Shown here one piece after another: positions 1 to 64,000 of a stretch of 64,000 nucleotides of DNA. Numbering within the stretch: position 1 is the stretch's first letter; each line of letters begins with the position of its first letter. Both the position numbers and the translations under genes were made by a program. The stretch covers positions 124,001 to 188,000 of the forward strand of contig NZ_FQWQ01000006.1 in NCBI RefSeq assembly GCF_900129725.1, read 5' to 3'. Below the pieces are notes generated by a model that was not told the DNA's origin, did no database searches, and was given only the letters and a program-made list of their open reading frames with translations. This stretch comes from Chryseolinea serpens (GTDB lineage Bacteria > Bacteroidota > Bacteroidia > Cytophagales > Cyclobacteriaceae).

Positions 1-1
1 C

Positions 2-307
2 CACGTGCTGGACGTGGACGCCGACAATCTCCATTCGCTTACAGATGAAGACCTGGGCAACATCGACATGGCCGATGTGTCCAAGTTTCCACTCATGCAG
101 GTGATCGGCCAGGCCGTGGCCGAATACATTTGTCCCCCAGCCGAAGCCAACCTTCCGCCTGCACAACGGCAGGGCAACTGGTTCCGTGGCGACCTGCTTT
201 CCAAAACGTCGGCCCGCGATGCGCTGGTCACCGCGCGCGGCGACATCGAGACGATCAAAAAGCAACTCTCCAGCGCGGCTTGGATCGACGGACAGCCCAC
301 AGAATAA
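2..307 (+). CDS. C-terminal end of an unidentified protein (5' truncated)
   Basis: An open frame runs in from the left window edge and ends at a TAA at 305-307. The GTG at 5 is inside this frame, and nothing shows it to be the start, so I treat the gene as truncated. About 101 residues remain, acidic at first and then with a Pro/Arg-rich stretch followed by a helical tail. There is no signal peptide or membrane segment in the visible part. I do not recognise the family. It lies 128 bp upstream of the ABC transporter genes on the same strand, so co-transcription cannot be excluded. Confidence 0.5.
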   Translation, partial: HVLDVDADNLHSLTDEDLGNIDMADVSKFPLMQVIGQAVAEYICPPAEANLPPAQRQGNWFRGDLLSKTSARDALVTARGDIETIKKQLSSAAWIDGQPTE

Positions 308-435
308 TTTTACACCGGCGCAACCGGATCGGCTTTCGCTTGCGCGTCATCCCAAACCAACCCGCCAGGGGAAAGCCCGGAAAAAAGGATCGTTCCTAAA
401 CGGATTTTTCCTAATTTGAACGCAGCAAACTGCCT

Positions 436-1167
436 ATGGACCCACTGGTTCTCGAACACGTTTATCACACCTACAACGGTCAGCCCGCGCTGAGCGATGT
501 GAGCTTGCGTTTTCACGAAAAGAAGATCACGGCCGTGGTAGGTCGAAGCGGCAGTGGAAAGTCGACATTGCTCCAGGTGCTCAACGGCATGCTTCGCCCG
601 GGACAAGGAAAAGTTTTTTTTCAGGGCCAACCTTTCGACTATTCCCGCGCCGCTGCCCTGCGGCTGCAAATGGGCTATGTGATCCAAGGCATCGGGTTGT
701 TCCCGCATTTGACGGTAGCGCAGAATATCCTCATCAACACACGCCTGCAACGATCGACGAGCGGAGCCGATTCCCTGGCACGCATGCATTTGCTCATGCA
801 ACTGATGAACCTGCCGGAGGCTTACGGCAAAAAATATCCCCATGAACTCTCCGGTGGCGAGCAACAACGGGTCGGCATTTGCCGTGCGCTCCTACCCAAT
901 CCAACGGTGCTACTGATGGACGAACCCCTTGGCGCGCTGGACTCCATTACCCGCGAGGACATTCAACGCGAGATTCTGCAACTCCAACAATCGGAACAAC
1001 GCACGGTGGTCATCATCACCCACAACCCACAAGAAGCGTTGGCTCTGGGCGACTACATCGTGGTGTTGGAGGCGGGTAAAGTATTGCAGTATGACACGAA
1101 GGAAAATGTGTTAAAAAGTCCGGCGAATGCGCTGGTGGAAAGGCTAACCACAACCCGGTCTGTTTGA
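436..1167 (+). CDS. Osmoprotectant/glycine-betaine-type ABC transporter ATP-binding protein
   Basis: 243-residue ATPase of the ABC importer family, OpuCA/ProV-like. It should energise uptake of a quaternary ammonium osmolyte such as glycine betaine or choline from the cytoplasmic face of the membrane. Visible motifs are Walker [10 protein letters not shown] at about residues 36-44, a Q-loop region [11 protein letters not shown], signature LSGGEQQR at about 138, Walker B VLLMDEP at about 158 and the switch His in ITHNPQEA. The usual OpuCA C-terminal CBS domains are absent, so this is the short form. Its stop overlaps the TTG start of the next gene (TTGA), so the two are translationally coupled. 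The substrate is inferred from the partner protein. Confidence 0.9.
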
Positions 1168-2627
1168 AAAAGCTGCTCGTCATATTGCTCGCTATTTCTT
1201 CGGTCGCGGCCACGGCGCAAAAGATCACTGTGGGTGCCAAGCATTTTAATGAAGGCTATATTCTCAGCGAGATCATCGCGCAACTGCTGGAGGAAAATGG
1301 CTTCACGGTGGACCGGAAATATAATTTAGGAGGGACGATGGTGTGCTTCAAGGCTTTGAAGCAAGGCGAGATCGATGTGTATCCCGAGTATACCGGAACG
1401 ATCTCGTTCGAGATCTTATCGTCGGGAAAAAATCTTTCGGTGGAAGAGATTCGCGCACAACTCCAGGACATGGGTCTTGCGGTCGCGCCGCCGTATGGAT
1501 TTAACAACACCTATGCGTTGGTCATGACGGAGGCACTGTCAAAGGAAAAAAACATTCACAACATTTCTGAATTAGCGCAACATCCCCAGCTGTCCATCGG
1601 CGTCAGCTATGAATTCCTGAAGCGGCAAGACGGCTGGGACAATCTTTCAAAGGCCTATGCCCTTCCCCAGGCGGCCGTAGGGCTGGAGCACGGCCTGGCG
1701 TATTCGGCTCTAACAGAAAATAAGATACAGATCACAGACGCCTACTCCACCGACGGCGAGATCATCCAAAACCATTTGACGGTGCTGGAAGACAACCAAA
1801 AATTCTTTCCCGATTATCTCGCCACATCTTTCTATCGCCCCTCCATTGGCGAAAAGGCCGAATCGATCCTGAAAAAATTAACGGGACAAATCTCTGAACG
1901 TGAAATGCAGGCCATGAACGCCGCCGTGCTTTACGAAAAGAAATCCTTTCAACAGGTGGCTTCGGATTTTCTCCGGGAAAAAGGGTTTGTCGCCGGGGCA
2001 ACAACCGAAACCTCAACATCGATTGTTCCCGATCTGCTGAGCAAGACCGGCGTGCACTTGAAGTTGACATTTCTGGCTTTGTTGCTGGCCATCGGCTTTG
2101 CCGTGCCCTTGGGTGTGGTGCTGTACTGGCATCCTAAACCCGCGCGCTATGTTTTGTATCTCGTGGGTCTGCTCCAAACCATTCCATCTATTGCGTTGCT
2201 GGCCATCTTCATTCCCTTCACGGGCATTGGTCAGTTGCCCGCCGTGTTGGCGCTATTTTTATACGGGCTGCTCCCCATCCTGAGAAATACATACACCGGC
2301 CTTCAAGGCATCGATCCCGTGCTCAAAAAAGTTGCCATCGGCATGGGGATGAATCGCGCACAACGCATGCGGCTCCTGGAGTTTCCCCTGGCCATTCCCT
2401 TTATATTGTCCGGCGTCCGCACCGCCGCGGTGATCAGCGTGGGCACCGCTACGTTAGCTGCATTTATCGGCGCGGGCGGATTGGGAGAATACATCGTCAC
2501 CGGGCTGGCGCTAAACAACTCGTCGCTCATTTTGCGTGGTGCCATTCCAGCAGCCGCACTGGCGATCCTCATCGAGATCGCTTTTGAAATTCTCGAGCGC
2601 ATCTTCCGTCCAGCCTATTTACGGTAG
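1164..2627 (+). CDS. Fused substrate-binding protein and permease of osmoprotectant ABC importer
   Basis: 487 residues. A signal peptide ([19 protein letters not shown]) is followed by an OpuAC/OsmF-type binding domain at about 20-285, with family-typical segments such as VGAKHFNEGYILSEI and DVYPEYTGT. A multi-spanning permease domain follows at about 298-487, with helices beginning LKLTFLALLLAIGF and the EAA-type loop around GMGMNRAQRMRLLEFPLAIP. The binding domain should lie in the periplasm, tethered to the permease. The start is a TTG overlapping the upstream stop. Known fused betaine importers (OpuABC, ProWX types) usually have permease first and binding domain last; here the order is reversed. 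No further importer gene is needed for a complete transporter. Confidence 0.88.
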   Translation: MKKLLVILLAISSVAATAQKITVGAKHFNEGYILSEIIAQLLEENGFTVDRKYNLGGTMVCFKALKQGEIDVYPEYTGTISFEILSSGKNLSVEEIRAQLQDMGLAVAPPYGFNNTYALVMTEALSKEKNIHNISELAQHPQLSIGVSYEFLKRQDGWDNLSKAYALPQAAVGLEHGLAYSALTENKIQITDAYSTDGEIIQNHLTVLEDNQKFFPDYLATSFYRPSIGEKAESILKKLTGQISEREMQAMNAAVLYEKKSFQQVASDFLREKGFVAGATTETSTSIVPDLLSKTGVHLKLTFLALLLAIGFAVPLGVVLYWHPKPARYVLYLVGLLQTIPSIALLAIFIPFTGIGQLPAVLALFLYGLLPILRNTYTGLQGIDPVLKKVAIGMGMNRAQRMRLLEFPLAIPFILSGVRTAAVISVGTATLAAFIGAGGLGEYIVTGLALNNSSLILRGAIPAAALAILIEIAFEILERIFRPAYLR

Positions 2628-2668
2628 CGCACAACCGATCGGAAGATATTCTTTCTTAATGCTAAAGA

Positions 2669-2959
2669 CTAATACTCCAGCATCTGCTCATCCTCATAAC
2701 ACCATGCCCACCGTTCGCCGGGCTCTGCCGAGATAGCCACTGGGTGGCCCGCTGTTCTTGCGTGATGAGAAGCATGCCTGGCGGGCGATGAATCACAGCA
2801 CAGCGTAGCGCCACATGTTTGACAGGTGCGCAGGTGCAGCCATCGGCCGCCGATCTTCACACACTCTTCGCAGACCCGCGCTTTAGGATGTTTGATCTCG
2901 TTCCAATTGTCGAGGTGAACGCAAAGCCCGGAGTCATTCGATTCAGGTTTCGTACTCAT
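2669..2959 (-). CDS. UBP-type zinc finger protein
   Basis: 96-residue soluble protein made of one UBP-type (ubiquitin-hydrolase-like) zinc finger. Metal-binding Cys/His residues are visible in CEECVKIGG, RTCQTCGATLCCDSS, HASHHARTAGH and the Trp-rich C-terminus. In eukaryotes this fold binds the C-terminal Gly-Gly of free ubiquitin; bacterial members are uncharacterised. It is encoded 11 bp downstream of the response-regulator/flavoprotein gene on the same strand and probably belongs to that operon. My recollection is that this finger is often found beside that signalling pair in other bacteria, which suggests a shared but unknown role. Confidence 0.85.
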   Translation of the reverse strand: MSTKPESNDSGLCVHLDNWNEIKHPKARVCEECVKIGGRWLHLRTCQTCGATLCCDSSPARHASHHARTAGHPVAISAEPGERWAWCYEDEQMLEY

Positions 2960-2970
2960 AGGGGGATGGG

Positions 2971-4638
2971 TTAATTTTCAGCCAGGTATTCGTGAACAAA
3001 CTTTATCGCCATGGCGCCTTCACCCACAGCCGAAGCCACGCGATTCATAGCGCCCGATCGCACATCGCCCGCGGCAAACACACCCGGGCAACACGTCTCC
3101 AGCAAGAAAGGCTCGCGGGCGAGCTTCCAGGTTTTGCGGAAGGATTCGTACTTCAACAACTCTCGCCCGGTTTCCAGAAATCCTTTTTCGTCTTTGATGA
3201 TGTTGAGTTTGATCCAGTCTGTTACCGGTCTGGCACCAATGAAAATGAAGAGCGCGCTGGCCTCCACTTTCTTTGTCTCGCCCGTCACCACATTCCGGAG
3301 ATCGATCGCGTCGAGGTTGCCGTCGCCATACGTGCGCGTCACCACGGTCTCGGGAATGATGGCGATGTTGGGCGTGGCCTTGATCTGATCGATGAGATAT
3401 TGCGACATGCTGGACGACAAATCGTTCTTGCGAATCACGATGTACACCTGGCATGCATAGTGCGAGAGATACATGGCACTCTGTCCTGCAGAGTTTCCTC
3501 CACCCACCACGTAAACATCTTTGTCCCTGCAAGCATGCGCCTCCGTTGTGGCCGCTCCATAGTAAACGCCTGCACCGGTGAAACGCTCTACGTCGACCGC
3601 GTCCAACGTCCGATAGTCAACGCCCGTGGTGATGATGATGCTCCGCGAGTTCATGGTGGTGCCATCGTGAAGGGTGATGATCTTGTAGTCATCTTTGATA
3701 TCGATGTCCACCACCTCTTGGGGCGACAGGAATTCCACACCAAAGCGGGCGGCTTGTGTGATCGCTCTTCGCGATAACTCGGATCCGCTCAGTCCATTGG
3801 GGAAGCCCAGATAATTTTCGATCCGGGAACTCGTGCCCGCTTGCCCGCCGGGAGCGCGCTTTTCCACCAACACGGTGTTCAATCCTTCGGACCCGCCATA
3901 CACGGACGCCGCGAGGCCGGAGGGGCCAGCGCCAATAATGGTAACGTCGTACATCGGTTTCGAGGCCTTGGAACGCATCCCCGTTCGCTCACCCACTTCG
4001 CGCAGGTCGGGATTGACCAAAAATGTGCCGTCTTCAAAAAACACGGCAGGAAGATTTTTCACGCTGATGCCATTAGACACCACCAACTCATTCGCGCGAT
4101 CGCTCGACTCGATGTCGAGCCATTGATAGGGAATGAGATTGCCGCTCAAGAAATCTTTCACGTCGTGCGAGCGCGGCGACCATTGATAGCCCACGATGCG
4201 AATGCCCTGGAACTCGGGTTTGTGATTGCTCTGCCATTCCTCCAGCTGGTCGTTCAAAATCGGGAAGAGCTTTTCTTCCGGCGGATCCCAGGGTTTCATG
4301 AGGTAATAGTCCAGTTGCACATCATTGATGGCGCGGATGGCGGCTTCGGTGTCGGAGTAGGCCGTGAGCAAGATGCGGCGTGCTTCGGGGAAGATCTCTT
4401 TGGCTTGTTTCAGAAAATCGACGCCCAGCATATCGGGCATGCGTTGGTCGGCCAGGAAAAGCGCGATGGTCTCGCTTTTGTTCTTTAGCTCAGCCAGCGA
4501 ATGCAGTGCGTCGTTGGCCGACCCAGTGCTCATGATGCGATAGTCTTTTCCATACACACTCCGCAGATCGCGCACCACGGCGCGAAGCACCTGTTGATCG
4601 TCGTCGATAACAAATAGTATAGGTTTCTTCATGGACAT
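2971..4638 (-). CDS. Response regulator receiver fused to thioredoxin-reductase-like flavoprotein
   Basis: About 555 residues. A REC domain occupies about 1-125, with the acidic pair in VIDDDQ, phospho-acceptor Asp in LADQRMPD and Lys in MKPW. A thioredoxin-fold-like linker region lies at about 140-220, followed by a pyridine-nucleotide disulfide oxidoreductase module with FAD motif GAGPSGLAAS and NAD(P)H motif GGGNSAGQS. The CxxC redox pair expected just before the NADPH motif is absent; the segment reads YYGAATTEAHAC. It is therefore not a normal thioredoxin reductase, and the flavin may act as an NAD(P)H-linked sensor or an oxidase. ATGs at 4638 and 4632 are both possible starts. The gene lies directly after the kinase gene and is its likely partner. 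Confidence 0.9.
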   Translation of the reverse strand: MSMKKPILFVIDDDQQVLRAVVRDLRSVYGKDYRIMSTGSANDALHSLAELKNKSETIALFLADQRMPDMLGVDFLKQAKEIFPEARRILLTAYSDTEAAIRAINDVQLDYYLMKPWDPPEEKLFPILNDQLEEWQSNHKPEFQGIRIVGYQWSPRSHDVKDFLSGNLIPYQWLDIESSDRANELVVSNGISVKNLPAVFFEDGTFLVNPDLREVGERTGMRSKASKPMYDVTIIGAGPSGLAASVYGGSEGLNTVLVEKRAPGGQAGTSSRIENYLGFPNGLSGSELSRRAITQAARFGVEFLSPQEVVDIDIKDDYKIITLHDGTTMNSRSIIITTGVDYRTLDAVDVERFTGAGVYYGAATTEAHACRDKDVYVVGGGNSAGQSAMYLSHYACQVYIVIRKNDLSSSMSQYLIDQIKATPNIAIIPETVVTRTYGDGNLDAIDLRNVVTGETKKVEASALFIFIGARPVTDWIKLNIIKDEKGFLETGRELLKYESFRKTWKLAREPFLLETCCPGVFAAGDVRSGAMNRVASAVGEGAMAIKFVHEYLAEN

Positions 4639-4674
4639 ATTCAAAGGCAGAAAGATAGGAATTTACAGTATGCG

Positions 4675-6072
4675 TTACAGCGGAAAGCAAACCTCGAAAG
4701 AAGTTTGGCCGGGCACAGATCTCACCTTCACTTCGCCGTCGTGGCGGCGAATGATTTGGCGTACGATCTCCAAACCTAACCCGGTTCCTTTCCCTACAGG
4801 CTTGGTCGTGTAAAAGGCGTCAAATATTTTATCCTGAATTTCTCTTGGGATGCCGGGACCATTGTCGGTGATGGTCACCAGGATGAATTCGCGGTCTCTT
4901 TCCGTGGTGATGTCCAACCGGGCATCGTCCTTGCCTTCCAGCGCGTCCAGTGCATTGTCGATGATGTTCATCCACACCTGGTTCATGGAGCTTACGTAGA
5001 TCTTTGGCTTTGGCAGGTTTTCGGCGAAGTGCAGGGTGACCTGCACGCGATTGCGTTTGATCTTGTGGTTGAGCAGGGTTAGGGTGCTCTGCAAGCCCTC
5101 GCGGATATCGATTGGTTCTTTGGCCGGCGCCTGGTCCATGTGGGTGTAGCTCTTGATGGAGCTCACCAGTGTGTTGATCCGGCGCGCCGCTTCCTCGATG
5201 TCATGAACCAGCCGCTCGGTGGTCAGCACCTGGAAGAGCCAGTCTACCACGGCATTCTTGTCTTGAGGGCGGAGCATTTTTGCCAGGCCCTCCATGTCGT
5301 CGCGATTGAAACCGAAATCGGAAAAGGTCTCGGCCATCATATAGCCTTCCTGGATTTCGTTGTCGTCCAGCCATTGCAACATCACGTCTTCTTTCTTTGT
5401 CTTCTCCATCAGCGAAAGCGCCGGTTGTGTTGCATTTATTTTGGAGAACAGCAGATCATTGACGCCGTCGACGATCACTTCGGTGGATTGAATGCGGATC
5501 ACACCCTTGAAATGTTCGGGCAGGTTGGCCAAATGTTTTTTTAGTTCCTGCGCCCCCCGCACCACGGCGGCCGACGGGTTGTTCAACTCATGCGCCAGAC
5601 CGGCGGAAAGTTTTCCCAACGCCATCATCTTGTCGTTTTGCTGCTGGAACTTGGTGAACTCGCGCACGCGATCGGTCATGGCGTGCACCAGCACCTCGGC
5701 CAGCTCATAGTTGGTGGTGATCAATTCATGAAAATAATCCGAATGGAGCCTGTAGGAGATCGCTTCTTCGACGGCCACGCCAATGGCGCCGGCACCTTTC
5801 ATGCGGCTGTAGGGCAGGCGACCGGAGATCTCGAAGGGTTCCACCACGTCGAAATAATACAGGTTTCCCCCTTGCTCCATGTAAAGGTTGATGCGGCCCT
5901 TGAACAAAATGCGCAATTCGTTCATGGGGTCGCCTAATTTAAAAAGCTGTTCGCCATCGGGGTGAATGCTGATGGTCCCCTTGGTGGCCATCCATTCGAT
6001 CTGGGACGGTGGCAGGTTTTTGAATTCCGGCACCTTCATCAAATTTGTATAGATCTCTTCTTTGGTCAGCAT
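4675..6072 (-). CDS. Cyclic-nucleotide-binding-domain sensor histidine kinase
   Basis: 465-residue cytoplasmic kinase with no membrane helix. A cNMP-binding (Crp-like) fold covers about 1-130. It is followed by a dimerisation/phospho-acceptor helix with H-box LSAGLAHELNNPSAA near residue 160, a long helical insert, and a HATPase domain at about 345-465 with N-box NIIDNALDAL, G1 DNGPGIP and G2 GKGTGLGLEIV. It presumably phosphorylates the REC domain encoded 36 bp downstream. The cNMP fold may bind a nucleotide, haem or another ligand; the sequence does not say which. With the UBP finger gene it forms a three-gene signalling unit whose output is enzymatic rather than transcriptional. Confidence 0.9.
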   Translation of the reverse strand: MLTKEEIYTNLMKVPEFKNLPPSQIEWMATKGTISIHPDGEQLFKLGDPMNELRILFKGRINLYMEQGGNLYYFDVVEPFEISGRLPYSRMKGAGAIGVAVEEAISYRLHSDYFHELITTNYELAEVLVHAMTDRVREFTKFQQQNDKMMALGKLSAGLAHELNNPSAAVVRGAQELKKHLANLPEHFKGVIRIQSTEVIVDGVNDLLFSKINATQPALSLMEKTKKEDVMLQWLDDNEIQEGYMMAETFSDFGFNRDDMEGLAKMLRPQDKNAVVDWLFQVLTTERLVHDIEEAARRINTLVSSIKSYTHMDQAPAKEPIDIREGLQSTLTLLNHKIKRNRVQVTLHFAENLPKPKIYVSSMNQVWMNIIDNALDALEGKDDARLDITTERDREFILVTITDNGPGIPREIQDKIFDAFYTTKPVGKGTGLGLEIVRQIIRRHDGEVKVRSVPGQTSFEVCFPL

Positions 6073-6184
6073 GCGCGAAAATTTTCAGAAAGCTATAAAA
6101 CTCGGGATTCATAAACCACCCAGGCCAACGGCATTGTTTCATCCGGGATCATGGTTCGTACAACAAAATGCTACAACGTTTCCT

Positions 6185-7468
6185 CTATAGCAAATCCCAC
6201 GCTTTCCGGTATTTCCTCGAAAGCAGGGCATCGGCTTCCTTGTCGTCGACGAATTTTTCTTTTTCGACGCTCCAGTTCAGCTTCCGGCCCAATCGCCACG
6301 AGATCACCGCCAGGTGCATGGGCATGGTCATGTCTTTCACATACGCCAGGTTGGATTCGGGTGAGGTCCGGGCCTTCACGGCATCTACAAAGTTCTGTTG
6401 ATGGCCCGGCGAACGCGGTAGCTTTTGGGCCACTTCGGGCAAGTCCGAAACGGTTTCGCCGTTGATGGTGATGGAACGGGTCTCGTAGTCGCAGATCAGC
6501 GTTCCCTTGTCGCCTTCAAAGTATGCGCCGATGCCGCGCTCTGCCGCGCCGGGTACGTTGGGGGGCAGCGTGGTCCAATATAATTTCAGGTTTTCAAATT
6601 CAAAATCTGCATCCAGCCACTTTGGCGCATCGGCCACACCATCGGTTTTCTCACCGCGTGCCGTCACGCTTTTCAAACCGCGAGGTTGAACAGCCCACCA
6701 GGCCACATCGGCGATATGGCACCAGAAATCGGCGAACACGCCCCCGGAATAATCCAGGAAATAGCGATAGTTCAAATGAACGCGCTCCGGGTAATAATCC
6801 ACTAAAGGTGCGGGACCGAGCCACATATCCCAGTTCAGCGTTTTGGGTGGTGTTTGAGGTTTAGGATGGCCCATCCCCGGCGAGAAGCCGTTTTTCCAAA
6901 GCCGCACGGTGTGCACTTTGCCGATGGCTCCCGACTGAATGATCTCCACCACACGATGATAGTTGTCGGTGGCATGGATCTGCGTACCCAATTGAAAGAT
7001 GCGATTGTGTTTTGTCAAATTCTTCAGCATCACCCCCGCCTCCTTCACGTCGTAGGAAAGCGGTTTTTCTCCATACACATCTTTGCCCGCCTGAAATGCC
7101 AGCGACGCGATTTGCGCATGCCAGTGATCGGGCGTGGCGATGGTGACGGCGTCGATATCCTTGCGGTCGAGTATGTGGCGGAAATCGCCATAGGTTTTGG
7201 CTTGTGTATCGGGGTGAAGTTTTTTCAACGACTCCAGCGTGCCATTCAAATGATTTTCATCCACATCGCAGAGAGCAACAATCTCGACATCCGGCAAAGC
7301 GGCGAACCACTGCATGTGCTGGTTACCCATGCCGCCCAAACCGATGTGGGCGATGCGCAGCCGGTCGCTGGGCGCGTAACGGGAAATAAAAGAAGGAAGG
7401 ATGGCGAAGCCCAATGCCGCGGCACCGCTCTTTTTGATAAAATCACGTCTGTTCAATGATTGATCCAT
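6185..7468 (-). CDS. Gfo/Idh/MocA family oxidoreductase, Tat-exported
   Basis: 427-residue NAD(P)-dependent oxidoreductase. The N-terminus MDQSLNRRDFIKKSG is a twin-arginine signal and sets the start at 7468, so the enzyme is probably folded before export to the periplasm. The nucleotide-binding fold has HIGLGGMGNQH, and the conserved EKPLSYDVKEA segment carries the family's EKP Lys. The C-terminal domain resembles the Bacteroidota glucose-fructose-oxidoreductase-like group. Members act on sugars, inositols or glycosides by oxidising and re-reducing a hydroxyl; the substrate cannot be read from sequence. It stands alone: 112 bp from the kinase gene and 156 bp from the FAD dehydrogenase gene, both on the same strand. 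Confidence 0.88.
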   Translation of the reverse strand: MDQSLNRRDFIKKSGAAALGFAILPSFISRYAPSDRLRIAHIGLGGMGNQHMQWFAALPDVEIVALCDVDENHLNGTLESLKKLHPDTQAKTYGDFRHILDRKDIDAVTIATPDHWHAQIASLAFQAGKDVYGEKPLSYDVKEAGVMLKNLTKHNRIFQLGTQIHATDNYHRVVEIIQSGAIGKVHTVRLWKNGFSPGMGHPKPQTPPKTLNWDMWLGPAPLVDYYPERVHLNYRYFLDYSGGVFADFWCHIADVAWWAVQPRGLKSVTARGEKTDGVADAPKWLDADFEFENLKLYWTTLPPNVPGAAERGIGAYFEGDKGTLICDYETRSITINGETVSDLPEVAQKLPRSPGHQQNFVDAVKARTSPESNLAYVKDMTMPMHLAVISWRLGRKLNWSVEKEKFVDDKEADALLSRKYRKAWDLL

Positions 7469-7624
7469 GATAGCGTTAGGGATTTGGTTGCTCCCTAAGC
7501 TATTAAAAATGCCTTGATAATCCTTGCCCAAAAATGATGGACGGCCGGGGGAAGAGCAGGCCCGCTGCGAATGGATTGCTGTGCTCGACAAACGTGCACC
7601 GGGCCTTGCCGGAAAGCATTTGTC

Positions 7625-10540
7625 CTAGTCCTTCATGGCATTCCAAAGGATCTCCACCGGGTGTAACGCACGCCGCCCTGTGCCATCTTTGATCTGGTGC
7701 CGGCAACTGGTGCCCGGAGCCGCGATGACAACTTCTTCGGGTTGCTTGCGCACAGTAGGGAAAAGTACCAGCTCGCCAATTTGCATGGAGAGATCATAAT
7801 GTTCTTTCTCATACCCAAACGACCCGGCCATGCCGCAACACCCCGAGGGGATGAGGTGCACTTCGTTCTTGCCCAGCACCGTAAGAATTTTTTTCATCGG
7901 TGTCAGCGTAGAAAGCGCCTTCTGCTGACAGTGGCCATGCATCTTGATGAGCAGGCGTTGTTCCTTGAACGCGTTCGCATCGATGCGGCCGGCATCAAGT
8001 TCCTTTGCCAGGAACTCCTCGATCATGAAGGTGTGCGCACCAATGGCGTAGGCACTGGTCTTCTCATCGCCCCGGAGCAGGTCGGGGTACTCGTCGCGGA
8101 AGGTGAGGATGGCCGACGGCTCAACGCCAATGAGCGGCGTCTCGGCCGTGATCAAGTCCTTAAAGAGCGCCACATTTTTCCGCGCAAGGTCTCGCGCTTC
8201 CTCCAACATTCCCTTCGACAAAAAGCTGCGCCCTGAATCGTGATGTTCCACGAACTTGATGGCGTAACCCAGTTTGTCCAACAGCCTCACCGTGGTGATG
8301 CCGATCTCGGCTTCGTTGTAATTTAAAAGTTCATCGATGAACAGATAAACAGTTTTGGTTGGTTGCTTAACGGTGGGTTTGAATTTTTGGGTAAACCATT
8401 TCTTCCAGCTGATCGGCGAAAGGTGCGGCATACTCCGGTCCGCCGCGAACCCGATGACCGACTTCGCCACGTTGCCCAAAGCTTTGTTGCCAAAAACAAA
8501 ACGATAACCCCAAGGCATCAGTGAAGCGAGCTTCATGCCCAACGAAAAATTTCCGATCAGGCGTGTGCGGAAGGGGATACCCTTGGTCTTATAATATTGA
8601 TACTGCCACTCCTGCTTCAACTTACCCATGTCCACGTTGGACGGACATTCCGACTTGCAGCCCTTGCAACTCAAACAGAGGTCCATCACTTCCTTGATCT
8701 CTTCCTGCGCAAAGGGATTCGCCTTGTCGGTGCGGGTGATCATTTCGCGAAGGATGTTCGCCCGGGCGCGCGTGGTATCTTTTTCTTTGCGCGTAGCCAT
8801 ATAGCTGGGACACATCGTGCCACCACTGATCTCGGTCTTACGACAGTCGCCCGAACCATTGCATTGCTCCGCCGTACGCAAAATGCCCATCGTCGACGAA
8901 AAGTCGAGCACAGTATCAAATTCTTTTGTAGCCTGACCTTTTTCGTAACGCAGGAAAGTATCCATCGGTGGCGTGTCCACGATCTTGCCCGGGTTGAACA
9001 AATTGTCGGGGTCCCACGTGCGTTTCAGGTCTTTGATGAGTGCATAGTTGTGGGGGCCGATCATTTGGGGGATGAACTCGCCACGCAACCTTCCATCGCC
9101 GTGCTCGCCCGATAGGGAGCCGTCATATTTTTTTACCAGCGTGGCAATATCTTCCGCGATGGTCCTGAACAACTGAACACCTTCGGTTTTTTTCAGATCG
9201 ATGATGGGCCGCAAATGCAATTCGCCCGAACCAGCGTGCGCATAGTGAACACTGTACAAACCATGCTTCTTCAAAATATCGCCAACCTCCGCGATATACG
9301 ATGGGAGGTCCTCCACGTCAACTGCGGTATCTTCAATGACCGGCACCGGCTTGTCGTCGCCCGGAACATTAGAGAGCAACCCAAGTCCTGCTTTGCGCAG
9401 GTTCCAAACTTTCTTGATATCGTCGCCACCCACTACGGGATAAGAATATCCAAGCCCCTTGCTCTTGAGGTCTTCGATCAGCGCCTGCGCATCGGCATCT
9501 ACCTGTGCGGCGGTGTTACGTGTGATTTCTGCCACCAGGATGGCTTGCGGATCGCCTTCGATGAAGAAACGGTTTTCCGCTTGTCCGCGATTTCGTTTTG
9601 TCGCTTCGAACACATAGTGATCCATCAGCTCCACAGCCGAGGGCTTGTGGTGCAGGGCCACCAGGTTTGCCCGCAGCGATTCGTCGATGCTGTGACAGTG
9701 AATGCATACCAGTTTTTTATGCGGCGGATCGATTGGCGTGAGTTTGATCTTGGCCGACGTCACAAACGCCAATGTTCCTTCCGAGCCGGCAATGAGGCTG
9801 CAAAAATTGAAAAGATCACCCCCGTCCTGGAAGGGCTCCATGCGCGCCAACATGTCGATCGCGTAGCCGGTATTCCTTCTTTGGATGGAGCGCTTGGGAA
9901 ATTCTTTTTCTATCTCCTTTCGGTTGTCGGCGTTGGAAAGCATCGTCTCGATGTGACGGTATACTTTATTTTCCAACGCATCGCCTTCCGTACGCGACAA
10001 AAATTCGGTCTTGTTCAAAGGTCCGAACCACGCTTTGTTGCCATCGGAAAGGATGGCGTTCACTTCAAGCAAGTGTTCGCGTGTGCTGCCATAGACCACG
10101 GAGTTGGAACCGCACGAATTGTTGCCGATCATACCACCGATCATGGCGCGGTTGGCCGTCGAGGTTTCGGGGGCAAAGAAATAGCCGTACGCTTTCAGAT
10201 GCTGGTTCAGATCGTCGCGCACAATACCGGGTTCCACCAGCGCCCAGCCTTCTTCTTTATTAACTTCGATGATGCGATTGAAATGTTTGGAAACATCCAC
10301 CACAATACCTGCGCCCACCACCTGCCCGGCCAGGGACGTGCCGGCTGTGCGGGGAATGACGGAGGTTTTGTTCTCGCGTGCAAAGCGAATAAGCTTCACG
10401 AGATCATCTTCTGTCTTTGGGATGGCTACCGCCTGGGGGATTTCGCGGTATGCGGAAGCATCGGTGGCATATAGTTTTCGGGTCGTTTCATCGGTAAAGA
10501 ATTCTCCTTCCAGCGTTTGCTTCAGACTATTGAGGTTCAT
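7625..10540 (-). CDS. FAD-linked oxidoreductase with Fe-S and CCG domains (D-2-hydroxyacid dehydrogenase type)
   Basis: 971 residues in the order FAD_binding_4 (about 35-260, with RTAGTSLAGQ), FAD-oxidase C-terminal domain (about 270-530, with SGEHGDGRLRG), a ferredoxin-like 4Fe-4S region (CNGSGDC and CLSCKGCKSECP) and a C-terminal CCG domain (GHCQQKAL, SGCCGMAGSFG). This layout matches the long YdiJ/Dld-type proteins of about 1000 residues, which oxidise D-lactate or D-2-hydroxyglutarate and pass electrons through Fe-S clusters towards quinone. The exact substrate is inferred only at class level. The protein is probably cytoplasmic and membrane-associated. It appears to be a single-gene unit, with a 120-bp gap containing a palindrome before nadV's end. 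Confidence 0.9.
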   Translation of the reverse strand: MNLNSLKQTLEGEFFTDETTRKLYATDASAYREIPQAVAIPKTEDDLVKLIRFARENKTSVIPRTAGTSLAGQVVGAGIVVDVSKHFNRIIEVNKEEGWALVEPGIVRDDLNQHLKAYGYFFAPETSTANRAMIGGMIGNNSCGSNSVVYGSTREHLLEVNAILSDGNKAWFGPLNKTEFLSRTEGDALENKVYRHIETMLSNADNRKEIEKEFPKRSIQRRNTGYAIDMLARMEPFQDGGDLFNFCSLIAGSEGTLAFVTSAKIKLTPIDPPHKKLVCIHCHSIDESLRANLVALHHKPSAVELMDHYVFEATKRNRGQAENRFFIEGDPQAILVAEITRNTAAQVDADAQALIEDLKSKGLGYSYPVVGGDDIKKVWNLRKAGLGLLSNVPGDDKPVPVIEDTAVDVEDLPSYIAEVGDILKKHGLYSVHYAHAGSGELHLRPIIDLKKTEGVQLFRTIAEDIATLVKKYDGSLSGEHGDGRLRGEFIPQMIGPHNYALIKDLKRTWDPDNLFNPGKIVDTPPMDTFLRYEKGQATKEFDTVLDFSSTMGILRTAEQCNGSGDCRKTEISGGTMCPSYMATRKEKDTTRARANILREMITRTDKANPFAQEEIKEVMDLCLSCKGCKSECPSNVDMGKLKQEWQYQYYKTKGIPFRTRLIGNFSLGMKLASLMPWGYRFVFGNKALGNVAKSVIGFAADRSMPHLSPISWKKWFTQKFKPTVKQPTKTVYLFIDELLNYNEAEIGITTVRLLDKLGYAIKFVEHHDSGRSFLSKGMLEEARDLARKNVALFKDLITAETPLIGVEPSAILTFRDEYPDLLRGDEKTSAYAIGAHTFMIEEFLAKELDAGRIDANAFKEQRLLIKMHGHCQQKALSTLTPMKKILTVLGKNEVHLIPSGCCGMAGSFGYEKEHYDLSMQIGELVLFPTVRKQPEEVVIAAPGTSCRHQIKDGTGRRALHPVEILWNAMKD

Positions 10541-10631
10541 GTCTCAAAACTAATTTATTTGATACGAAGTACCAACGTGCCATCATCCGAAGGAGTGTTA
10601 GGCTGGACATGACGTAATCTTTGCGGGCTCG

Positions 10632-10657
10632 CCCGCCGAAGCTTTAGCGAAGGCGGG
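10632..10657. repeat. Palindromic GC-rich intergenic repeat (possible terminator after nadV)
   Basis: A 26-bp imperfect inverted repeat (arms CCCGCC and GGCGGG around a GAAGC/GCGAA core) lies 3 bp after the nadV stop. It looks like the short palindromic repeats scattered between genes in Cytophagales. The hairpin could help end the nadV transcript, but no clear U-run follows on the minus strand. Confidence 0.5.
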
Positions 10658-10660
10658 GGT

Positions 10661-12076
10661 TCAATTTTTCTGAGCCCGCTCACGCACCCCTTCGAATGTG
10701 TGCGATTTCCTGATCTCACCATTCTCGAATACAACCTCCATCACATCCTCCAAATCCAAGCGTTCGTCCTGCGCAATCGTTTTATATTTCCCTGCCTCCT
10801 TCACGAGTTTCAACCGGCCCGCCTTCGACGTCTTAAAGGATGCCACCAGTTTCCCTTCCGCATTCATTTCCGTTGGCTGCTTCCTCACATCCATTCCCTT
10901 CCCTGCCACTTCGGCATAAGAACATTTCAACGCAAATTTCTGCGTGTCGCGATTCACTTTCTGCAGCAAGGCGCCTCCCATGCCCAGCACGAGGTTTTCC
11001 GCAGAGATGCCTTTTTCTTTCAAGGCGTCGTATAGCAACGGAATCGACTCATGATCCACCCCGTCGCCCTGGATCACGCGGACCTGGGGCGGGAGCACGC
11101 GAAAGCCCTTGGTGTTTGTGGTGAATCCGAATTTGGCAAACAGGATGTCGAACACACTGAGCAGCGTCATCACCGGGTCGCCGGAGTCAGGACGGATCAC
11201 CAGGGTGCCCTGGCGTTTTAATATTTCGTCTTTAAACGCTCCTCCCCAATATTCCTCCACGGCCCGGAAGATATTATACGAATCCGAAACGCAAGCCACC
11301 AGGCCTTCCGGATAAGCATCCAGCACATGCCTGAAGATCTGCTTCTCTCCTTCCGGCCCTAGTAACGTCATGATGGAGTGTTCGGTTGCCGGGATAGACT
11401 TGCCATACACCGCTTTCGCCCCATAATACCGCTGCGCAAAACGCGAAGCCAACACCGTGTCACTCCCGTTGAAGCTCAGCAAATGGGCCGACCCACCTAA
11501 CCCAGCACTTTCCACAGAACTGACACCCCGGAAACCAAAATCGTTCAACACAAAATCAATGGCCCCGCGGGAGCTGTCATCGGCCGTGGCTTCAAAATAT
11601 TTTGTTACCGTTTTCCGGACCTCCCGCGAAAGCGTGGCCACCGTGTTGGGATACCACACCTGCATGAGCAGGGTTTCCAGAAAATTGGTGAGCCAGAAGC
11701 AGGCGGGATCGGTGTTCTCGATCGTCATCAGCACATTGTGCACGGGAATGGCCAATCCCTCCGGCACGGCCTTGATCCGGACAGGCAACCGGCCGCCGTA
11801 TTTCTCTAAAATGTAATCGAAGTTCTCGCGGCGAAAGACATCCTTTCTACCAAATACACCCTTCATCACAGCTTCTGCTTCGTCGACATCCTGGCGGGTG
11901 AAGGCCTGGCCTTCCAGGTATTCCTTCAGGTAATATTGCAATCCATAAAATACGGTTTCCGGGAATAAACCACCACGGCTTTCCAAGTAGGAGTAGATTT
12001 TCGACGTGCCCGGGGTGTAGAGTTTGTAGTGCGAATATTTATAGGCATCCGCCAGCAACAACAGGTTTTCTTTCAT
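10661..12076 (-). CDS. nadV: Nicotinamide phosphoribosyltransferase
   Basis: 471-residue NAMPT/NadV-type enzyme. It joins nicotinamide and PRPP to give NMN, the first step of nicotinamide salvage. Recognisable segments are DAYKYSHYKLYTPG near the start, FGFRGVSSVESAG, ATEHSIM, the RPDSGDP motif that contacts the ribose phosphate and VLGMGGALLQK near the end. Length agrees with the family (about 470-490). I place the start at the ATG at 12076, 7 bp after the nadM stop, rather than at the ATG at 12094, which would overlap nadM. It forms an operon with the downstream-acting NMN adenylyltransferase under NrtR control. Confidence 0.95.
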   Translation of the reverse strand: MKENLLLLADAYKYSHYKLYTPGTSKIYSYLESRGGLFPETVFYGLQYYLKEYLEGQAFTRQDVDEAEAVMKGVFGRKDVFRRENFDYILEKYGGRLPVRIKAVPEGLAIPVHNVLMTIENTDPACFWLTNFLETLLMQVWYPNTVATLSREVRKTVTKYFEATADDSSRGAIDFVLNDFGFRGVSSVESAGLGGSAHLLSFNGSDTVLASRFAQRYYGAKAVYGKSIPATEHSIMTLLGPEGEKQIFRHVLDAYPEGLVACVSDSYNIFRAVEEYWGGAFKDEILKRQGTLVIRPDSGDPVMTLLSVFDILFAKFGFTTNTKGFRVLPPQVRVIQGDGVDHESIPLLYDALKEKGISAENLVLGMGGALLQKVNRDTQKFALKCSYAEVAGKGMDVRKQPTEMNAEGKLVASFKTSKAGRLKLVKEAGKYKTIAQDERLDLEDVMEVVFENGEIRKSHTFEGVRERAQKN

Positions 12077-12083
12077 AACTGTA

Positions 12084-12980
12084 TTATTTAGCATACTTCT
12101 TCAAGAGAAATTGTAAAAGAGGAAAGTGTGTGTCCAATACCTCGTGGGCATCCATCATATTTTGAATCTTGTCCATCGGGAACCATTCCACGGAAGCAAT
12201 GTCGTCGCTGCCTTTGGGATCGCCCGAAATGAAATCGGTCGAGAAGAGCGTGGTAACGATCTTGTCGCCTTCGGTTCTATAGCGCCAGTCATCCAGGCGC
12301 TGGGAAGTTTCATATTGCATCGTGGTGATCTCGATCGGACCACACTCTTCGCGCAATTCGCGTTGGGCGGCCATTTCGAAACTGTCGTCGGTGGGATCAC
12401 TAAATCCTCCCAGCAAGCGCCACTGGTTGTCGATGTCTTTTTTGCCAAGCAATATTTCTTTTCTGTTATCGCGGAATACGGCAATATCGACGGTGGGATA
12501 AACCTTGAGATAGGTATTGGCATAAGCGTAAATGATCCCGGAGCGAAATGCTTCGGCGTCCATCACCCGGTCGCTGAACTTCTCGCGGAGGGCGGTCGAA
12601 TTGTGCTTGCCTTGTTCCGGAAGTGCTACCACCTTTTTGTTTCCGGAATAGCTGGTCATGAAACTGTCGCGACTGCCATAGAGGGTGAAGGTGGATCCGG
12701 GAAACGTTGAGGTGAGCAGGTGGTCGAGGGTCTGCGTCCATCGCGTGTCCAGGGGATGATCGGATAGCGGGAGCACCACCATGTCGGGATATTCCTTCTT
12801 GATCATCTTCTCGCGCGTCGGAAAATCCAAAGGGTTGCGGCGACTGCCCAACACGGGCGAAACGCCGAGCACGATCACGGTTTTATTGTGGTTCTGCTGC
12901 ACCGTCTCAATGATCGACTTATGACCTTCGTGCAGGTAAGGAGTTTGAAAGCGGGCGACAATGACACCAATGTTGTTCAT
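12084..12980 (-). CDS. Bifunctional NMN adenylyltransferase / Nudix ADP-ribose pyrophosphatase
   Basis: 298 residues. The N-terminal nucleotidyltransferase domain (about 1-170) has the VARFQTPYLHEGH motif that binds ATP and the late GSRDSF segment, and makes NAD from NMN. The C-terminal Nudix domain (about 180-298) carries the box GGFSD...REL-REECG with correct spacing, as in the NadM-Nudix fusions of cyanobacteria that hydrolyse ADP-ribose. The start at 12980 is set by the family N-terminus; upstream codons lie in the operator region. With nadV it gives a two-step nicotinamide-to-NAD route. The Nudix half probably removes ADP-ribose from NAD breakdown, which may also be the NrtR effector. 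Confidence 0.93.
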   Translation of the reverse strand: MNNIGVIVARFQTPYLHEGHKSIIETVQQNHNKTVIVLGVSPVLGSRRNPLDFPTREKMIKKEYPDMVVLPLSDHPLDTRWTQTLDHLLTSTFPGSTFTLYGSRDSFMTSYSGNKKVVALPEQGKHNSTALREKFSDRVMDAEAFRSGIIYAYANTYLKVYPTVDIAVFRDNRKEILLGKKDIDNQWRLLGGFSDPTDDSFEMAAQRELREECGPIEITTMQYETSQRLDDWRYRTEGDKIVTTLFSTDFISGDPKGSDDIASVEWFPMDKIQNMMDAHEVLDTHFPLLQFLLKKYAK

Positions 12981-13023
12981 GATTACGAAAGCGTTAGTCC
13001 AATGGATTTTGTTACTGTGTTCA

Positions 13024-13044
13024 TTTGTGTAATATATACGCAAA
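13024..13044. promoter_or_regulatory. NrtR operator 1, upstream of NMN adenylyltransferase gene
   Basis: Perfect 8-5-8 inverted repeat TTTGTGTA-N5-TACGCAAA (allowing G·C/A·T asymmetry between GTGTA and TACGC). Its near end is 43 bp from the start codon of the NMN adenylyltransferase gene. The same pattern recurs at 13078-13098 and 13816-13836, always next to NAD genes. Confidence 0.75.
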
Positions 13045-13077
13045 TATAAAAATGAAGTTGAATTTCCAATGATCTAA

Positions 13078-13098
13078 TTTGTGTATTTTTTACGCTAA
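13078..13098. promoter_or_regulatory. NrtR operator 2
   Basis: TTTGTGTA-N5-TACGCTAA, one base off the pattern of operator 1. The two centres are 54 bp apart, close to five helical turns, so two repressor dimers would sit on the same DNA face. Confidence 0.7.
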
Positions 13099-13114
13099 TT
13101 AGACAATCGCTTGA

Positions 13115-13801
13115 CTATGAGTAGAAAAGATCGGAGTGATAGCCCCGTTCTTTCAGCTCGAAATACTTCTTTTTGTTGAAGCGATAGAGTTTTGCGGGTC
13201 GGCCGGCCTTGCGTTGCAGGGTTTTGTTTACTTCTTCCAGGAAACCGAGGGCCATGATGCGTTTTTTGAAATTGCGCCGGTCCAGGTCGTTGTCGAGCAG
13301 CACCTGGTAGAGTTTTTCCAGGTCGGAAAAGGGAAACTCCTTGTCCAGCAACTCGAACCCGATGGGCTCGTACACGATCTTGCCCCTCAATCGCTTGATG
13401 GCGGAGTCGATGATGTGCTTGTGGTCGAATGCCAGCCGGGGAATGCGCTTGATGTTGAACCAAGCCACATCTTCGGCGTCGGTTTGCGCGGAGAGCTGGT
13501 AGTCGCCGGGGCGTACCAGGCCGAAGTGGGCTATGGAGATCACGCGGTTGCGCGGGTCGCGGCCAGGCTGACCAAAAGAATAGAGTTGTTCCAGGTAATT
13601 TAGATCGATTCCCGCCTCCTCTTGCAACTCGCGGCGCACGGCTTCTTCCAGCGACTCCTCGTTCAGCACGAGTCCTCCGGGCAACGCCCACGACTTCTGG
13701 AACGGTTCGTATTTCCGTTTGATCAGCAGCACCTGTATGCCCTCTTCCGGGCTATAACCGAAAACGACAGCGTCGACCGAGACTTTTATATCTTGCTTCA
13801 T
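13115..13801 (-). CDS. nrtR: NrtR-type Nudix transcriptional regulator of NAD metabolism
   Basis: 228 residues with an N-terminal Nudix fold (about 8-140) and a C-terminal winged helix (about 150-228, with KAGRPAKLYRF, the usual NrtR signature). The Nudix segment reads GGLVLNEES followed by RELQEEAG, so the catalytic box is largely kept, although NrtR proteins usually only sense ADP-ribose or related metabolites. I place the start at 13801 (MKQDIKVSVDAVVFG). Known NrtR proteins repress NAD synthesis and salvage genes. Here the gene lies upstream of the adenylyltransferase gene on the same strand, with operator copies both in front of itself and in front of the salvage operon, which supports autoregulation. 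Confidence 0.92.
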   Translation of the reverse strand: MKQDIKVSVDAVVFGYSPEEGIQVLLIKRKYEPFQKSWALPGGLVLNEESLEEAVRRELQEEAGIDLNYLEQLYSFGQPGRDPRNRVISIAHFGLVRPGDYQLSAQTDAEDVAWFNIKRIPRLAFDHKHIIDSAIKRLRGKIVYEPIGFELLDKEFPFSDLEKLYQVLLDNDLDRRNFKKRIMALGFLEEVNKTLQRKAGRPAKLYRFNKKKYFELKERGYHSDLFYS

Positions 13802-13815
13802 GACGTGGGGGCCTA

Positions 13816-13836
13816 TTTGCGTACAAATAACACAAA
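13816..13836. promoter_or_regulatory. NrtR operator 3 (autoregulation of nrtR)
   Basis: TTTGCGTA-N5-AACACAAA, the reverse-orientation form of the operator, lies 14 bp before the nrtR start codon. It matches operators 1 and 2 with one mismatch in the second arm. Confidence 0.7.
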
Positions 13837-13859
13837 AATCGTCATGCGAAAAAGGAGGG

Positions 13860-15569
13860 TTACTTCTTATACACAATTTCGCCGCCAAACATCGTCCACA
13901 ACACTTGCGTGGTCTTTACGTCTTCGGCAGAAACTGCGAGCACGTCCCGGTCAACCAAAACCAAGTCGGCTTGTTTTCCAGGTTCAATGGAGCCGATGGT
14001 GGTGTTCCACAACACTTTGGCTGCGTTGATGGTGTAGGCTTTCAGCATCTCCGCCCGGGGCATGCTTTCGCGAATGTTTAGAACACCTAGTTTTCCCTGG
14101 CGCGTTTCGGCAACGTATATCGCTTCGAACGGATTCGCCGAGCTCACCGGCCAATCGCTGGCGCCCGCTATAACGGCACCCTGGTCGTGCATGGATTTGG
14201 CGGGATAGTGAACGTTGAATAGCGCAGAATCGATGTAGGGCTTTACCAATTCGACTGTATACGTATCGGCCGTTGCCCAAAGGAGTTGATAGCTCGCGAG
14301 GACATTGAGCGCAGCGAAACGTTTGAAATCAGAAGGCACCACCAATTGAAGGTGTGTGATGGAATGTGCAAGCTTGCTGTTCCCATTGGTGGCGCGGGCA
14401 TACGCGAAGGCGTTCAGGGCTTCGGTCACTGCCCGGTCCCCAATGGCGTGCACATGCACCAGCAATTGTTGGTGATCTGCTTTCGCCACAAAGTTTTTGA
14501 ACTTGACCGGATCGAACATGAGCGATCCATATAGACCGGAATTTTTATAGGGTTTAGAAATCGCTGCCGTTTGTGTGGGATATTCCAACACACCGTCGGC
14601 AAAGATCTTAAAGCCCAGCACCGATAAATCCTTTACGCTATTGAAATGTTTTTGAAGAGCTTTCACTACGTCGATCTGTTTTTGAACATCGTCGTTGCCT
14701 TCAGCGACTACCACAGCGGCCACGTGTGCCGTGAGCTTTTTTTGCAGGGAAAGTTTTTCATAGAGTTGCAAATCGCTGTTCTGCGCGCTGCTGGTGGAGC
14801 CCGTGGCCGGATCGAGCCAGGCCGTGATGCCCAGACTGTTCAGGTGTTGAACGCCTGCAATCGCTGCTTCATAGGGATCGACCGGACTGACGGATAAAAC
14901 TTTTCGAATAGTATTGAAGCCGTCCTCGGAGATGCGCCCATTGGGTTCGCCTTTTTCATCGACACCAAAATAAGGTTGCTCATCTTTGGTTAGGGCTGCG
15001 ATGAAAGCACGGTTCACACCGGCACGTTGCAGCATCACCCGATTCACCCACGCGGTGTGTCCATCCGAGCCCCGAAGCACAACCGGTTGTGTGCGATAGG
15101 CATCGGCGTTGAATAGTGCATCCAGCTCATTTGCATGTGCCCACGTGGCGCTATGCATGCCCTCTATTAGTATGACGTCGCCCCGCATGCCTTTGCGCGT
15201 CTTCAAAATGTTTTCTGCATAGGTGGCCAGTTGGGTTGTCTGCAACCAAACGTCGCCGAGGTTGGCTGCGCTGAGACTTTTGCCGCCGCTGAGGGCGTGG
15301 TTGTGGCTGTCGATCAACCCGGGCAACAGAAATTTTCCTTGCAAGTCAATTTTCTCCGTCTTGCCTTTCAAGCTTTTTTGAACGTCCGCCAGCGATCCCA
15401 CGGCGATGATCTTGTCGCCCGAAAGGGCCACGGCTTCGGCAAAGGGTTGGTTCGGGTTGGCTGTAAAGATCTTTCCGTTGAACAGGATTTTTTGTGATGG
15501 AATATCTTGTGATGCGAGCGGTCCGCTCAGAAAAATAGCCAGGAATAGGAATGGCAAATGTCTATACAT
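13860..15569 (-). CDS. Exported amidohydrolase (YtcJ-like, Amidohydro_3)
   Basis: 569 residues with an N-terminal signal peptide (about 1-20, ending ...SGPLASQ), so probably periplasmic or surface-bound. The metal-dependent hydrolase fold shows DSHNHALSGG (first metal-binding His pair), HVHAIGDRAV, a late GASDWPVSSANPF segment with the catalytic Asp, and the C-terminal composite beta domain (IGSIEPGKQADLVLVD). Such proteins cleave N-formyl or amide bonds or act as imidazolonepropionase-like enzymes; the substrate here is unknown. It ends 59 bp upstream of the nrtR start on the same strand and seems unrelated to NAD metabolism. Confidence 0.88.
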   Translation of the reverse strand: MYRHLPFLFLAIFLSGPLASQDIPSQKILFNGKIFTANPNQPFAEAVALSGDKIIAVGSLADVQKSLKGKTEKIDLQGKFLLPGLIDSHNHALSGGKSLSAANLGDVWLQTTQLATYAENILKTRKGMRGDVILIEGMHSATWAHANELDALFNADAYRTQPVVLRGSDGHTAWVNRVMLQRAGVNRAFIAALTKDEQPYFGVDEKGEPNGRISEDGFNTIRKVLSVSPVDPYEAAIAGVQHLNSLGITAWLDPATGSTSSAQNSDLQLYEKLSLQKKLTAHVAAVVVAEGNDDVQKQIDVVKALQKHFNSVKDLSVLGFKIFADGVLEYPTQTAAISKPYKNSGLYGSLMFDPVKFKNFVAKADHQQLLVHVHAIGDRAVTEALNAFAYARATNGNSKLAHSITHLQLVVPSDFKRFAALNVLASYQLLWATADTYTVELVKPYIDSALFNVHYPAKSMHDQGAVIAGASDWPVSSANPFEAIYVAETRQGKLGVLNIRESMPRAEMLKAYTINAAKVLWNTTIGSIEPGKQADLVLVDRDVLAVSAEDVKTTQVLWTMFGGEIVYKK

Positions 15570-15607
15570 GCATCAGGTTTAGGTTCCCGAAGATAGGGAA
15601 AACACCA

Positions 15608-15865
15608 TTATCTCCACCCATGCGGTCCGCTGCCGATTTCCTTCTTAAGTCTTCTGAAGAAATATCGCAGCGCTAGAAATCCGAGAAATGCAAAAGGTAT
15701 CAGGATGAGGCCCAACCAGGCAAATTCTTCGTACCGTAAGGTCTTATGAGGAGGTTCGGTAATCTTGCCAAACAATTCGGACAGATATAAAATAATCACT
15801 ACGGAAACAAAAAGGGTGAATATCAACAGAGCACAGTTTACCAGGAACGAAAAAAAACCTTTCAT
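15608..15865 (-). CDS. Small two-helix membrane protein, paralogue A
   Basis: 85 residues with two predicted membrane helices (about 8-30 and 46-68) and a basic C-terminal tail. I do not know the family. It is a clear paralogue of the next gene (15977-16213): both have a short loop with Lys, an aromatic-rich Y-E-x-x-x-W-x-G-L segment before helix 2, and a basic ending RR-x-x-RRLKK / RR-x-IRSLKK. It may be co-transcribed with it (111 bp gap). Confidence 0.65.
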   Translation of the reverse strand: MKGFFSFLVNCALLIFTLFVSVVIILYLSELFGKITEPPHKTLRYEEFAWLGLILIPFAFLGFLALRYFFRRLKKEIGSGPHGWR

Positions 15866-15976
15866 CTTCTAATTTTAATAATTGGAACCGCCGCTCCAAA
15901 GCTGGAACAATTTATCGCGAGGGAACCATACCTATTTTTTAAAGGCACGCGTAGGCTGAATCATTCGACGAAGCGC

Positions 15977-16213
15977 TTATTGCCCTCTCTTCTTTAAACT
16001 TCTGATAAAACGCCTGAGGATAAAAAAGTCAGCCGCAGCGAAGGTCAGCATCACCAGCCCCACCCAGGTGTAGCCTTCATAAGACAAATTCTTATATCCC
16101 GGATGGGCAATTTTATTGCTTAAGGCCCAAATGTAAAGGGTTATCAACAGCCCCGTAAAACAAAAAAAAATCACCAGGCCCAATTTAGCTAGTCCTCGAA
16201 GTGGCTCATTCAT
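15977..16213 (-). CDS. Small two-helix membrane protein, paralogue B
   Basis: 78 residues with helices at about 12-32 and 48-66. It is homologous to the 85-residue protein just downstream, so the pair arose by tandem duplication. The loop between helices carries GYKNLSYEGYTWVG, comparable to the sister's segment. There is no catalytic motif and no recognised domain. Confidence 0.65.
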   Translation of the reverse strand: MNEPLRGLAKLGLVIFFCFTGLLITLYIWALSNKIAHPGYKNLSYEGYTWVGLVMLTFAAADFFILRRFIRSLKKRGQ

Positions 16214-16350
16214 AACGTAAGATCTCCAAAAAATTCGTTAGTCCAAGAACTGCAATTTTTCTAATCCCAAATTCCTCATTTCATGAAATTACCTTCAGGC
16301 TACTGTTCATTTTTGATCAGCCCGATGTACAGATTTGACTATTCAAGAAC

Positions 16351-16391
16351 ATAAAAAAGCGAAAGCAGGCCGTCCAGGAGCTCGCTTTCGC
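16351..16391 (-). terminator. Intrinsic terminator on the minus strand
   Basis: Arms GCGAAAGC (16359-16366) and GCTTTCGC (16384-16391) flank a 17-nt loop. Read on the minus strand, the hairpin is followed by TTTTTTAT. It would stop transcripts coming from the VWA lipoprotein gene after they pass antisense through the small gene at 16448. Confidence 0.65.
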
Positions 16392-16447
16392 GGTTGTTAA
16401 ATTTGGTAAGCCATTTGATTTACGGTTGGCGAAACACTATTTCACAC

Positions 16448-16642
16448 ATGAGAACGCTGATCGCCCTTATTCTTTGGTGCATGTTGTTTGTCCTTTGCTG
16501 GCCCATCGCCTTGGTGGTGCTTTTTCTCTTTCCTTTGTTTTGGCTTCTGCTGCTTCCCTTCCGCATCCTGGGATTCACGCTGGAGCTGGGCTTCAAACTG
16601 GTCGGTGCCATTCTGCTTTTTCCGTTTCGCGTGTTCCAGTGA
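16448..16642 (+). CDS. Very hydrophobic 64-residue membrane peptide
   Basis: 64 residues, almost all hydrophobic, with two likely membrane helices and Pro/Phe-Arg breaks (LLPFRILGF, LFPFRVFQ). Short proteins of this type occur widely in Bacteroidota as conserved hypotheticals. The start at 16448 (MRTLIALI) is preferred over an upstream start because it begins directly with the first helix. It converges on the VWA gene, whose minus-strand terminator lies beyond it at 16351-16391, so the two transcripts may overlap. Confidence 0.6.
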   Translation: MRTLIALILWCMLFVLCWPIALVVLFLFPLFWLLLLPFRILGFTLELGFKLVGAILLFPFRVFQ

Positions 16643-16667
16643 ATGAGTGGCAATGGTGGTGCTTTTT

Positions 16668-18230
16668 CTAATGCCCGTCTGCGCTTGCCGTTGATCCAAA
16701 GGCTTTCACCATGTTGATAAACTCGATGCGGTGCCCTTCCGTGTCATCGCCTTTGGCACCCTGAGCCATTTGTATCACTTTGCCGTATGCGAAATCGTTC
16801 ACATATTCCGACTCCCTGAGCAGCATGCCGAACGAGGCCACAGAAGCTGACCAGCGGAAATTGTCGGTAGTATTTGCCAGTGGTATGTTGTCGTCCACCA
16901 GAGGGTGCACAATGAGCTTGCTCACATCTTCGTCGGGTTTTTTATAGCGCAGTTTGATGGTCAGCAATTCTATGGAAGTATTGGCCGACGGATTCACCTG
17001 CGTGGTCTGGTATTTCAGGTCGTCTATTTTATAGAACTCGCTCTCCACACCCACGGGGATGATCTCATATAAAGCCGTGACAGTATGGCCCGAGCCCAGT
17101 TCGCCGGCATCTTCTTTATCGTTGTTGAAGTCCTCGCTTTTCAGCATCCGGTTTTCATAGCCGATGAGACGGTAGGCTTTTACTTTTGCGGGGTTGAACT
17201 CCACTTGCAGCTTCACGTCTTTGGCGATGGTGAACAACGTACCGCCGAATTCATTCACGAGCACCTTGCGCGCTTCAGTGATGTTGTCGATGTAGGCATA
17301 GTTGCCGTTGCCTTTGTCGGACAAGGTCTCCATTTTGGAGTCTTTGTAGTTGCCCATGCCAAAACCCAGCACGGTGAGGAACACACCGTTTTTTCTTTTC
17401 TCTTCGATCAAAAGCTCCATAGAAGCATTGCTGGATTCGCCGATATTGAAATCACCGTCGGTGGCCAGGATCACGCGATTGTTGCCGCCGGCCTTGAAAT
17501 GTTTCTTAGCAATGTCATAGGCCAATTGGATGCCGGCACCGCCAGCGGTTGAACCACCAGCCTCGAGATCATCAAGGGCTTCGATGATCGCTTTCTTGTT
17601 AGCACCCGAGGTGGGTTCCAATACCAATCCAGCCGCGCCGGCATAGACGACAATGGCCACGTGATCTTCTTCCCTTAATTGCTCCACCAACATTTTGAAA
17701 GACGTCTTCAGCAAGGGAAGCTTGTTGGGTTCGTCCATGGAACCCGACACGTCGATGAGGAACACGAGGTTGGAGGGCGGCAGATTGTCGGTCGCGATTT
17801 TCTTTCCTTGCAGACCGATGTGTACCAGTTTGTGTTTGGCGTTCCAGGGAGCGGTCGATATTTCGGTGATCACAGCAAAGGGATCGTCGCCTTTTGGTTG
17901 ATCATAATCGTAGTCAAAATAATTGATCATCTCCTCGATGCGCACGGCGTCCTTTGGAGGGCGCTGGCCATTGTTGATGAAGCGGCGCACGTTGCTATAG
18001 GAAGCCGCATCCACATCGATCGAAAACGTGGACAGGGGATTCTTCAACGCATCTTGAAATTTATTTTCGGTTATGGCATCGTATTCTTCGGTGTTCGATG
18101 GCGTTTGTTGTTCTTCAAGTTCCGCCGAATCCCTGCTCAATTCCAGGGTTGCAGACCCTTGCCTTGTTTCACATGAGAACATCCACATGACGATAATGAT
18201 CACATAAAAAGACACAATGAAGCGTTTCAT
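16668..18230 (-). CDS. VWA-domain lipoprotein (YfbK-like)
   Basis: 520 residues. A lipoprotein leader with the lipidation Cys in MFSCE is followed by the VWF_A N-terminal region (NPLSTFSIDVDAASYSN). A von Willebrand A domain follows at about 165-340 with MIDAS motif DVSGSMD, and then the YfbK-type C-terminal domain (DUF3520-like). The E. coli relative is YfbK. The carboxypeptidase-like repeat found in many Bacteroidota relatives is missing, so this is a short version. It is probably anchored in the outer membrane or facing the periplasm, binding a partner through Mg2+. The first 24 residues and the DNA upstream are nearly the same as those of the next lipoprotein gene. Confidence 0.88.
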   Translation of the reverse strand: MKRFIVSFYVIIIVMWMFSCETRQGSATLELSRDSAELEEQQTPSNTEEYDAITENKFQDALKNPLSTFSIDVDAASYSNVRRFINNGQRPPKDAVRIEEMINYFDYDYDQPKGDDPFAVITEISTAPWNAKHKLVHIGLQGKKIATDNLPPSNLVFLIDVSGSMDEPNKLPLLKTSFKMLVEQLREEDHVAIVVYAGAAGLVLEPTSGANKKAIIEALDDLEAGGSTAGGAGIQLAYDIAKKHFKAGGNNRVILATDGDFNIGESSNASMELLIEEKRKNGVFLTVLGFGMGNYKDSKMETLSDKGNGNYAYIDNITEARKVLVNEFGGTLFTIAKDVKLQVEFNPAKVKAYRLIGYENRMLKSEDFNNDKEDAGELGSGHTVTALYEIIPVGVESEFYKIDDLKYQTTQVNPSANTSIELLTIKLRYKKPDEDVSKLIVHPLVDDNIPLANTTDNFRWSASVASFGMLLRESEYVNDFAYGKVIQMAQGAKGDDTEGHRIEFINMVKAFGSTASADGH

Positions 18231-18284
18231 AAAATTTTGAGTTTAAGATTATTAAAAGCTAAAAAATATAGACGTCGTCTTCGG
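18176..18284. repeat. Duplicated promoter/leader cassette, copy 1
   Basis: About 110 bp covering the signal-peptide codons and 5' region of the VWA lipoprotein gene. It matches 19107-19213 almost base for base, including the stretch around TTAAGATTATTAAAAGC and the end TATAGACGTCGTC. Confidence 0.8.
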
Positions 18285-18297
18285 GTGTTGTGGTGAA

Positions 18298-19161
18298 CTA
18301 GCGGGATGATGTGCGCGCCAGACGTAGTTTTCTAAATCGTATATCGTACAGTACGGCCGCGATCAGCAAATACAAAGGCCAAAGGTAGGTGAGCGCTATC
18401 AGTACTCTCCCTGTGGCGTGCCACCCGGTGGCAAGTCCTTTTAACAATTCGTCACCCAGCGTTAATTCTTCCTTTGCTTTGAGCGGTGTGGTCAGCGTTT
18501 GATAGAACTCCAGCTCGATGGTGCTATAGCTCACCTGGTCGCGCAGAAAGTTGATGCGGCTCACGGTGGCCTCGATGTCTTCGTGCAACTCCTCGATTTT
18601 CTTTTCGGCGTCGAAGAGTTCCTCTAGCGTGCCCGCCTTTTTGCGGAGGATCTCGGCATAACGTCCCTCCACTTCGCGCTTGGTCTTGAGACGCGACTCC
18701 AGGTCTACAAATTGTTTTGAAACATCATCGGAAGTGACGTCGCGAAAGTTTGTGTAGAGCGCTTGCTGATCGATATCTTTCAACAGGGCCGTAAAATATT
18801 CGCTTCGCACGCGGATGGAGAGTTTATTTTCCAACAACGGATTCTCAAGATGCAGGCTCGACGAAGCAATGTAGGCCGGATATTTTCGAATGGCCATTTC
18901 AATCGCCTCCGTACTTTTCTTCACACTCTCTACCTCGAAACGATACTTAACGGATTTAACAAGTTTGGTGTAGCCATCAGAATACAGATCCACATCATCG
19001 ACTTCATTCATCGCCAGCTGATTGGCCGCTTTGTCCGCCGCAGCCATTTCGGAAGATGCGGTATCCACGTCTCCGGTTGTTGATTCTTGCCTTTTTGGCT
19101 CACAGGAAAACATCGACATAATCGTTAGGATCACATAAAAAGACACACTGAAGCGTTTCAT
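18298..19161 (-). CDS. DUF4349 lipoprotein with C-terminal membrane helix
   Basis: 287 residues. A lipoprotein leader (Cys in MFSCEPKRQ) is followed by a DUF4349 domain, a long coiled-coil region (about 150-210, rich in Glu/Lys/Arg) and a membrane helix near 255-275 (YLWPLYLLIAAVLYD). Function is unknown; DUF4349 proteins are membrane-tethered with an extracytoplasmic domain. Leader and upstream DNA duplicate those of the VWA lipoprotein gene, but the mature proteins are unrelated. The two genes are separated by 67 bp holding copy 1 of the repeat, so each has its own promoter copy. Confidence 0.85.
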   Translation of the reverse strand: MKRFSVSFYVILTIMSMFSCEPKRQESTTGDVDTASSEMAAADKAANQLAMNEVDDVDLYSDGYTKLVKSVKYRFEVESVKKSTEAIEMAIRKYPAYIASSSLHLENPLLENKLSIRVRSEYFTALLKDIDQQALYTNFRDVTSDDVSKQFVDLESRLKTKREVEGRYAEILRKKAGTLEELFDAEKKIEELHEDIEATVSRINFLRDQVSYSTIELEFYQTLTTPLKAKEELTLGDELLKGLATGWHATGRVLIALTYLWPLYLLIAAVLYDIRFRKLRLARTSSR

Positions 19162-19213
19162 AAAATTTTAGTTTTAAGATTATTAAAAGCAAAAAAATAT
19201 AGACGTCGTCAGC
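19107..19213. repeat. Duplicated promoter/leader cassette, copy 2
   Basis: Partner of the repeat at 18176-18284. It spans the signal-peptide codons and upstream region of the DUF4349 gene and ends at the same TATAGACGTCGTC. The two copies bracket the DUF4349 gene as direct repeats. Confidence 0.8.
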
Positions 19214-19358
19214 CAGGCCTGCAGGACACTTGCGGACAGAGAACTCAGAAAAGAAGAATCAGAAAATTAAAACCGTGCGGCGAAGAATGCCGTCGGGTGG
19301 AAGAGAACAGAGCCTCCCGGAATCGGGAAGCTCTGAAAGTTTACAGGTAGGTGTGTGC

Positions 19359-19538
19359 TTATTGTTTTGCGGTAGAATCGCCAGCCACAGGGGCTTGAGC
19401 AGTAGTATCGGCGGGAGCAACCGTTTCAGTAGCGGTAGTGTCCGTCGTTTCAGTAGCCGTTTCAGTTTTAGGCTTGCATGCTCCTATCGTAACCGCAATG
19501 GCCAGAACAGCAAAAATTGTTTTCATTGCATTCTTCAT
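19359..19538 (-). CDS. Small Thr/Ala-rich lipoprotein
   Basis: 59 residues. It has a lipoprotein signal (lipobox IGAC, Cys near residue 21) followed by a low-complexity Thr/Ala/Asp/Pro tail without a fold. It is probably a short outer-membrane lipopeptide or spacer. Starts at 19538 and 19526 are both ATG. A small hairpin (AGCCTCCCG/CGGGAAGCT, 19312-19334) follows the stop and may stabilise or end the transcript. It is divergent from the sigma-factor gene. No family is recognised. Confidence 0.65.
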   Translation of the reverse strand: MKNAMKTIFAVLAIAVTIGACKPKTETATETTDTTATETVAPADTTAQAPVAGDSTAKQ

Positions 19539-19658
19539 AGTTTCTAGTTTAAATTTTCCCTTCATACCGCGATTTCCGGAAGGTCACCCACGCAGAAAGA
19601 TCTTTTTCTTTGGGTTACCTTCGGGGCGACTTTGTATAAAACCAACCTTACGTAAAAC

Positions 19659-20219
19659 GTGGCCTATTATTTCGACGAGCTGATTGTTTCAGAGATCCGG
19701 AAGAAGAACGAGGGGGTGCTCCGGGAGCTTTATAAGACCCATTACGCGATGATCGTGAACCTGGTCTGCACCAACAGCGGCACCGAACAAGAAGCCAAGG
19801 ACATTTACCAGGAGGCCGTACTCGCCTTTTATGAGCGGGTGCAGCAAGCGGATTTTATCCTGACCTGCAAGATCAAGACCTACCTCTATGCTGTTTGCAG
19901 AAGGCTGTGGCTCAAGCGATTGCAAGCCAAAAAGCGCTTCCAGGGCAGCCTCGAGGAAACGGAATCGTTCCTGGGCGCCGATGAGGAGGCACTCAACGCA
20001 GAGGAAAAGGAAAAACAGTTTGCGGACATGAAAACTGCGCTGGAGGGTCTTGGAGAGCCCTGCCGCAGCATTATCGAGGATTTCTACATACACGACCTTT
20101 CCATGGAAACCATCCGCGAAAAGTTCGGGTATACCAATGCCGACAATGCTAAAAATCAGAAGTACAAGTGCCTCCAACGCTTGAAGAAATTGTTTTTTGA
20201 CGCCCATAAAGACCACTGA
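19659..20219 (+). CDS. ECF-type RNA polymerase sigma factor
   Basis: 186 residues. Sigma region 2 lies at about 20-95 (the DIYQEAVLAFYERV segment matches the core-binding/-10 region) and region 4 at about 125-180 with a helix-turn-helix (LSMETIREKFGYTNADN). The start is a GTG. The stop is 4 bp from the next gene, which encodes a membrane protein with an anti-sigma-like N-terminus, so the two form an operon and very likely a sigma/anti-sigma pair. The regulon is unknown; it probably senses an envelope signal. Confidence 0.9.
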   Translation: MAYYFDELIVSEIRKKNEGVLRELYKTHYAMIVNLVCTNSGTEQEAKDIYQEAVLAFYERVQQADFILTCKIKTYLYAVCRRLWLKRLQAKKRFQGSLEETESFLGADEEALNAEEKEKQFADMKTALEGLGEPCRSIIEDFYIHDLSMETIREKFGYTNADNAKNQKYKCLQRLKKLFFDAHKDH

Positions 20220-20223
20220 AAAT

Positions 20224-21294
20224 ATGAACACCGAACAAGATCTGCTGGACCGTTACGCCAAAGGCGCCCTTTCCGCCCAGGAAACGGCCGCCCTGGAAGA
20301 GCGGATGAAGCAGGACCCCACCTTCCGGGAACAGGTGGAAAAGCACCTTTCCCTGATCCATGCCCTCCAATTTTATGGCGAACGCTCCCGCCTTCTCAAA
20401 ACCCTGGATGACGCCCACCAGGAAATAGAAACGCCCGAAAAAGTCGTTCCCCTGGCCCGACCCGCCGGTTGGAAACGCTATTGGATGACCGCCGTGGCTG
20501 CCTCCGTGGCCCTGATCAGTATTTTAGGAACACTGTTCATGACCCGCTCGCTGGATACCAAACAAACCGCCATCTATAAAGAATTGCGCCGGACCGTGGA
20601 ACAAATCAAAAAGTCGCAAAAACTGATGATGGAAGACATGGCCGAAGTGAAGGAGAAACCCAATCCCTCGCCAGAGGCCTATGCCGGCACAGGTTTCCTT
20701 ATTTCCTCGAATGGCTATGTGGCCACGAGCTACCATGTGATCAAGGAATCGGACTCTGTTATAATAGAGAACGCCAGATTTGGACGCCTCAAGGCCACCA
20801 TCGTTCACAGCGACCCGGCCAATGACGTTTCCATTCTAAAGATCGAACAAAAGCTCGATGACCTCGCGCAACCACTTCCCTACACGCTGTCGATGAACGA
20901 AGCCAATCTGGCCGAAGATGTCTACACGCTCGGATACCCCCGCGAGGACATCGTGTTTGGCGAAGGCTCGGTTAGCGCGCTGACCGGCTTCAAACAAAAT
21001 CCCAATGCCTATCAGGTGTCGGTACCCGTAAACCCCGGCAACAGTGGCGGTCCGTTGTTGAACACAAAGGGCGACCTCGTAGGTGTGATCAGCGGCACGC
21101 AAACCGAAACCATGGGTGCTGCGTTTGCCATCAAATCCACCGTGCTCATGGACGTGATCGGCCAGGTGAACGTGGACAGCGCGGCGTTGCCGTTAACACT
21201 GCCCAAGCAGAACACCATGAAGAACAGCACACGCGTGCAGCAGGTGAAACGTTGGAAGGATTTTGTGTTCATGGTGCGCGTGTATAAGAATTAG
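20224..21294 (+). CDS. Membrane-anchored anti-sigma-like protein with periplasmic trypsin-like protease
   Basis: 356 residues. The cytoplasmic N-terminus (about 1-65) looks like a Bacteroidota anti-sigma domain (LLDRYAKGALSAQETAALEE). A membrane helix lies at about 87-107, then a short coiled coil, then a DegP/HtrA-like S1C protease domain at about 150-310 with complete triad His171 (TSYHVI), Asp201 (ANDVSI) and Ser274 (GNSGGP). No PDZ domain follows, unlike DegP or DegS. Known anti-sigma factors are cut by separate proteases; here the protease is part of the same chain, on the outer side of the membrane. Start at 20224 follows the sigma stop by 4 bp. Confidence 0.85.
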   Translation: MNTEQDLLDRYAKGALSAQETAALEERMKQDPTFREQVEKHLSLIHALQFYGERSRLLKTLDDAHQEIETPEKVVPLARPAGWKRYWMTAVAASVALISILGTLFMTRSLDTKQTAIYKELRRTVEQIKKSQKLMMEDMAEVKEKPNPSPEAYAGTGFLISSNGYVATSYHVIKESDSVIIENARFGRLKATIVHSDPANDVSILKIEQKLDDLAQPLPYTLSMNEANLAEDVYTLGYPREDIVFGEGSVSALTGFKQNPNAYQVSVPVNPGNSGGPLLNTKGDLVGVISGTQTETMGAAFAIKSTVLMDVIGQVNVDSAALPLTLPKQNTMKNSTRVQQVKRWKDFVFMVRVYKN

Positions 21295-21318
21295 ATCTTT
21301 TTTTGAAAGAATACCACG

Positions 21319-21357
21319 ATACGGCTACCGGCAGACTTTTCCGGTGGTCGTATTGCA
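21319..21357 (+). terminator. Hairpin terminator after the sigma/anti-sigma operon
   Basis: 13-bp stem (with two G·U pairs) between 21319-21331 and 21341-21353, 9-nt loop, followed by a short T-containing tail (TGCATTT). Confidence 0.6.
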
Positions 21358-21467
21358 TTTAGGGTGAGTGTGTTAGCTGAAGAGAAGGCGTGATCCCTGA
21401 AAGCATGGATTGTAGATGCCCACGTGTTGTTCTAATTTGGTCGCCCTGAACATCGAAACCTATCGTT

Positions 21468-22091
21468 ATGATACCGCGCGCCAGAACTTACCGGCTTGTT
21501 GACTCCAGAATCGTTTTCATTATCACCCTGCTGGTGATCGCGCTAACGATCGTGGGCGTTTACTTGTGGGGACTGGGAAGTCACCATACGTTTTTTGAGA
21601 ATTCATTTTTATCTACCACCATTTTGTCGGCGGCTTTTTGCTCTTTCATCACGGTAGGGCTATTCCATGGCATAAAATTAAAAGATAACGTCGGCCGGAT
21701 CACCGACAAGATCAAATCCGAAGAGCTTCCCGAAATGCCGGATATTTCCCCAACGGAACCGGTCGTAGACATAGACGATGATTTTGGTGGAATGATCCTG
21801 GGCATTGTCATCAACATCTTGCTTTGGATTGTTACTGCGGTGTTGCTGGCCGTGGTGTTGTGGGTGTTCGGTCAATTGCTTGTCATTTCATTGCTCGCCT
21901 TTGCCGCCATGCTATATTGGATCTTCTTTCGCGCGTTGCGACTGGTCTTCAAAAATTCCAGACACACCAAGGGCGATCTACCCATGAGCGTGATCTACGG
22001 CGTCTTCTATACGTTCTTGTATAATTTCTGGATCTATGGCCTACTCTTTTTAGTTGCCTTTTTTAAAGGGACTTCAAAAATGCCTTTTTAG
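21468..22091 (+). CDS. Multi-spanning membrane protein of unknown function
   Basis: 207 residues with about five membrane helices (around 15-35, 47-66, 107-150 as two, and 180-200). An acidic loop (about 80-105, rich in Pro, Asp and Glu) separates the first two helices from the rest. No known domain or catalytic motif is visible. It lies alone, 173 bp after the protease gene and 335 bp before rtcB. Confidence 0.7.
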   Translation: MIPRARTYRLVDSRIVFIITLLVIALTIVGVYLWGLGSHHTFFENSFLSTTILSAAFCSFITVGLFHGIKLKDNVGRITDKIKSEELPEMPDISPTEPVVDIDDDFGGMILGIVINILLWIVTAVLLAVVLWVFGQLLVISLLAFAAMLYWIFFRALRLVFKNSRHTKGDLPMSVIYGVFYTFLYNFWIYGLLFLVAFFKGTSKMPF

Positions 22092-22426
22092 AATTCAGAT
22101 AAATAAGGCAAAATTCCTTTCCATTCCTTCCGGCATCGGAAAAGTGCTTTTATATTTGCAAAGCATTTCACCTGATCGCATTCATTTAAACCGCGGGAGA
22201 AATTTTATGCTGGTGCTCACTTTACATATCACCCTCTAGCCGCCACGGTAGTTCTTACCGGACCTGGACAGCTATATCTCAATCAAAAAAAATTTTTAGT
22301 TCAATTTAAATCGCGGACGTACGTCTGAAGAAAGGCGCTATTCATGCCCGTTTCATTGCAAAACTTTGTGATGATTCGCTGGCGTTAAAGCACCATGTCT
22401 TCTATTGGCGTCCGCTCAAAATCCCT
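22092..22426. other. Intergenic region before the first rtcB, no gene seen
   Basis: 335 bp, AT-rich. It contains one good -7-like element TATATTTG at 22151-22158 and a small palindrome GGACGTACGTC near 22315. I see no tRNA-like motif here, unlike the region before the second rtcB. A long leader of rtcB is possible. Confidence 0.4.
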
Positions 22427-23836
22427 ATGGGCAAACACAAACTTATCCTTCAAGATATGAAGGGCATACATTTTCCTTCGGATGTGATCAGAAGCCTGGC
22501 GCTAAACATCATGAACCGTCACTTCAAACACACGCCGATCGAAGAAAAATTAAATCAGATTACCGATGTGCTGGAGCATCCAGAAAACTATCGTGATCAC
22601 GAGTTGCTCGGCATCATCGCATTAAAACTCTTGTCGAAAGAATCTACCGAAGCCTTGTATGAAGCTTACGATCTGGACGAATTGCCAAAACCTTTCGAGG
22701 TTTTCGGTCACAAACACATCGAACGCAATGCGCTGCAACAAATGGAGGTTGCCATGCGCTTGCCTGTGGCGGTGAAAGGCGCGGTCATGCCCGATGCACA
22801 CCACGGCTTTGGTCTCCCCATCGGCGGGGTGCTGGCCACCGAAAACGCGGTGATCCCCTATGGTGTGGGCATGGACATCGGATGCCGTATGGCGCTGACC
22901 ATCCTCGACCTGCCAGGAAGCCACGTGCTGCACCACGACTATGTTTTGAAAAAAGCCTTGGGCGACTACACGCATTTCGGCAACGACGGCGGACTGGATT
23001 TCCGGCAAGAGCACGAAATCCTTGATCACCCCGGTTTTCAAAACACCGAGCTGCTGCGAAAGCTGCATGGCAAAGCAGTACGCCAGTTGGGAACATCGGG
23101 TTCCGGGAATCATTTTGTGGAATTCGGCACGGTCGAGCTCAACCTGGAAAATACGCTGGGTATTCCCGGTGGCGTGTATGCCGCGTTGCTTTCGCATTCG
23201 GGCTCGCGAAGTCTGGGCGCCAACATCGCGCAACACTACACCCACGTGGCCATGGCCAAATGCAAGTTGCCCGGAGCCGCCAAAAGCCTGGCATGGCTCA
23301 CGCTGGACAGCGACGAAGGACAAGCCTACTGGCACGCCATGCAGCTGGCAGGCGAATATGCCAAGGCCTGTCACGACCAGATCCATCGCAACCTGTGTCG
23401 CGCACTGGGTTTTCAGACGCTCGTCACCGTGGAGAATCATCACAACTTTGCGTGGAAAGAGTTGGATGAGGATGGGCGTGAACTGGTCGTGCATCGAAAG
23501 GGCGCGACGCCGGCACAGGAGGGTGTGTATGGCATCCTTCCTGGGAGCATGCTCTCACCAGGATACATTGTTCGTGGCCGCGGCAATGCGCTGTCCATAA
23601 ATTCAGCAGCCCATGGCGCCGGTCGCAAGATGTCGCGTCAAAAGGCAAAAGATTCCATCACCATGAGCAGTGTGAAAAAAATGCTGCAGGCGGAAAAGGT
23701 CACCCTCATCGGCGGCAGTCCGGAAGAAGCGCCGGGTGCGTACAAAGACATCGACACGATCATGAAGAGTCAGGGCACCTTGGTTTCGATTGAAGGAAAA
23801 TTTTATCCACGCGTCGTGCGAATGGCAAAAGATTAA
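22427..23836 (+). CDS. rtcB: RtcB-family RNA ligase, copy 1
   Basis: 469 residues. RtcB joins RNA 2',3'-cyclic-phosphate or 3'-phosphate ends to 5'-OH ends using GTP and Mn2+. All expected active-site segments are present: DAHHGFG, VGMDIGCRM (metal Cys and Asp), GSGNHFVEFG (Asn/His), SHSGSRSLG (His), VENHHNFAW, VHRKGATPA, and AAHGAGRKMSR with the guanylated His. The Lys-containing GAYKDID segment lies near the C-terminus. No archease, RtcA or RtcR gene is beside it; its neighbours are a membrane protein and PrsW. A paralogue is at 38540-39946. This copy could be the general-purpose ligase. Confidence 0.93.
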   Translation: MGKHKLILQDMKGIHFPSDVIRSLALNIMNRHFKHTPIEEKLNQITDVLEHPENYRDHELLGIIALKLLSKESTEALYEAYDLDELPKPFEVFGHKHIERNALQQMEVAMRLPVAVKGAVMPDAHHGFGLPIGGVLATENAVIPYGVGMDIGCRMALTILDLPGSHVLHHDYVLKKALGDYTHFGNDGGLDFRQEHEILDHPGFQNTELLRKLHGKAVRQLGTSGSGNHFVEFGTVELNLENTLGIPGGVYAALLSHSGSRSLGANIAQHYTHVAMAKCKLPGAAKSLAWLTLDSDEGQAYWHAMQLAGEYAKACHDQIHRNLCRALGFQTLVTVENHHNFAWKELDEDGRELVVHRKGATPAQEGVYGILPGSMLSPGYIVRGRGNALSINSAAHGAGRKMSRQKAKDSITMSSVKKMLQAEKVTLIGGSPEEAPGAYKDIDTIMKSQGTLVSIEGKFYPRVVRMAKD

Positions 23837-23837
23837 A

Positions 23838-23872
23838 TAAAAAAATCCCGGACCTATCCGGGATTTTTTTTT
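23838..23872. terminator. Bidirectional terminator between rtcB and prsW-like gene
   Basis: Convergent genes share a perfect hairpin (ATCCCGGA, 4-nt loop, TCCGGGAT) flanked by A-run and T-run, so it can stop transcription from both sides. Confidence 0.9.
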
Positions 23873-25964
23873 ATGCAACGCATAACGCCATATACGCCCA
23901 CCCATGAAAAGGAAATTGCTCTTTACGCGGATAGTTCATTTTCAATTTACTGAGGTCGGGGATGGATTTAAAAAAGATCTGCACGTCGTCTTCGTATAGT
24001 AACGAGTCGTTTTGGTTGCGCAGTTTAACCAGGGCATAGTAGGGGTGATGGTCTTCGAATGGCAATTGCCTTGAGAATTTCACGACAAACCAATGCGGAT
24101 CAAGATCGCCTTGATCTTTCAAAACAATGCGGCTCACAATTTCGCCCTCATATTCGCCGTCGAGCACTTCGGCGAGGCGATGATTGTAAGGATCGTTGCT
24201 GAGACGGATCTTCCGTCCGACGTAGTTGTGGGCCCGTATGGAATTAACAAAATACCAGCTTGTCGCCAACGTGCGGCGTTGCAATGTGCCATAGCCGCGT
24301 TTTTCGCGGCTGCTGAAATAAATGTCGCGCCAGTAGCCTCTCACCACATTGAAGCTGCTGAGATTTGAAGCAAAGAAAGCGATAATGGTTGCCGCAAAGG
24401 GCAGGCTGGAATAAAATTCAAAGTTCGCTTTTTCGGGACCGCGCATAAATCCCACCAGCACATATTCAAAAGCGAAGATAAACGTGAGACCCAACGCCAC
24501 GTATTTCGATTTCTCCAAAAGTTTCACCTTATCATAGGAGAAGAAGGGAGAATTGTTCAGGCAATTGTTAAGAATGATGATCCACACCTGCACCATGAAG
24601 ATGAAGAACACCACGAAAAGGAGGAAGTGATCATGCATGATCAGGAAATCGTACAGCCCATGTACCGTTGCGCCCAACATGAAACTGATGGGTACGGAAA
24701 TCCATGCGCTGATGTGTTTAAACTGGAACCGGCTCACCACAAATCCATACACGACGATGGATGCCGCAATCATGTGACCGATAACCGACAAGTAGGCCCT
24801 TCCATGAATAATGCCCGCCGACAAGTTCTGGAAGTAGAGCACGTTCTCCACGAAGGCAAATCCCAACGCGCTGGCCGACGCATAGACAACAAAGTCGATC
24901 GGTTCTTTTATGCGTGACGACAACATCATGACCAACAGAAAAGGAAGAAACTTTACGAGTTCTTCCGGTACGCCGATCATAAAAATGGTATAGCACAGGT
25001 CGTTCCAAAAGGTGTGGTCCATTTCCCATGGAAAATATAACTCCCGAAAATCACCAAAGGAAAGTACCAGCGGCGTGGCGATCATCCCTCCGCAAAAGAG
25101 GCATAGCAGGAGTACCAGGTCTCTTCGCGGACGGAACACGCGCAGATAGCGAATGTAGCTCAGCCACATCGCCGAAATAAGCAAGGCCGCAACAAAGCCC
25201 GGCACGTTCACCACGTGGCCAATGGATTGCAGAAGCGAAGTGACATACCCCGTAAAATCGCCCGTCTCCCAGTGCAAACGCCGACGCAATTCGTCCGGGA
25301 ATAGTTCGGGGGAAGGATCGTATTTGAGCAGTTCCTTTAGCATGGAGAAATTTTTATGCTTCTCATACTGCGTCAAGAGATAGGAAAAAGCCCCCTGGAA
25401 ATTGCCACCCTTTACATGGAGCTCGCGTTCAAATTGTGCTTCCGCCAACCGTGGCTCTCCACCATCCATGTAGAGCACGCCCCTGCAATAGTGAACATAA
25501 GGAAAATCATCACGCTGAACATGATCCAAATGAAAGGTCGCTTTCTTTCGGTCTTCCTTCTTCAAATAGATCGCCCCTAAACCGAAATGGCCGATGGCAG
25601 AAGCGATGGTGTCGTTGCTCCGGGCAAGTTGTTCGTATTTCTTTTGCAGCGCATCCAAATCCTCGCTGTATTGCGAGAGGTAGTGAATACGGCGATAATG
25701 AAACTCAGGCGATTGTTGTACCAGCCCATGCCAGGTTGTGTCGCCCAATGTTGAACGCGCAACAACGTCGTCTGCAAGGGAAACTTCCGTGGGGGGATTT
25801 TTGAAGAAAATATTTACGACTGCGGCCGCACACACCAGGAGCGTCGCGCTGCTCATCAACGCAATGAACAAGGGCGATCGAAAAAAAAGGTTTTTGTTTG
25901 AGAGCGCATTGAAACGCCACCCCAGGTATGCACCGCCGATCAACACGATAAAAAAGTAAATCAT
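23871..25964 (-). CDS. PrsW-family intramembrane metalloprotease with TPR-like and C-terminal extensions
   Basis: 697 residues. One or two N-terminal helices precede a TPR-like region (about 90-215). A PrsW (M82) membrane core follows at about 250-460 with the catalytic motifs GVPEELVKFLPF (EExxK), GFAFVENVLYF (FxxxE), GHMIAASIVVYG and HGLYDFLIMHD. Two more helices (about 490-540) and a soluble C-terminal domain of about 150 residues follow. B. subtilis PrsW cuts an anti-sigma factor within the membrane; this protein is about three times longer. The extra domains suggest a regulated or scaffolded protease. Its substrate is unknown, though the nearby anti-sigma-like protein at 20224 is an obvious candidate. 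Confidence 0.88.
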   Translation of the reverse strand: MIYFFIVLIGGAYLGWRFNALSNKNLFFRSPLFIALMSSATLLVCAAAVVNIFFKNPPTEVSLADDVVARSTLGDTTWHGLVQQSPEFHYRRIHYLSQYSEDLDALQKKYEQLARSNDTIASAIGHFGLGAIYLKKEDRKKATFHLDHVQRDDFPYVHYCRGVLYMDGGEPRLAEAQFERELHVKGGNFQGAFSYLLTQYEKHKNFSMLKELLKYDPSPELFPDELRRRLHWETGDFTGYVTSLLQSIGHVVNVPGFVAALLISAMWLSYIRYLRVFRPRRDLVLLLCLFCGGMIATPLVLSFGDFRELYFPWEMDHTFWNDLCYTIFMIGVPEELVKFLPFLLVMMLSSRIKEPIDFVVYASASALGFAFVENVLYFQNLSAGIIHGRAYLSVIGHMIAASIVVYGFVVSRFQFKHISAWISVPISFMLGATVHGLYDFLIMHDHFLLFVVFFIFMVQVWIIILNNCLNNSPFFSYDKVKLLEKSKYVALGLTFIFAFEYVLVGFMRGPEKANFEFYSSLPFAATIIAFFASNLSSFNVVRGYWRDIYFSSREKRGYGTLQRRTLATSWYFVNSIRAHNYVGRKIRLSNDPYNHRLAEVLDGEYEGEIVSRIVLKDQGDLDPHWFVVKFSRQLPFEDHHPYYALVKLRNQNDSLLYEDDVQIFFKSIPDLSKLKMNYPRKEQFPFHGWAYMALCVA

Positions 25965-26294
25965 ACCAACACACTTAGCAAAGACGGGACCGTATCAAAA
26001 AAAGCTGACTCTGAGAGGCGTATTTTTCTTGAATTAAGTAAAATCCTCTCAAGTCTGCAAATGCTGCTTTTTCCATGCGAGTGGCTTGTTTGTTCCTGAA
26101 TAATTTATTCACGAGCCAGCAGCCTAAAATCGGCAATTCATTGCTGCTGCGAACAAACGGTATTCGCGAAATGCTTGCGCAAATGCGGAGCCGGTTGTTG
26201 CGGGATAAAGTTTGAACGTTAACCAAAAATTTATTATCCTTACCAAAACGTTGTTCCTTTGAACCTCACCTACCCGGAGCCAGTACCTGTACAG
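25965..26294. other. Divergent promoter region between prsW-like gene and the polyamine operon
   Basis: About 330 bp without a convincing gene. A -7-like TTCCTTTG (26254-26261) lies 33 bp before the ATG of the SpeD-like gene. A small open frame on the minus strand here has no family likeness and atypical composition. Confidence 0.45.
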
Positions 26295-26651
26295 ATGCAA
26301 TCGCACATTGGCGGTTTGCATATTATTGCCAATTTTTCCTGCGAAAACCAAGCAAAGATTCGCGAATATCAATCCTTCCGAGATTTTATGGAAGAGCAGA
26401 TCACCTTGCTCGGTCTTCGCAAGATCGGCGAAGTGTATCACAATTTCCCTGGCGGTGGCTTCACCGGGGTGGTGTGCCTCACGGAATCACACCTTTCCAT
26501 CCATACCTGGCCGGAGCGAAACTATGTGACCTTCGACGTCTTCCTGTCCAACTATTTGAAAGATAACCGCCCGGTTACACGCTCGGTATACAAAGCCACA
26601 CAGGAATTCTTCCAGGCAAACGTACTCTTCGAACAAATCATAGATCGCTGA
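26295..26651 (+). CDS. SpeD-like pyruvoyl-dependent decarboxylase (S-adenosylmethionine decarboxylase family)
   Basis: 118 residues from the ATG at 26295; a TTG at 26259 would add 12. The family self-cleaves at Glu-Ser to make a pyruvoyl group. The cleavage site is present in LTESHLSIHTWPE (Ser65), with His70 after it. The Cys of the active site, which in the Thermotoga-type enzyme follows in DxFTCG, is replaced: here DVFLSN, with Ser85 in the Cys place. The enzyme may therefore not be an ordinary S-adenosylmethionine decarboxylase; relatives that decarboxylate arginine or ornithine are known. It begins a + strand cluster with an aminopropyltransferase, which fits polyamine chemistry. Confidence 0.85.
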   Translation: MQSHIGGLHIIANFSCENQAKIREYQSFRDFMEEQITLLGLRKIGEVYHNFPGGGFTGVVCLTESHLSIHTWPERNYVTFDVFLSNYLKDNRPVTRSVYKATQEFFQANVLFEQIIDR

Positions 26652-26654
26652 ATC

Positions 26655-27293
26655 GTGCAACGCAACGAAGTCTATAGCTGCCCCCAGTGCCAGGCACTCA
26701 ACAAGGCCACCTTATCGCAGACGTCTATCCTGATTTGCAAAAGTTGCAAATCACTCATTCCCGATCCGCAGGGTCACCAGGCACTCCCTGACGCTTCGCC
26801 GATGCCGGAAGATTGGAGTTTTCTAAAACTGGGTTCCGTTTGCGATTTGCCCCAACAGTCGTTCACGATCGTGGGACGGTGCCGGCTTCAGTTGCGAAAC
26901 GAGTATAAAAATTTCTGGTGCGCGGAATACGCCAGCGGCAAGGCATTATATGTAGTAGAGTCGTTTGGGAGTTTCGCCATTTTTCTTTCACCGTGGGCTG
27001 ACTACACAAAGAACGCGTCCAAACTAAGGGCTGGAAAGTCCATTGAAATTTCCTCCGATGTCACATTAACCGGGGAGTATGTCGAAAAATGCGAAGGCCT
27101 TTCGTTCGAGGGAGAGTTGGGGCCGTGGGCATTCATCAAGCCAGGTTTCTTTGTGGTGCAAGCCAGCACGGGACCGAAGACAGCCATTTTCTTTATCGAC
27201 CCCAAAAAAAATATCGACTATCTCTTAGGCGAGAAAATAACATCCGACAGGCTCAACTTCAAGAATACCATCGAGTGGAATGAGTGGAAGTAA
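26655..27293 (+). CDS. Zinc-ribbon protein with DUF4178-like domain, copy 1
   Basis: 212 residues from a GTG start 3 bp after the speD-like stop. A zinc ribbon with Cys pairs (CPQC near residue 9, CKSC near 28) is followed by a beta-rich DUF4178-like domain. No membrane segment is present. The function of DUF4178 is not known; the domain recurs beside speD/speE-like and DUF350 genes in many bacteria. It overlaps the next gene by 14 bp. Its sister, encoded next, has the same ribbon-plus-domain layout with an added membrane region, so the two are paralogues. Confidence 0.75.
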   Translation: MQRNEVYSCPQCQALNKATLSQTSILICKSCKSLIPDPQGHQALPDASPMPEDWSFLKLGSVCDLPQQSFTIVGRCRLQLRNEYKNFWCAEYASGKALYVVESFGSFAIFLSPWADYTKNASKLRAGKSIEISSDVTLTGEYVEKCEGLSFEGELGPWAFIKPGFFVVQASTGPKTAIFFIDPKKNIDYLLGEKITSDRLNFKNTIEWNEWK

Positions 27294-28536
27294 CTACACC
27301 CTAAAGTGCCCCAAATGCCAGGCCGTAAACACGGTCCGCGGCAAGGCGATGACGTTGGCCATGACCTGCTCATCGTGCAGCGTCTATTTTCGCGTGGGTA
27401 ATTGGGACAAGACCATTACGCCCTTCCACTCGGCGTACGAACCCGCTCTTCCCCTGGGCACCAAGGGAAAAATAGACGGCGTCGTGTATGAGGTGATGGG
27501 ATTCACGGTAAAAAAAGAGCAGAAGTATAAATATCAATGGCGCGAATACCTGCTTTTCAATCCCTTCCAGGGATATGCGTTTCTATCGGAATACGACGGA
27601 CATTGGAACATCATCTGGCCCATTGAAAACGAACCGACAAAGGGAACGACAAAGTCGGACTTTTATGAAGGAGGAGTGTCTTACCAGCTATTCCAAAAAT
27701 ATGAAGCCAAGGTGGTCTACGCCCGCGGAGAGTTTTTCTTCGACGTCGTGGACCTCACGAACTCTACTTTAAACCGGGAGTACATTGCACCGCCCTTCAT
27801 GTATGCCGTGGAGGAGAGCGACGACAGCGTGCTCTGGTGTAAAGGCGAACACATTACCAAACAGGAAGTTGCTTCAGCCTTTAATGTTCAGGCCAAGAGT
27901 CTCCCCACACAGAAAGGAATTGGCTACACGCAACCCGTGATGGGCAGCATTCAGTCCAGCACCCTGATCAATTTTACGATCTTTGTTTTTGTTGCATTGT
28001 TGATCTCCCAGTTCTATTTCAGCAGCAATGCGGAAGAAACCATTGTTTATCAAGGCACTTTCTATCAATCTGCTCTGGGGGATCAGAAATTCTTTGTGAC
28101 GCCTTCATTTGTGTTGGAAGGCTCTTCAAAAAGCCTGACCATAGACATTGAGGCTCCGTTGCAGAACGATTGGTTTTTTGGGGAATTTTCACTCATCAAT
28201 GAAGACAATGGCACGGAGCTTATCTTCACCAAAGACATCGAATATTATGAGGGCTATGACGATGAAGGCCGTTGGACGGAAGGTTCCTCTCATGGGGAAG
28301 CGTTCTTGTCAAAGATCCCGGCGGGAAAATACCACATCAACGTTTACCCGGAGTTCAGCACGTCGAGCCACCAGTTTTCATTGTTGGTGAAACGCGATGT
28401 GGCAACGATGTCCAATTTTTTCCTTGCCTTTGTGGTCCTTGCGCTTTTTCCAGCAGGATATTTCATCCGCAAAAATCTGATGGAAAGAAAACGCTGGTCT
28501 GAAAGCGATTACTCACCGTATGATTCTTATGAATAA
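27280..28536 (+). CDS. Zinc-ribbon DUF4178 membrane protein, copy 2
   Basis: 418 residues. A zinc ribbon (CPKC near residue 10, CSSC near 30) is followed by DUF4178 (about 55-190), a membrane helix at about 228-245, an extracytoplasmic beta domain (about 250-370) and a second helix near 375-395 with a basic tail. The layout suggests a cytoplasmic sensor or scaffold linked to a periplasmic domain. The overlap with copy 1 indicates translational coupling. Function not known. Confidence 0.78.
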   Translation: MSGSNYTLKCPKCQAVNTVRGKAMTLAMTCSSCSVYFRVGNWDKTITPFHSAYEPALPLGTKGKIDGVVYEVMGFTVKKEQKYKYQWREYLLFNPFQGYAFLSEYDGHWNIIWPIENEPTKGTTKSDFYEGGVSYQLFQKYEAKVVYARGEFFFDVVDLTNSTLNREYIAPPFMYAVEESDDSVLWCKGEHITKQEVASAFNVQAKSLPTQKGIGYTQPVMGSIQSSTLINFTIFVFVALLISQFYFSSNAEETIVYQGTFYQSALGDQKFFVTPSFVLEGSSKSLTIDIEAPLQNDWFFGEFSLINEDNGTELIFTKDIEYYEGYDDEGRWTEGSSHGEAFLSKIPAGKYHINVYPEFSTSSHQFSLLVKRDVATMSNFFLAFVVLALFPAGYFIRKNLMERKRWSESDYSPYDSYE

Positions 28537-28548
28537 CCATCTTGCATT

Positions 28549-28728
28549 ATGAATTGGGATGATTTTAAAGGACTGAAGTATTACATCGCCTATGCCGCGG
28601 TCGTCATCGGCTTCTTTGTCTATTCCGGCGCGACCGGCTGGAAGTGGTTCAACCCCACACACACAGAGACCGAACACAACTCGGGCACGGGGCATCATGT
28701 CGGAAGAAGTTATATCTATCACAAATAA
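28549..28728 (+). CDS. Small membrane protein of the polyamine operon (59 residues)
   Basis: ATG at 28549, TAA at 28726-28728. 59 residues with one membrane helix (about 10-28, YYIAYAAVVIGFFVYSG), a Trp-rich stretch (TGWKWF) and a polar His-rich tail. It is 12 bp from the upstream gene and 15 bp from the DUF350-like gene, within an otherwise tightly packed operon. Unknown family; the packed position and the helix support it as real. Confidence 0.6.
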   Translation: MNWDDFKGLKYYIAYAAVVIGFFVYSGATGWKWFNPTHTETEHNSGTGHHVGRSYIYHK

Positions 28729-28743
28729 AAAAACTCCAATACT

Positions 28744-28950
28744 ATGGAATGGAAATATGTTTTGGCTTCCGCGGTCTTCTCGCTGGTGGGCATCTTTATC
28801 CTCGGCGTCTGTTTTTGGTTCTTTGAAAAGATCACTCCCGAAAATCTCTGGAAAGAGATCATTGAAAAGAACAACGTAGCGCTCGCCATCGTAGCGGGTG
28901 CATTCATGATCGCCATGGGCATCATCATCGGCTCGGCCATTCACAGTTAG
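28744..28950 (+). CDS. DUF350-like small membrane protein
   Basis: 68 residues with two membrane helices (about 5-27 and 44-66) and a conserved-looking charged centre (FFEKITPENLWKEIIEKNN). It corresponds to one repeat of the DUF350/YjfL family, which elsewhere sits beside speD, speE-like and DUF4178 genes. Longer family members contain two or more such units; this one is a single unit that may dimerise. The protein's role is unknown. Confidence 0.75.
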   Translation: MEWKYVLASAVFSLVGIFILGVCFWFFEKITPENLWKEIIEKNNVALAIVAGAFMIAMGIIIGSAIHS

Positions 28951-28960
28951 TCGGCGCGCA

Positions 28961-30487
28961 ATGACCTTTGCACGAGATAAGGCAACAAGCTTTCAATGGC
29001 TGTTGCTTATTTCCGTTTTTGTGGTGGCCACCTGCGGGCTCATCTACGAGTTGGTGGCCGGAACCCTGGCCAGCTACTTGTTGGGTGATTCTGTGACGCA
29101 ATTTTCCACCATCATCGGCACCTACCTGTTTGCCATGGGCATCGGGTCGTATCTTTCCAGGTTCCTGAAAAACAATCTGCTGTCGTGGTTCATCACCATC
29201 GAATTGATGGTGGGCATGGTAGGTGGCTTCAGCGCCGGTGTGCTCTTTATTCTTTTTGAACAAGTGATCTATTTCCGGGTGATCCTCTATTCACTGGTGA
29301 TCCTAACCGGAACGTTGGTGGGACTGGAGTTGCCGTTGCTCATGCGGATCTTGAAAGATCGGATCGAATTTAGCGACCTCGTCTCCCGGATCTTTACATT
29401 CGACTACATTGGGGCGTTGTTTGCTTCCCTGTTGTTCCCATTGATACTCATTCCCTATCTCGGCCTGCTGCGCACTTCTTTCTTCTTTGGATTTCTCAAC
29501 GTGAGCGTGGCCTGGGTGGTGGCTCATCGCTTCCAGCATGATATCAAAGGATATAAAAAGCTAAAATGGAGTGCCGTGGTATGCCTCGCGTTGCTGGGTA
29601 CAGGTTTTGCACTCTCCGAGAAACTTACGGCACTTTCCGAAACACTCACCTACCCCGACAAGATCGTATACGCCAAGTCAAGTCCCTATCAACGCATCGT
29701 GCTCACCCGTGGCACCAACGACTGGCGGCTGTTCCTGAATGGCAACTTGCAATTCAGCTCCCTGGATGAATATCGATACCACGAGGCCCTTATCCATCCC
29801 GGCCTTGGGCGTCTGGACCATCCCGAAAATGTGCTGGTGCTCGGAGGAGGCGATGGCATGGCCGTGCGGGAAATCCTAAAATATCCATCGATAAAAAAAA
29901 TAACGCTCGTCGATCTCGACAATGCCGTGACCGATTTGTTCCGGTCCAACGCATCGTTGCGAAACCTTAATCAGCAATCCCTTCTGTCGCCGAAGATCCA
30001 AGTCATCAATCAGGATGCATTTGTCTGGATTCGCGATCAGCAAGAGACTTTCGATTTCATTACGGTCGATTTTCCCGATCCATCCAATTATTCCCTCGGC
30101 AAATTATACACCACCACTTTCTATCGCGAGCTTTATCGCATTCTGTCGCCGGCTGGGTGTCTTGTCATTCAATCCACATCGCCGTTTGTAGCACGCAAGT
30201 CCTTTTGGATCGTCGATGCCACGTTAAAGAAATCCGGATTTCTAACCCAGGCCTACCATTGCTATGTGCCTTCCTTTGGGGAATGGGGATTTGTGTTGGG
30301 GTTTAAACAAAAATTGGATGTGCCTTACCACTTTCCTGCAGGATTAAAATTCATCAGCGAGAGCACCGTTCAACCGCTTTACTCCTTTCCGCCAGACATG
30401 ACGGTGACGGAAAGTGCTTATAACACATTGAACAACCAGGTTTTGGTGAATACCTTTGAGAAAGAATGGGCTGACTACACGCGATGA
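28961..30487 (+). CDS. Membrane-spanning polyamine aminopropyltransferase (spermidine-synthase-like)
   Basis: 508 residues. The N-terminal half (about 10-205) has six or seven membrane helices. The C-terminal half (about 225-500) is a Rossmann methyltransferase-like fold of the SpeE type, with the decarboxy-AdoMet-binding motif LGGGDGMAVREILKY, acidic VDLDNAV and DFPDPSNYSLGKLY with the catalytic Asp region. It should transfer an aminopropyl (or similar) group, perhaps to a membrane-embedded or exported acceptor. ATGA overlap with the next gene indicates coupling. Confidence 0.88.
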   Translation: MTFARDKATSFQWLLLISVFVVATCGLIYELVAGTLASYLLGDSVTQFSTIIGTYLFAMGIGSYLSRFLKNNLLSWFITIELMVGMVGGFSAGVLFILFEQVIYFRVILYSLVILTGTLVGLELPLLMRILKDRIEFSDLVSRIFTFDYIGALFASLLFPLILIPYLGLLRTSFFFGFLNVSVAWVVAHRFQHDIKGYKKLKWSAVVCLALLGTGFALSEKLTALSETLTYPDKIVYAKSSPYQRIVLTRGTNDWRLFLNGNLQFSSLDEYRYHEALIHPGLGRLDHPENVLVLGGGDGMAVREILKYPSIKKITLVDLDNAVTDLFRSNASLRNLNQQSLLSPKIQVINQDAFVWIRDQQETFDFITVDFPDPSNYSLGKLYTTTFYRELYRILSPAGCLVIQSTSPFVARKSFWIVDATLKKSGFLTQAYHCYVPSFGEWGFVLGFKQKLDVPYHFPAGLKFISESTVQPLYSFPPDMTVTESAYNTLNNQVLVNTFEKEWADYTR

Positions 30488-32085
30488 TAACCCGCCGAAA
30501 TTTCGTGACCCGCATGGCGCAAGGCATGGCCGCATCACTGGCCTGGCCTGCGCTGCAAAGCTGCAAAGCTCCCTTCCATCCAGTGGCTCATCTCTCGGGA
30601 CCTAATTTCAAATTGGGTCACCGTCTGCGCGCGATGAACTTCAAAGCGCCCACCGCGGAAGAACAAACTGACGTAGTGATCATCGGCGGCGGCGTGGCCG
30701 GGCTCTCGGCTGCGCGCTATTTGAAAAAATCTACTAGCACGTTTGTGCTTCTGGAATTGGGAGAAGAAACCGGGGGAAATGCCATGGGTGGCAGCAACTC
30801 CATTTCCGCATATCCCTGGGGTGCACACTACCTCCCCTTGCCAAACGACCACGATGCAGAACTGATCACCTTTCTTCGGGAGGCCAATGCTATCACGGGC
30901 TACGAGAACAACTTGCCCGTCTATAATGAATATTTTCTCTGCTTCGATCCGAAAGAGCGACTCTTCATTAACCAATATTGGCAAGACGGACTTGTTCCCC
31001 ACGAGGGCGTACCCGAAAAGGACCGCGGCGAAATTGAAAGCTTCCTGGCCTTGATGCACGACTTCAAAACTAAAAAGGGAAGCGACGGTCGCGAAGCCTT
31101 CACCATTCCCGTGGAGGAGAGTTCACAAGATCCCGAACTGCTGAAGTGGGATGCGATCACCATGGAGGAGTTCCTTCGGCAACATCACTTCAGTTCCCCC
31201 TACCTCTTGTGGTATGTGGCCTATTGCTGTGCGGATGACTTCGGATCGTCCCTGAACGATACCTCCGCCTGGGCGGGCATCCACTACTTTGCCTCGCGCA
31301 AAGGCAAATCCGCCAACGCCGCATCCGACGCTGTGCTGACCTGGCCCGAAGGAAATTTCTGGCTTGTAAAACAACTCCGTCAGAACCTGGAACCCAACAT
31401 ACGAACGGGTGCGCTGGCCTACGATGTAATTGAAAACGCCGGCGGTGTAGAGATCCTTTATTTCGACGACAAGTCACAAACCTCGCGCAAGATCAAGGCC
31501 CGGGCCGTCATTATGGCCACACCACAATTTGTGTCACAGCGCCTCCTGAAAGCAGATCGCGGGTTTGACTACAAGACTTTTCAATATGCTCCCTGGATGG
31601 TGGCCAACATCACAACAACGGCTGGACTTGTCGAAAGAAAAGGAGAGCCACTGAGCTGGGACAATGTATTTTATGGAAGCCAATCGCTCGGCTACGTAAA
31701 TGCTCTAAATCAACGCGTGGGCATGTCGAGCCCGGAAAAAGTGATCACCTACTACCAACCCCTGCTGGGTGCCGATCCGGTGACGTTAAGAACCCGGGCC
31801 TACAAAACCACGGCCGAAGAGTGGACGACCGCGATTCTCAACGACTTAACCAAGCCACATCCCGAAATAGAAGAAACCATAAAAGATGTCAACATTTGGA
31901 TCTGGGGTCACGGCATGATCAAACCCGTGCCCAACTTTATCTGGGGTGACCACAGGTCGCGCGCCGCGAACCCCGTCGACAACCGGATTTTCTTTGCACA
32001 CTCCGACCTCAGTGGTATTTCCATTTTTGAAGAAGCATTTTATCAGGGACATAAGGCGGCGCGAGCCGTTTTAAATATCGTATGA
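30484..32085 (+). CDS. Tat-type FAD-dependent amine-oxidase-like protein
   Basis: 533 residues. The N-terminal TRRNFVTRMAQG twin-arginine motif is followed by a possible lipidation Cys (LQSC). The FAD-binding motif VVIIGGGVAGLSAARYL lies near residue 60 and the closing FAD segment SGISIFEEAFYQGHKAAR near the end. It belongs to the flavin amine oxidase / protoporphyrinogen oxidase superfamily. With its export signal and the adjacent aminopropyltransferase gene, it may oxidise a polyamine or related product outside the cytoplasm. Overlaps by 4 bp with genes on both sides. Confidence 0.85.
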   Translation: MITRRNFVTRMAQGMAASLAWPALQSCKAPFHPVAHLSGPNFKLGHRLRAMNFKAPTAEEQTDVVIIGGGVAGLSAARYLKKSTSTFVLLELGEETGGNAMGGSNSISAYPWGAHYLPLPNDHDAELITFLREANAITGYENNLPVYNEYFLCFDPKERLFINQYWQDGLVPHEGVPEKDRGEIESFLALMHDFKTKKGSDGREAFTIPVEESSQDPELLKWDAITMEEFLRQHHFSSPYLLWYVAYCCADDFGSSLNDTSAWAGIHYFASRKGKSANAASDAVLTWPEGNFWLVKQLRQNLEPNIRTGALAYDVIENAGGVEILYFDDKSQTSRKIKARAVIMATPQFVSQRLLKADRGFDYKTFQYAPWMVANITTTAGLVERKGEPLSWDNVFYGSQSLGYVNALNQRVGMSSPEKVITYYQPLLGADPVTLRTRAYKTTAEEWTTAILNDLTKPHPEIEETIKDVNIWIWGHGMIKPVPNFIWGDHRSRAANPVDNRIFFAHSDLSGISIFEEAFYQGHKAARAVLNIV

Positions 32086-33137
32086 GGCCCGCCCATACCG
32101 CATCCCAACCCTGGCTGGCCGATCCGCCAAAAGAGGTGTGGTTTATTCTTGCTCCCGCTTTTGTTCCGGTCGTCATCGTTTTCCTTTTTCAAAATTATTT
32201 TCTTCAACACCAGGAAGTCACCAGCCTGTGGTGGGTGGTGCTGGTGCTCTGCATCGACGTCAGTCACGTCTACAGCACTTTGTTCAGACTCTACTGGGAC
32301 AAACCGACCTTCACTAAATACAGGAGCTTGTTGCTCACCATTCCGCTCATTTCATTTATCGTGGGATTCCTGCTCCATCAATTCGATGCTCACATCTTCT
32401 GGCGCGTACTCGCCTACGTTGCCGTATTTCATTTTGTGCGACAGCAGTATGGCTTTATGCGCTTGTATTCGCGGAAAGATAATTCTCCCCGCATCTCCCG
32501 CACATGGGATACAGTCTCCATCTACGCGGCCACACTCTATCCCTTGTTGTACTGGCATCTCCATCTCACTAATAACCTGAGCTGGTTTGTGGCCGGCGAT
32601 TTTATTTCGATACCCTTATCGGGATGGGACCAGGTTCTTTTGGGATTATATGTTTTCGTCATCGCATCCTATGTCATCAAGGAACTTTGGTATGGCTATC
32701 AACGACGATACATCAATATCCCCAAGAACATGATCATGCTGGGCACTTACTTGTCCTGGTATGTGGGCATTGTCATGTTCAAGGGAGACCTGATCTTTAC
32801 TTTGCTCAACGTGGTGGCACATGGCATTCCCTACATGGGCTTGATCTGGATCTATGGCGAAAAGAAAGCCGACCGTGCATTCTCCTTCACCTGGAAAGGG
32901 GTGGCCATTTTTGCAGGCGCGCTGTTGCTCCTGGCGTATTTGGAAGAATCCTTTTGGGATGTGCTGGTGTGGAAAGATCACCCGGATATCTTTCCATTCC
33001 TCACCCACGCTGCCCCCTTGGAAAATCCAACATGGTTGTCGATCGTGGTCCCCTTGCTGGTGCTGCCCCAGATAACGCACTATGTTTTGGATGGGTTTAT
33101 CTGGCGTTTCCGCAAAGACAGCACGGTGAGATTGTAG
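32082..33137 (+). CDS. Polytopic membrane protein at the end of the polyamine operon
   Basis: 351 residues with about eight or nine membrane helices, many aromatic residues and conserved-looking His in the helices (SHVYSTLFRLYWDKPTF, FHFVRQQYGFMRLY, HGIPYMGLIW). No family is recognised with confidence. His pairs within helices suggest metal or haem binding, but this is only an inference. It starts in the stop of the flavoprotein gene and ends 3 bp from the convergent WYL-PhyH gene. Confidence 0.75.
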   Translation: MRPAHTASQPWLADPPKEVWFILAPAFVPVVIVFLFQNYFLQHQEVTSLWWVVLVLCIDVSHVYSTLFRLYWDKPTFTKYRSLLLTIPLISFIVGFLLHQFDAHIFWRVLAYVAVFHFVRQQYGFMRLYSRKDNSPRISRTWDTVSIYAATLYPLLYWHLHLTNNLSWFVAGDFISIPLSGWDQVLLGLYVFVIASYVIKELWYGYQRRYINIPKNMIMLGTYLSWYVGIVMFKGDLIFTLLNVVAHGIPYMGLIWIYGEKKADRAFSFTWKGVAIFAGALLLLAYLEESFWDVLVWKDHPDIFPFLTHAAPLENPTWLSIVVPLLVLPQITHYVLDGFIWRFRKDSTVRL

Positions 33138-33140
33138 CCG

Positions 33141-34871
33141 TTATGAAAAAATCTCCAAACGCTCAGCCCACGCCAACCCATTCGGCAATTCCTGCGCATT
33201 GAATTCCAGATGGATCACCCTCCGGTGCTTCGGACTGGTGGCTCTGGAAGAGGCGTGCAACACCAACGGCTTCATCAAATGAATGCTACAGGCCTTCACT
33301 TCGCAAACATGCGGAATGCTGTTTTGGGTGATCAACGCGATGTCGTTGTCGGATAATTTTTTCTGGTGCGATCCGGGCACGATCTTCAGTGCGCCGTTCG
33401 TTTCGTCGGCATCGTCCAAATGGATTCTTATGGTGATCGTGTCTTTCAACACCTGTTCCGGTGGGCAAACGCCGTGGTCGCCGGCTTTTTTTGTCCAGGC
33501 TGTGAAGCCTTCGGTTTCTATTTTTTCTTTTACGTGAATAACAATGTCCTGGTGCCAGGTGACATACCAATTCGATTCCGGCGTCTTGTCAAAAAAAATG
33601 GCTTTGGTGAGAAACAGGTTTGGGTTTATTTCCTTTAAGATAGCCGTCAGATTCGTGTTGAAGAGCAAGGGTTTCAGTTCGGGCAACTCGCGCAAAAGAT
33701 TTCGAATGGCGTGCGCATCCTCCGCTGGACGGCTTTTCAGATACATGTGAAGTTTCGAGCCAATGGCATTCACCTCCCGTTTGCTGAACACATGATGCAT
33801 CACCGACGATCCTTTGTAAATGACCTTGTTGATCTGATTTTGCAACGACCCCCGGTTGAATTCGAATTGATACTGATCCAACGCCTCTCCCAGGATGTCG
33901 CGAATGCGTCGCTTCAGTTTTTCGGGTGCCAGAATTTTTATGCGGTTGCCAAAGCCGAGGATCTCGCGCTCCAATTCAAAATTGATCTGGACCTGCAGCG
34001 AAAACACTACGCCCGTGGAAAGCTTCTCCTCCACTTTTTGCGAATGATGAATGGGCTTGGTCACAATGTAGGGAGCCGTTTCGTGGTCGGCGTGCAGCAG
34101 CACTTTTTCGGTCCTTCCATCCGGGTTCACCGAAACGCCTACCACGTGGTGGAAGAAACTGGAAATGTTGAAGTCTGTTGCCGGCACATATTTCACCGGG
34201 CTCTCATCGATGCTCACGATGCGATCCAGGGCCAGGTTTAGGATCGGCGTGTTCCGCTTCTTAACACCGAGCACAAACCAACGGTTGCGGTATTCTTTCA
34301 GGCAATAGGGATGAAAAACAAAAGTGTTCGCACTCCGTGCTTTAAAGGACTGGTAACAAATCTCGACCGCGCGTTTCTTGAGGATCGTATGATACAACGC
34401 GTCGATGTGCTCTAATCCTTTCAGGTTGTCATTCTTCTCAAAATCGATCACCGGCTCCTGGTTGGTCTTTGCCGCGTCGATCTTGTTTTCCAGCCGCTGC
34501 ACCATGCCGCTCAATTCCTGGAAATGACTGAAGCCTTTGAACTGCCGCAGAATCTCTACCACTTCAGTCAATTTGCCCAGGTCCTGGTCGGTCAGTGGAA
34601 TGTTGGTGATGGAGTATTCGGGGTCTTCATAGGTATAGAATTTCTTTTCCAGCACCACAATCGGCGCGTTATATCCCAGCTTGTCGCTGCGCATCAGCTG
34701 GATATCCATTTGCACGGTCCGCCGGCTGACGCCCTTGTCGATGCCCTCATATTCATAGAGTGTTTCGGAGCAGGCATCAATCAAATCCTCCAGCGTCCAA
34801 CGCCGCTGGCGGTTTTTGAGACAGGCATCGATGGTGCGAAAACGAATGAGGGCGTTGCGGTTGACCGGCAT
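33141..34871 (-). CDS. WYL-domain transcriptional regulator fused to PhyH-type Fe(II)/2-oxoglutarate dioxygenase
   Basis: 576 residues. An HTH region (about 5-65, DKGVSRRTVQMDIQLMR) is followed by a WYL domain (about 155-335; SFKARSANTFVFHPYCLKEY, RNRWFVLGV) that ends with the family-typical helical ending near 335. A phytanoyl-CoA dioxygenase-like domain covers about 355-576 with the metal triad His440 and Asp442 (TWHQDIVIH) and His539 (VLHASSR), and Arg550/Arg551 (PKHRRVIHLEFN) for 2-oxoglutarate. The reading frame is open across the junction. WYL domains bind ligands, often nucleic acids or nucleotides; the oxygenase half might modify or sense one. I set the start at 34871. An inverted repeat upstream is shared with the RNA/slipin/rtcB region. 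Confidence 0.88.
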   Translation of the reverse strand: MPVNRNALIRFRTIDACLKNRQRRWTLEDLIDACSETLYEYEGIDKGVSRRTVQMDIQLMRSDKLGYNAPIVVLEKKFYTYEDPEYSITNIPLTDQDLGKLTEVVEILRQFKGFSHFQELSGMVQRLENKIDAAKTNQEPVIDFEKNDNLKGLEHIDALYHTILKKRAVEICYQSFKARSANTFVFHPYCLKEYRNRWFVLGVKKRNTPILNLALDRIVSIDESPVKYVPATDFNISSFFHHVVGVSVNPDGRTEKVLLHADHETAPYIVTKPIHHSQKVEEKLSTGVVFSLQVQINFELEREILGFGNRIKILAPEKLKRRIRDILGEALDQYQFEFNRGSLQNQINKVIYKGSSVMHHVFSKREVNAIGSKLHMYLKSRPAEDAHAIRNLLRELPELKPLLFNTNLTAILKEINPNLFLTKAIFFDKTPESNWYVTWHQDIVIHVKEKIETEGFTAWTKKAGDHGVCPPEQVLKDTITIRIHLDDADETNGALKIVPGSHQKKLSDNDIALITQNSIPHVCEVKACSIHLMKPLVLHASSRATSPKHRRVIHLEFNAQELPNGLAWAERLEIFS

Positions 34872-34908
34872 ATCGGAACATATTTTCCGAAAAGATGGCA
34901 AAAATTAT

Positions 34909-34935
34909 CATCTACGCAAAGAGATTGCGTAGATG
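34909..34935. promoter_or_regulatory. Inverted-repeat operator upstream of WYL-PhyH gene
   Basis: Perfect 11-bp arms (CATCTACGCAA and TTGCGTAGATG) with a 5-bp centre, 37 bp before the start codon. The core CTACGCA-N7-TGCGTAG recurs at 36363-36383 with one mismatch. Probable autoregulatory site. Confidence 0.6.
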
Positions 34936-34953
34936 AGCCTCCAATAGAAATGG

Positions 34954-34995
34954 TCTAAAATCAAAGAAGCTGTCCCGGGTGAGACAGTTTCTTTG
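34954..34995 (-). terminator. Terminator of the LamG lipoprotein gene
   Basis: Stem CAAAGAA-g-CTGTC (34962-34974) pairs with GACAG-t-TTCTTTG (34983-34995). Read on the minus strand it is followed by ATTTTAGA. Confidence 0.7.
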
Positions 34996-35016
34996 TCTAT
35001 ATCAAAACTTCGGCGA

Positions 35017-36177
35017 TCACTTCACGGGAACTTCAGACGCCACCCTGGAGGGGCTGTTTTTCAAAGTACCGTTAAATTTGCTTGCCGACTTATCGATCAC
35101 GGCATCGCCGGTGGATTCGTTAAAATCCCAATAGCCAATCAAGCCCGGTGCAGAATGGTCGAGCTTTGTGATCATGAATTTTTGAATTTCAGCTTCAGCG
35201 AGCGCCCTGTTCCAGATCCTTAGTTCGTCAAGTTTTCCCTGGAAGTGAAGGGTACGTCCATTGTTGAATAGTATTCCGACCTTTGCATTTTCCTGGGGAG
35301 AATTTGATTTTAATGGCAGATCAGAAGAGCCAGCATAGGTACCTCCCATGTCTATTCCATTGAGATAACAACTCATGTCGGTTGCGCTTCGCATCACGCC
35401 GGTCATGTTTACCCAACGGCCGGCTACCGGATTGAACAAAGCCGATTTGGCCCTTCTGTAATGCTCGCTATTCTCTCCCTGGCCGTCACCGTATTGCACA
35501 CCAACGTGTGAAATGTTGCTGGTGATGAGACTAAAGCCATTGTAATAGGGTAAACCATCCTGACTGTCGATGATGGGCAGTGAACCCTTTGGCACGTTAG
35601 GATCAACCCATACCCAAACGGAAATAGTCACCGGCAAAGTCACATTGTCGTAGATGTTCCCTAAATCAATATAGTCGTCTACCCCGTCAAACGATATGGC
35701 GCGGTTTTCATCCGGATAGTTCTCCACATCAACAATCGTGACAGTCAGCGTTTTCTGATCGCCCGCCAATAAGCCATCCGAAGTCCGGTTAATGGTGAAG
35801 GTGATTTTCTCGTCGCTTTCCTGTTCAAAGTCGGGAAGGGCATGGAGCGCAACAGAAGCGCCCGTGGAGTCTTTGGGTATCAAAACTGAAAACTCTTCCT
35901 CTAAAAAGAGAAGGTCATCAATTCCGTAGTCCGTGCCAAAACCGGCAGTCGATGAGCTGACGGACAACGTAACATACTCATCTTTCTTTGCGGACTTGGC
36001 GAGCGTCAACCGGATAACAACTTCCGAGCCCTCATTCACTTGGGCAGCGGCGCCTTTCAAATTGATCGGGATCCTCTCATCTTCTTTGTCGTTCCTACAC
36101 GATGTGAAGCAAAGGGTGATGAGCAAAACCATGCCCATCCACAGGGGGGTAAATTTTGTAATTGGTTTCATTTCCAT
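35017..36177 (-). CDS. Lipoprotein with Calx-beta-like and LamG (concanavalin A-like) domains
   Basis: About 386 residues (start ATG 36177 or 36171). A lipoprotein leader ends at the Cys of LCFTSC. A Calx-beta-like domain (about 30-145, with FTINRTSDGLLAGDQKTLTV) is followed by a LamG/pentraxin-like jelly roll (about 150-370; AISFDGVDDYIDLG, GKLDELRIWNRAL, GYWDFNES). Such proteins bind glycans or proteins at the cell surface. The gene lies between the WYL-PhyH gene and the non-coding RNA region; a functional link to the RNA genes is not evident. Confidence 0.82.
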   Translation of the reverse strand: MEMKPITKFTPLWMGMVLLITLCFTSCRNDKEDERIPINLKGAAAQVNEGSEVVIRLTLAKSAKKDEYVTLSVSSSTAGFGTDYGIDDLLFLEEEFSVLIPKDSTGASVALHALPDFEQESDEKITFTINRTSDGLLAGDQKTLTVTIVDVENYPDENRAISFDGVDDYIDLGNIYDNVTLPVTISVWVWVDPNVPKGSLPIIDSQDGLPYYNGFSLITSNISHVGVQYGDGQGENSEHYRRAKSALFNPVAGRWVNMTGVMRSATDMSCYLNGIDMGGTYAGSSDLPLKSNSPQENAKVGILFNNGRTLHFQGKLDELRIWNRALAEAEIQKFMITKLDHSAPGLIGYWDFNESTGDAVIDKSASKFNGTLKNSPSRVASEVPVK

Positions 36178-36362
36178 TAACGTTTTAGTTATGACAAATA
36201 ACTGCGTTCCCACTGCAAATTTCTTTCAGTTCAGCCCAGCGGCTAAAACTTGGTAACGATTGGGCTGTCGGCCAAAATCATAAAAAGCCAATCCAACGGA
36301 TCCGCACGAGTCAATCGGCGGCTCCGAAAAGACTTTTCTAAAAAAAATTGAATTGTTTTTTA

Positions 36363-36383
36363 CTACGCAAAAAGACTGCGCAG
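36363..36383. promoter_or_regulatory. Second copy of the WYL-gene operator, before the tRNA-like RNA region
   Basis: CTACGCA-N7-TGCGCAG. Over 31 aligned bases (from CTACGCA to the CCTC that follows) it agrees with the site at 34912 at 26 positions, far beyond the palindrome alone. A possible -7 element CACCTTTG follows at 36392-36399. It lies between the divergent LamG gene and the first tRNA-like RNA. Confidence 0.55.
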
Positions 36384-36470
36384 ATGGCCCTCACCTTTGA
36401 TTCATCATTTACGCGGAGTGATAGCGGCTTCAAAGCGGCCCTCTTCCACAACAGTGGAAGGGGTTTATTG

Positions 36471-36683
36471 GGTCTTGTAGCTTAAAAGGAAAAGCCTGCG
36501 GTAAAAGTAGATCGCACCGCAGTGTGCCGGGATGATTCCGTTATGGCTGCGCGCTATAACGGATAGAATTTGTCCCGATAGCTATCGGGACACCGAAATA
36601 CCACTCGGAGAAGTAAAGTAGGGAAGCGCATTTAGAGCCCGGCTGCCCGCAAGGGAATCCCGGTTCGAATCCGGGGGAGGCCA
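36471..36683 (+). ncRNA. tRNA-like RNA with separated 5' and 3' halves (long insert)
   Basis: 5' part: acceptor strand GGTCTTG (36471-36477), then TA, D-arm GCTT-AAAAGGAA-AAGC (36480-36495) and an anticodon-like stem CTGCGG/CCGCAG (36496-36501, 36517-36522) with a 15-nt loop. The 3' part, about 115 nt further on, has a small stem CCC-GCAA-GGG (36646-36655), T-arm CCCGG-TTCGAAT-CCGGG (36659-36675), acceptor strand GGAGGCC (36676-36682) and discriminator A. The acceptor strands pair at six of seven positions with two G·U. Between them lie two hairpins, 36538-36562 and 36571-36592. No CCA and no 7-nt anticodon loop, so it is unlikely to be a working tRNA. Confidence 0.5.
36571..36592. repeat. 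Perfect 22-bp palindrome
   Basis: TGTCCCGATAG followed at once by its reverse complement. The core CCCGATAGCTATCGGG is, in my recollection, a frequent intergenic palindrome in Bacteroidota. Here it lies inside the insert of the split tRNA-like RNA, so it may have been inserted there. Confidence 0.7.
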
Positions 36684-36864
36684 CAAAATGTTCATTGAAT
36701 TAAAAATTGACGTCCGCCTGGGCGGATAAAAGATCTTCTCTCCGGCCGAAAGTCTGGAGGAAGCGCGGAAAAAACTAAGCAGAAGACCAGATGAGAGTTT
36801 CTGTATAGCTCCATAGTACTGTGGCCCGGCCACAGCATGCTGCTTCGCTGATGTTGTTTTCCAC

Positions 36865-36929
36865 CTTGCGTGTCGAAGGTTCGAATCCTTCTCCGCCCCG
36901 GCGGATAGCTCAGTCGGTAGAGCAGCAAT
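36865..36929 (+). ncRNA. Permuted tRNA-like RNA module (Y-RNA-like tRNA mimic)
   Basis: The 3' half of a tRNA precedes the 5' half. In order: anticodon-stem strand CTTGC (36865-36869), variable loop GTGTC, T-arm GAAGG-TTCGAAT-CCTTC (36875-36891), acceptor strand TCCGC, tetraloop CCCG (36897-36900), acceptor strand GCGGA (36901-36905), T8-A9, D-arm GCTC-AGTCGGTA-GAGC (36908-36923), A26, stem strand GCAA (36925-36928). The elbow residues G18-G19, T54-T55-C56, A58, G15 and C48 are all present. The acceptor end is thus closed by a loop while the free ends leave through the anticodon stem, the topology of bacterial Y RNAs such as YrlA. An ordinary tRNA call fails, since no 3' half follows. Confidence 0.75.
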
Positions 36930-37275
36930 CCATGGACTAAAAATCCATACTTGTTGAAAGAAGCCGGTCACTTCTTTAAAAAAAACGACCGCCATACAGA
37001 AAGCAACGACTGGCAAACCGGTTCACCCTTCTTCGGAAGGATTGAACAATCGGCCAGAAGCTTGTGAGGGCGAGGATACCGCACAGGATCGTTCGCGTAC
37101 TTTTTTGCAAAGATTCTTTCCGAGTCCTTCTCTTTTGCGGGATAGGTCAAGAAATCTCTTCAAAAAACTATCCGCCCGAAAATGTTTGCTCGCCGAGCTT
37201 CGGTTACGGCGAGCGCTCAATCGCTCTTCCGCTTCTGGAAGATGGTTTGCGGGTCGCGGCTTTCTTTTTAAATGA
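36930..37275 (+). other. Structured non-coding stretch before the slipin gene
   Basis: No coding signal. It begins with the hairpin ATGGA-CTAAAAA-TCCAT (36932-36948) directly after the permuted tRNA-like module. A long hairpin with UUCG tetraloop follows at 37010-37057 (CCTTC-TTCG-GAAGG core), then a stem GCGGGATAG/CTATCCGC at 37137-37175 and a GC-rich hairpin GCTCGCCG/CGGCGAGC at 37188-37214. It could be a leader of the slipin mRNA or one or more separate RNAs. No clear terminator lies before the slipin gene. Confidence 0.5.
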
Positions 37276-37305
37276 ATTTTTTATTTTTTATTAATTTCTA
37301 TTGTT

Positions 37306-38406
37306 ATGAAAAGGATCAGGATCAACACCGGCTACATCGGCCTGGTGTTCAAAAATGGCAACTACAAAAACGTGTTGACCGAGGGTGCATATTGGCTGTC
37401 GTTCAGCGAAACCGTCATGTTCTACGACATGACCAAGCCCTTCCATCCTTCCCTGGAACTGAACATCCTGTTGCGCGATCAGGCGTTGGCCGATTTGCTA
37501 ACCGTTGTGGAAGTGATGGATGCAGAGATCGCCCTGCACTATGAAAACGGAAACTTCAAAAGCGTGCTGATACCCGGACGCTACGCCTTCTGGAAAGGTG
37601 TGGTCGACTACACTTTCGTGAAAGCCGATTTGAGCAAAATCGAGATCACAGAAGATATCAACATCAACACCTTGATGCGAAAAGAAGTACAGCCCTACAT
37701 CCGCGTGTTTGCCGTGGAGTCGTATGAGAAGGGTATCCTGCTCATCGACGGAAAGCTGACAAAGGTGTTGGAAACCGGCGTATACTTCTTCTGGAAAAAT
37801 GCCGTGGTCGTCACCGTATTGAAAGCCGACTTGCGTCAATTGCAAATGGAGGTTTCCGGTCAGGAGATCCTGACCCGCGACAAGGCCGGGCTGCGTTTGA
37901 GCTTCTTTGCGCAATACAAAGTGGTAGACATCCTCAAGGCGCTGATCGAGAACAAAGATTTCGAAAAGCAATTGTACGTGATCATCCAACTTTGCTTGCG
38001 TGAATTTGTAGGAACGCTTTCGCTGGATGAGTTGCTGGAAAAAAAGGAATCCATCGGCGCCTACATGCTGGAGTCGTTGAAAGACAAGGCGGCTGCATTG
38101 GGTATCGAAGTGCGCGACTGCGGCGTGAAAGACATCATTTTGCCCGGCGAAATGAAAGAAATCATGAACCAGGTGCTGGTGGCCCAGAAAAAAGCCGAAG
38201 CCAACGTCATCATGCGTCGTGAAGAGACCGCCTCGACACGCAGCTTGCTGAACACGGCCAAGTTGATGGAGGAGAACAGCATGCTGTTCAAGTTAAAAGA
38301 AATGGAGTACGTCGAAAAGATCGCCGACAAGATCAACACCATCTCGTTGTCAGGTGGCAACCAGGTCATCGATCAGTTGAAAGACATCTTCGTGCCCCGC
38401 AAATAA
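37306..38406 (+). CDS. Slipin-like SPFH/band-7 protein
   Basis: 366 residues. The N-terminal half has two repeated beta segments (GNFKSVLIPGRYAFWK... and GKLTKVLETGVYFFWK..., each followed by a KADL motif). A band-7/SPFH core (about 185-300, with LTRDKAGLRLSFFAQYKV and GIEVRDCGVKDIILPGEM) and a helical oligomerisation tail follow. There is no N-terminal membrane anchor, unlike stomatin or typical slipins, so it may be soluble or peripheral. SPFH proteins form large rings at membranes. It is encoded upstream of rtcB copy 2 with its own terminator between them; an RNA-repair link is inferred from position. Confidence 0.88.
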   Translation: MKRIRINTGYIGLVFKNGNYKNVLTEGAYWLSFSETVMFYDMTKPFHPSLELNILLRDQALADLLTVVEVMDAEIALHYENGNFKSVLIPGRYAFWKGVVDYTFVKADLSKIEITEDININTLMRKEVQPYIRVFAVESYEKGILLIDGKLTKVLETGVYFFWKNAVVVTVLKADLRQLQMEVSGQEILTRDKAGLRLSFFAQYKVVDILKALIENKDFEKQLYVIIQLCLREFVGTLSLDELLEKKESIGAYMLESLKDKAAALGIEVRDCGVKDIILPGEMKEIMNQVLVAQKKAEANVIMRREETASTRSLLNTAKLMEENSMLFKLKEMEYVEKIADKINTISLSGGNQVIDQLKDIFVPRK

Positions 38407-38424
38407 AAACGTTGTGCGATAGCA

Positions 38425-38452
38425 GGGCTGTATTCCGGAATACAGCCCATTT
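38425..38452 (+). terminator. Terminator of the slipin gene
   Basis: Perfect 12-bp arms without a spacer (GGGCTGTATTCC/GGAATACAGCCC), followed by ATTTTATT. Confidence 0.8.
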
Positions 38453-38539
38453 TATTGCGATCGCCAAAAACGTCAATCAAACAAAAAGCGGCGTGACAAA
38501 CATTTTAAGTCCGCTCGTCTTCTTAAATTCACATTGAAA

Positions 38540-39946
38540 ATGATACTCAAAGGAAACGATCTTAAAAAAATAGGATACACAGAGGGCAAAGTGCTTGGCC
38601 TTGCGTTGACCATTATTGAAAAAGAATATGCCACATTGCTACCGGCCGATCAGCTTGCCTTGCTGCAACACGTGAAGGACGATCCCGCAGGCTATGTCCA
38701 TCATGAAAAGCTCTCGCCCCTGGCAACAGAAATGCTGAAACCCGCCGATGCAACGCTCGCGCTGGAACCCCACGGCAAGCCCTATAAAATATACGGCGCC
38801 GAAGCCATCGAAGAATGCGCTATACAGCAAATGGACATTGCGTCCAGGTTGCCCATCACCGTTGCCGGTGCCCTCATGCCCGATGCGCATCAAGGTTATG
38901 GACTTCCCATCGGCGGCGTGCTGGCCACCAAAAATGCGGTGATCCCCTATGGTGTTGGGGTGGACATTGGTTGCCGGATGTGCCTGACCCTGTATGACCT
39001 GCCGGTGACGATGCTGGAGGACGATAAAGAAGCTTTGAAAAAAATGCTGGTCAATAACACCATGTTCGGGCAAGCCACTTTTAAACGGCCAAAGGATCAC
39101 GCCATCTTCGAGCGTGACGAGTTCAGTGACATCGCGGTGGTGAAAGGCTTGAAAGACAAAGCGTGGAGACAGATCGGTTCGTCCGGTGGCGGAAATCACT
39201 TCGTGGAATTCGGCATCGTAGACATTCCATCCGTTGCCGATGCGTTGGGCCTGCAACCCGGAAAATATCTGGCGTTGCTTTCGCACTCCGGCTCCCGTGG
39301 TTTGGGGGCCACCCTGGCCGGTCATTATACAAAGATCGCCATGGATGTTTGCAAACTTCCCCAGGAAGCCAAACACCTCGCGTGGCTTGACCTCGACACG
39401 GAGGCTGGCCAGGAATACTGGCTCGCGATGAACCTGGCGGGCGACTATGCTTCGGCATGTCATCACCAGATCCATGAACGGATGGCCGTGGGGCTGCGTT
39501 CGAATCCGCTGGTGATGGTGGAGAACCACCACAACTTTGCCTGGAAGGAACAAGATGCCTCTGGCGAGGAAGTTATCGTTCACCGTAAGGGCGCCACTCC
39601 CGCAGGCAAGGGAGTGCTCGGCATTATTCCCGGATCCATGGCCACACCAGGATTTATTGTGAGGGGAAAAGGTGTATCGACATCAATCAATTCGGCATCG
39701 CATGGTGCGGGCAGACTGATGTCGCGGACCAAGGCAAAACAAACGATCTTGCCAGGCCATGTCAACAAAGTGCTGAAGGCAGCCGGTGTGGAATTGATCG
39801 GTTCGGGTCTTGATGAAGCACCCATGGCCTATAAGAATATCCACGAGGTGATGGCCTCCCAGCACGAATTGGTAGACGTTTTAGGGACGTTCATGCCAAA
39901 AATCGTGAGGATGTGCGGCGATGAAAGATTCAAAGAAGTGGACTAA
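38540..39946 (+). CDS. rtcB: RtcB-family RNA ligase, copy 2
   Basis: 468 residues from ATG 38540 (a TTG 6 bp earlier is less likely). All ligase segments are kept: DAHQGYG, GVDIGCRM, GGGNHFVEFG, SHSGSRGLG, VENHHNFAW, VHRKGATPA, ASHGAGRLMSR with the guanylated His and MAYKNI with the C-terminal Lys. It aligns with copy 1 over its full length, with the most differences in the first 60 residues and around 170-195. It follows the slipin gene and the tRNA-like RNAs, so this copy is the better candidate for a dedicated RNA-repair or RNA-circularising role. It has a strong terminator of its own. Confidence 0.93.
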   Translation: MILKGNDLKKIGYTEGKVLGLALTIIEKEYATLLPADQLALLQHVKDDPAGYVHHEKLSPLATEMLKPADATLALEPHGKPYKIYGAEAIEECAIQQMDIASRLPITVAGALMPDAHQGYGLPIGGVLATKNAVIPYGVGVDIGCRMCLTLYDLPVTMLEDDKEALKKMLVNNTMFGQATFKRPKDHAIFERDEFSDIAVVKGLKDKAWRQIGSSGGGNHFVEFGIVDIPSVADALGLQPGKYLALLSHSGSRGLGATLAGHYTKIAMDVCKLPQEAKHLAWLDLDTEAGQEYWLAMNLAGDYASACHHQIHERMAVGLRSNPLVMVENHHNFAWKEQDASGEEVIVHRKGATPAGKGVLGIIPGSMATPGFIVRGKGVSTSINSASHGAGRLMSRTKAKQTILPGHVNKVLKAAGVELIGSGLDEAPMAYKNIHEVMASQHELVDVLGTFMPKIVRMCGDERFKEVD

Positions 39947-39978
39947 CTCCCGACTCGCTGAAATTTTTCTCCAGCTCC

Positions 39979-40010
39979 GATAAAGAAGTTTTAAAAACTT
40001 CTTTATACTT
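39979..40010 (+). terminator. Terminator of rtcB copy 2
   Basis: Long AT-rich palindrome (TAAAGAAGTTTT/AAAACTTCTTTA) followed by TACTTTTA. Confidence 0.75.
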
Positions 40011-40019
40011 TTACATCAT

Positions 40020-40178
40020 GATGTCAATGCTACACCAAATTAACCAAGCACAGAAGTCGTCGGCGCAAGTCCGCGACCCTAAGTGCTATTATGTCCGGAG
40101 TAGTATGTTGAGATGATTCAAAAAGATCAAAGCCATACAGAAAGCCCGGACGCTAAAATGTCTGGGCTTTTTTATTTT
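40020..40178 (+). ncRNA. Candidate small RNA or attenuator ending in a strong terminator
   Basis: Between the rtcB terminator and the DinB-like gene. Nested stems AGCAC...GTGCT (about 40047-40086) enclose GTCG-CGG...CCG-CGAC. A strong terminator, AAGCCCGGAC/GTCTGGGCTT followed by TTTTTTATTTT (40142-40178), lies 16 bp before the next start codon. That position fits either a free small RNA or a leader that controls the DinB-like gene. I cannot match it to a known riboswitch. Confidence 0.4.
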
Positions 40179-40193
40179 AAACCACTCTCTATC

Positions 40194-40760
40194 ATGACTG
40201 TCGATAGCATACTGAAAACCGTTGAGAAGGAAGCGATCAGCACCTTCTCCCTGCTGGATGGCTGGTTCGATGAGGAACAGGCTGTGCTGAACTACCGCCC
40301 GCAAGCGGAGGCGTGGAATGCCCATGAAATATTGGTGCATGCCATGTTGACCTGCACCAATTTGATGGAGGAAGTCGAAAAGGGAAGCGCGTGCGCATTG
40401 GAGTGCACCGACGAGAACGAGGCCTTCGACTGGAATCAATATACCCTGTTGCCAAAGGAAGTGACCGAGGCGCGCGACCTCCCGTACTATTACGCGGCGC
40501 CGCTACCGGACGCAAAGGTGGAAGACGTCTTCCCTATCGACAACGTTCGGGTTTCGTTGCGCGCGCAGTTGCTAAAATGTCTGGAACAGCTCGATAAGCT
40601 GCAGAACGGCGAGGGTGTGCGCTACAAGATCTTCCATGGGGATTTTGGAATTGGCGACCTTGACCTCTACCAGAATTTATATTTCCTGACGCAATACGGA
40701 AAGTGGCAACTTGACCAGTTGCGTCATAACAAAAGAGAATATCTATCGCTCAATGCTTAA
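40194..40760 (+). CDS. DinB-family (four-helix bundle) protein
   Basis: 188 residues, all-helical. DinB/YfiT-like proteins are metal-dependent thiol S-transferase-like enzymes or stress proteins. Features visible are the WNAHEILVHAMLTC helix with a metal-ligand-type His, and the closing GKWQLDQLRH helix. The middle His is replaced or shifted (YQNLYFLTQYGKW), so metal binding is uncertain. Start at 40194 follows a terminator. Only 6 bp separate it from the next gene, so they are co-transcribed. Confidence 0.75.
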   Translation: MTVDSILKTVEKEAISTFSLLDGWFDEEQAVLNYRPQAEAWNAHEILVHAMLTCTNLMEEVEKGSACALECTDENEAFDWNQYTLLPKEVTEARDLPYYYAAPLPDAKVEDVFPIDNVRVSLRAQLLKCLEQLDKLQNGEGVRYKIFHGDFGIGDLDLYQNLYFLTQYGKWQLDQLRHNKREYLSLNA

Positions 40761-40766
40761 TGTTTT

Positions 40767-41159
40767 ATGTGGAGGACCTTATACCGGCCAACAGGACCTA
40801 ACGAACTGGCCCTGATCGTCGATTCGGGGATGAAAAGATTTCCGCCCCGTCTTTTCTGGCAACCTATCTTTTACCCCGTACTGAATGTTGAATATGCTTC
40901 AGAGATCGCAGAACGTTGGAACAGGGGCGAGGAAGATTCGGATGACGCCGGCTTTGTGATGGCCTTTGAAATTCCTGAAAAATATTTTCAGCAGTTTCAG
41001 GTGCAAACTGTTGGTCTGGATCACCACCAGGAGTTGTGGGTGCCCGATCATCAATTATCTGAATTCAACGACCAGATCGTCGACGGAATTCGTGTGGAGA
41101 AGACGTTTCTGGGAAGAAAATTTGTCGTGCCCGACAACATCAAAAGCGTTCTTTCATGA
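40767..41159 (+). CDS. Small protein of the 'ADP-ribosylation/crystallin J1' annotated family
   Basis: 130 residues, soluble. Typical segments are LYRPTGPNELALI, RFPPRLFWQPIFYPVLN and LWVPDHQLSEFN. Homologues in Bacteroidota are usually annotated ADP-ribosylation/crystallin J1, although no experimental role is established and the protein is far too short to be a DraG-type hydrolase. It follows the DinB-like gene by 6 bp and is ended by a strong terminator. Confidence 0.7.
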   Translation: MWRTLYRPTGPNELALIVDSGMKRFPPRLFWQPIFYPVLNVEYASEIAERWNRGEEDSDDAGFVMAFEIPEKYFQQFQVQTVGLDHHQELWVPDHQLSEFNDQIVDGIRVEKTFLGRKFVVPDNIKSVLS

Positions 41160-41162
41160 AGT

Positions 41163-41201
41163 ATAAAAGCCCCTGGGTTGGTCCCGGGGGCTTTTTTCTT
41201 C
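41163..41201 (+). terminator. Terminator after the DinB operon
   Basis: AAAAGCCCCtGGG, short loop, CCCgGGGGCTTTTTT. Confidence 0.9.
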
Positions 41202-41229
41202 TATCGAATAGTGTGTATTAAATCAGGTT

Positions 41230-41478
41230 TTATTGGGCTTTTTTGATCCCCATTGGTGCCTTAGCAAACTGTTCATGCACCGTTTTTTCAGACTTTTTTG
41301 GGATGATCTTGCCTTCGTTGATGAGCACGTGAGCAACGAGATTTACCTGCTCCAGCAACTGCTGCCAGTTCTTGGCATCGATGGCGCGTGCAACCTCTGG
41401 AGGACCAAAGGTCCCGTCGGAACCACATTCGTCAGCCAATTTTAGAATCGTTCTACGGATGTCCTCAGCAAATATCAT
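41230..41478 (-). CDS. DUF3253-like small protein
   Basis: 82 residues. The layout fits DUF3253, a winged-helix-like domain: IRRTILKLADECG at the start, FGPPEVARAI in the middle and LINEGKIIPKK in the final wing. The function is not known. It is a single gene on the minus strand, facing the DinB operon, and starts 98 bp from the divergent DUF1801 gene. Confidence 0.75.
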   Translation of the reverse strand: MIFAEDIRRTILKLADECGSDGTFGPPEVARAIDAKNWQQLLEQVNLVAHVLINEGKIIPKKSEKTVHEQFAKAPMGIKKAQ

Positions 41479-41564
41479 AGTGGCGAAGATAAAGGAGGGT
41501 CTGGGAGGTTAACACGGTTCCCGCGAATTCAGTTCTCCCGGTTTCGATATAATTAACCGTTGTT

Positions 41565-41572
41565 TACTTTTG
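41565..41572 (+). promoter_or_regulatory. -7 element giving a probably leaderless mRNA
   Basis: TACTTTTG fits the Bacteroidota -7 consensus TAnnTTTG. It ends 4 bp before the ATG at 41577, so transcription would start at or next to the start codon. The -33 box is weak. Confidence 0.5.
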
Positions 41573-41576
41573 TACC

Positions 41577-41957
41577 ATGACTGTGCGGACCTTTATTGCC
41601 GATCAACCCTCGCCCCAGCGGGAGATCATGACCATTCTCCGCTCGTGGATTCTGGATCTGGGCCAACACATACAAGAAAAAATCAGCGCCAAGATCCCCT
41701 ATTTTTATTTCTATGGTCCCCTTTGTTACCTTCACGCGCAGCGCGATGGAGTAGACCTGGGGTTTACGAAGGGCTACGAACTCACGGACGAAGAGAAGCT
41801 ATTGGAGTCGCGTGGGCGCAAACATGTGAAGACCATCACCTTTTTTAGCGTCACCCAGCTGGAGGAGCAAGAAGAATCACTCCGCCATATTTTAAACGAA
41901 GCCGCCATCCTGAACGAATACCGCTTCAGACAACAACAGAAGAAGAAAGCCAAATGA
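41577..41957 (+). CDS. DUF1801-type protein
   Basis: 126 residues. It belongs to the small DUF1801/YdhG-like family: PYFYFYGPLCYLHAQRDGVDLGF is the diagnostic beta region, followed by an alpha-helical end and a Gln/Lys-rich tail. It is cytoplasmic, with no enzymatic role known. ATGA overlap with the pseudouridine synthase gene indicates coupling; the start is very close to the promoter, so the transcript is probably leaderless. Confidence 0.78.
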   Translation: MTVRTFIADQPSPQREIMTILRSWILDLGQHIQEKISAKIPYFYFYGPLCYLHAQRDGVDLGFTKGYELTDEEKLLESRGRKHVKTITFFSVTQLEEQEESLRHILNEAAILNEYRFRQQQKKKAK

Positions 41958-42979
41958 ACGAACCCGATATCCTCGAGCAGGACGATGAGCTCTTCGAACA
42001 CCATCGCATCACCGCCGACGCCAAACAAAGCCTGGTGCGCATCGACAAATTTTTGATGGCCCGTTTGCCCAACGTTACCCGTACCAAGATACAGGCCGGC
42101 ATCCACGAGGGGTTTGTCCGCGTGAACGAAAAAAGCATCAAGCCCAATTATAAAGTACACCCCAACGATGTGATCACCGTCTCCATGCCCGAGCCACCCC
42201 GCGACAACACGGTGGTGCCCGAAAATATCGCGCTGGACATTGTGTATGAAGATGCACACCTCATGGTGATCAACAAACCTCCCGGCATGGTCGTGCACCC
42301 GGCCTACCAAAACTGGACCGGCACCGTGGTGAACGCGCTGGCCTACCACTTTCAGAACCTCCCCGAAATGCCGGGCAACGACGGCCGCCCCGGATTGGTG
42401 CACCGCATCGACAAGGACACGTCCGGGCTACTGGTCATCGCGAAAGACGAACCGACACTCACGGCGCTGGCCAAGCAATTCTTCGACCACACCATCGAGC
42501 GTCGCTACCACGCCATCGTGTGGGGTGTGCCGGAGCCTCCACAGGGCACCATCAACGTGAACGTGGGGCGAAGCCTGAGAGACCGTCGCGTCACTACCGC
42601 GTTTCCCGAAGGCGACATGGGACGGCATGCCATAACCCACTATACCCTTCTGCAAGATTTACGCTATGTCTCGGTGGTCGAATGCAAATTAGAGACCGGG
42701 CGCACGCACCAGATCCGCGCCCACATGAAATACCTAGGCCACCCGTTGTTTAACGATGCGCTGTATGGAGGCGACCAGGTGCTGAAGGGAACGGTGTTCA
42801 CCAAGTACAAACAGTTTGTGGAAAATTGTTTCGAGATCATTCCCCGCCAGGCGCTGCATGCCAAAACACTGGGCTTTGTACATCCCGTGACCAAGCAATT
42901 CATGCAATTCGATTCCGAGCTGCCGGCTGATTTTAAAGCGGCGATCGAGAAGTGGGAACATTACGTGAAGTATAACTGA
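41954..42979 (+). CDS. RluA-family pseudouridine synthase (RluD-like)
   Basis: 341 residues. An S4 RNA-binding domain lies at about 25-85 (RIDKFLMARLPNVTRTKIQ), followed by the RluA catalytic domain (about 95-320) with motif II HRIDKDTSGLLVIAK carrying the catalytic Asp, and RTHQIRAHMKYLGHPL. It isomerises uridines, most likely in 23S rRNA as RluD does. Length matches the S4-containing RluC/RluD group. It shares an operon with the DUF1801 gene. Confidence 0.93.
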   Translation: MNEPDILEQDDELFEHHRITADAKQSLVRIDKFLMARLPNVTRTKIQAGIHEGFVRVNEKSIKPNYKVHPNDVITVSMPEPPRDNTVVPENIALDIVYEDAHLMVINKPPGMVVHPAYQNWTGTVVNALAYHFQNLPEMPGNDGRPGLVHRIDKDTSGLLVIAKDEPTLTALAKQFFDHTIERRYHAIVWGVPEPPQGTINVNVGRSLRDRRVTTAFPEGDMGRHAITHYTLLQDLRYVSVVECKLETGRTHQIRAHMKYLGHPLFNDALYGGDQVLKGTVFTKYKQFVENCFEIIPRQALHAKTLGFVHPVTKQFMQFDSELPADFKAAIEKWEHYVKYN

Positions 42980-43084
42980 TGATTACCGTTCTGGACAGAA
43001 CCGGTTAAAAAAAGAGGAAAAAGATCTGATTCAGTGCGTGATAACGCACAGGCTATACAACGTGAAGAAGATCAAAAGTTTTTC

Positions 43085-43288
43085 TTAAAACGCGGTGCCG
43101 AACTTGCGTCCTTTACCCAGCGCCTGACGGATCTCCTTCAGGGCTTCCCGTTTAAGCTTCTGGTGCGAAGCATCGTCTTGCGACGAATACAGAAGACTTT
43201 TGATGTAGGCCAAAACTTTTTCAGTTTGGGTCTGATCCAGCGAGTCAAGAGATTCGAGGATCGCGTGTTTTTGATGGATGGTTGTCAT
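43085..43288 (-). CDS. Small helical protein of unknown function
   Basis: 67 residues, helical: LDQTQTEKVLAYIKSLLYSS in the centre and a basic C-terminus (KREALKEIRQALGKGRKF). The middle resembles the dimerisation helix seen in many small antitoxin-like or DUF2281-like proteins (xQxExVLxYIxxL). No toxin gene lies next to it. Probably real because such proteins are common in Bacteroidota; function unknown. Confidence 0.65.
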   Translation of the reverse strand: MTTIHQKHAILESLDSLDQTQTEKVLAYIKSLLYSSQDDASHQKLKREALKEIRQALGKGRKFGTAF

Positions 43289-43489
43289 AGCAAGTAGTGG
43301 TTGCTATTACAAAGAACGTAAATAAGGGTGCTGAGGTTCAAGCCCTTAGTTCGCTATTCATCATAATACAACACAGAAGTAATATTCTCCTTATAATCTC
43401 CACAATTTGGCCCTGTCCCCGCCCGTTGCGCGACCGGGTTCTAACGTTTGAAACCACTTGATTTGGCCTTAAAACAGGATATAGTAGGA

Positions 43490-43519
43490 TTGACAATAAG
43501 GAGATTCTGCGTACCTTAC
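43490..43519 (+). promoter_or_regulatory. Putative promoter of the PVC-type dehydrogenase gene
   Basis: -33 TTG at 43490 (within TTGACA) and -7-like TACCTTAC at 43512-43519, 22 bp from TTG to TA. It lies about 22 bp before the ATG. Confidence 0.45.
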
Positions 43520-43540
43520 CCCTTCCTAGCCAACAATCTT

Positions 43541-46500
43541 ATGTTAACATTCCATTTCCGCCCCGCCGCGCTGCTGGGCATGGTAGCCCTGGCCGCCTTC
43601 AGCTGTAACCAGAAACCCTCGGGCGCGGCCGCTGAACACTCTACGGAAAGCTCCCTGGCCGATCTCAAGGTGCACGATGGCCTGGAGGTGACCCTCTTCG
43701 CCTCCGAACCCATGTTTTCGAACCCTACCAACATTGCCATCGACGAACGCGGCCGCGTTTGGGTCTGCGAAGCCTATAACTATCGCAGCGAATACAACAT
43801 CAAAAACCCGGTAAAGAAAGAAGGCGATCGCATCATGATCCTGGAAGATACCGATGGCGATGGCAAAGCCGATAAAAGCAAAGTATTCTACCAAGGCACC
43901 GACGTGAATTCAGCACTGGGCATTGCCCTGTTGGGAAATAAGGTGATCATTTCCTGCAGCCCGAATGTGTTTGTCTTCACCGACGACAACGGCGACGATG
44001 TCCCCGATAAAAAAGAGATCTTCTTCAAAGGCATTCAGGGTCTGCAACACGATCACGGCATGCACTCTTTTGTGTTCGGTCCCGATGGAAGATTGTATTT
44101 TAACTTTGGAAACGCAGGCGTGTCCCTGCTCAATCCTGCCGGCGACACGGTCGTGGATGTTCACGGTCACAAAGTGGTCACCAACGGCAAGCCCTTCCGC
44201 GAAGGCATGGTGATGCGGTGCGATGTGGATGGAAGTCACGTGGAAGTTTTGGGAAATAACTTCCGGAACAATTTTGAAGTGACCCTCGATCCCTATGGCA
44301 CAATGTGGCAATCCGACAACGACGACGACGGCAATAAGGGCACGCGCATCAATTACGTGATGGAATACGGTAACTATGGCTACCGCGACGAGATGACGGG
44401 CGCCAGCTGGGGTTCGCGCCGCACCAACATGGAGAAAGAGATTCCCTTTCGTCATTGGCATCTGAACGATCCGGGTGTGGTACCAAACGTTTTGCAAACG
44501 GGCTCAGGCTCTCCTGCCGGCATCACGGTATATGAGGGCGATCTGTTGCCCGAAGTATTCCGGGGGCAGATGATCCACGCCGAACCCGGCCACAATGTGG
44601 TGCGGTCTTATCCCGTGGAAAATGATGGTGCTGGCTATAAAGCTACGATCGTGAATATCCTGGAAGGCCAAAAAGATCAATGGTTCCGTCCCGCCGACGT
44701 TGCCATCGCACCGGATGGTTCGTTGTTTGTTGCCGATTGGTACGATCCGGGCGTAGGCGGTCACCAGGTGGGCGATTTGGATCGTGGACGAATCTACCGC
44801 GTAGCTCCAAAAGGTTCTAAATACACCACGCCCAAAACCGATATCAGCACCATCGACGGTGCCGTTGCCGCCCTGACAAACCCCAACGCTGCCGTGCGTT
44901 ATCTCGGATGGAATGCGCTGGCCGCCGCCGGCGATAAAGCAGAGCCTGCGTTAGAAAATCTTTGGAAAGGAAACAACGCCCGGCAGAAAGCCCAGGCGCT
45001 CTGGCTACTCACCCGGCTTCCCAAGAGCGACGACTACCTTGCCCAGGCCTTGGGAGATACCGACGCAAACATTCGCATCACCGGCATCCGGGTAGCGCGT
45101 ATGCTAAAGAAAGACATTCTGCCCATAGCCCTGAAGTTGCAAAACGACGGGTCCCCCCAGGTGCGCCGTGAAGTGGCGTTAGCGATCCGGGGCAATTCAT
45201 CCGCGGAGGCTGCAGAAGTGTGGACCGCATTGGCCCAGCAATACGATGGCAAAGACCGCTGGTACCTGGAGGCGCTCGGCATCAGTGCAGAAGGAAACTC
45301 GGATGCCTATTTCAGCGCGTGGAAAAAGAAAGTGGGTGCCGATTGGAACACCCCTGCCAATCGCGACATCGTGTGGCGAAGCCGCAGTAAATATGCCATG
45401 CCGCTGCTTGCCGAACTTATCAAGAAATCCAACGACCAGGAAATGCTGCGCTACTTCCGTGCCTTCGATTTCCAAACCGATGCCTCCAAACAACAGGTGC
45501 TGACTCAACTGGTTCAGCAAAGCCAGGGTGACCGGTTGCTGTATGCCTTGAAACACATGGACGCCTCGAAACTGAAAATGACCCCGGCCATCACTACCGC
45601 GCTAAACAAAGTGCTCGAGCAAAAGAAGGGAAAGATCGAATTTGTGGAGCTGGTCACTTTATTCAAGCTGCAAAATCGCTCCAGTGATCTTCTTCAACTG
45701 GCGATCCAGTATCCCGACAGCGCGGTGGGAAAAGAATCGGCCAAAGTGCTTTTGAATTGGAACAAAATGGACCTGATGCAAAAGACAATCAATGGCAACA
45801 ACAAAGACAACGCTCAGGCGATGGTGAAAGCCCTGTGGCCGTTGATGTATAATTTGAAGACCATCGCCATCATGGAATCGATCATGATGGACAGCACAAA
45901 GGACATCGAACTCCGAAAGCTGGCGGTGAAAACCTTTGGCGGGCCATGGGAAGCCGAAGATCATTTGCTGGAACTGGCCAAGGAGAACAAGATACCCGCC
46001 GATCTTCAAACTGCTGCGGGTGGTGTATTCCAAACTGCATGGCGCGGCACCTTGCGAGCGGAAGCGGCCAAATATCTGAAGCTCCCCGGCAGCAAGACGG
46101 GTACGGCCCTTCCTGCCATCGCAGTCATGGTGGAGAAGCACGGCGATGTTGCAAAGGGACAACAAGTCTTCAAAACGCTTTGCGTCACTTGTCACAAGGT
46201 GAAGGGCGAAGGCGTGAACTTCGGGCCGGAGCTCAGCGAGATTGGCGACAAGCTTCCCAAGGAAGCGCTCTACACATCCATTCTCTTTCCCGACCAAGGA
46301 ATCAGCTTTGGCTTTGAGGGCTACCGGTTCAAGCTCAACGACGGCTCCTCTGCATTTGGGCGCATCGTTTCTGAAACGGAAGATAAGGTTGAGGTACAGT
46401 ATATGGGCAATCAACAAACCGTGGCAAAGGAAAACATCACGTCGCGCACCAAGCTGGAAACTTCGCTGATGCCTTCCAACCTGCAATCGTCTATGACCGA

Positions 46501-46570
46501 AGAGGAGTTGGTTGATCTGGTCGAATACCTCAGCACGCTTAAGAAGGACGAGCGCGTTAGTAAGAACTAA
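43541..46570 (+). CDS. PVC-type membrane-bound dehydrogenase with HEAT repeats and cytochrome c domain (lipoprotein)
   Basis: 1009 residues. A lipoprotein signal (LAAFSCN) is followed by an N-terminal beta-propeller related to sugar dehydrogenases (about 40-450; GLEVTLFASEP, FVADWYDPGVGGHQVGDLDRGRIYRV), a HEAT-like helical section (about 470-830) and a C-terminal c-type haem domain with CVTCH (about 890-900) and an axial-ligand-type Met later. Such proteins are best known from Planctomycetes and also occur in Bacteroidota, often near sugar-degradation genes. It probably oxidises a carbohydrate in the periplasm and passes electrons through haem. The ATG at 43541 gives the leader directly; upstream in-frame codons are unlikely to be used. 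Confidence 0.87.
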   Translation: MLTFHFRPAALLGMVALAAFSCNQKPSGAAAEHSTESSLADLKVHDGLEVTLFASEPMFSNPTNIAIDERGRVWVCEAYNYRSEYNIKNPVKKEGDRIMILEDTDGDGKADKSKVFYQGTDVNSALGIALLGNKVIISCSPNVFVFTDDNGDDVPDKKEIFFKGIQGLQHDHGMHSFVFGPDGRLYFNFGNAGVSLLNPAGDTVVDVHGHKVVTNGKPFREGMVMRCDVDGSHVEVLGNNFRNNFEVTLDPYGTMWQSDNDDDGNKGTRINYVMEYGNYGYRDEMTGASWGSRRTNMEKEIPFRHWHLNDPGVVPNVLQTGSGSPAGITVYEGDLLPEVFRGQMIHAEPGHNVVRSYPVENDGAGYKATIVNILEGQKDQWFRPADVAIAPDGSLFVADWYDPGVGGHQVGDLDRGRIYRVAPKGSKYTTPKTDISTIDGAVAALTNPNAAVRYLGWNALAAAGDKAEPALENLWKGNNARQKAQALWLLTRLPKSDDYLAQALGDTDANIRITGIRVARMLKKDILPIALKLQNDGSPQVRREVALAIRGNSSAEAAEVWTALAQQYDGKDRWYLEALGISAEGNSDAYFSAWKKKVGADWNTPANRDIVWRSRSKYAMPLLAELIKKSNDQEMLRYFRAFDFQTDASKQQVLTQLVQQSQGDRLLYALKHMDASKLKMTPAITTALNKVLEQKKGKIEFVELVTLFKLQNRSSDLLQLAIQYPDSAVGKESAKVLLNWNKMDLMQKTINGNNKDNAQAMVKALWPLMYNLKTIAIMESIMMDSTKDIELRKLAVKTFGGPWEAEDHLLELAKENKIPADLQTAAGGVFQTAWRGTLRAEAAKYLKLPGSKTGTALPAIAVMVEKHGDVAKGQQVFKTLCVTCHKVKGEGVNFGPELSEIGDKLPKEALYTSILFPDQGISFGFEGYRFKLNDGSSAFGRIVSETEDKVEVQYMGNQQTVAKENITSRTKLETSLMPSNLQSSMTEEELVDLVEYLSTLKKDERVSKN

Positions 46571-46584
46571 GCCATACTCTCAGA

Positions 46585-46627
46585 CACAAAAAAGAGGCTG
46601 CCCGGTTAGGGACAGCCTCTTTCTTTT
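46585..46627. terminator. Bidirectional terminator between dehydrogenase and AsmA genes
   Basis: AAAGAGGCTG, 12-nt loop, CAGCCTCTTT, flanked by A-run and T-run; it serves both convergent genes. Confidence 0.88.
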
Positions 46628-46644
46628 TTATTCGCGCTACGCGT

Positions 46645-49600
46645 TTAGTTTTTCTTCTTCTTCAAGAAATTCTGGATCTTTTGTTTGGCTTCGTCCTCTA
46701 CTTTTTTCTGAACATCTTCGGTAGTGACGGGCTTGGCCTTCGCTGTATCCGCGGCGGCGGTCTTGGTGGTATCCTTTTTCTTGTTGGTACCTAAAATGTC
46801 GCCGACAATTTTCTCAGCATCGGTACCTTTCACGGCTTTCTCCAGGGCTTTCGTTCCTTCTTCTTTGGCCACGTTGGTTACGGCTTCTTTCACCTGTGCC
46901 TTTTGTTCTTCAGACACCAAGGATGCTTTGGGGCTGTTGTAGTTTCCGCCCAGGGCGATCGTCACGGGAACATTGCCATTGGGATCGGCTTTGGCTCCGC
47001 CTGCGGTGTTTTTCGCAATGAAGGCATTGTACTCTGCACCGAGTTTTCCAGCGGGCACGTCCATCTTCAGGAGGTAGGCGAGCGAGCCGTCGAGGCCCGT
47101 GCTGCCGGCGACGTTGGTCTTATAGTTTCCAAACTTCACGTCGAAGGGCTTCACATTCAAACGGCCGTCTTTGATGCTGGTGGACATCAACACATCTTTC
47201 AGCGTCACCTCGTCAGAGTTTTCCAGTTTGGTGAGCGAGGTAATGCCGGAGATCAGTTTGGATTGCGTCAAGGCTGCCTGGGCGATCTTGATGAGACCGT
47301 CGCCGCTCACCGTCGCCATGTTCGGCATCATGGTGGGTAGCAGTTCGCCGCTGAGCTTGAAGTCGGTAGAGAATTTGCCATTGATCAAACCGGCGATGGG
47401 TGCATAGCTTTGCACGATCGACGACTTGTTGGCGGCTTCCTTCATCGACACGCCATCGATCTTCAGACCGAGATCATATTTGGGGTGTTTGATGTCTTTC
47501 GTATTGTAGGTCCCGTTCACCACAAAGCCTCCACCCAGCATGTTGAATTTCAATCCGCTGAGGTTAGCCACGCCGTCTTTCACGATCACATCGCCCGAGG
47601 CGTTGGTCATGTTGTAGTCCATGAACACCACTTTCTGAATATTCGATTTCAGCACGAAGTCGATATTGTCCGGCACCGGAAGCACGCCGAGGCTGGCAGT
47701 GTCGGTGGTGGTGGTCGTCTCGGTGTCGGTCATGAATTCGTTCAGGTCGAGCAGGCCGGAGCTGAAGTTCACATTTCCCTTGATCGTTTGATTCTTACCA
47801 AACACATAGCCGAGGTAGTTCAGCACAGAGCCGTTCACACTGATGTCGCTGCGTCCGATTTTACCTTCCAGTTTCTGCAGATCTATCTTCTTCGGATCGA
47901 AGACCATGGTCGCCTGTGAAAGGGTTACGGCATAGGGCAGGTCTTTTGCCGTGTATTTGAAATCCGTGAGCGACGCCGTTCCGCTGGTGGGCAGGCGATC
48001 GTATTTCTCGGCTTGCAGGTCGGAGTATTTTCCTTTGGTTTCCAGGTCGGCCTTCACCTTGCCGGCCAGGTTCATGCCTTCCACGGGGAAGATCTTGGTG
48101 ATCTTTTCAATATCAATACCCCCCTTTGCTTTCAAATCCCAGGTGTAGTCGTCAAGATTTTGCAAGGCCAGGTTGGCGTTGAAGCGTTCGCCGTCCATAA
48201 GCATGGACAGGTCTTTTACGGTGATGAACGTCTCTGCCATTTTACCAGAGGCATTCTTTATGGTGGAATTAAATTTCAGGTCTTCGATCGGAATGGGGAA
48301 CTGTGAAGACTTCACATAACCATTGGCCAGTGACATGGACGCATCGATGGCCGGAATAACTTTCTTCAAGCTGTCATAAACGCCTTTTGCGCTGAGATTA
48401 AGGGCATAGTTACCTTTCATGTCCAAACCTTCCATGGGGAACATCTTGCTCAACTCCGCCAGGTTTAGCTTAGCCATCACGTTGGCATCGATATTGGTCG
48501 GATACATTTTGGTGATGAGCGCCTTGGCATCCACAGGGTTGGTGCCAAAATCGAGGTGAAGCTTCTTCAAGTCGATCACGGTGTTGTCGATCACTCCGTC
48601 TTTGTTGTCGACCAGCAGGTCTACGTTGATGTTGTTGATGGGGGTGGGCAGGTCGGGATATTTGAACATGGCGTCTTTCACCAACAGGTTCACGTTAAAG
48701 GCGGGCATCTGCTTATCGCTGTAGGTGCCTTTCACAAAACCGTTGAAGGCCAGCTCTCCCTTGGTCTCGATGTTGTCGAAGCTTTTGGTGTACATACCGG
48801 GTACGAGCGAGAGAAGGCTCTTGAATGAGTTCTCGGGGCTCTTGAACGAGATGTCCATGCCAAAGTCTTTTTCATTCATCTTGAACCAGCCGTCGAAGCT
48901 CATGGCAAAGTCATTGACCTTGGCAGTGTTTTCTTTGAAGGTGTATTTGGTATACTGTTCGGCAATAGAGATCACGGCGTCAATTTCCACATGTTTGTCC
49001 GTCAGGTACATCGTGCCGCCATAGCCTACGTTTACGGTGTCGGCGATGGTTTTTGTTTGCAGGTCAAAAACATCCTGGGTGAAGTCGCCGCTGCCCGAGT
49101 GGTTCAGACCTTTCAATTCCATGTAGAAGGGAAGGGACTTGTCGTCATACACCAACACGCCGTCCTGGATTTCCCAGTGGTCGATGCCGAATGAAAATTC
49201 GCTTGAGCCTTCTTCCGTTTTCGCGGTGTCGGACGAGGGGATGGCGATGTCGTAGTTGGCGCGGCCGTCTTCCATCACGATCACGTTGATCTTGGGACGC
49301 ACCAGGGTGATCCCTTTCAACCGCAGCTGACTGCCGAAGAGAATTTCTTTCAGGTTCACCTCCACTTCAAATTTCTCGGTGGCAAAAAGCACGTCGCCTT
49401 CAAAGGGCGCGCGATTGATCACGCCCAGGTCGTTCAACTCGGCCGTGATGTTGGGAAAATTCCGGAAAAGTGTAAGATTAAATTTGTCGACGTCAAACAT
49501 CACATCGGCATTCACCGACTTGGCCAGTTCCTTTTTTATAGCGGCCTGGATGTCATCTTTAAATACAATAGGAATGATAAAGGCAGCAGCCAGGATCAAC

Positions 49601-49650
49601 ACAACCAATCCACCGATAACAATAAAGGTCCATTTAAGCGCTTTTTTCAT
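46645..49650 (-). CDS. AsmA-family protein
   Basis: 1001 residues. One N-terminal membrane helix (about 5-28) is followed by an AsmA domain (FNLTLFRNFPNITAELNDLGV is the typical start), a long repeated beta-structure region and the C-terminal AsmA_2-type section with MPNMATVSGDGLIKIAQAAL. The C-terminal 80 residues are Lys/Ala-rich with a Lys-rich tail. AsmA-like proteins form bridge-like channels in the periplasm that move lipids between membranes or limit outer-membrane assembly. Length is at the upper end for Bacteroidota members. Confidence 0.88.
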   Translation of the reverse strand: MKKALKWTFIVIGGLVVLILAAAFIIPIVFKDDIQAAIKKELAKSVNADVMFDVDKFNLTLFRNFPNITAELNDLGVINRAPFEGDVLFATEKFEVEVNLKEILFGSQLRLKGITLVRPKINVIVMEDGRANYDIAIPSSDTAKTEEGSSEFSFGIDHWEIQDGVLVYDDKSLPFYMELKGLNHSGSGDFTQDVFDLQTKTIADTVNVGYGGTMYLTDKHVEIDAVISIAEQYTKYTFKENTAKVNDFAMSFDGWFKMNEKDFGMDISFKSPENSFKSLLSLVPGMYTKSFDNIETKGELAFNGFVKGTYSDKQMPAFNVNLLVKDAMFKYPDLPTPINNINVDLLVDNKDGVIDNTVIDLKKLHLDFGTNPVDAKALITKMYPTNIDANVMAKLNLAELSKMFPMEGLDMKGNYALNLSAKGVYDSLKKVIPAIDASMSLANGYVKSSQFPIPIEDLKFNSTIKNASGKMAETFITVKDLSMLMDGERFNANLALQNLDDYTWDLKAKGGIDIEKITKIFPVEGMNLAGKVKADLETKGKYSDLQAEKYDRLPTSGTASLTDFKYTAKDLPYAVTLSQATMVFDPKKIDLQKLEGKIGRSDISVNGSVLNYLGYVFGKNQTIKGNVNFSSGLLDLNEFMTDTETTTTTDTASLGVLPVPDNIDFVLKSNIQKVVFMDYNMTNASGDVIVKDGVANLSGLKFNMLGGGFVVNGTYNTKDIKHPKYDLGLKIDGVSMKEAANKSSIVQSYAPIAGLINGKFSTDFKLSGELLPTMMPNMATVSGDGLIKIAQAALTQSKLISGITSLTKLENSDEVTLKDVLMSTSIKDGRLNVKPFDVKFGNYKTNVAGSTGLDGSLAYLLKMDVPAGKLGAEYNAFIAKNTAGGAKADPNGNVPVTIALGGNYNSPKASLVSEEQKAQVKEAVTNVAKEEGTKALEKAVKGTDAEKIVGDILGTNKKKDTTKTAAADTAKAKPVTTEDVQKKVEDEAKQKIQNFLKKKKN

Positions 49651-49802
49651 ATATGAGATATTGTTTTTGAATAACGATTCAGGGGTTAAAGTTACTAAAG
49701 AGAAGGTTAAATCTGCCTAACGGAACGGCATGTTAAAATCGTGTGCAGGTCGTTCAAAGATTTTCTTATTCTTTTACAGGCTGTTAGGCGGGCTACGGCG
49801 GG

Positions 49803-51236
49803 TCAAAAAAGCTTGAGGAACCAGTCCATCATTTTGCGCACAGTGGCCGTATAGGGCGGGTAAAACACGTTGGCGGTGGTGAAGCCCTGGCGCTGTTTCA
49901 TCACGGCCTTCTCGTTCGAAAAGGCCAGAAAGCCCGCATGCCCATGCGATTTGCCGATGCCGCTGTTATTCACACCACCAAAGGGCAAGTCCGGATGCAT
50001 AAAATGAACGCCACAATCGTTCACGCACGCTCCGCCCGACGATGTCTCTTCCAGCACACGTGTCTCTGTTATTTTATCGTTAACAAACACATACAATGCC
50101 AAAGGCTTCTGTTTCCCGTTGACGATCGCCAGGGCTTCGTCGAGATTGTCGTAGGCCAGCACGGGCAACACCGGGCCAAAGATCTCTTCCTCCATCAGCC
50201 GCGCCTGCAATGGCACGCCCGTGAGAATGAGCGGGTGAATAAAACGCGATGCCGCGTCCATCTTTCCACCAAATTCTATTTTCGCCCCTTGCTCCAGGGC
50301 ATTTTGCACCATGTCGTGGAGACGGTCGAAATGTTTTTGATTGACGATGCGGCAATAGTGCGCTGAGTTCTCGAAGGACTCGCCTTTTTCGGTGAAAAGC
50401 AGTTGGGTTTGTTCAATCAATGCTTTCGTAAAATCGGCCGCCATGGTCTTGTCTACGAGCACATAGTCGGGGGCGAGACAGGTTTGCCCGTTGTTCAGGA
50501 ACTTGGTGAAGGCAACGCGTTTGGCGGCGTCTTTCACATGGGCCGACGCGGTCACAATCACAGGTGATTTGCCCCCCAACTCCAGGGTCACCGACGCCAG
50601 GTTTTCGGCGGCGGCTTTCATCACCACTTTGCCAATGGCAGGACTGCCCGTGAAAAAGATGTGCTCGAACGGAAGCTGCAAAAGCGTCTGCGAAACTTCC
50701 GGGCCTCCTTCCCACACCGACACCATGGCGCCATCGAAGATCTCGTCGGCCATCTGGCGGATCAGTGCCGACACGTGTGGCGTGAGTTCCGAAGGTTTTA
50801 TCACCACGGCATTCCCCGCGGCCAGCGCCGACACGAGGGGCCCCACGCAAAGACTGAAAGGATAATTCCAGGGCGACAGGATCAGGCATACGCCACGCGG
50901 TTCGTATTGAATAAAAGAACGTGTGCCCAGCAGCGTGAGCGGCGCATCGATCTTGGTTGGTAGCGTCCATTCCTCCAGGTTGTCCAGGGCGTGCTTCAGT
51001 TCGGCGAGCACGTGGTAGATCTCGATCGCATCCACCTCCGTGGGATTCTTCCGAAAATCGGCATACATGGCCTCCTGGATATCCCGGCGGTGTTGGTGTA
51101 TCCAGGCCCTGAGTTTTTCCAGGCGGGCTCTCCGGTTTTGGATGGGCTCTGTGCGCAGGCTTTTGGCCGCGGCCTGGTGACGGCGGAAGTCGTCGGCAGG
51201 GGAAATTACTGCCGGGGTGGGAGCGATGGCTTGCAT
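49803..51236 (-). CDS. Aldehyde dehydrogenase family protein
   Basis: 477 residues. It is an NAD(P)-dependent aldehyde dehydrogenase of the short-type group (as in fatty-aldehyde or coniferyl-aldehyde dehydrogenases). Motifs visible: ILSPWNYPFSL (Asn for the oxyanion), FTGSPAIGKVV, TLELGGKSPVIV with catalytic Glu and NNGQTCLAPDYVLV with catalytic Cys. The C-terminal segment, YPPYTATVRKMMDWFLKLF, is hydrophobic and may attach it to the membrane. A single-gene unit; its substrate is not shown by the context. Confidence 0.92.
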   Translation of the reverse strand: MQAIAPTPAVISPADDFRRHQAAAKSLRTEPIQNRRARLEKLRAWIHQHRRDIQEAMYADFRKNPTEVDAIEIYHVLAELKHALDNLEEWTLPTKIDAPLTLLGTRSFIQYEPRGVCLILSPWNYPFSLCVGPLVSALAAGNAVVIKPSELTPHVSALIRQMADEIFDGAMVSVWEGGPEVSQTLLQLPFEHIFFTGSPAIGKVVMKAAAENLASVTLELGGKSPVIVTASAHVKDAAKRVAFTKFLNNGQTCLAPDYVLVDKTMAADFTKALIEQTQLLFTEKGESFENSAHYCRIVNQKHFDRLHDMVQNALEQGAKIEFGGKMDAASRFIHPLILTGVPLQARLMEEEIFGPVLPVLAYDNLDEALAIVNGKQKPLALYVFVNDKITETRVLEETSSGGACVNDCGVHFMHPDLPFGGVNNSGIGKSHGHAGFLAFSNEKAVMKQRQGFTTANVFYPPYTATVRKMMDWFLKLF

Positions 51237-51354
51237 CCCTCAAAATAGCCAAAAAACCACCACTTCACCTCATACATTACGGCCAGGTTATTTAACATGG
51301 ATATTTGTTAAGTATATATTAACTTTAGTAACAGAGATTTAACATTAACGTAAC

Positions 51355-52179
51355 ATGAGGAGTTGGGCAGTTATTTTCTTTATCCCTTTTATGGCTTTTG
51401 GCCAGGGACAGGAAAGTGCGCAGACCTCCCGTCTCACCTATTACTTCACCCTCTACAGCCAGGCCGATGGCCCCACCACCGTGGATGTGGACGCAATAGC
51501 CGATTTTGCTAACAAGCTCGAACAAAAACGTACATCGTTCCGCAAGGAAAAAGACTTCCTGGAATATCTCTTTGTAAAAACCCATCGCCAGTTCCTCAAG
51601 ACCTATGTGGAGCAGTCTTCTTTTCGCGACCTGACAGAGAGCAAAACCTACAATTGTCTTTCGGGAACGGCTTTGTATGCCTTGCTGCTGGACCATTTCC
51701 AAATTCCTTACCGGATCATGGAAACCAACTATCACATTTTCGTATTGGCCACCACGGCCGAGGGTACGGTGTTACTGGAAGCGACAGACCCGTTGCATGG
51801 TTTTGTGGATAAGGACAAATTTGTCGAGGCGAGGATCAATCAATACAAACAAAATGCCCTTCGCGATGGCGCGCCTTCCAAGACGTATTATAAGTACGAA
51901 GCCAATCTTTACAACGAAGTGAACCTCGATCAACTGTTGGGATTGTTGCATTATAACTTATCCGTCGTGGCCTTCAATGCACGCGAGTTTCCCGGGGCTG
52001 TTCAGCACTTGGGCAAAGCGTTGGATCTTTATTCATCGCCGCGCATCGAAGAGTTTTCGCGCATCCTCATCCTTTCGGTTGTGGCGAGCGACCTGGATGT
52101 GTCGGTAAAAGAAAAATATTTGCGCAGCATCCAATCGCTCCGCAAGAAGCAACTTGCCGTGACGGCCAGCGTCCAGTAA
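51355..52179 (+). CDS. Exported transglutaminase-like protein of unknown function
   Basis: 274 residues. It has a short signal peptide (ending AFGQ) and a papain/transglutaminase-like core with possible triad Cys in KTYNCLSGTALYALLLD, His in NYHIFVLA and Asp in LLEATDPLHG. A helical TPR-like C-terminus follows (about 190-270). Probably periplasmic. The order Cys-His-Asp and the surrounding residues agree with the transglutaminase-like superfamily; neither substrate nor activity is known. A promoter-like TAACTTTA precedes it by about 25 bp. Convergent with the OmpA gene. Confidence 0.72.
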   Translation: MRSWAVIFFIPFMAFGQGQESAQTSRLTYYFTLYSQADGPTTVDVDAIADFANKLEQKRTSFRKEKDFLEYLFVKTHRQFLKTYVEQSSFRDLTESKTYNCLSGTALYALLLDHFQIPYRIMETNYHIFVLATTAEGTVLLEATDPLHGFVDKDKFVEARINQYKQNALRDGAPSKTYYKYEANLYNEVNLDQLLGLLHYNLSVVAFNAREFPGAVQHLGKALDLYSSPRIEEFSRILILSVVASDLDVSVKEKYLRSIQSLRKKQLAVTASVQ

Positions 52180-52191
52180 AAAAATCCAGTC

Positions 52192-52896
52192 TTAGTTCTC
52201 CAGAATGCGCAGCTCCACGCGACGGTTCAAGCGGTGGGCTTCCGGTGTGTTATCCCGCGACAGCGGCTGGCTTCCGCCAAAGGCTTTGGTTTTGATGCGG
52301 GCCTTGGCAATGTCTTTTTCCACCAGGTATTTCTTCACCGCGTCCACACGCATCTGCGACAGCTTCAGGTTTTCTTTTGGATCGCCCTGAAAGTCGGTGT
52401 GACCCTCCAATTGGATCACCATCTTTTTGTTTTGCTGCATCATGTTCAGCACGGCCTCCAATTCGGAATTCGAATCGGGGCTGAGCCGCGCCTTGCCCAC
52501 TTGGAAGATGAGGTTATCGAGGCGGATCACTTTTCCTACTTCCGTGGAAGGGGCTGAGCTGCCCGCGGTGAGTTCGATGTCTTTGATCACGTTCCTTCCG
52601 TCTTTCGCTTCGGCGGGATCGAGCATGTATTTGGCCACCGAGTAGCCCGGGGCCTCCACGATGATCGAATATTTTTCGTTGCCGAACATGGGAAAGGAAT
52701 ACGCATTATTATTGAGCACACCAACCTTGTTGCCGTAGGGCAAGCTTTGGTAGGTGATGCGGGCCGTCACCGGTTCTTTGGTGCTGGCGCTTAGGATTTT
52801 TCCTTGGGCTACGATCAGACTGTCTTCCGTTTGGCAAAGGGAGCACGTGGTGATGAAGAAAAGCGGGAATACCAGCTTAAAAAATTTTCTTCCCAT
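52192..52896 (-). CDS. Short OmpA-domain outer-membrane protein
   Basis: 234 residues. A signal peptide is followed by a carboxypeptidase-regulatory-like beta domain (about 30-110; SASTKEPVTARITYQSLPYG) and an OmpA C-terminal peptidoglycan-binding domain (about 115-234; LEGHTDFQGDPKENLKLS with the Asp/Arg that hold diaminopimelate, and the NRRVELRI ending). It lies 18 bp after the longer OmpA-like protein gene and shares its C-terminal domain, so the two form an operon and arose by duplication. It probably anchors the outer membrane to peptidoglycan. Confidence 0.88.
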   Translation of the reverse strand: MGRKFFKLVFPLFFITTCSLCQTEDSLIVAQGKILSASTKEPVTARITYQSLPYGNKVGVLNNNAYSFPMFGNEKYSIIVEAPGYSVAKYMLDPAEAKDGRNVIKDIELTAGSSAPSTEVGKVIRLDNLIFQVGKARLSPDSNSELEAVLNMMQQNKKMVIQLEGHTDFQGDPKENLKLSQMRVDAVKKYLVEKDIAKARIKTKAFGGSQPLSRDNTPEAHRLNRRVELRILEN

Positions 52897-52914
52897 ATAG
52901 GTTTATGTTTAAGA

Positions 52915-54945
52915 TTATAGTTTCAAAATCTTGAATTCAACCCTACGGTTTTTCTTTCTACCCTCTTTTGTTTCGTTCGACTCTGTAGGTTTGGTTTCGC
53001 CAAAGAACAACACGGTCATGCGGTCTTTGGGTACGCCTTTGTCACTAAAATATTTCATGACCGCTTTTGCTCTCCGCTCCGACAGGCCGAGGTTGTATTG
53101 CTCGGGACCCGATGTATCGGTGTGACCGGAGATCTCAATCTGCATGTTCGGTTTATCGGTCATTAACGTAACCACGCGATTCAACTCAGGGAATGATTCT
53201 GACTTGAGAGTGGCTTTATCAAAATCAAAGAACACGTTGTTCAGCACAATCGTGACATTCTCGGCGATGGTCGCCACGGCGATCGGATCGAGGTTGAAGT
53301 TTTTATCAATCACCTGGTCGGCTTTAATATCGCGCGTGTCGAGGTTTTGACTTTCCGAAAGTTTTCCATCGGCTTCTGCGCGCAGGCCATAGAGGTGGCC
53401 GGCAGGAAGTCTGATCTCATACTCGCCGGTTTCGGGATTGGATTGCGCTATGCCCACGCCTTTGCCATCGGGCAGGCGTTCATACACGATCTTGGCGCCC
53501 AAGGGTTGGCCGGTGGTTTTGTCGATGATCTTGCCGCGAACCGTGACCCACGGTTCCGGATTTTTGATAATGGGCAGCTTCACGCGGAAGATGTCGGTGT
53601 TGGTTTCGCTCACGCCACGGGAGTAGTAGGCAAACTCGCTGGATGCGGGGATGTTGAAGAAGAGGTCTTCCAGGGGTGAGTTGATTTCCGGACCGAGGTT
53701 TTCGGGTTCGGACCAATTGGTCCAGGTATCGTCCAGGCGCTTGGACACGTAGATGTCGCTGCCGCCGTAGCCGCTAAAGCCGTTGGAGGAGAAGTATAAG
53801 GTCTTGTCGTCGGAGGCCAGGAATGGGGCGGTTTCTTCGTTGGCGGTGTTCACCACGTCGCCCAGGTTTTTGGGTTCGGTCCAGCTGCTATCCTGTTTCA
53901 AGAAAGAAACATACAAATCACGGCTGCCTTTTGTATCCTCGCGCTCTACCGACATGAGCAATGTCTGGCGGTTGTCGGTGAGAAAGTAGTTTGCCTTTTC
54001 GTTGACGTTGTAGTCGTTGTCGATGTTCAGCGCCTTGGGTTTGGACCATTGGCCGTTCACGTTGGAGCTGATGGAAACACCGGCTTCCATCTTGCCATTT
54101 TTGTTATACTTGTTGCCGAGCAACATGATGGCCGATTTGCCATCGGGTGTCACCGAGCGGATGGTGTTCACAAAGTTGGGGCCGGCGTTGTTGAACTCGC
54201 GTCCCATGTTCTGGGCCAACTGCCAGTGACCTGCCGAATCCAATTGAGAATACCAAATGTCTTCCTTGTCGTTCACCCCACCGACGTTTTGCGGGTGGTT
54301 CTTACGGCTGAAATAGAGTGTCTTTCCATCGGGCGACAGCAAGGGGTTTAACTCGCTGTACTCGCTGTTCACATTTTTGTCCAGGGCTTCGATGAGGATG
54401 CCGGAGGCCAGCAGCTGCATGGTGGGGATGTCCGCGATGATGGGGTAGTTGGAATCGGAGATCGCCACGGCGTCGATGCTGTAATAATCGGGCACGGCGG
54501 CACCATCGAACTCGATCTTGATGGCGGCTACTTTATACGATGTGGGATCCATGAACAAGTTGAGCATACGGCCTTTGAGGGGCACAGCGCTGGGGTTGAG
54601 TGTGTTCACGACATATTCTTTGCCGGCTTCGTCATAGGCCAGCACGCGGTAAATGGCGCTGGGGTTGTGTGATTCGGCGATGGCGATCTGACGGATGCTG
54701 ATGGGGTTGTCGAAACCCAGTTTCAGGAATTCTTTGCGTTTGGGTTTGTCGGGGGCCCAGGCGTTTGGACTTTGGCCACCGGCCGGCAGCACGTTGGGCT
54801 TGCCCAGGGCCTGTTTAGCCGAATATTGGACGGGTGTTAGCTCTGACGAAAACTCGATAACTTTGGATGCCCATTGAACCACTTGGGCTTTTGATGTAAG
54901 GGTTATTCCCGCCAATAAGATCAGGGAAAGTAGAAAACGCTTCAT
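52915..54945 (-). CDS. OmpA-family protein with PD40 propeller and carboxypeptidase-like domain
   Basis: 676 residues. A signal peptide (ending SKAQ) precedes a discoidin-like beta region (about 25-165). PD40/WD40-like propeller repeats with GKTLYFSRKN, DKTLYFSSNG and SGYGGSDIYVSKR lie at about 195-445. A carboxypeptidase-regulatory domain (about 460-545) and an OmpA domain (about 560-676; SGHTDTSGPEQYNLGLSERRAK) complete it. In gliding and type IX-secreting bacteria, similar PD40-OmpA proteins (PorE-like) hold outer-membrane machinery to peptidoglycan. I start at 54945, ATG, after a weak GTG at 54951. Confidence 0.9.
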   Translation of the reverse strand: MKRFLLSLILLAGITLTSKAQVVQWASKVIEFSSELTPVQYSAKQALGKPNVLPAGGQSPNAWAPDKPKRKEFLKLGFDNPISIRQIAIAESHNPSAIYRVLAYDEAGKEYVVNTLNPSAVPLKGRMLNLFMDPTSYKVAAIKIEFDGAAVPDYYSIDAVAISDSNYPIIADIPTMQLLASGILIEALDKNVNSEYSELNPLLSPDGKTLYFSRKNHPQNVGGVNDKEDIWYSQLDSAGHWQLAQNMGREFNNAGPNFVNTIRSVTPDGKSAIMLLGNKYNKNGKMEAGVSISSNVNGQWSKPKALNIDNDYNVNEKANYFLTDNRQTLLMSVEREDTKGSRDLYVSFLKQDSSWTEPKNLGDVVNTANEETAPFLASDDKTLYFSSNGFSGYGGSDIYVSKRLDDTWTNWSEPENLGPEINSPLEDLFFNIPASSEFAYYSRGVSETNTDIFRVKLPIIKNPEPWVTVRGKIIDKTTGQPLGAKIVYERLPDGKGVGIAQSNPETGEYEIRLPAGHLYGLRAEADGKLSESQNLDTRDIKADQVIDKNFNLDPIAVATIAENVTIVLNNVFFDFDKATLKSESFPELNRVVTLMTDKPNMQIEISGHTDTSGPEQYNLGLSERRAKAVMKYFSDKGVPKDRMTVLFFGETKPTESNETKEGRKKNRRVEFKILKL

Positions 54946-55077
54946 GCACACGTCGGGTTAGAATTTCTAGTTTTAAACTTAGCTAAAAAAATCAAATTTC
55001 GGCCCAAAACAGTACATCAAAAAGGAATTAAAATCCTATTGCCCAATGTTTGAGCCCCCCGAGCCTTTACCGATCCT

Positions 55078-57378
55078 TTATTCCAGCGAGTGTTTGTTAA
55101 ACAACAGGAAACCTACGTGTAATAAAATCCCCACCTGGTTCTCCTTGTCATCGTAGTAATTGACGCAAAGGCTGAGGGGTCCGATCGGTGAGTGGAAGAC
55201 AAGATTGGCAGAGCCTGCAAAGAAGATCGTGCTCAGGTCTGCCACATTCACGGCGTCCTGGTTCGTGTCTTCCCTCAGGTATTCCCAGGGTTTGAACAAA
55301 TAAGCTTCTACCCGGAAATCGAGCTTACTTCGAAGGGAAAACACGTTGCGTATGCCCCCGGCCAGGTAGTTGAACGAGCGGAAGTTTTGCAGGATAAGCG
55401 TCCGGCTGTCTTGTATGGGGAAGAAGGAGGGCGCATTGATGATGGTGCCAAAGTAGTTTTGGAAGGTCGGCTGGTTGGAGATCACTCCCTCCACCAGGAA
55501 ACCCAGTTTGTACCAGCCGAAGTTCACGTACTGTTCGGCCGATCCCCTGAGCCGGAACCAGGAGTGGTGGAGCGACACGGGCTGCGTTTGCACCGACGTG
55601 TTGCCCGGTGTGAACCTTTCTTGTAAGGAAAAGTACTCGCCGGAAAACGAGTACGCTCTTCCCGCGGAGGCGTATTGCCGGCGGTTCAACGTGTTGGTCG
55701 AGAAACTCAGACCGGTTTTATACCCGCTCAGCCGGAGCTCGTCCAGTTTGTCGGTGCTGATAAAAACTTCTCCATTGATGTAACGGTCATAGGTGCTGAT
55801 GCCCTCCATGCTCAAGATGGCCTTGAACGAATTTTTTACCGGCACGCCAACGTGCACACCATACTTCCGGTTGATGCGCCGCAGCACGGTGGGGTTCGAG
55901 GGCGACGACACGGGCTCCAGGAGATCGTCGTTGTTCAGGTAGTTCCAACTGTCGAACGCCACAAAGGGCTCCACATAAAATTGGTAGGGGAAGTCCAGAC
56001 GCATTTTGATGAGCGCCGATTTATAAAAGTTTCCGGTTTGAAAGCCGACCGATGTGTGGGTTAATATTTTATTAAAAGAATAATAATTCAATCCCAGGAA
56101 AACGTTGCTGATGTCGCGCGTGGCAATGACGCCGCCGAATCCGATCTGGAAATTTTGCTGGGGCCGCCGCGTGAGTTGAAAATTGAAATTGTTCTTCTCG
56201 TGGTTGTACAGTATTCCCGGGTAGGTGTTGCTGAAATAATCCTCCGACACCAGGTTGAAATAGCCTTTTTTGATTTCGCTGTAGGTAAACTGATTTTGAT
56301 TTTTCCGGTTGCGGAAGATCGCGCGTATATACCCCCGTTGGTTCGAGTTGTAGCCTTTGAAAAGCAAGGCATCAAAAGCCATGGGCACGTTCTTGTTGTT
56401 GAATCGGGTGCGTTTGGCCATCACATCCTCGCAGGTGGTCCGGGCGGCGATCTTCTGTTTGATCTCGGGCATCTGGCGCATCGTTTGTGCATAGCCGCTG
56501 TCGATGAAGCTTTTCACCTGCGCGAAATCGTAGGACGTGAAGCCTTTCAGGTTGGGCTGGATGTATACACCGTTCTTCGGAATGCGCTTGGGGTCCGATT
56601 TGTCGAGCAGCAAGTAGAGCAGGGAGTGCGAGATCAGCCGCTCGTCCTGATCGTAGGGATACTCGTCAAAGATCTTTCCCGACACGTTCACACCCACGAT
56701 GACGTCGGGTTTGAAATCGCGTTGGGCCACGTCTACGGGGAAGTTGTTGTAGACCCCGCCGTCGAAAAGATACTTGCCGTCTACGCGGATGGGGTTATAG
56801 AAAAAGGGAACGGTTTGCGTGGCGCGAAGGGCGTCGCTGAGCGAACCCTTGGAAAGGATCACTTCGTTTTGGGTGAAAATCTCGGCCGCCACCGCCCGGA
56901 AGGGTACAAACAAGCTATCGAAGTTGTTGCGCGAGATGGCCGAGGCTTGCGCCATTTTTTCGGCCAGCACAAAATTGAGCGACACGTCGTTGGCGATGCT
57001 GGAGTTGAGCTGGAAATTGAAGGTGGAGTCGAGCGCCAGGTTCACTTTCAGGAACTGTGGCGTTTCCTCGGGACGATGGTAGTAGTAGTTGTAGCCGGTT
57101 TCGGGGAGGCCGTTGATCCAACGCAGGAATTGCTCGGAAAGCACCAGGTCTTCGATGGCCGAAGGGCTCATGCCGGCGGCGTAGCACCCCCCGATGATCC
57201 CCCCCATGGACGTGCCGACCACGTAGTCGACGGGAATTTCATTTTCTTCCAGGGCTTTCAGAACGCCCACATGGGCCAATCCCTTCGCAGCGCCTCCACT
57301 GAGCACGAGCCCCACGCGCTGAGCGTGGGCCAGAACTGCCGCAAAGAGAAGGAATACCAGTAGCGCGTGTCGCCTCAT
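55078..57378 (-). CDS. Patatin-like phospholipase with outer-membrane barrel
   Basis: 766 residues. A signal peptide is followed by a patatin domain (about 20-320) with oxyanion motif GGAAKGLAH, nucleophile GTSMGG and FDGGVYNNFP carrying the catalytic Asp. A POTRA-like segment (about 330-390) and a 16-strand-type barrel resembling BamA/TamA (about 400-766) complete it. This is the layout of PlpD/type Vd-like patatins of Bacteroidota. It presumably sits in the outer membrane with a lipase domain facing either side. Start at 57378 (MRRHALLVFLL). Confidence 0.9.
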   Translation of the reverse strand: MRRHALLVFLLFAAVLAHAQRVGLVLSGGAAKGLAHVGVLKALEENEIPVDYVVGTSMGGIIGGCYAAGMSPSAIEDLVLSEQFLRWINGLPETGYNYYYHRPEETPQFLKVNLALDSTFNFQLNSSIANDVSLNFVLAEKMAQASAISRNNFDSLFVPFRAVAAEIFTQNEVILSKGSLSDALRATQTVPFFYNPIRVDGKYLFDGGVYNNFPVDVAQRDFKPDVIVGVNVSGKIFDEYPYDQDERLISHSLLYLLLDKSDPKRIPKNGVYIQPNLKGFTSYDFAQVKSFIDSGYAQTMRQMPEIKQKIAARTTCEDVMAKRTRFNNKNVPMAFDALLFKGYNSNQRGYIRAIFRNRKNQNQFTYSEIKKGYFNLVSEDYFSNTYPGILYNHEKNNFNFQLTRRPQQNFQIGFGGVIATRDISNVFLGLNYYSFNKILTHTSVGFQTGNFYKSALIKMRLDFPYQFYVEPFVAFDSWNYLNNDDLLEPVSSPSNPTVLRRINRKYGVHVGVPVKNSFKAILSMEGISTYDRYINGEVFISTDKLDELRLSGYKTGLSFSTNTLNRRQYASAGRAYSFSGEYFSLQERFTPGNTSVQTQPVSLHHSWFRLRGSAEQYVNFGWYKLGFLVEGVISNQPTFQNYFGTIINAPSFFPIQDSRTLILQNFRSFNYLAGGIRNVFSLRSKLDFRVEAYLFKPWEYLREDTNQDAVNVADLSTIFFAGSANLVFHSPIGPLSLCVNYYDDKENQVGILLHVGFLLFNKHSLE

Positions 57379-57462
57379 GAAACATTTGTTTAGCAAAAAA
57401 AGCTAAGAAATGCACATGATCTCCAAAGAGGAGCAAATAAAAGAAATGAGACGAAAAAGATT

Positions 57463-58749
57463 TTAAAGTGAAGCGATCGGATCCTGCTTCTGTTCCGGGA
57501 ACGGAATAGCCTCCAGTTTCTTCACGAGGTTCTCCTTCACCTTGTTGAAGTCGGCCACATGGTCTTTCTTCACCGGTTCGGAGGGAGGAAGCTCTACGCG
57601 CAGCGCGTCCACTTGCACACCGTTGCGCCAGAAGCGATAGCAGAGGTGCGGGCCGGTGGCCAAGCCTGTGCTGCCCACATAGCCGATGGTCTGGCCTTGT
57701 CTCACGCGTGTTCCGGCACGAACGCCGTCGGCGATGCGCGACATGTGGAGGTATTGTGTGGTATAGGTGCCGTTATGGCGTACTTTCACGTAGTTACCGT
57801 TGTTGGATTTGTATTGTGCTTCTTCTACCACACCATCGCCCACGGTACGGATAGGCGTGCCCACGGGAGCAGCAAAATCGGTGCCCAGGTGTGCCTTCCA
57901 GCGTTTTTGTACAGGGTGAAAGCGGCTCATGGTGTAGCGCGAGCTGATGCGCGTGAATTCGATGGGATATTTCAAGAGCGCCTTACGGGTGCTTTTGCCT
58001 TGATCGTCGAAGTAGTCAACGCCGTCGCCCTGGTCGAAGGGGAATGCGTAATACGGGCTGCCAAAGTGTTCGAAGTAAATGCCGTTGATCTGTTTGATGC
58101 CTACGGATTGTCCTTCCACCTGTGCTTCTTCATAGATGAGTTTGAACTTGTCGCCTTTTTGGAGGCGCTGGAAATCTACCTGCCAGCCAAAGATGTCGAC
58201 AAATTTATTAGTGAGTTCGTGGGAGATGCCCAGTTCTTCGATGGTTTCGCTAAGGTTGGAGCGGATCTCGCCGGCAACACCTTTTTCGACGATCACCACT
58301 TCGCGCTTGTGCACGTCTACCTTCAGCGAGTCGCCAAAACGGAAAACGATGTATTCAATAGGGTTGGGTTCATACACCAGCACCTGGGCCGTCTTGGCCG
58401 AGTCCTGGTTGCAGAGCAGTGTATATTTTTTGTTGGGAGCGATCTTGCGCACATCGAAAATGCTGCGCGAGATCTGCGACACCTGGTGGATCAGCTTAGC
58501 CGGCACGTTGTAGGCCGTTAAGATATCGCCGAGGCGCTCGTTGCGTTTGATCTTGTCTTCGATGATGGTGTAGTTGTCGACCACCATCCCATAAAGGATG
58601 CTGGGTTCTTTCGGGACAACCACCTGAGCGGTGTCGGCTTTAGCGGTTTCCGTTTCTACCAGGGTGGGGAGGTAATACCTGTTGACGAGGACGACTGCTA
58701 CGGTGAGCAGGGCAATGATTAAAAATCCAAACCAGCGTTTTTTCTGCAT
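57463..58749 (-). CDS. M23 metallopeptidase with Cys in place of a zinc-ligand His
   Basis: 428 residues. One N-terminal membrane helix is followed by a coiled region and LysM-like/OapA-like section (about 60-250; NERLGDILTAYNVPAKLIHQ) and a LytM/M23 domain (about 275-395). Zinc and catalytic residues are His287 and Asp291 (HLGTDFAAP), His335 (YLHMSR) and His368 (GPHLCYRF). The HxH pair is HxC here (Cys370), which I have seen as a recurrent Bacteroidota variant. It may cut peptidoglycan cross-links with altered zinc binding or act as an activator of other hydrolases. Confidence 0.9.
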   Translation of the reverse strand: MQKKRWFGFLIIALLTVAVVLVNRYYLPTLVETETAKADTAQVVVPKEPSILYGMVVDNYTIIEDKIKRNERLGDILTAYNVPAKLIHQVSQISRSIFDVRKIAPNKKYTLLCNQDSAKTAQVLVYEPNPIEYIVFRFGDSLKVDVHKREVVIVEKGVAGEIRSNLSETIEELGISHELTNKFVDIFGWQVDFQRLQKGDKFKLIYEEAQVEGQSVGIKQINGIYFEHFGSPYYAFPFDQGDGVDYFDDQGKSTRKALLKYPIEFTRISSRYTMSRFHPVQKRWKAHLGTDFAAPVGTPIRTVGDGVVEEAQYKSNNGNYVKVRHNGTYTTQYLHMSRIADGVRAGTRVRQGQTIGYVGSTGLATGPHLCYRFWRNGVQVDALRVELPPSEPVKKDHVADFNKVKENLVKKLEAIPFPEQKQDPIASL

Positions 58750-58969
58750 GAGGGTCTTGTCTTTGAGCCTTTCGGCGTTAAAAAATAGAGTGACAAAGAT
58801 ACAAAGTTTAAAAAATAGACCTAGGCGATGTAAGAAACGCCTTGTAATTCAAATATAACGGATTGTTTCAGAATTAAAAATCTCACTGAAGGGGTCTTAA
58901 CCCTTCTGGATCTGCACATTGTCCAAAAAATACCTCACCCCTGAAATGTGCGAATTCAGAGTTAAAACA

Positions 58970-61111
58970 TCATTTTGAAGCCAGCTCGGTGAACTTCTTT
59001 TTGGCGCTGTCCAGGAACTTGACGAACTGTTTGACATCCTTCTTATAGCCGTAGGGCGACACCAACACTTTCTCGTCGTTGCCCTCCAGAATATAGAACG
59101 GCTGGGCATTGTTGTTCAAGTTGGTGATCTGAAGATCAGCATTTTGCTTGCCGATCGTCTTTTTCACCTTGTTGTCATATTTAGAGGTATACCATTGCGA
59201 CTCGGGGAGTTCGGTTTTGTCGTCTACATATAGAGCCACGACCACGAAGTCGTTTTGGAGTCTCTTCAGTACCTCGGGATCGGACCAAACCACCGCTTCC
59301 ATTTCGCGGCAATTGGTGCAGCCATGACCGGTGAAGTCTATAAAGAGTGGTTTTTTCTGTTGACGGGCGCAGGCCAGGGCCTGGTCGTAGTCAAAATAGC
59401 CCTGCAAACCGTGGGGCAGGTGTAGAAATTCGGCATACTTGGGTTCGTCGCAAATCTGATTTGCCTTCGTATTCTGTGAGATCAAGTCAAAGTCGTGTGT
59501 GTAAAGGGGTGGCAAATATCCCGCAAGGGCCTTTAAAGGAGCGCCCCACATGCCAGGAATGAGGTAAACCAAAAACGTGAAGGAGACCATCGCCAGCATC
59601 AGGCGAGGAACACTTACCCGTTTGTCTTCGACGTCTTTGCCCGTATCGCCGGGAAGCCGGAAGGCCTTCATAAGATATAGACCAAGCAAAGCAATGATGA
59701 CAATCCAAATGGCAATGTTTACTTCTCTATCCAGTATTCTCCAATGAAAAGCCTGGTCGGCGATGCTGAGGAACTTAAACGCAAGACCGATTTCAATAAA
59801 GCCCAACACCACTTTCACGGCGTTAAGCCAGCCACCCGATTTGGGCAGTGTACTTAACCAGCTTGGGAAGAAGGCAAAAAGCGTAAACGGAATGGCAAAT
59901 GCGAGTGAGAATCCAGCCATGCCAATGACGGGTTTCAGAACCTCGCCGCCGGCCGACGACACCAGGATGCTGCCCACCAAAGGACCCGTGCAAGAAAACG
60001 AGACCAGCACAAGTGTAAACGCCATAAAGAAAATGCCAACCCAGCCACCCTTTTCCGATTTCTGATCCATCTTGTTGATGAACGTGCCGGGCAGCGTGAT
60101 TTCAAACAAGCCTAAAAAGGAAAGGCCAAAGACGATGAATACGAGAAAGAAAATAATGTTCGGTAGCCACTCCGTTGAAAGATGGTTGGCGGTTTCCGGA
60201 CCCATGAGGGGTGCAACGGCCAAGCCGATCACCGTGTAAATAGCAACAATGGAAAGTCCGTAGACGATGGCATGCATTTTTGTTTTGCCTCCGCCCGTGA
60301 AGAAGCTTACGGTCATGGGCATCATGGGGAAAACACAGGGCGTTAGCAAGGCCACCAGACCTGCCACAAATGACAACAGAAAAAAGCCAAGGAAAGAATT
60401 CTTCGAAGGATCGTCTTTGATCAGAGAAGGATCAAATTGCGGACCTTTGTTTTTGCCGTAAGCCAATTTTGGTGAAGCATGGCCAACGGTAGCGTTAGCT
60501 GCGGAGTCAACTTTTGTTGTTGCTGGCGTTGTTTCCGTCGCAGCTGCTGTTACCGTTGTTGGTTCCGGGGAGGGAACCTGGGCTTCGGTTTTTATCTTTG
60601 CCGGTGTGGGGTTGGCGGATTTTTCACCGGAGTTTTTTTTTTCGCCTTGTACTTTGATGGGACCGACCATAAAATCGCCACCCACTTGTACACACACCTC
60701 GGAGCATGCCTGCCCGCCCCAGCTTCCAATGATCTTCAGGTCGGGCGACAGTATTTTGATCTTTTGGCGAAACTCGCCTTTTCCAATAAACACCCTCACA
60801 TCGCAGTCGAAACTTTTATCGTGCTCTGCCTTATCGCCAACTGCCGTCAATTTGCCCACCAGGCTGAAGCTGGGGTGTTTCTCAAATTTCAGCGTCATCG
60901 GAATGGGGCCGCAGTCCTCATCAAAGCCTACAGAATAAAGATGCCAGTCTTTATCGATCGTGGCTTTAAACACCAATTCGATTTCATCGCCGACGGCCAC
61001 GGCTTTGGTCGGTGTTTCCACGATGAGCTTCGCAGGCTCCAAAATCTGCGCCTGACTCGCGCCAAGGAGGGAAACACTAAAAATGAGGCTGTATGCAAAC
61101 CGTTTCAACAT
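58970..61111 (-). CDS. dsbD: DsbD-type thiol:disulfide interchange protein
   Basis: 713 residues. An N-terminal periplasmic DsbD-like domain (about 20-160, with CSEVCVQVGG) is followed by a Pro/Thr/Ala-rich linker, an eight-helix DsbD/CcdA core (about 240-540, with VALLTPCVFPMMPMT and FSCTGPLVGS carrying the redox Cys) and a C-terminal thioredoxin-like domain with FTGHGCTNCREME. It moves reducing power from cytoplasmic thioredoxin to periplasmic partners. Arrangement and length agree with the Bacteroidota DsbD group. A single-gene unit with 220 bp upstream of no recognised content. Confidence 0.92.
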   Translation of the reverse strand: MLKRFAYSLIFSVSLLGASQAQILEPAKLIVETPTKAVAVGDEIELVFKATIDKDWHLYSVGFDEDCGPIPMTLKFEKHPSFSLVGKLTAVGDKAEHDKSFDCDVRVFIGKGEFRQKIKILSPDLKIIGSWGGQACSEVCVQVGGDFMVGPIKVQGEKKNSGEKSANPTPAKIKTEAQVPSPEPTTVTAAATETTPATTKVDSAANATVGHASPKLAYGKNKGPQFDPSLIKDDPSKNSFLGFFLLSFVAGLVALLTPCVFPMMPMTVSFFTGGGKTKMHAIVYGLSIVAIYTVIGLAVAPLMGPETANHLSTEWLPNIIFFLVFIVFGLSFLGLFEITLPGTFINKMDQKSEKGGWVGIFFMAFTLVLVSFSCTGPLVGSILVSSAGGEVLKPVIGMAGFSLAFAIPFTLFAFFPSWLSTLPKSGGWLNAVKVVLGFIEIGLAFKFLSIADQAFHWRILDREVNIAIWIVIIALLGLYLMKAFRLPGDTGKDVEDKRVSVPRLMLAMVSFTFLVYLIPGMWGAPLKALAGYLPPLYTHDFDLISQNTKANQICDEPKYAEFLHLPHGLQGYFDYDQALACARQQKKPLFIDFTGHGCTNCREMEAVVWSDPEVLKRLQNDFVVVALYVDDKTELPESQWYTSKYDNKVKKTIGKQNADLQITNLNNNAQPFYILEGNDEKVLVSPYGYKKDVKQFVKFLDSAKKKFTELASK

Positions 61112-61199
61112 GGGATCAAAGATTTTCGAGTGCTAAAATAACGAACGGTTTCTCAAAAAAGTTGATGCCACTCGTGTAAAGGTATTCCAGGCGACATTT

Positions 61200-62432
61200 C
61201 TAGACGTCTATTTCCACCTGGTGTTTCAGGATATCGTCCAGCGTTTCGCGTTCGCGGATCAGTTTGGCCTCGCCGTTGATGACCATCACTTCGGCCGGCC
61301 GGAGCCGCGAATTGTAGTTGGAGGACATGGAAAAGCCATAGGCGCCCGCGTTTTTCAGGGCCAGGACATCGCCTTCGCGCACCTCGTTGAGCTTGCGATC
61401 GGCCCCAAACGTGTCGGTTTCGCAGATATAGCCCACCACGGTATAGACCTTGTTGCCGCCCTTGGGATTGGAGACATTGAGAATGTGGTGATAGGAATCG
61501 TACATCATGGGGCGGATGAGGTGGTTGAGCCCCGAGTTCACCCCCACAAAGGTGACGGTGGGTGTGGACTTCACGATGTTGGCTGTCACCAAAAGTGTTC
61601 CGGATTCGCTGACGATATATTTTCCCGGTTCTATCCACAGTTCCAGTTTGCGTCCGTAGTGCTGGCAGAAGTCGGTGAATATTTTGGTGAGCTTCAGGCC
61701 CACGTCGTATACGTTGGTCACCATATCGCCTTCCTTGTAGGCCACTTTGAAGCCGCTGCCAAAGTCGATGAATTTGAGATCGGGGAAATCGTTGGCAACG
61801 CTGAAAAGGATCTCGGCCATTTTCAGGAAGATATCCGTTTCCGTGATCTCCGAACCGGTGTGGACGTGGAGGCCGTGAATGATGATGCCGTATTTATCCA
61901 CCACTTCGCGGATCTGCGGAAGCTGGAAGACCGAAATGCCAAACTTCGAGTTGCTGTGGCCGGTAGAGATCTTATAGTTGCCGCCTGCCAGGATGTGCGG
62001 ATTGAGGCGGATGCCACAAGGGTAAGTGTTCTTGTACTTCTCACCAAACTTTTGAAGCGACGACAGGTTGTCGAGGTTTATGCCCAGACCCATGCTGACG
62101 CCTTCCACGATCTCGCTGAAGTCGACACCGCTGGGTGTGAAAACGATTTCGTGTGGGGTGAAGCCCGCCTTCAGGGCGATGTGGGCTTCCTGGAGGGAAA
62201 CCACTTCGATGCCCGCTCCATTTTTCCGGATCAATTTTAAGACGGAGAGGTTGGTGAGGGCCTTGGCGGCGTATTTGATATTTACGTCCGTGCCCGAAAA
62301 AGCATTCCGGAGGCTTTTGATCTGGTCGGCGATCTTGTTGGCGTCGTACACATAGAGGGGTGTTCCGAATTGCCGGGCGATGTCCAGCACGGGAAGGCCT
62401 TGGATCGAATAGGTTCCGTCTAACAGTTCCAT
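61200..62432 (-). CDS. lysA: Diaminopimelate decarboxylase
   Basis: 410 residues. It is a PLP enzyme of the alanine-racemase fold that turns meso-diaminopimelate into L-lysine. Diagnostic parts are KYAAKALTN with the PLP Lys, HVHTGSE (PLP-stacking His), GSGFKVAY, EPGKYIVSESGTLL with the carboxylate-binding Arg region, CETDTFGADR with the cross-subunit Cys and YGFSMSSNYNSR. Start at 62432 fits the family N-terminus (MELLDGTYSIQG). Divergent from the hydrolase gene with a 72-bp shared promoter region. Confidence 0.95.
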   Translation of the reverse strand: MELLDGTYSIQGLPVLDIARQFGTPLYVYDANKIADQIKSLRNAFSGTDVNIKYAAKALTNLSVLKLIRKNGAGIEVVSLQEAHIALKAGFTPHEIVFTPSGVDFSEIVEGVSMGLGINLDNLSSLQKFGEKYKNTYPCGIRLNPHILAGGNYKISTGHSNSKFGISVFQLPQIREVVDKYGIIIHGLHVHTGSEITETDIFLKMAEILFSVANDFPDLKFIDFGSGFKVAYKEGDMVTNVYDVGLKLTKIFTDFCQHYGRKLELWIEPGKYIVSESGTLLVTANIVKSTPTVTFVGVNSGLNHLIRPMMYDSYHHILNVSNPKGGNKVYTVVGYICETDTFGADRKLNEVREGDVLALKNAGAYGFSMSSNYNSRLRPAEVMVINGEAKLIRERETLDDILKHQVEIDV

Positions 62433-62504
62433 TGGTAAAATTAAAAGTGTCAAATATACCGCACCGGGTCTTATATTCTGCGTTCCCCTTATTTAATTTG
62501 CCGC

Positions 62505-63266
62505 ATGCAATTATTTTTCAGGGAATACGGCGCAGGCCGGCCGCTCGTTATCCTCCACGGACTGTTCGGCTCCAGCGATAACTGGCTAACCCAGGCCAAA
62601 CTTTTCTCCACCCAATTCAAGGTATACACCGTCGACCAGCGCGATCATGGTCTGTCGCCCCACAGCACGGCCTTCGACTATCCCTCGATGGTGGCCGACC
62701 TCGCTGAATTTATCGACGCACACAACATTCAAAACCCGGTGATCATCGGGCACTCCATGGGCGGAAAAGTGGCCATGAATTTTGCGTTGGCGCATCCCGA
62801 CAAGCTGGAGAAGTTGATCGTTGTGGACATTTCACCCCGGCTCTACGACCTGGAACACTACGTGATCGTGAAGGGATTGAACGCCATCCCCATCCAAAGC
62901 ATCGGCTCGCGCAACGAAGCCGACGCCTTGTTGGCCGAATACGTGCCCGAATCCGACGTACGTCAATTTTTACTAAAAAATCTGCAACGCAAAGCCGAGG
63001 GTGGATTTTCGTGGAAGATCAACCTGCCCCTCATCAGCGCCCAGCTCAGCAACATTGGGGTGGACCTTCAGGTGCAGGGAACGTTTGAAAAGCCCACGCT
63101 TTTTATCCGCGGCGTTCGCTCGAAATACGTGCCCGACTCCGACTGGCCAAAGATCACCAGCATCTTCCCCAACGCCCGCCTCGAAACCATGGAAACCGGC
63201 CACTTGGTGCAGGCCGAAAAGCCCCAGGAGTTTGTGAACGTGGTAACGCAATGGTTGAACGCATAA
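62505..63266 (+). CDS. Alpha/beta-fold hydrolase (YbfF-like esterase)
   Basis: 253 residues. It is a canonical alpha/beta hydrolase with oxyanion HGLFGSSDNW, nucleophile GHSMGGKVAM, late Asp (RSKYVPDSD) and His (ETMETGHLVQAEKP). It is close in length and motifs to E. coli YbfF, a short-chain/acyl-CoA thioesterase-like esterase. It is cytoplasmic, with the substrate not known. It precedes the aldo/keto reductase gene by 12 bp, so the two may be one operon. Confidence 0.92.
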   Translation: MQLFFREYGAGRPLVILHGLFGSSDNWLTQAKLFSTQFKVYTVDQRDHGLSPHSTAFDYPSMVADLAEFIDAHNIQNPVIIGHSMGGKVAMNFALAHPDKLEKLIVVDISPRLYDLEHYVIVKGLNAIPIQSIGSRNEADALLAEYVPESDVRQFLLKNLQRKAEGGFSWKINLPLISAQLSNIGVDLQVQGTFEKPTLFIRGVRSKYVPDSDWPKITSIFPNARLETMETGHLVQAEKPQEFVNVVTQWLNA

Positions 63267-63278
63267 CCCAAACCCTTC

Positions 63279-64000
63279 ATGGAACGCAAAGCCCTTCATA
63301 AAGACGGCCCTGTATTTTCGCGCATCGTAGTGGGCGCCTGGCGCTGGAACATCGCCACGGAAACGGTGGAACAACTTATTCACAAGGCGCTGGACGTGGG
63401 CATGACCACGTTTGATCACGCCGATATTTATGGTGACCACAGCAACGAAGAGATCTTTGGCCGGGTGCTGAAACAAGATCCCGGGCTGCGGCAGAAGATG
63501 GAGATCGTGTCGAAGTGCGGCATTAAGTTTCCTTCGGCCAAACGGCCCGAGTCTTGGGTGAAGCATTACAATACGTCGAAGGAGCATATTGTTTGGTCGG
63601 CCGAAAATTCGTTGAAGATGCTGGGCACCGACCGGCTCGACCTGTTGCTGATCCACCGGCCCGATCCTTTGCTGGACCCCGAGCGGGTGGCCGAAGCATT
63701 TTCTTCGCTCAGACAAAGCGGCAAGGTGCTGCACTTTGGCGTGTCCAACTTCACGCCCCCGCAGTTTGAAATGCTGCAAAGTTATTTGCCCTTTCCGCTC
63801 GTGACCAACCAGCTCGAAATTTCCATCACCCACCACAGTCCTTTGTTCGACGGCCATGTGGATGTGCTCATGAAGCACCGCGTGGCGCCGATGGCCTGGT
63901 CGCCTTTGGGGGGAGGTTCGCTGCTGGGTCAGCACCTGGAGCAGATCTTTTCGAAGGCCCCGGCCTACCAGGCAACACCCGCGCAGCTCTCCCTGGCGTG
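63279..64000 (+). CDS. Aldo/keto reductase, truncated by the window end
   Basis: 240 residues visible from ATG 63279; the rest lies beyond the window. It is an NADPH-dependent AKR of the YdhF-like group: GAWRWN near the start, MTTFDHADIYGDH with the catalytic Asp/Tyr, VSKCGIKFP with the Lys, LLLIHRPDP with the His and HFGVSNFTPPQF. It should reduce aldehydes or ketones. It lies 12 bp after the hydrolase gene. Confidence 0.9.
   Translation, partial: MERKALHKDGPVFSRIVVGAWRWNIATETVEQLIHKALDVGMTTFDHADIYGDHSNEEIFGRVLKQDPGLRQKMEIVSKCGIKFPSAKRPESWVKHYNTSKEHIVWSAENSLKMLGTDRLDLLLIHRPDPLLDPERVAEAFSSLRQSGKVLHFGVSNFTPPQFEMLQSYLPFPLVTNQLEISITHHSPLFDGHVDVLMKHRVAPMAWSPLGGGSLLGQHLEQIFSKAPAYQATPAQLSLA

Follow-up and report, generated by a model that had tools for sequence, protein, structure and literature searches.

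The closest described counterparts of the RNA reported here are the bacterial Y RNAs, the circularly permuted tRNA genes and the TrcR regulon of Anabaena, which we summarise according to the excerpts of the cited articles that we draw on. YrlA of Salmonella (Rfam family RF02553; structure 6CU1, cited in PMC8394870) is built in the order T-arm, acceptor hairpin and D-arm and forms a tRNA elbow, an order and an elbow shared with the RNA of this study. Bacterial Y RNAs, including YrlA, bind Ro60 and PNPase and are modified by DusA and TruB (PMC8394870), and in some bacteria they occur in an operon context with RtcB (PMC7790460, PMC8394870). Hughes et al. suggest that the tRNA-like domain of YrlA may act as a competitive inhibitor of an anticodon nuclease; as YrlA fragments went undetected in Salmonella, YrlA is not considered a substrate of the nuclease there (PMC7790460). 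Permuted pre-tRNAs mature via a bulge-helix-bulge junction (PMC3978253). The Anabaena regulator TrcR represses rtcB together with a slipin gene and a backup tRNA operon, and translational stress raises all of them (PMC10272220). Among the titles, abstract openings and excerpts covered, we found no account of slipin-linked Y-like RNAs, which Chen 2014, Burroughs and Aravind 2016 and Sim 2020 may mention.

We analysed a stretch of 64,000 nucleotides from the 8.36-Mb genome of Chryseolinea serpens (C3:124001-188000, hereafter the window). On its forward strand, a permuted tRNA-like module (36866-36928) was identified by its fold, a topology pattern finder, a match to RF02553 and covariation. The module is encoded in the order T-arm, 3' acceptor strand, 4-nt loop CCCG, 5' acceptor strand, TA and D-arm. 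The T-arm (GAAGG-TTCGAAT-CCTTC, 36875-36891), recognised by the finder and in the aligned copies, is followed by the acceptor-stem hairpin of 5 bp with the 3' strand first (TCCGC(CCCG)GCGGA, 36892-36905), by T8-A9 (36906-36907) and by the D-arm GCTC-AGTCGGTA-GAGC (36908-36923). A helix resembling an anticodon stem, TTGC (36866-36869) with GCAA (36925-36928), closes the module. All the module elements named by the initial annotation are thus in place, and the minimum-energy fold of the 65 nucleotides is exactly this permuted structure. The fold energy of the module alone was dropped as evidence (z -1.3, with 23 of 200 shuffles equally stable).

The finder matched the 64-kb window once on both strands together and none of five mononucleotide shuffles. 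As for ordinary RNA annotations, ARAGORN found no tRNA or tmRNA gene, and Rfam at its cut-offs gave no match in the window. The initial annotation had proposed a check with Yrl covariance models, and its outcome was divided: the RF02553 model matches positions 36854-36951 with 45.2 bits and an E-value of 1.3e-8, but below the gathering cut-off of 69 bits. Because this cut-off was reached in none of 118 genomes, it is not diagnostic here; with 38.1 and 32.1 bits, the Ro-linked Y RNAs encoded in this genome rank below the window RNA.

To the right of the module lie, on the same strand, genes for a Band-7/SPFH (slipin) protein (37306-38406, PF01145) and for the RNA ligase RtcB (38534-39946, PF01139). 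For comparison, we collected the best 80 loci of the downstream slipin gene, all of which belong to the phylum of the window owing to the choice of query; the closest named relatives among the matches listed are Chryseolinea and Chryseosolibacter with 80-81% identity. The pattern finder located the module 150-800 nt upstream of the slipin gene and on its strand in 73 of these best 80 Bacteroidota loci, and in two of the seven module-less loci the upstream region is cut off by a contig end. Of the 72 loci with enough sequence, 50 have RtcB downstream within 2.6 kb and in the same orientation, and 22 lack it in that interval. Two records titled Thalassobius and Rickettsiales (L034 and L057) carry a Bacteroidota-like slipin locus and are probably mis-binned contigs. 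Ten stretches of viral contigs fit a pattern for RtcB, none of which was confirmed.

The matches of the finder are concentrated in the slipin leaders, with 128 against 44 in 1.70 Mb of other sequence on both strands, and fell from 165 on the real forward strand to four on reversed sequence. We aligned 59 of 62 module-1 sequences (58 distinct) as alignment A1, excluding L033, L063 and L081, in which the closing stem is off the usual spacing, an exclusion that favours the alignment. Nineteen of 20 pairs in A1 showed two-sided changes, including all six pairs of the acceptor helix (helix 3), amounting to 281 cells where shuffles gave 83, and the covariation signal was lost when the partner columns were slid by 1-3 positions. 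T54, T55, C56 and A58 occur in all 59 aligned copies, partly imposed by the finder.

Since the finder demands pairing of the T, acceptor and D stems, only the closing stem and the tertiary 15-48 pair are unbiased, and because of the selection behind A1 both were recounted on all 62 copies. The closing stem forms 4 bp at the exact tRNA spacing, namely 5 nt before the T-stem (the variable loop) and 1 nt after the D-stem, in 49 of the 62 copies, compared with a mean of 19.6 and a maximum of 28 in 1000 partner shuffles. The 15-48 pair is formed in 60 of the 62 (G-C in 49, A-U in nine, U-A in two, other in two). From the covariation of these two elements, we conclude that the RNA folds like a tRNA elbow. 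The initial annotation had asserted selection on the fold, which is not derivable from one sequence, and had proposed aligning the locus in related Cytophagales; in the homologues the paired positions covary, both in A1 and in the recount. The permuted module is confirmed as real and under selection, and its permuted tRNA-like fold and its linkage to slipin and RtcB are nearly certain. Compared with the same-genus genome G001, the leader is approximately 88% identical and the slipin gene approximately 89%, so that the leader is not better conserved than the gene; the acceptor stem is altered yet kept.

The same data bear on the reading that the modules are degenerate tandem tRNA genes whose permuted look arose by chance. 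Real tRNA genes are frequent at these loci, and both RF02553 and our RNA model R1 also match tandem arrays of ordinary tRNA genes. However, 122 of the 169 T-arms found in leaders continue into an acceptor hairpin and a D-arm, as opposed to 38 of 268 ordinary tRNA genes located elsewhere, and the closing stem and the 15-48 pair covary, leaving this reading with a practically negligible probability. As tandem tRNA genes were matched too, the phylum-wide tally of R1 (282 of 296 genomes) was dropped as a count of permuted modules.

The initial annotation had also considered the module as a substrate that the neighbouring RtcB could circularise, that is, a permuted pre-tRNA or an RNA joined into a usable tRNA or a circular RNA. 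The order of the parts resembles permuted tRNA genes, and the acceptor measures 7-8 bp in 40 of 123 modules, some of which have full anticodon arms. Nevertheless, the acceptor has only 5 bp here and fewer than 7 bp in 83 of the 123 modules, which makes this reading unlikely. Inspection by eye found no bulge-helix-bulge junction motif in the window module, and in some last modules a Leu-like D-arm is paired with another anticodon (also by eye). The splicing endonuclease EndA is not known in bacteria, which also counts against it. The proposal found no support, and we regard it as very improbable.

Many relatives carry more than one module. Strict parsing of 81 loci (the best 80 listed and the window) gave two modules in 41, three in two, one in 30 and none in eight; hence at least two modules are present in 43 of the best 80 loci, and the window has one. 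The last modules of such series commonly continue into an anticodon arm: a perfect 5-bp stem with a 7-nt loop, starting 1 nt after the D-stem as in tRNA, is present in 27 of 43 last modules and absent from 16, compared with one of 43 first modules and six of 30 single modules at the same position. In alignment A2, made of 31 of 36 last modules without L023, L031, L036, L049 and L073 (arm displaced or absent), all five stem pairs of the arm covary; the unselected counterpart of the A2 arm count is 27 of 43.

The 34 anticodon-like loops have a pyrimidine at position 32 without exception, U at 33 in 32 and a purine at 37 in 32, with varying triplets (GUU in seven loops and CAG in three, besides CAU, UUG and numerous others). 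Half of the loops (17 of 34) are identical to loops found among the 287 real tRNAs of these loci, where 2000 column shuffles gave 7.5 on average and never more than 16; the other 17 have no such counterpart. Of the 16 mimic loops with G36, 14 have G37, whereas real tRNAs mostly combine G36 with A37 (45 against 21). These arms suggest nucleases acting on anticodon loops as putative partners of the RNA.

The window retains a possible trace of this architecture. Downstream of the module lies a hairpin resembling an anticodon arm (ATGGA-CTAAAAA-TCCAT, 36932-36948, forward strand), which is probably the leftover of a second module without T-arm, acceptor and D-arm, judging from the same-genus genomes G002 and G003, which have two modules each. 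G001, of the same genus, has the same reduced form as the window, with the arm loop CTTTAAA. CTAAAAA is not known as a usual anticodon loop. In several loci (L020, L024, L027, L028, L031, L037, L051 and others), the first anticodon arm is often succeeded by another one similar to ATGGACTNAAAATCCAT, in most cases with an NAA triplet, and the CTAAAAA arm of the window may be of this kind.

As the initial annotation had noted for the window, no Ro60/TROVE gene lies near the RNA; the sole TROVE match of the genome (C10:3267286-3267984) is on another contig. This Ro60 locus (C10:3265500-3268214; L150, L193 and L194) encodes at least two permuted Y RNAs with four occurrences of a Ro-stem motif, GUAG...UACUUCG, and a permuted module of these Ro-linked Y RNAs scores 63.2 bits with R1. 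The motif occurs in all 16 loci of Ro-type Y RNAs (11 genomes, all but G170 covered by the TROVE search), from which it was itself read off, and in none of 74 slipin leaders.

We searched 98 genomes for the slipin gene; 14 control genomes represented other phyla in our searches, and the RNA models were run within the phylum of the window. The slipin gene was found at E 1e-60 in 15 of the 98 genomes, our own included, and in 12 of the 15 an R1 match at E 1e-13 lies directly upstream. In G026, the module and a partial slipin gene are on different contigs, and in G103 the slipin gene starts at a contig end; in G099 the slipin gene is present and no strong R1 module match was obtained. TROVE was found in three of the 15 slipin-bearing genomes (G000, G002 and G007) and not in the other 12. 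Ten other genomes have R1 matches at E 1e-13, eight of them with TROVE; the matches in G085 (88 nt long) and G104 (102 nt) probably represent tandem tRNA genes. This split of the R1 matches between TROVE genomes and slipin genomes argues for two related kinds of RNA, the Ro-linked Y RNAs and slipin-linked RNAs that would need no Ro60.

These results weigh on the reading of the window RNA as a canonical bacterial Y RNA, with Ro60 encoded elsewhere acting in trans and tethering PNPase, as for bacterial Rsr. The TROVE gene on contig C10, the shared permuted fold, a common palindrome (see below) and the RF02553 match speak for it. Yet the Ro-stem motif, present in every Ro-type locus that served as its source, is missing from all 74 slipin leaders, and TROVE is missing from 12 of 15 slipin-bearing genomes; the window RNA is therefore not a canonical Ro Y RNA in our judgement, and we consider this reading quite unlikely. 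The Y-RNA-like mimic proposed by the initial annotation survives in its topology, tRNA elbow and RtcB linkage, but not as a canonical Ro-binding Y RNA. With respect to the features of the Y RNA family, the RNA has the permuted module, and we found no Ro stem, no adjacent TROVE gene and no score at the Rfam cut-off.

The RNA extends beyond the module. A 5' domain of the same RNA (GACCnGAUGAGnGUUUCUGUAUnGC ... CAUGCUGCUU, 36785-36845, forward strand) is conserved in sequence, its pairing not being counted; its candidacy as a homologue of the Ro stem was ruled out by the motif test on the 74 leaders. Downstream, comparison of leaders revealed an H-type pseudoknot (36958-36991, forward strand) with an AAGAAG/CTTCTT stem, in which the loop CGGTC (36965-36969) pairs with GACCG (36987-36991). 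A candidate hairpin is present in 59 of the 74 leaders and absent from 15, and its loop forms at least 4 bp with downstream sequence in 58 of the 59, against a mean of 29.1 and a maximum of 39 in 500 partner shuffles (counted initially on 44 of the 59 candidates and then on all 59).

A terminator-like U-tract (CTTTCTTTTT, 37247-37268, forward strand) ahead of the slipin gene may mark the 3' end of the RNA. The evidence from the terminator scan is weak, since four such sites were found on both strands of the window where 2.0 were expected. A similar U-rich tract is visible by eye in several relatives, and a strict script placed a terminator after the RNA in only four of 79 loci.

The position of the RNA admits the main rival to our reading, that of a cis-acting leader whose modules control slipin-rtcB, for instance by auto-regulation in which anticodon-loop cleavage and resealing by RtcB would set how much downstream mRNA survives. 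In those 73 of the best 80 loci, the module shares the strand of slipin and precedes it by 150-800 nt, and the anticodon arm is the part of the modules closest to the mRNA. Opposed to it are the U-tract, which may end the RNA before slipin (weak, as above), the related modules at Ro loci, which are Y RNAs without this slipin gene, and the divergent WYL regulator and a palindrome, which already suggest transcriptional control. On balance, a cis-acting leader appears possible though rather unlikely.

The WYL-domain regulator, with a C-terminal PhyH domain, is encoded on the reverse strand (33141-34901, domain match), divergent to the RNA. Its homologues occur upstream on the opposite strand in 36 of the best 80 slipin loci. 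In the window, the WYL/WCX regulator is fused in one frame to the PhyH (phytanoyl-CoA dioxygenase-like) domain, and in 10 of the 36 slipin loci with a WYL match, that match has a PhyH homologue next to it. WYL regulator homologues also lie near TROVE genes in three (L144, L147 and L149) of the eight TROVE loci L142-L149. Within 5 kb upstream of slipin, tRNA genes show a strong strand bias: in the 57 loci with at least 4.9 kb of upstream sequence, ARAGORN counted 114 on the slipin strand against four on the opposite strand, some of which may be pieces of the modules themselves. At least one such gene is present in 30 of the 57 loci and five or more in six. In L039, L055, L065, L070 and L077, arrays of 13-18 tRNA genes with many anticodons stand nearly all upstream of slipin and are reminiscent of the Anabaena backup trn operon.

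An operator-like palindrome, ACTACGCAAAAAGACTGCGCA (CTRCGCA-AAAAGAC-TGCGYAG, 36362-36382), was found by a genome search upstream of the window RNA and also at the Ro60 and RlaP loci, and a motif search found a variant (CTACGCAAAGAGATTGCGTAG, 34912-34932) next to where the WYL gene starts. With up to two mismatches, the genome has seven sites (reversed control, none): one lies at the window RNA, the Ro60/Y RNA locus holds two (one before TROVE, the other just after the Y RNAs and ahead of an ORF), one precedes an RlaP pair, and the remaining three adjoin proteins without a Pfam repair match. The RlaP pair (PF10127, 'RNA repair pathway') follows directly after the palindrome at C3:96287 (L195), a placement which suggests a common RNA-repair regulon. 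The motif is present 200-2500 nt upstream of slipin in 21 of the 81 slipin loci. Among 16 relatives, it was found with at most one mismatch in eight (controls, none) and was absent at this threshold from eight, including the slipin-bearing G013, G020, G026 and G081. In six of the eight relatives with sites, one lies approximately 90-640 bp upstream of the RNAs (G001, G002, G003, G015, G016 and G039) and not so in G007 and G040; in G002 another palindrome lies ahead of TROVE.

Between the palindrome and the permuted RNA, alignment A4 and RNA model R2 outline a further tRNA-like RNA (36470-36686, forward strand), probably a separate one, whose parts follow the canonical order and for which Rfam gave no match over its cut-off. 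It comprises an acceptor (36471-36477 with 36676-36682, six of seven pairs formed in the window), a D-arm, a hairpin resembling a variable arm and a T-arm (36659-36675); a large conserved insert (GUAAAGUAGGGAAGCGCAUUUAGAGCC) replaces the anticodon arm. The 7-bp acceptor covaries in 15 homologues, each pair being formed in 14-15 of them. The core was found in 13 of the best 80 slipin loci, and R2, which was built partly from the same genomes, matches 12 of 98 genomes; its nine strong matches all lie less than 1 kb from a permuted module, either Ro-linked or slipin-linked. This RNA, the palindrome, the pseudoknot, the leftover arm and the tandem modules with anticodon arms of the relatives all go beyond the initial annotation, which missed the last of these because they are not visible in the window alone.

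The best reading, by analogy, is that the slipin-linked RNA would work like a YrlA-type tRNA mimic within an RNA-repair regulon. In full, we lean modestly towards a Y-like tRNA mimic that is independent of Ro and belongs to an RNA-damage regulon; it would be made upon tRNA damage and act as a decoy or sensor. The tRNA-shaped modules would bind enzymes acting on tRNA, likeliest nucleases that cut anticodon loops; RtcB would reseal the cut tRNAs, and slipin would keep the machinery at the membrane. For the mechanism itself, decoy or sensor, our confidence stays somewhat short of even. The reading is favoured by the covariation, including the closing stem and the 15-48 pair, by the arms at the anticodon position, by the linkage to RtcB and to tRNA genes on the slipin strand, by the recurring palindrome, by the Anabaena regulon and by the suggestion of Hughes et al. 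Speaking against it are the undetected YrlA fragments of Salmonella, the reduced second module of the window with its unusual loop, the 16 last modules that lack a perfect arm, the 17 loops unmatched among real tRNAs and the G36-G37 preference, the 22 loci lacking RtcB nearby and the seven lacking a module, the palindromes next to proteins without a repair match or missing from relatives, the case of G099, and a leader conserved no better than slipin. A wider proposal, which we consider speculative and rather improbable as a whole, is that of a Ro-independent RNA class of tandem permuted tRNA mimics, whose anticodon loops would bait nucleases and report tRNA damage, within one WYL-controlled regulon together with Ro60/Y RNA, RlaP, RtcB, slipin, backup tRNAs and the second canonical-order tRNA-like RNA.

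Since the tRNA-like domain is kept, often duplicated and armed, in genomes of which 12 of 15 are without Ro60, a role of its own is to be expected. The role of the tRNA-like domain of bacterial Y RNAs can be tested here, where the modules adjoin RtcB, and a Bacteroidota RNA-repair regulon may link Ro60, RlaP, RtcB, slipin, backup tRNAs and a WYL regulator.

In comparison with the described systems, the circularly permuted tRNA genes of algae and archaea place the 3' half before the 5' half as does the window module (PMC3978253, as excerpted); unlike them, the window RNA is bacterial, its kind is often tandem, and it has no 7-bp acceptor (5 bp with a 4-nt loop). The Salmonella rsr-yrlBA-rtcBA operon with RtcR (PMC7790460, likewise) combines a Y-like RNA with RtcB as the window locus does, which differs in having no Ro60, no RtcA among the nine window neighbours scanned, and instead slipin, the WYL regulator and the palindrome. 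The Anabaena TrcR regulon (trn, rtcB and slipin) unites backup tRNAs, rtcB and slipin, mirroring the linkage at the window, under a different regulator; the main text of the article (PMC10272220) uses neither 'tRNA-like' nor 'Y RNA'. The Ro-linked Y RNAs on contig C10 share with the window RNA the permuted module and the palindrome at the locus, but they carry GUAG...UACUUCG and adjoin TROVE. Compared with YrlA, the slipin-linked RNA has no Ro-stem motif, is without Ro60 in 12 of 15 slipin genomes and scores under the Rfam cut-off; unlike YrlA, it is distinguished by tandem modules, an anticodon arm, a pseudoknot and its linkage to slipin.
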